From: Candidatus Thorarchaeota archaeon
Lineage (GTDB): Archaea; Asgardarchaeota; Thorarchaeia; Thorarchaeales; Thorarchaeaceae
Assembly: GCA_016841005.1 (NCBI GenBank)
Contig: JAEORG010000147.1
Location: 1-13,003, forward strand
Direction: 5' to 3'
DNA length: 13,003 nt
Part shown: in pieces, positions 1-13,003 of the stretch
Layout: every line of letters begins with the position of its first letter
Position numbering within the stretch: the stretch's first letter is position 1
Notes under the pieces: generated by a model
The model's input: the letters and a program-made list of their open reading frames with translations, nothing else
Database searches by the model: none
Told to the model about the DNA's origin: nothing
Made by a program: the position numbers and the translations under genes

Positions 1-1466
1 CTGACAATTTGAACGGCCGCTGCAATGAGATCCTCGTCGCTAGTAGCAACACCTACTATGTTATGACTATCGTGGGCTATGGATGATACCATTGCACCGT
101 GCTTGATTCCTAATCCTTTCACAAATCCTATGCCATTTGGAGGAGTTGCATTATGTCGTTCAATAATAGCGATCTTTGCAATGTCTCGATCTACATCCGG
201 AACAGCTAAACCATCTACAATCTTAGTTTCTTCAATCAAGCGATTTGTCACAATTTGATCAGGGATTACTCCAATCACATTCATATGATCAGCTTTTGCC
301 TTTACTTGGAAGTCCTCGGGGTCTAACCAGTGAATATTTACAGAACGCCGCAACCGTGGTTGCTCTTGGACACCAAATTCTCCGACAAGCTTTCCATCCT
401 TCGCAACCAGCGTTCCTTGTTTGAACACCATCTTAACACCAATCTTCTCTAAAGAATCAAGCACAACTAAATCAGCATGATATCCTGGCGCTATTGCGCC
501 GAGGTACTGTAGACCATAATGGTTTGCAGTTGATAATGTGGCTACTTTGATTGCTAATATAGGATCTAATCCATAACTTATTGCGTCACGAATCATACTA
601 TCGATATGACCTTTTGATATCAAATCTAGGGTATTTCGATCATCTGTCACAAAACTGCAGAATAATGCAGATTCAGGAGTAATTAAACCAGTGAGGTCTT
701 TCAGATTCTTCGCAGTTGATCCTTCGCGGATATGAATGTGCATGCCTACGCCTAATTTTTGCTTGGCTTCCTCTAATGTGGTACATTCATGTTCAGATGA
801 AATTCTTGCTGCTGCGTATGCATTCAGATCTGTAGATGAAATATCAGGTGCATGTCCATCAATCTTCTTTCCCATTCTAAGTGATACTCGAATTTTCTCT
901 AAAATTTCAGGATCTTTGAAAATTACTCCAGGGTAATTCATGGCTTCCGCGAGGCCTAACACATAATGTTCTGTCATCAATGGCTTGATGTCTAGAAAAT
1001 CTAATGTAACACCATTAGTTTCCATGTCAGTTGAAGGTACACAAGATGGAAGCATGATATAGAATTCTAGAGGGCCACCTCTCATACTCTTGCTCATGTA
1101 CATGATTCCCTCCATTCCAAGAACATTTGCAATCTCATGTGGATCTGCAATGACTGCCCCTGTACCATGAGGGACGACTGCTCTCGCATATTGTATCGGC
1201 ATCACCATACTGGATTCGACATGAACATGTCCGTCGATGAAGGAGGGGGTAACATATTTCCCCTTCAAGTCAATTACTTGGTTGCCAACGTAATCCCCGA
1301 TTCCTGCAATGAAGCCATTATGAATGGCAACATCTCCCTCGTTGATTTCATTTGTGAAGACGTTTACCACCTGAGCATTCTTCAGGACAATTTCTGCTCT
1401 AGTCCTTCCTGCCGCAACATCGATAATCTGTTCAAGTGGATAATCATCTGTCCGTGTAAGGAACAT
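1..1466 (-). CDS. ade: Adenine deaminase (partial, C-terminus beyond left edge)
   Basis: Hydrolyses adenine to hypoxanthine and ammonia in purine salvage; a cytosolic amidohydrolase of the AdeC family that uses a dinuclear metal centre. 488 codons are visible, read from the complement of 1466; the family is usually about 550-600 residues, so roughly the last 80-110 are missing. Visible family signatures are the metal-binding HVHVESS at residues 80-86, ADPHEIANV at 107-115, GHAP at 204-207, REGS at 247-250, TDDR at 274-277, and the C-terminal-domain stretch SSIAHDSHNIV at 461-471. All expected His, Asp and Glu positions look intact. The ATG at 1466 follows a good ribosome-binding site (AAGGAG, complement of 1475-1480, about 8 nt spacing), which settles the start. 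It is preceded by a 288-bp gap holding its promoter and a strong inverted repeat. Function is secure at family level; the tail cannot be judged. Confidence 0.95.
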   Translation of the reverse strand, partial: MFLTRTDDYPLEQIIDVAAGRTRAEIVLKNAQVVNVFTNEINEGDVAIHNGFIAGIGDYVGNQVIDLKGKYVTPSFIDGHVHVESSMVMPIQYARAVVPHGTGAVIADPHEIANVLGMEGIMYMSKSMRGGPLEFYIMLPSCVPSTDMETNGVTLDFLDIKPLMTEHYVLGLAEAMNYPGVIFKDPEILEKIRVSLRMGKKIDGHAPDISSTDLNAYAAARISSEHECTTLEEAKQKLGVGMHIHIREGSTAKNLKDLTGLITPESALFCSFVTDDRNTLDLISKGHIDSMIRDAISYGLDPILAIKVATLSTANHYGLQYLGAIAPGYHADLVVLDSLEKIGVKMVFKQGTLVAKDGKLVGEFGVQEQPRLRRSVNIHWLDPEDFQVKAKADHMNVIGVIPDQIVTNRLIEETKIVDGLAVPDVDRDIAKIAIIERHNATPPNGIGFVKGLGIKHGAMVSSIAHDSHNIVGVATSDEDLIAAAVQIV

Positions 1467-1533
1467 CCGCTTCTCTCCTTTCGGATAATTATACCATTGT
1501 AAATGAAAAGGATTTCCGATGTGGACTCTTTCC

Positions 1534-1695
1534 TAAAAAAGACAATTGAAACAGTAATAATAAGGTGACCCTAGGAGTTTTGTAACGATTTTGCTGGATG
1601 GTGTTGTGAGGAGAATTAACTCTAGAAATGCAATCGGAATATTTCACGCAATTTCTCCTAGGGTCGATTGGACTTGCCAGTCTGTTTCAATATTA
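1534..1695 (-). ncRNA. Candidate structured small RNA or long 5' leader upstream of ade
   Basis: The 288-bp gap 1467-1754 has no convincing ORF but contains a perfect 11-bp inverted repeat: GACCCTAGGAG at 1567-1577 and CTCCTAGGGTC at 1655-1665, 77 nt apart. Nested inside is a second pairing, CGATTTTGC (1586-1594) with GCAATCG (1630-1636), leaving a 2-nt bulge. Read on the minus strand, a TATA-like TAATATTG (complement of 1687-1694) lies about 26 nt before position 1665, the first base of the stem. A run of six T (complement of 1535-1540) lies about 27 nt after the stem closes. Box, stem and T-run together fit a transcript of about 130 nt. It could instead be part of the ade leader or a remnant of a mobile element. 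No known RNA family was recognised. Confidence 0.3.
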
Positions 1696-1754
1696 GTTTG
1701 AAAGTACAAAGCAATGCTTGTGTCATTAGATGCACTTTAGGAATGATAATATCC

Positions 1755-3524
1755 CTATTCCAGTCTACGTCGACTCTGAATGATGAGAGCAATAATGAAC
1801 AATACAAGAGGTAGAGCTGCTATCATTATCGCATAGAGAAAAGTAGTACTAAGGTCTACGGTGTCGTCATGAGTCCAAGGATGAGGAGTTTCAATTCCTA
1901 ATACAAAAGGCCATCCGTTTCGATAAACTAACTCAATCATCACATCCTCTTCATATCTCTCTATTGCGAAGGGTCCAGTAAACAATTCGTTTTCATTCTG
2001 TGAGGGATTCCATTCAGAAACGTCACCCTCAGTAAGCATGAGAGCAGTTGTATTTGATAGAATAGGAATATTGCAGAGATCAATTAGATTCCAGTAGGAA
2101 GATGTATTGTAAGTGATTTCTAGTCGATAATCTGTTGGTGCTAATACTGATGTAATATTCTGAACAAGTGAATGAATAGATAAATCAGGTTTAGATCGAT
2201 ATAGATTGATGGATGCAACTACGTCGTGTGCAGTAATGGATCTATTTGTCAGGTCTAATCTGTCTGGGACAAGCTCAAAGATGATCTTCATATTACCAAT
2301 ACCAACAGATGGATTATCTTCATAGACTTGAACTTGATAGTTCTCTGCTCGCCACAAGAATAAGTTTCCATCAGGACCAACTTTGAGAAGTGTGTCCCAA
2401 ATGTGTTGTTTAAGGAATTCTATTGATTGTAGAAAATCACTTGTTAGAAAATTGCAGTCTTCGAACGGATAAGGTGATGCCCATCTGAATGTCCCTCCAT
2501 ATGGACCACCTATTTGATCGAGTAGACGAATCTTTTGTGAAGTCAGAAATGTGTATACACCAGAGAAGGTTCCATTAACATGGTTTCGAAATTGGTCAAT
2601 CCTGTATGCATCATGGAGGATTCTTTGATACACAGGAACAACTACACAATCATTCAATATATTTTCTTGAAGAGTTGAACAGGCTGAATACACTTCTTCA
2701 AAGTTTGATGCAATGTAAATTTCCTCAATCTGATCTTGATAATCAAAAGACCAATAGAAATTATTCAGAGTGTGCTGTATATATCTCAAATTAAAACCGG
2801 TTATCCCGGTAATTTGAGCTTGAAACCTCTCGAATGTTGGTGACTCATAAATATACCAATCATCCATGGTCACATTGACACCCATCTGTGTAAATGTGTC
2901 AATAACGAAATCAGCCATACCGCTGAATGTGAGTGGCATCAATAAATTAATCTCAGATCCATCTGGAGCTTCGCGGAATCCATCATTATCAATATCCAGA
3001 AAACCTGCATCTTCTAAAGTGATATTTGCTTGAGTAATATTTCCATTATAATATGATACAGGAAATGAGTCTTCAATTGAAAAAACATCTCCCCTCGGCA
3101 CAAAGCTGTCTATTGGAATAGCATCTCCATTCCAAAAATCTCGACACACCTGATACTTATCGATACCCTGTGCAAATGCTCTACGAAAAGCTGTTATATT
3201 TAGAGGGTATTTATCTGCATGAAACAACACCCCACCCCAGCCATTATTCAAAAAGCTAGAAATCTGAATGTTATCAGATTCTGAAAGAGTCTCTATATAC
3301 GAAGGATCAATCATGTCGATAATTGCATCGACTTCATCATCTTGAAGAGCTAAAACTTGTTGATCATTTTGTGTAATAACTTTCATCTGAAGGAGGTCTA
3401 TACTAGGCCCCCAACGCAAATCTTGGTCATCTTCGGGCATTTGGGCATGTGCTAGACCTTGTGTACTTACATTAAATGAAAGGAGAAAGATGAGAGTGAC
3501 TATTGATACAGACCCTCGATACAA
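1755..3524 (-). CDS. Membrane-anchored family 5 (Dpp/Opp-like) solute-binding protein with permuted halves
   Basis: Probably captures peptides, nickel or another solute outside the cell for an ABC importer, though no transporter subunits lie in the window. From TTG 3524 it has 589 residues: a signal peptide (about 1-28), then a region like the second half of SBP_bac_5 (about 35-330), with FRRAFAQGIDK at 113-123 and DIDNDGFREAPDG at 177-189. A region like the first half follows (about 340-540), with GGTFRWA at 343-349, ITAHDV at 430-435, GPF at 517-519 and YRN at 534-536. A single membrane helix (about 559-583) ends in a basic SRRRLE tail. In ordinary family members the order of these halves is reversed. 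Nine N-x-S/T sequons fit an extracellular, glycosylated archaeal protein. Start choice: the purine-rich GGAGGAGGAC lies 5 nt before TTG 3524 and leaves a clean signal peptide; an in-frame TTG at 3545 would make the Shine-Dalgarno coding. Confidence 0.8.
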   Translation of the reverse strand: MYRGSVSIVTLIFLLSFNVSTQGLAHAQMPEDDQDLRWGPSIDLLQMKVITQNDQQVLALQDDEVDAIIDMIDPSYIETLSESDNIQISSFLNNGWGGVLFHADKYPLNITAFRRAFAQGIDKYQVCRDFWNGDAIPIDSFVPRGDVFSIEDSFPVSYYNGNITQANITLEDAGFLDIDNDGFREAPDGSEINLLMPLTFSGMADFVIDTFTQMGVNVTMDDWYIYESPTFERFQAQITGITGFNLRYIQHTLNNFYWSFDYQDQIEEIYIASNFEEVYSACSTLQENILNDCVVVPVYQRILHDAYRIDQFRNHVNGTFSGVYTFLTSQKIRLLDQIGGPYGGTFRWASPYPFEDCNFLTSDFLQSIEFLKQHIWDTLLKVGPDGNLFLWRAENYQVQVYEDNPSVGIGNMKIIFELVPDRLDLTNRSITAHDVVASINLYRSKPDLSIHSLVQNITSVLAPTDYRLEITYNTSSYWNLIDLCNIPILSNTTALMLTEGDVSEWNPSQNENELFTGPFAIERYEEDVMIELVYRNGWPFVLGIETPHPWTHDDTVDLSTTFLYAIMIAALPLVLFIIALIIQSRRRLE

Positions 3525-3545
3525 CTTGTCCTCCTCCACATACAA

Positions 3546-3687
3546 TTATACAATATCTTCTTAGTCTTTATTGAATTGTTGTTCCAAGCATTCAACAATA
3601 TATAGCAAATGAATCAACTATTACGTGAAGTATTTATCTCAGATAATAATGCCAATCTTGCAGATGCTTGAGAAATCCAGTTAGGTG
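3546..3687. promoter_or_regulatory. Divergent promoter region between the solute-binding protein and the ECF-like gene
   Basis: This 142-bp gap must carry both promoters. For the minus gene, possible TATA boxes are CTATATATTG (complement of 3596-3605) or TTGTATAAT (complement of about 3545-3553). For the plus gene, TATTTATC at 3631-3638 lies about 50 bp before the start. A 7-bp inverted repeat, ATTGTTG (3575-3581) and CAACAAT (3593-3599), abuts the first minus-strand box and could be an operator. The box assignments are by eye only. Confidence 0.35.
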
Positions 3688-4335
3688 ATGCATTCTAGGA
3701 TGACTATTCATAGTGATATATCTGGGACTTACAGTTCGAAGACAATTGCTCTATTTTCTATTTTTATTGCCATGGTCATAGCGCTTGAATTTCTCCCAAT
3801 AATAGGAGTAACTGATATTGTAATTCCTGGAACTGAATTCACTATTGACCCAACTGGAATTCCGTTAGTTCTGATTTTCCTCTTCTTTGGTTTCATACTT
3901 TCATTTGTTGGAGTAGCAATCATGGGTGTGGTCATCGGATATAGAAATTTCACCGGTTCAGTCTTCAAATTCTTCGCTGAATTCTTTAAGATTCTAGGGC
4001 TTCTTGTAGCATGGGTGCTGTTAAGAAATAGAAAAATTTCATACCCAATAAGGATAGTAATCTATACCCTGTTCGCTACAGTGTTTTGTGCGATTGGGAT
4101 GTATTTCATGAATGGTTACATCTTGCTACCACTCCTTTACGGAATGGATATTTCAGCTGCACTTACGTTATCGTTAACCTTTGTACCACTCAATATTATT
4201 CAGTCAGTGATCAATGTAGTTATTGGATGTATCATATATGGTATAATTCCAGAAGAGTTACGTTCTCAGTTCAACCTCATCGATCACGGAGAATCTTCTG
4301 ATCGTATACTTGAGTTAGATACTTCAGAAAATTAG
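3688..4335 (+). CDS. ECF transporter S-component-like membrane protein (RibU-like)
   Basis: Likely the substrate-binding subunit of an energy-coupling factor importer for a vitamin; flavin is the best guess from overall resemblance to RibU. The 215 residues hold five to six hydrophobic segments (about 18-38, 58-84, 93-112, 120-143, 166-186) and almost no extramembrane domain, the usual size and layout for S components. The stretch DPTGIPLVL near residues 54-62, the G-rich helix after it, and PLNIIQSVINVVIG near 167-180 follow the family pattern. No EcfA ATPase or EcfT gene is nearby, so it would have to share an energising module encoded elsewhere, as group II ECF systems do. The start is uncertain: GTG 3685, ATG 3688 and ATG 3700 are all in frame. 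GGTGA at 3684-3688 would suit ATG 3700 best as a ribosome-binding site. Substrate is inference only. Confidence 0.6.
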   Translation: MHSRMTIHSDISGTYSSKTIALFSIFIAMVIALEFLPIIGVTDIVIPGTEFTIDPTGIPLVLIFLFFGFILSFVGVAIMGVVIGYRNFTGSVFKFFAEFFKILGLLVAWVLLRNRKISYPIRIVIYTLFATVFCAIGMYFMNGYILLPLLYGMDISAALTLSLTFVPLNIIQSVINVVIGCIIYGIIPEELRSQFNLIDHGESSDRILELDTSEN

Positions 4336-4350
4336 ATAATGTGGAAACGC

Positions 4351-4380
4351 AGGTCTCTTTCGAGACCTCGCTTCCTTTTC
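4351..4380 (+). terminator. Hairpin terminator after the ECF-like gene
   Basis: A perfect 7-bp stem, AGGTCTC (4351-4357) and GAGACCT (4362-4368) around a TTTC loop, is followed by the pyrimidine-rich CTTCCTTTTCCCCC. It begins 15 nt after the stop codon. Archaeal termination depends mainly on the T-rich tract, so the hairpin may instead stabilise the 3' end. Confidence 0.5.
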
Positions 4381-4411
4381 CCCCACTCTATTTCTGAATG
4401 AATCAATTAAC

Positions 4412-4485
4412 GAGAGAAAAATTACTCAGGAAAAAGAAGAGATGGAGAACGCTGAAGTCCTTTTTCCTCTGTAATAACCTCTCTC
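4412..4485. repeat. Long imperfect inverted repeat in the 4336-4673 gap
   Basis: Three consecutive stem blocks pair across a 23-nt loop: GAGAGA (4412-4417) with TCTCTC (4480-4485), ATTAC (4421-4425) with GTAAT (4471-4475), and AGGAAAAAG (4428-4436) with CTTTTTCCT (4460-4468). They are separated by small internal loops (AAA/AACC and TC/CT). Twenty base pairs form in total. It could be a transcribed hairpin, a bidirectional terminator or the remnant of a small inverted-repeat element. The rest of the 338-bp gap has no supportable gene. Confidence 0.5.
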
Positions 4486-4610
4486 CGACCACGATTCCCA
4501 CGTCAATACCCTATGTTGATTTGTCTATTTGAAAGAATATAAACTATTGCCGAAATCAGGTTAATTACAAAATGAAAAATATGAAATAAAGGCAAATCTT
4601 AACTTCAGAA

Positions 4611-4628
4611 TATTATGAATCATTCTAG
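4611..4628 (+). repeat. Short direct repeat, left copy (upstream of Tfx-like gene)
   Basis: TATTATGAATCATTCTAG here matches TAATATGAATTCATTCTAG at 5200-5218 apart from one substitution and one inserted T. The two copies flank the Tfx-like gene. The core CATTCTAG also occurs at 3690-3697. It may be chance in AT-rich DNA. Confidence 0.35.
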
Positions 4629-4642
4629 TTGCCTACATTAGG

Positions 4643-4656
4643 TTAACTTATATCTA
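4643..4656 (+). promoter_or_regulatory. TATA box of the Tfx-like gene, probably leaderless
   Basis: AACTTATATCTATG contains a TTATAT core centred near 4650, about 25 bp before the ATG at 4674. That is the distance expected from box to transcription start in archaea, so the transcript probably begins at or within a base or two of the start codon. No Shine-Dalgarno sequence is seen, consistent with a leaderless mRNA. Confidence 0.45.
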
Positions 4657-4673
4657 TGCAATAATATGAATAC

Positions 4674-5207
4674 ATGCACGCGTTTGAAAATGGAGCCACA
4701 AATAGGATGCTAAACAACAGACGCAAACGCAGCATCAAGCCGCCAAGATTGTTGCGTTATCCATCAGAGAAACAAGCTATGATCTGGTTAAGAAGGCGAC
4801 AGGGAATAGCTCCCTCAATTATAGCAGAAAGACTCAATGTTTCTCGTGCTTACGTAAGCAAATCACTTAAACAAGCAGAGGATAGAATTAGACTTCTACT
4901 TGAGCATGAAGCAAACGTAAATCGAATCCGACTTCATCATATCAGTCAAAGACATGGGCTAGCAATCGGATATTGTGCAGCTCATAAATCTGAAACAACA
5001 ATCACCTACTCACCTTCGTTAGGTATTCAGGTTTGGTATGATCATGAAGGTGATTGTGATAGTTGCTCCGAATTTAGTGAGTGTACGAAGCTTCTAGATA
5101 CCATTGCTAGGGAATGGAAGATACCTCTTTCAATGAATGCCGAACCAACACGAGTCGCTCATGATCTCTTCTCAAAAATCAAGAAGCAGCTTGAATGGGT
5201 AATATGA
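4674..5207 (+). CDS. Tfx-like helix-turn-helix DNA-binding protein with a Cys/His cluster
   Basis: Likely a transcriptional regulator. Residues about 31-75 form a helix-turn-helix like that of the archaeal Tfx family and sigma-70 region 4: SEKQAMIWLRRRQG, then AERLNVSRAYVSKSLKQAEDRI, where the recognition helix is about 57-67. A basic N-terminal tail (RRKRS, KPPR) precedes it. The C-terminal half carries C101-x2-H104 and C128-x2-C131-x5-C137, a plausible zinc site that the classical short Tfx proteins are not known to have, followed by a helical tail. At 177 residues it is longer than the DNA-binding core alone. The ATG at 4674 fits a leaderless start. The gene converges on the thioredoxin-like gene with only 7 bp between the stop codons. 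Target genes and any ligand cannot be read from the sequence. Confidence 0.75.
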   Translation: MHAFENGATNRMLNNRRKRSIKPPRLLRYPSEKQAMIWLRRRQGIAPSIIAERLNVSRAYVSKSLKQAEDRIRLLLEHEANVNRIRLHHISQRHGLAIGYCAAHKSETTITYSPSLGIQVWYDHEGDCDSCSEFSECTKLLDTIAREWKIPLSMNAEPTRVAHDLFSKIKKQLEWVI

Positions 5208-5218
5208 ATTCATTCTAG
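5200..5218 (+). repeat. Short direct repeat, right copy (at the end of the Tfx-like gene)
   Basis: This is the partner of the copy at 4611-4628. It covers the last codon and stop of the Tfx-like gene and the stop of the convergent thioredoxin-like gene, so part of its sequence is constrained by coding. That weakens any case for it being a target-site duplication. Confidence 0.35.
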
Positions 5219-5772
5219 ATTCCAAGAGATGTCAAAGTACTATTCATTGCATTTGGTTCCCAAGTTCCTTCATGCATCCAGCGAAGCAACCCATTGGAAT
5301 CAACAACAAGAATTGTGGGAATAAGACTCACACTCAGATATTCGGAGAATGTCCCTGTATCCTCTACTCCACATTCCCAGTCAAAGCCCTCATTTGTCTT
5401 GTAGTTAGCCATCATTTCAGGGGTTTCACTGGCATCAATACTCAATGCGACTATTCTTACGTCTTCTCGAATCGATTGAAATGATTCAAAGAATGGAATC
5501 TGAGATTTACAGGCAGAACACCAAATAGCCATTAATTCGAATATTACTATTTGACCTATCATCTCTTCAGTGTTAATAACTGCTTCATCTGATAGCGTGA
5601 AATTCCAATTAGGTAAGTCGATGTTGTAAGTCACTAGGTCAGAATCTCTCGGTAAATTAGAATGGTCTGTAGGCCAATTTCCTGTGTTTTGCATGAACAT
5701 TATTCCAATAAGAAATCCAGATACAACCAGTGAAATTATTCCAAGAACTGGGATTATCACTCTTGTTTTCAT
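5215..5772 (-). CDS. Membrane-tethered thioredoxin-fold protein (TlpA/ResA-like), WCSAC motif
   Basis: Probably a thiol-disulfide oxidoreductase acting on the outer face of the cytoplasmic membrane. The 185 residues begin with a single hydrophobic anchor (about 5-27) and a short linker. The thioredoxin/AhpC-TSA-like domain (about 52-185) has the redox pair W84-C85-S86-A87-C88 and the conserved cis-proline loop at I151-P152-T153. A further cysteine, C134, is unusual and could be a resolving or structural residue. It is a paralogue of the upstream neighbour (5832-6410): both share YKTN-x3-DW-x2-G, the PT loop and a closing HEG-x-W. The ATG at 5772 fits, with a TATA-like TAATATCC near 5800 giving a very short leader. 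No CcdA/DsbD reductant carrier is in the window. Substrate unknown. Confidence 0.8.
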   Translation of the reverse strand: MKTRVIIPVLGIISLVVSGFLIGIMFMQNTGNWPTDHSNLPRDSDLVTYNIDLPNWNFTLSDEAVINTEEMIGQIVIFELMAIWCSACKSQIPFFESFQSIREDVRIVALSIDASETPEMMANYKTNEGFDWECGVEDTGTFSEYLSVSLIPTILVVDSNGLLRWMHEGTWEPNAMNSTLTSLGI

Positions 5773-5831
5773 TTCACTCGTCTCTTTAGATTAATTGGAT
5801 ATTAGAATACCGAAATAGTGCATTTTTCATT

Positions 5832-6410
5832 TTACGTCCTATCCATTAGAGAAATTGTTGATTGAACATCAGAGCTTGTCCATACACCCTCATGGTACAT
5901 CCTGATGTAACCATCAAAATCAATCAGAACCATAGTTGGAGTGTATCGCAAATTGAAATAATATGTAAACGCACTGTTAGTATCAAGTCCATGAGGCCAA
6001 TCAAGTGCATTATTCGTCTTATACTCGTCCATCTGCTGAAAAGTTGTACTAATATCTACACTTAACGAAATGATATGTAGTGACTCACCCATAGCAGAAC
6101 TTAGTGATTGTATCTCTGAATTCTCTGTTTCACAAGCTGGACAAGTCAATGACATCAGATCTACAAGCACAAACTTTCCTTCAAGGCTACTCAATTGTAG
6201 AATTTCTCCATCAGACATCAAGAGCCCCCAATCTGGAGCTTCTCGAGTCTGACCAAAATCAGTGTCAGTTGATAGACTAGGAGTGGATGAAGATCCTCCG
6301 TTTGTGTTTGTATTTCCAACGGGAGTCAATGCAATTGATACACCAATAGCTAGACCTACTGATACTATTGTGATTAATAATCCTGCAATCAATAGTTTCT
6401 CTGTTTCCAT
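5832..6410 (-). CDS. Membrane-tethered thioredoxin-fold protein (TlpA/ResA-like), TCPAC motif
   Basis: Second member of a tandem pair of extracytoplasmic thioredoxin-like proteins. From ATG 6410 it has 192 residues: a membrane anchor (about 6-28), a low-complexity Ser/Thr/Asn/Gly linker (about 29-52), then the thioredoxin fold with T89-C90-P91-A92-C93 and the cis-proline loop T157-P158-T159. The CPAC centre differs from the CSAC centre of its neighbour, so the two probably have different redox potentials or partners. An in-frame TTG at 6440 would add ten residues. ATG 6410 is preferred because a strong TATA box (complement of 6457-6467) places transcription start near 6436, after which TTG 6440 would not be transcribed. 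The two genes are separated by 59 bp and may be transcribed together or from separate promoters. Confidence 0.8.
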   Translation of the reverse strand: METEKLLIAGLLITIVSVGLAIGVSIALTPVGNTNTNGGSSSTPSLSTDTDFGQTREAPDWGLLMSDGEILQLSSLEGKFVLVDLMSLTCPACETENSEIQSLSSAMGESLHIISLSVDISTTFQQMDEYKTNNALDWPHGLDTNSAFTYYFNLRYTPTMVLIDFDGYIRMYHEGVWTSSDVQSTISLMDRT

Positions 6411-6443
6411 AAGACAGTCCCTACTTAATCGGATGTGCAATCA

Positions 6444-6467
6444 TTGTGCACAACCCATTTATAAAAG
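6444..6467 (-). promoter_or_regulatory. TATA box and palindromic operator candidate before the thioredoxin-like pair
   Basis: On the minus strand TTTTATAAAT (complement of 6457-6466) is the best TATA box in the window and lies about 50 bp before ATG 6410. Between it and the predicted start site is a perfect 10-bp palindrome, TTGTGCACAA (6444-6453), and a related half site GTGCAA follows at 6435-6440. A protein bound there would block initiation. Confidence 0.5.
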
Positions 6468-6498
6468 TTGGGTCTCGATTGGAAATTAAAGAAATTGG

Positions 6499-7149
6499 TT
6501 AATGAGCAATGATGTTCACTTTGATATGTTCAGTTTCAGTAGAAGGTGAGATTGATGGCAGAGTAGTTCTCCAAGGTGCATTGATGAATACAACCTCGTG
6601 AGGTCTGGATTTTTTGTCAATGGAAACATAACCAAGTTCTAGTAACTTCTTACTTAACTTTCTGACAACTGATTTTTTCAGACCTGAAGAATCAGCAAGT
6701 TGTTCATACGAGGCATGACTGAGTGTTCTCACAGATTCGAGCAATTGATATTCAGGGACCTTTAATAATGCGTACCGTAGAGCTTCATTCTCTTTCCTGA
6801 TAAGTCCCTCATTGCCTGAATTGGCAAGACTTAGGGAGGATCTTAAGTCGTGAATCTCCTCGATTAATGACTGTCGCTCGAATTCAAATCGACCAAAAAC
6901 ACCTCTAGACTCGTGAACTAATTCTGAACTTAAATCAGTCCCTAGTCCATCTAGTGCTTCTCTTGAAGCTTCTTTTGCTTCTTGGATTACTCCTAACATA
7001 TCTTCATGACTTATCCACTGTCCATCTATAAGCGACTCTAGTTGACCATAATATTGATCTAATCTTCGAACCCAAACATCTTTGACTTCTTGAAAAACAC
7101 CTGCAAGCTTTAGAGTAAGACGAGCTGCACTTTCATCAGGACTGGTCAT
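6499..7149 (-). CDS. Coiled-coil protein with C-terminal winged helix, function unknown
   Basis: I do not recognise the family. From ATG 7149 it has 216 residues. The first about 130 are charged and helical, with likely coiled coil around 85-127 (FERQSLIEEIHDLRSS, then RKENEALRYALL). Residues about 130-190 look like a MarR/TrmB-like winged helix: YQLLESVRTLSHASYEQLAD, a recognition helix near SGLKKSVVRKLSKKL, and a wing of GYVSIDKKSR. The tail (PSISPSTETE) is low complexity. No membrane segment or signal peptide is present, so it is cytosolic and may dimerise through the coiled coil to bind DNA. A GTG three codons upstream (7158) is an alternative start; neither has a clear ribosome-binding site. 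The next gene downstream has its own promoter. Regulator status is inferred from fold only. Confidence 0.65.
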   Translation of the reverse strand: MTSPDESAARLTLKLAGVFQEVKDVWVRRLDQYYGQLESLIDGQWISHEDMLGVIQEAKEASREALDGLGTDLSSELVHESRGVFGRFEFERQSLIEEIHDLRSSLSLANSGNEGLIRKENEALRYALLKVPEYQLLESVRTLSHASYEQLADSSGLKKSVVRKLSKKLLELGYVSIDKKSRPHEVVFINAPWRTTLPSISPSTETEHIKVNIIAH

Positions 7150-7230
7150 GTTTACCACAAGAGCATATTTTCAAATTGGTAAAATTAGAGCTAGTGTTCT
7201 CCAGGTATGACAGAGTCAGTGCTTATTTTA

Positions 7231-8061
7231 CTAACTCCAATGAATCTTCTCTCTCAGTTTTTCAAGACCTGGAGAGGAAATCTTTGATTCATTTCCTGAC
7301 GATCCTTCAAGCATCACTGATTCGTCAACAAGAATTAGTTCTAAGAAATTCAACTCAATCAAAGAATCTATTCTAATCTGTTCTAATGGATTCTCGCTAA
7401 TATCTAACCATCTCAGGTTTTTACATTTATCCAATGGTCCAACTTCTAGTTCAGAGAGATTTGTGGACCTCAACCACAATCCCTTGATATTTTCAATACT
7501 TGAGATAATATTCATATCCACTTCGAAAAGGGGATTTCGTTCTAAGTATAATTCTTCAAGATTATCACAGGAGGATAACGGTTCAAGATCTAGTGAGCCA
7601 AGCTCGTTGCTATCTAACCTTAGGAATCTAAGTTTGCTACAAGAAGAGAGAGGACTAAGATCCAGCAAACTTAGTCTGTTTTCGTTCAATGCTATCTCAC
7701 TGATATTAGTACAATTTTCCAAGGGTTGAAGATCAATGTTTGCAAGTGCATTATTATTTAATTTTAGAGTTTCAAGTGATTCAATATTACCAATTGGATG
7801 TAGGTCTATATTGGATATTACATTAAACCCTAGATTTATTTCCTTCAAACTTGAACAACTGGCCAACGGTGTTAGATCTATTGCTCTTGTCATATTTTCA
7901 GATATGTCGACTTTCAATAACTTCTGACATACACTGACATTTTGGAGATCAACTGATTCTAGCAATCTGGCTGAAAGGTCGACAATCTTAGTATCTTCAT
8001 ATATCGTGAGCGTTTTTTCCTCTCCAATTTTGTCAATGTACGGGATTTGCACCTCAGTCAA
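7231..8061 (-). CDS. Cytosolic leucine-rich-repeat protein, eight exact 24-residue repeats
   Basis: A 276-residue protein built from LRRs, with no signal peptide or membrane helix, so probably an intracellular protein-binding scaffold. Units start at residues 45, 69, 93, 117, 141, 165, 189 and 213, each exactly 24 long, with the pattern C/I-x2-L-x2-L-x-L-x2-N-x-L-x2-[LI]-D-L-x-P-L-x2. A partial ninth unit begins at 237. The first 44 residues form an N-terminal cap and the last about 30, ending in GLEKLREKIHWS, a C-terminal cap. The TTG at 8061 is chosen because GGTGGAG (complement of 8070-8076) lies just upstream; a later GTG at 8052 lacks this. A TATA-like AATAAATAC (complement of about 8107-8115) sits further up, so the gene probably has its own promoter. 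Asgard genomes are rich in such proteins. The partner is unknown. Confidence 0.85.
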   Translation of the reverse strand: MTEVQIPYIDKIGEEKTLTIYEDTKIVDLSARLLESVDLQNVSVCQKLLKVDISENMTRAIDLTPLASCSSLKEINLGFNVISNIDLHPIGNIESLETLKLNNNALANIDLQPLENCTNISEIALNENRLSLLDLSPLSSCSKLRFLRLDSNELGSLDLEPLSSCDNLEELYLERNPLFEVDMNIISSIENIKGLWLRSTNLSELEVGPLDKCKNLRWLDISENPLEQIRIDSLIELNFLELILVDESVMLEGSSGNESKISSPGLEKLREKIHWS

Positions 8062-8121
8062 TTATCTCCACCTTCTATCACTATAGCATCTGCTTTCTAC
8101 ATATGAAACCTACGTATTTAT

Positions 8122-8670
8122 TCAAGAGTATGATATTTGACGAGTTTTTTCTATATGAGCCCATGGCAAAGGATCAGGGATTGTCTGTATTAACCTTTGA
8201 ACTAATTCGAGAACGCCTCGAGGATTTTCTACTGCCCTTAATATCAGAACAGGTTCATCTTCGCCTTTGATGTAAATTTCAAGATCCCCTTGATTTACAA
8301 TTCGTTCTTCCATATCGATATTGGTTTTGACTTCTGAAATATCATCCAGAAACACACGAGTAGTTGTGTGATTTATGTATCCTGTTCTAACTCTAACTGT
8401 CCAAGATGTTATTGCATAAAGAAAATATCGTCGGCGTAGTTCAGCCCAAAGAATAAGGATACATCCAACAGCCATGGAAAGTAATCCAGTGTACCATGCA
8501 AACAATGTGAAGTCAACGTAATGAATGGAACTCATAACCATGAATGACAATCCAAGGAAAAACGCAAGGATACCCAGTATGTAGAAGATTAATGATGCTG
8601 CTCGTTTGGGATAATATTTTGCTATTAGTATCTCCGGTTTAATCTTGTCTTCAACTCGAGTACCGCTCAT
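8122..8670 (-). CDS. Two-TM membrane protein with bacterial PH-like (bPH_2/DUF304-type) domain
   Basis: From ATG 8670 the protein has 182 residues. A cytosolic N-terminus (about 1-22, with YYPKR) leads into two membrane helices (about 24-46 and 54-76), then a domain of about 100 residues rich in beta strands: YFLYAITSWTVRVRTGYINH, FLDDISEVKT, LEIYIKG, VLILRAVENP, and a closing helix RGVLELVQRLIQ. This order of two helices then a PH-like barrel is typical of YdbT/DUF304 proteins, which are thought to act in membrane-associated assembly or lipid interaction. The start is set by TTGGAGA followed 9 nt later by ATG 8670. An earlier pair of ATGs (8706, 8703) would overlap the upstream gene and has no ribosome-binding site. 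It lies 19 bp behind the YbjN-like gene and is very likely cotranscribed with it. Confidence 0.7.
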   Translation of the reverse strand: MSGTRVEDKIKPEILIAKYYPKRAASLIFYILGILAFFLGLSFMVMSSIHYVDFTLFAWYTGLLSMAVGCILILWAELRRRYFLYAITSWTVRVRTGYINHTTTRVFLDDISEVKTNIDMEERIVNQGDLEIYIKGEDEPVLILRAVENPRGVLELVQRLIQTIPDPLPWAHIEKTRQISYS

Positions 8671-8689
8671 TATCGATTTCTCCAATCTT

Positions 8690-9130
8690 TCAAGATGACT
8701 CATCATTTTTAGAGTCTGTGTTACGACTCGTCTTTCCTATTGAATTAGCTATCTCCCATAAAACATCAGCTCCATGTACAACGTTATTGATAAGTGTGGA
8801 TAGTTCTTCACTTGTAAGGTCTGTGTCATTTGTTTGAGAAAATACAACAACATCATTATCTGGAGAGATTGCAAATTTTATTCCATTGTATAGCCAAGAC
8901 GCTTTTAGCATCTCAATTGCAAATTCAAGCTGCAGGGATGGTTCAACTTCAAGGAAACTTGTGAATCGTGCGATGATATACAACCAGGAAACTTTCTCAT
9001 TCGTCACAATCCTTATCCGTAGATCTTCGAAATGCTCAGTCTTCCACCTTAGATCTAACGCATTATCAGCTACTATGTAGTGGAGCTTCAACTCTTGTAA
9101 TAGTTTCTCGATATTTTGTATAGTACTCAT
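8690..9130 (-). CDS. YbjN / type III secretion chaperone-like fold protein
   Basis: A small acidic cytosolic protein of 146 residues. The pattern of an N-terminal helix (IQNIEKLLQELKL), a set of strands (LRIRIVTNEK, WLYIIARFT), a central helix (LQLEFAIEMLKASW), strands (IKFAISPDNDVVVFSQ) and a C-terminal helix (LTSEELSTLINNVVHGADVLWEIA) resembles the YbjN/CesT-like fold. Bacterial members act as secretion chaperones or poorly understood regulators, and the archaeal role is unknown. The tail (TSRNTDSKNDESS) is disordered. The ATG at 9130 has GGTG five nt upstream and a TATA-like TAAATATC (complement of about 9169-9176), so this is the first gene of a two-gene unit with the PH-like membrane protein. 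A chaperone for that neighbour is possible but speculative. Confidence 0.55.
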   Translation of the reverse strand: MSTIQNIEKLLQELKLHYIVADNALDLRWKTEHFEDLRIRIVTNEKVSWLYIIARFTSFLEVEPSLQLEFAIEMLKASWLYNGIKFAISPDNDVVVFSQTNDTDLTSEELSTLINNVVHGADVLWEIANSIGKTSRNTDSKNDESS

Positions 9131-9168
9131 CTATGCACCGTAATAGATTCTCATATCCATTGCATTTA

Positions 9169-9177
9169 GATATTTAC
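9169..9177 (-). promoter_or_regulatory. Promoter of the YbjN-like / PH-like gene pair
   Basis: GTAAATATC on the minus strand is a TATA-like box about 43 bp before ATG 9130, predicting transcription start near 9147. It is divergent from the PadR promoter; the two boxes lie about 35-55 bp apart, so a repressor on the PadR operator might also affect this unit. Confidence 0.35.
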
Positions 9178-9204
9178 TGTAAGTGCCCGGCGTTCTTAGA
9201 AAAC

Positions 9205-9277
9205 TTTAATATAGTATGTGGCACGATATATTATGTGTCACGATACTATCGTAATGCGTAGTATCATTAAAATCGTG
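9205..9277 (+). promoter_or_regulatory. PadR operon promoter with repeated operator-like boxes
   Basis: Two near-identical boxes, TATGTGGCACGATA (9215-9228) and TATGTGTCACGATA (9232-9245), sit 17 bp apart and straddle the TATA-like GATATATTATG (9225-9235). Each has the symmetric core GTG-N-CAC. The second box runs into the 11-bp palindrome CGATACTATCG (9241-9251), and TAGTATC (9259-9265) mirrors GATACTA (9242-9248). An inverted ATCGTG half site lies at 9272-9277. An earlier TATA-like TTTAATATAG (9205-9214) is an alternative box. PadR proteins commonly repress their own operon through such sites. Confidence 0.55.
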
Positions 9278-9289
9278 GAGAGATGAGAG

Positions 9290-9667
9290 CTGAGTAAAGA
9301 TAGCCCTAAGGACAATCCTGAACTCGAGTATCAGAAATGGAAACTTGAGGTCAGACGAGGGGCGCTCTCATTGGCCATTCTTGCTGTCATCTCTGCGGGG
9401 CAGAGCTACGGATATGACATAATGAAGAAACTTAGTGAAACTGGTTACAAAGCTCTCCAAGTAGAACCCAGCACAACATACCCTCTACTAAGAAGATTAG
9501 AACGAAGAGGAATGTTGGAAGGCCATAAGGTAGAGAAAGAGGGTCGTACGCGACGACATTACTACATTACTAGAGAAGGAAGAGAGTATTTGGATAGGAT
9601 GGTTGGATCATGGCAAGACTTGAACAATCAGTTGGAACTTCTGCTGAAGGAGGCGGATCTACTATGA
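9290..9667 (+). CDS. PadR-family transcriptional repressor (start codon uncertain)
   Basis: A cytosolic winged-helix repressor. Numbered from codon 9290 (125 residues), it shows the PadR hallmarks: VRRGALSLAILAVISAGQSY at 21-40, GYDI at 41-44, the recognition region STTYPLLRRLERRGML at 61-76, the wing RTRRHYYITREGREYL at 86-101, and a short C-terminal dimer helix. The protein-like reading extends back to 9290 with no ATG, GTG or TTG after an in-frame TGA at 9284-9286, except TTG 9371, which would cut off the first helix of the fold. GGAG at 9277-9280 lies 9 nt before CTG 9290. The reading therefore needs a CTG start, or a 1-base error that would join it to ATG 9283. It overlaps the next gene by 4 bp (ATGA), so the two are cotranscribed and translationally coupled. 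Confidence 0.85.
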   Translation: MSKDSPKDNPELEYQKWKLEVRRGALSLAILAVISAGQSYGYDIMKKLSETGYKALQVEPSTTYPLLRRLERRGMLEGHKVEKEGRTRRHYYITREGREYLDRMVGSWQDLNNQLELLLKEADLL

Positions 9668-12210
9668 ATGAAGGCGCACTAGCAATCATAGAAGATTATC
9701 TTCAGCTTGTTAGAAGACATTTACCTGATAGCATTGCAGAGGATATACTTGATGAATTGCGTGATTACATGGTTGAGGCTGCAATCGAAGAAGGTAGTGG
9801 TACTCTTAGTATTGAATCCGCAAAACGAACAGTTGCACGCTTTGGTGCACCCTCAGAGGTGGCTGAAGAATATCGCCAATCAATGATGTTGGATGAAGAC
9901 GACGCTAGCCAAGAGGTCGTGGTTGGGGGAGTCCCTAAACGTAAAGGGCCTCCCCATAAAAAAGAGATCTACGGAAAACCCGTGTCTATTCGCAGAGCAT
10001 CTATCCAACTCTTTGGTGTTCTTTTTATTTGGAGCATTATAACATCAATACCAACTGGAATCATTTGGTTCCTTTATTTTCCAATACAACTCTCTATTTT
10101 GGGTATTCTGATTTTCATTCGTGCTTTGCATCTTAGGATACGAAGAAAGACACTTAGTTCAGCTTCATACGCAACTTGGCCCAGCATACTGAGATTCTTC
10201 ACTCTCCCCTTCGGATTATTGCCAAAAGGAAGGAAGAGCCTTCGATATTTAGAATTCATTCTTACCGGGATTATAGCTATTGTGGTAATTCCATCTGTAG
10301 TTTTCTTGATATCAGTACCACTACTAATTGTAAGAATGTGGTATATCAGAAAGAGAATTATTGACATTGATGCTATACTCTTTGTAAAGAGAGATGCCAT
10401 TGTAGAATTTCTTACACTTGTTTCGCTAAATTTTGCAATTGGACTGAGTTTTTGGGCTCAATGGGCTTCTTCACCTTTCGCAATAATCACTGTCTACCCA
10501 TTTGTTGCAGTGGGTGTTGTTATCGGATTCGTATATGGATTATTACTACTATTTCGATTGGCAGGAATCACCCAAGGTTTTTGGTTCGAGAGTATGAATA
10601 TTCGTGAGTCAGATGAAGTCATTGAGATTTCAGAGTACGAGGATGATGAATACATCGAAGAGGATGATGATGAAATAGAAACGAAAGATTACAGTTACAA
10701 AGGTGTGATTTTGAGAACTCAATTCCTGAACATCACTTGGCTTTCTTGTACATTAATTCTTACCGCTGTATTACTCGATGCTGATTCATCATTTCTTGTA
10801 ATAGGTACGATTGGACTTCTCATCACTCAATTGTCAGGAACAATTGGACTCCATCTAGGAAATATAGCAAGGGTAAAGAGAAAGCAAGTGAATCCTGATC
10901 TTGTCAATAATGAAGGATGGTCACGAATTCGGAGATTCTTATCATTTCCTCAAGAGATATTTCCTGATCAGCCAACCTACATGTTACGACTCGATCTAAT
11001 TGTCTCATTAACTATAATCGCAGGTACAATAGCGTTTAATTTCATCAGACTCATGACACCTCTAATTCATGTAATGCTAGTATTCTTCACCATAATAATG
11101 GGTCTCAGATTTATAATTCTAAATCATAGATGGAGTAATCCTGATTCTCAAATGTTCAATCCATTGGAGATTGTTGTGAACTTAGCAGCACTTATCCTTG
11201 GCAATTATACTGCAATTCAGATTCTAGCAGGTTCTCCAAGATGGTATATTTTATACCCCGAAATGCAAACATGGGGAGATGCAGCGTATATGATTTGGAC
11301 GGTATTTAGTATCTATCTGTTATACTGTGTAGTCGCACGTGGTGGTACTTTCTGGATTGACGAAAAGAAGAAATCTGAGGTCAGAACGGAAGATACATCC
11401 GATAAACGGAGAGAATTAAAGAAATCAGACCCTCAGCGAATTGCTGCATTAAGGAAACTAGCACAGAATTACAAGCAAGCCCTTGGAATGATTGTGGCAG
11501 TATATGTAATCCTTGGATTAGTCTCGACTGTCATCTTCTTCTTGAATGGGGGAAGTACCTCACAGAGTTTCTTTATTCTAAACTGGCTCTGGATCATAGG
11601 TCTCTCCATCGTTGCATCAACATTGGGAACAATTCAGTTTGGTTGGAGAAGAATCCGAATTGGAAGAGATATTACACAAACCACGATAGGTAACAGAACA
11701 AGGGCAGAATCAATTATTGACGCCGCAATTATGATTGGTATTCTCACATATTTCCTTGGAACACCATCAATACTGCAGGATATACTCTCAGGAATGCTGA
11801 ATGGTGTAACTGATAATGCAGCTTTTCTGGCAGAGATAAGCGCGTATCTGATTCCATTTGCATATGTCGGCCTGATCATTGCACCTTTCATTCGACTGGT
11901 CGGAGATTTAATTGGAATGAGTTTGGGTGAGAACCACTCAACGAATAGAGCAATAATAGTAAGTGGCGGGTTATTCGTTCTGATCTCCGCTGTAATTTCT
12001 GGTATTTACGGTGGAGTGTGGTTTTATCTAATCCCAGAGGTCTTTTACATTATTACAGTCCCAATAGTGCTTCAAGTTGCTACATCATATATCAAAATAA
12101 TTTCCACCGATTCACCAAGACCAGACCCAAAACTGAGCGAATCAGAAACAGAGGAAAGTGAAAAATCTGGAATGAAACTTGAAGAAAACTACACACCACC
12201 TAAGCAGTGA
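9664..12210 (+). CDS. HAAS-domain polytopic membrane protein, partner of PadR
   Basis: An 848-residue integral membrane protein in the cytoplasmic membrane. Residues about 2-73 resemble the helical HAAS domain that accompanies PadR repressors (IIEDYLQLVRRHL, ILDELRDYMVEAAIEE, AKRTVARFGAPSEVAEEY). A charged linker (about 75-108) leads to roughly 16 membrane helices spread over about 113-300, 354-560, 606-655 and 685-810. A strikingly acidic loop occupies 315-342 and a basic loop 566-600. RFFTLP-x4-P at 177-187 and RFLSFP-x4-P at 424-434 mark an internal duplication. The cytosolic tail is hydrophilic. The start is ATG 9664: AAGGAGG at 9647-9653 lies 10 nt upstream and the ATGA overlap couples it to padR. 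An upstream in-frame ATG (9610) lies inside padR and lacks this site. The probable role is membrane-linked sensing or envelope stress response; no transport motif was recognised. Confidence 0.75.
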   Translation: MNEGALAIIEDYLQLVRRHLPDSIAEDILDELRDYMVEAAIEEGSGTLSIESAKRTVARFGAPSEVAEEYRQSMMLDEDDASQEVVVGGVPKRKGPPHKKEIYGKPVSIRRASIQLFGVLFIWSIITSIPTGIIWFLYFPIQLSILGILIFIRALHLRIRRKTLSSASYATWPSILRFFTLPFGLLPKGRKSLRYLEFILTGIIAIVVIPSVVFLISVPLLIVRMWYIRKRIIDIDAILFVKRDAIVEFLTLVSLNFAIGLSFWAQWASSPFAIITVYPFVAVGVVIGFVYGLLLLFRLAGITQGFWFESMNIRESDEVIEISEYEDDEYIEEDDDEIETKDYSYKGVILRTQFLNITWLSCTLILTAVLLDADSSFLVIGTIGLLITQLSGTIGLHLGNIARVKRKQVNPDLVNNEGWSRIRRFLSFPQEIFPDQPTYMLRLDLIVSLTIIAGTIAFNFIRLMTPLIHVMLVFFTIIMGLRFIILNHRWSNPDSQMFNPLEIVVNLAALILGNYTAIQILAGSPRWYILYPEMQTWGDAAYMIWTVFSIYLLYCVVARGGTFWIDEKKKSEVRTEDTSDKRRELKKSDPQRIAALRKLAQNYKQALGMIVAVYVILGLVSTVIFFLNGGSTSQSFFILNWLWIIGLSIVASTLGTIQFGWRRIRIGRDITQTTIGNRTRAESIIDAAIMIGILTYFLGTPSILQDILSGMLNGVTDNAAFLAEISAYLIPFAYVGLIIAPFIRLVGDLIGMSLGENHSTNRAIIVSGGLFVLISAVISGIYGGVWFYLIPEVFYIITVPIVLQVATSYIKIISTDSPRPDPKLSESETEESEKSGMKLEENYTPPKQ

Positions 12211-12262
12211 AGAATACGCAATCAGAGAGATTTATCTAAATCAAACATAACAATGTGATTAT

Positions 12263-12285
12263 AGGTCTAATTGAGACCTTGTCAA
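12263..12285 (+). terminator. Hairpin after the HAAS membrane-protein gene
   Basis: AGGTCT (12263-12268) and AGACCT (12274-12279) form a perfect 6-bp stem around AATTG, starting 52 nt after the stop codon. The stem resembles the one after the ECF-like gene (AGGTCTC/GAGACCT). The following sequence is only modestly T-rich (TTGTCAATTT) and merges with the next promoter, so it may instead be an operator. Confidence 0.35.
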
Positions 12286-12294
12286 TTTATACTA
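12283..12294 (+). promoter_or_regulatory. TATA box of the secreted-protein gene
   Basis: CAATTTATACTA contains TTTATA centred near 12288, which predicts transcription start about 12314, a few bases before ATG 12323. The GGGG at 12312-12315 is a weak ribosome-binding site at best, so the mRNA has a very short leader. Confidence 0.45.
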
Positions 12295-12322
12295 CATTGT
12301 AAAGAGACCATGGGGAATTCGA

Positions 12323-13003
12323 ATGCGAAAAGAATTACTATTAGTCATTGTAGTATGGCTTCTAGTGATTTTCATACCCGATCCATCTGCAGCCCAGAAT
12401 AATGATGAAAATACAGCCTTTATTCCAGACATGCTGTACGAATCCATACAAATTCTGAATAATTCCGATCTATTTGATCCGGTAACATGTGGGATTGAAG
12501 GATCTTCTGGGGAATTTTCATTTTGTCATACTCAGGATATGGGATTTATTACACTGAATTGGACACATGTAGCAGGTACAGAACTTGAATACAATCTGTC
12601 AAGCTCAACACTTCCAATGGATATCGATTTCTCATATTTTGGTGTTGAGTTCTATTGGAATCAAAATGTACTCCCAACCTTTGCGAATCTCTCATTGTCA
12701 TATAACATCACTACTTCCGGAGATTTTCAATATGACAACTGGCCAGGGATGTATGAGATTTGGACTTGGTTAGAGAGCCCTAATGGCAATTGGTACAGAT
12801 TTGGAACATATTATGGTGGAAGTGACGATCCTTTCTTTCAATGGGGGATGGTTGGTGATTGGGCGACAGATTTGGTGTTTCAGGATTTGATAGATTTGGG
12901 TTCACCTTCATCTGCACGAGTTATCATTGGCCTTGTTCCTTCATGGAGATTTTTCAGTGGTATTTCTTTTTATCCTTGGCAGACATATAATGGCTCAGTC
13001 CTC
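12323..13003 (+). CDS. Secreted protein of unknown function (partial, C-terminus beyond right edge)
   Basis: 227 codons are open to the edge with no stop. The N-terminus is a clear signal peptide: MRKE, a hydrophobic core LLLVIVVWLLVIFIP, and a probable cleavage after PSAA (residue 24). The mature part is rich in Trp, Tyr, Asp and Asn and looks like mainly beta structure. Six N-x-S/T sequons (N46, N79, N91, N122, N128, N223) fit surface glycosylation. C56 and C68 are the only cysteines and could form a disulfide. I recognise no family; aromatic-rich stretches such as YDNWPGMYEIWTWLESP (137-153) recall carbohydrate-binding or S-layer-associated sandwiches, which is speculation. The ATG at 12323 follows a TATA box and no other start gives as complete a signal peptide. 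It has its own promoter and need not belong to the padR operon. Confidence 0.75.
   Translation, partial: MRKELLLVIVVWLLVIFIPDPSAAQNNDENTAFIPDMLYESIQILNNSDLFDPVTCGIEGSSGEFSFCHTQDMGFITLNWTHVAGTELEYNLSSSTLPMDIDFSYFGVEFYWNQNVLPTFANLSLSYNITTSGDFQYDNWPGMYEIWTWLESPNGNWYRFGTYYGGSDDPFFQWGMVGDWATDLVFQDLIDLGSPSSARVIIGLVPSWRFFSGISFYPWQTYNGSVL

Follow-up and report, generated by a model that had tools for sequence, protein, structure and literature searches.

The closest described relatives of the protein studied here are solute-binding proteins (SBPs) of the DppA/OppA/NikA type (PF00496, SBP_bac_5). Their canonical order is A-B-C, and the segment names A (first), B and C (last) refer below to the place in this canonical protein. 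Both usual ends of DppA belong to lobe I. Analysis of the window (the whole stretch of 13,003 nucleotides under study) revealed a gene whose product resembles these proteins in the homology of both of its parts and in the fold of its B-C part, and some genes of its kind lie near Dpp/Opp-type permease genes. Unlike the DppA/OppA/NikA type, it has the order B-C-A (termed rotated below) and a C-terminal membrane helix; the W-x-D-G motif seen in its own relatives is missing from the window copy.

Permuted binding proteins have been described outside SBP_bac_5. TpMglB-2 (Tp0684), a glucose-binding protein, is a natural circular permutant that was proposed as the class 'Type Ic / Cluster Bc'; it retains ligand binding and a ligand-induced change, and a connection to membrane tethering was suggested (PMC4990184). 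It is a Type I / Cluster B sugar-binding protein with N-lobe strands moved to the C-terminal end and not an SBP_bac_5 member, unlike the window protein, which matches PF00496. Using CPSARST, a permutation family of glycine-betaine-binding proteins, molybdate-binding proteins and CysB was found (PMC2395249). The likeness is again permutation among binding-protein folds; that family was detected by structure between proteins of <24% identity and is not SBP_bac_5. A search of the titles and abstract starts of the open-licence literature, with subscription papers and preprints outside its scope, found no description of a rotated SBP_bac_5 protein.

Segment order and predicted fold of the window protein

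The gene and its parts are listed in Table 1. The coordinates given in a first-pass annotation were correct, and the strand, absent there, is minus. In the open reading frame list, the frame opens at TTG 3545 and runs uninterrupted to its stop codon at 1755, and TTG 3524 is the likely translation start. Hydropathy analysis in the numbering from this start revealed a signal-peptide-like stretch at residues 6 to 24 and a membrane-helix-like stretch at residues 564 to 582, the latter in agreement with the C-terminal anchor proposed in the first-pass annotation.

Table 1. Position of the permuted SBP_bac_5 gene and of its parts in the window
Feature	Coordinates	Strand	Details
Permuted SBP_bac_5 protein	1755..3524	-	589 aa from TTG 3524 (596 aa from TTG 3545)
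GGAGGAGGA, ribosome-binding-site-like	3529..3537	-	4 bases upstream of TTG 3524; putative role, from sequence
N-terminal signal peptide, residues about 1-27	3444..3524	-	hydropathy; cleavage site predicted
Segment B, residues 37-192	2949..3416	-	HMM 218.7 bits; profile comparison with DppA
Segment C, residues 193-340, usual C-terminal part	2505..2948	-	HMM 89.0 bits
Segment A, residues 341-540, usual N-terminal part	1905..2504	-	HMM 210.7 bits; profile comparison with DppA
C-terminal membrane helix, residues 559-588	1761..1850	-	hydropathy and AlphaFold model

The window protein matched Pfam SBP_bac_5 with an E value of 4.1e-25 and 89.1 bits (curated cut-off, 32.4 bits), in two stretches, the better of which placed residues 47 to 226 on profile positions 146 to 320. 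The A-B-C order expected of the family was not found: the chain reads B-C-A and becomes collinear only once it is rearranged. The same swap was seen with PDB chain 7ebm, where query residues 116 to 214 corresponded to chain residues 267 to 369 and query residues 434 to 545 to chain residues 81 to 188. A profile of 39 sequences (the window protein and 38 of its best 120 homologues) was compared with Escherichia coli DppA. Profile positions 44 to 347 matched DppA residues 235 to 523 (E value, 1.1e-12), and positions 373 to 568 matched DppA residues 30 to 234 (E value, 6.3e-6; probability, 85%), which sets the breakpoint at residues 234/235 of the DppA precursor. When the identical columns were put back in the usual order, a single collinear match to DppA residues 59 to 523 was obtained (E value, 2.2e-19). 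Rearrangement also raised the Pfam scores, with one stretch each, from 89.1 to 101.9 bits for the window protein and, in a second case, from 172.3 to 190.9 bits. For protein P0002, the best PDB score barely rose (78.4 to 80.7 bits), and one stretch (query residues 72 to 487 on 4pft chain residues 67 to 493) took the place of two swapped pieces.

The motifs agree with this order. FRRAFAQGIDK and DGFREAPDG lie in segment B, which follows segment A in DppA and comes first here, and segment A, opening with PYGGTFRWA, comes last. The first-pass annotation had read these motifs as single-copy halves in permuted order and proposed a true circular permutation; the former holds, and the latter is supported by the profile comparison and by an order shared among more than 200 listed homologues. 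A single collinear match over residues 30 to 540, named in that annotation as the refuting result, was looked for and not seen.

The AlphaFold model of the window protein, a single chain, has a pLDDT of 88.1 and a pTM of 0.82. Order-bound structure alignment of this model, with aligned ranges ending at about residue 339, revealed a DppA/OppA-type fold in the B-C part; segment A lies outside the aligned range, and model confidence stays high past residue ~339. The first-pass proposal of one tethered lobe pair is consistent with the confident single-chain model and the C-terminal helix; the aligner spans only about residues 28 to 337. From the model, the two halves would close within one chain into a two-lobe trap.

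Distribution and origin of the rotated orders

The first-pass annotation treated the rotation as a single oddity, and it proved to be a family trait. A search with the window protein returned 126 proteins. Three-part HMMs assigned B-C-A to 117 of the best 120, B-C to two and B-A to one; the last is the window protein itself, scored in this way because its segment C escapes HMMs based on general relatives, although own-clade HMMs detect it. Organisms named among these 120 were mostly Candidatus Thorarchaeota, with a few Odin-, Hod-, Loki- or Promethearchaeota. Scanning of GTDB contigs matched 217 stretches, 109 of which encode a relative; 80 were kept, representing 76 loci. Their titles name Thorarchaeota apart from four isolates (two 'Lokiarchaeota' and two only 'archaeon'), and a complete B-C-A gene is present in 75 loci, L069 having pieces. 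In a phylum sample of 119 genomes, for each of which scoring stopped at 10 candidates so that gene counts are low, 40 had a profile match at 1e-40. Among the 12 weakest of these, seven carry B-C-A, four (G021, G027, G029 and G044) have a canonical best match and G035 has C-A-B. B-C-A thus occurs in about 35 of the 119 genomes, the 28 stronger ones having been judged from match span alone. Rotated and canonical proteins coexist: across five genomes, many rotated genes were found beside 5 collinear ones (G002, G003 and G004), and the majority of SBP_bac_5 genes in the five genomes are rotated.

Some members are unusual in arrangement or size. Seven rotated SBP genes follow each other on one strand in G102 (C173, 48461-62194). 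In giant rotated SBPs of ~2570 amino acids (L116, 1-7705; L117, 795-8531), a single SBP unit is followed by a very long C-terminal tail. The corresponding region of the shorter P0012, P0026 and P0040 gave weak or clear Ig/PKD-like matches, and P0105/P0113 have several membrane helices.

The G035 protein, P0121 (L140, 1357-3066, plus strand), revealed a second rotation. It has the order C-A-B, a signal peptide and a C-terminal helix; its cut site lies near the position that reads DGFREAPDG in the window protein, and its gene lies ~100 bases upstream of an OppB-like permease gene. P0121 and the best 120 of its 4,992 matches comprise 92 A-B-C, 22 C-A-B and 6 B-C-A proteins and one A-A-B-C protein in which A is split. 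Names of C-A-B proteins include Baldrarchaeia, Thermoprotei, Thermoproteota and Desulfurococcaceae. A bacterial B-C-A family was reached through P0181, one of these six B-C-A sequences: the best 120 of its 924 matches contained 117 new proteins (107 B-C-A, 6 A-B-C, 2 C-A and 2 B-C). Where named, these were mostly Firmicutes, Bacillota or Limnochordia, with the single names Geothermarchaeales, Aminivibrio, Sphingobacteriaceae and Pseudomonadota. Same-order homologues, for which the first-pass annotation had suggested a search, thus number more than 200 (117 of the best 120 and 107/117 of the bacterial type). Crude hydropathy analysis found a C-terminal helix in 108/117 Thorarchaeota B-C-A proteins, 21/22 C-A-B proteins, 7/113 other B-C-A proteins and 20/98 canonical proteins. 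On account of these counts, the idea that rotation generally serves membrane anchoring was rejected.

A tree was calculated from 89 rows and 466 rearranged columns; rows were picked by identity limits among the 361 sequences in which A, B and C are all present, gappy rows were removed and the window row was added by hand. The Thorarchaeota B-C-A proteins form one clade (13 rows; support, 100/99), which three canonical Asgard proteins (canL137-139) adjoin, and the other B-C-A proteins form another (21 rows; support, 99/95). The 11 C-A-B rows require four changes on the tree, two of them forced by starred branches, and many branches are long. A single-clade constraint was modestly rejected for C-A-B (p-AU, 0.031; the group was set by segment order, and a quick tree preceded the test), which favors more than one origin of C-A-B. 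The corresponding constraint on all B-C-A proteins was not rejected (p-AU, 0.294).

Rotation via tandem duplication, as suggested in the first-pass annotation, is plausible, and the search for its traces came back empty. No two-copy protein was found among 165 distinct ORFs carrying a part; longer two-copy forms could be missed because the protein searches cover at most 1.75 times the query length. The tails of 363 permuted sequences contained no credible remnant of a duplicated segment: the best match (E value, 0.015) was the end of A itself, and the best B-type match had an E value of 0.77. In four ORFs (of L151, L155, L156 and L159), B matched twice; here an insert separates the beginning of a single B from its end, and there is no duplication. 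The head matches in L156 and L159 likewise stem from this split B and are not relics.

Gene neighborhood and the OppC-like extra domain

At four loci (L107 to L110), genes for OppC- and OppB-like permeases precede the rotated gene and share its strand, and two ABC ATPase genes are divergent from them (Pfam scan for L108 only, where the rotated gene spans 4487-6319). One OppB-like gene lies between two long OppC-like genes in L107, L108 and L110; in L109, one OppC-like gene was seen. Among the L001-L076 loci, 65 rotated genes have 3 kb of sequence on both sides; for 12 of these, a Dpp/Opp-type permease gene is located at most 3 kb away, and none was found within that distance of the other 53. 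This proximity suggests that the rotated proteins are most likely solute-binding subunits, many of them orphan; the orphans would share an importer encoded elsewhere. The window gene is not located beside importer genes, since permease and ATPase HMMs matched no ORF in the window.

The OppC-like permeases of rotated-SBP operons carry ~270 extra residues between membrane helices 1 and 2. Of the 46 permease ORFs located at most 5 kb from a rotated gene, 26 matched a profile of this extra domain. Seven of these 26 are shorter than 480 amino acids, several of them being cut copies from overlapping loci, and all 20 nonmatching ORFs are below 480 amino acids. At canonical-protein loci, 0/11 permease ORFs matched (three are cut copies, leaving eight genes). 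Two of 11 further permease ORFs matched (in L038 and L111); the sequence examined around these two shows no rotated gene up to 5 kb away. As a guess, the extra domain might help docking of the rotated protein.

Other genes were recorded in the window. Positions 12323 to 13003 (plus strand), cut by the window end, encode a secreted-looking protein homologous to the extra OppC-like domain (BLASTP, 47/179 identities, E value of 9e-17; profile E value, 2.4e-19). A PadR-like regulator gene (9371-9667) overlaps that of an 866-amino-acid membrane protein with a HAAS domain (9610-12210), both on the plus strand. On the minus strand, positions 7231 to 8061 encode a leucine-rich-repeat protein, and two secreted-looking proteins are encoded side by side at 5215-5772 and 5832-6440; the former matches redoxin and the latter is similar by eye.

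Proposed function, divergence of the window copy and alternatives

We assign a probability of about 0.85 to the reading that the gene product is a natural circular permutant of the SBP_bac_5 (DppA/OppA-type) proteins that is exported and tethered and would close as two lobes and deliver a solute. The usual C terminus is joined to the usual N terminus through a short GGPxGGT linker, with the new ends between the family motifs xNPxYW and GPxVDKI, at the breakpoint named above. The signal peptide would export the protein, and the C-terminal helix would keep it outside the membrane. The chain would close as a normal two-lobe trap for a peptide- or oligosaccharide-like solute, which would be handed to a Dpp/Opp-type ABC importer, encoded elsewhere in the case of orphan paralogues such as the window copy. 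Points against this reading are the 53 rotated genes with no permease found nearby, the lack of permease and ATPase matches in the window, the divergence of the window copy and the small score gain for P0002 on rearrangement.

The window copy itself is atypical. In an alignment of 112 proteins (the window protein and 111 of the 119 other homologues among the best 120), its agreement with the consensus is the lowest, at 36% against a middle value of 64%, and its closest identity among the homologues listed is 35%. It reads D-L-T-N in place of the W-[ST]-D-G motif of segment A, in which W and D are each present in 111 of 112 rows, and it lacks 32 well-occupied columns, including most of the DxDWLAYE...NFPxxRN block of segment C. 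The location of this block corresponds to DppA D436, which PDB entry 8z1z lists among mutated residues. D436 was considered as a conserved ligand Asp and rejected; in the profile alignment it falls beside, not on, the conserved Asp of the FDVDW block, and no ligand is claimed for that reason. The window copy is an orphan and the most divergent of the 112, which makes its own function uncertain; its ligand may be a different one, or the copy may be in decay. That it, as distinct from the family, is a functionless paralogue would fit these losses and the missing permease, yet its reading frame is open over 589 codons, includes a signal peptide and an anchor and is preceded by a ribosome-binding-like site, and its structure model is confident; we regard decay as rather unlikely, while giving it some weight.

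That the gene is a fusion, with B-C taken from one SBP gene and A from another, is improbable. The nearest outside rows to the Thorarchaeota clade do differ between the single-part trees, other permuted proteins for A and the canonical Asgard canL141 and canL137-139 for B+C. However, the difference is weakly supported, with 10/86 inner branches starred in the A-part tree, and the 13 Thorarchaeota rows form one clade in both (SH-aLRT, 100 and 99). Since both trees are poorly resolved, a chimera keeps a small probability. Swapping of the halves between two chains of a dimer, without closure in one chain, could be favored by the short linker, but the confident single-chain models (pTM, 0.82 and 0.87) and the location of both usual DppA ends in one lobe make it highly improbable. 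An assembly artefact, conceivable for one protein on a 13,003-base contig, is refuted for the family by the more than 200 proteins from other contigs that share the order, and its likelihood is negligible.

Beyond the permuted protein itself, a broader picture is offered tentatively, at slightly less than an even chance: SBP_bac_5 would have been rotated several times, B-C-A once or twice (Thorarchaeota; Bacillota/Limnochordia type) and C-A-B at least twice, and the tethered Thorarchaeota protein would have coevolved with an OppC whose ~270-residue extra domain, located outside the membrane, aids docking.

The database label 'ABC transporter substrate-binding protein' conceals the rotation. 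The natural series A-B-C, B-C-A and C-A-B within one family offers direct tests of rotation and tether position, which would address binding, closing and importer docking. Since most SBP_bac_5 genes are rotated in the five genomes examined, the finding is relevant to the uptake of organic matter by Thorarchaeota.
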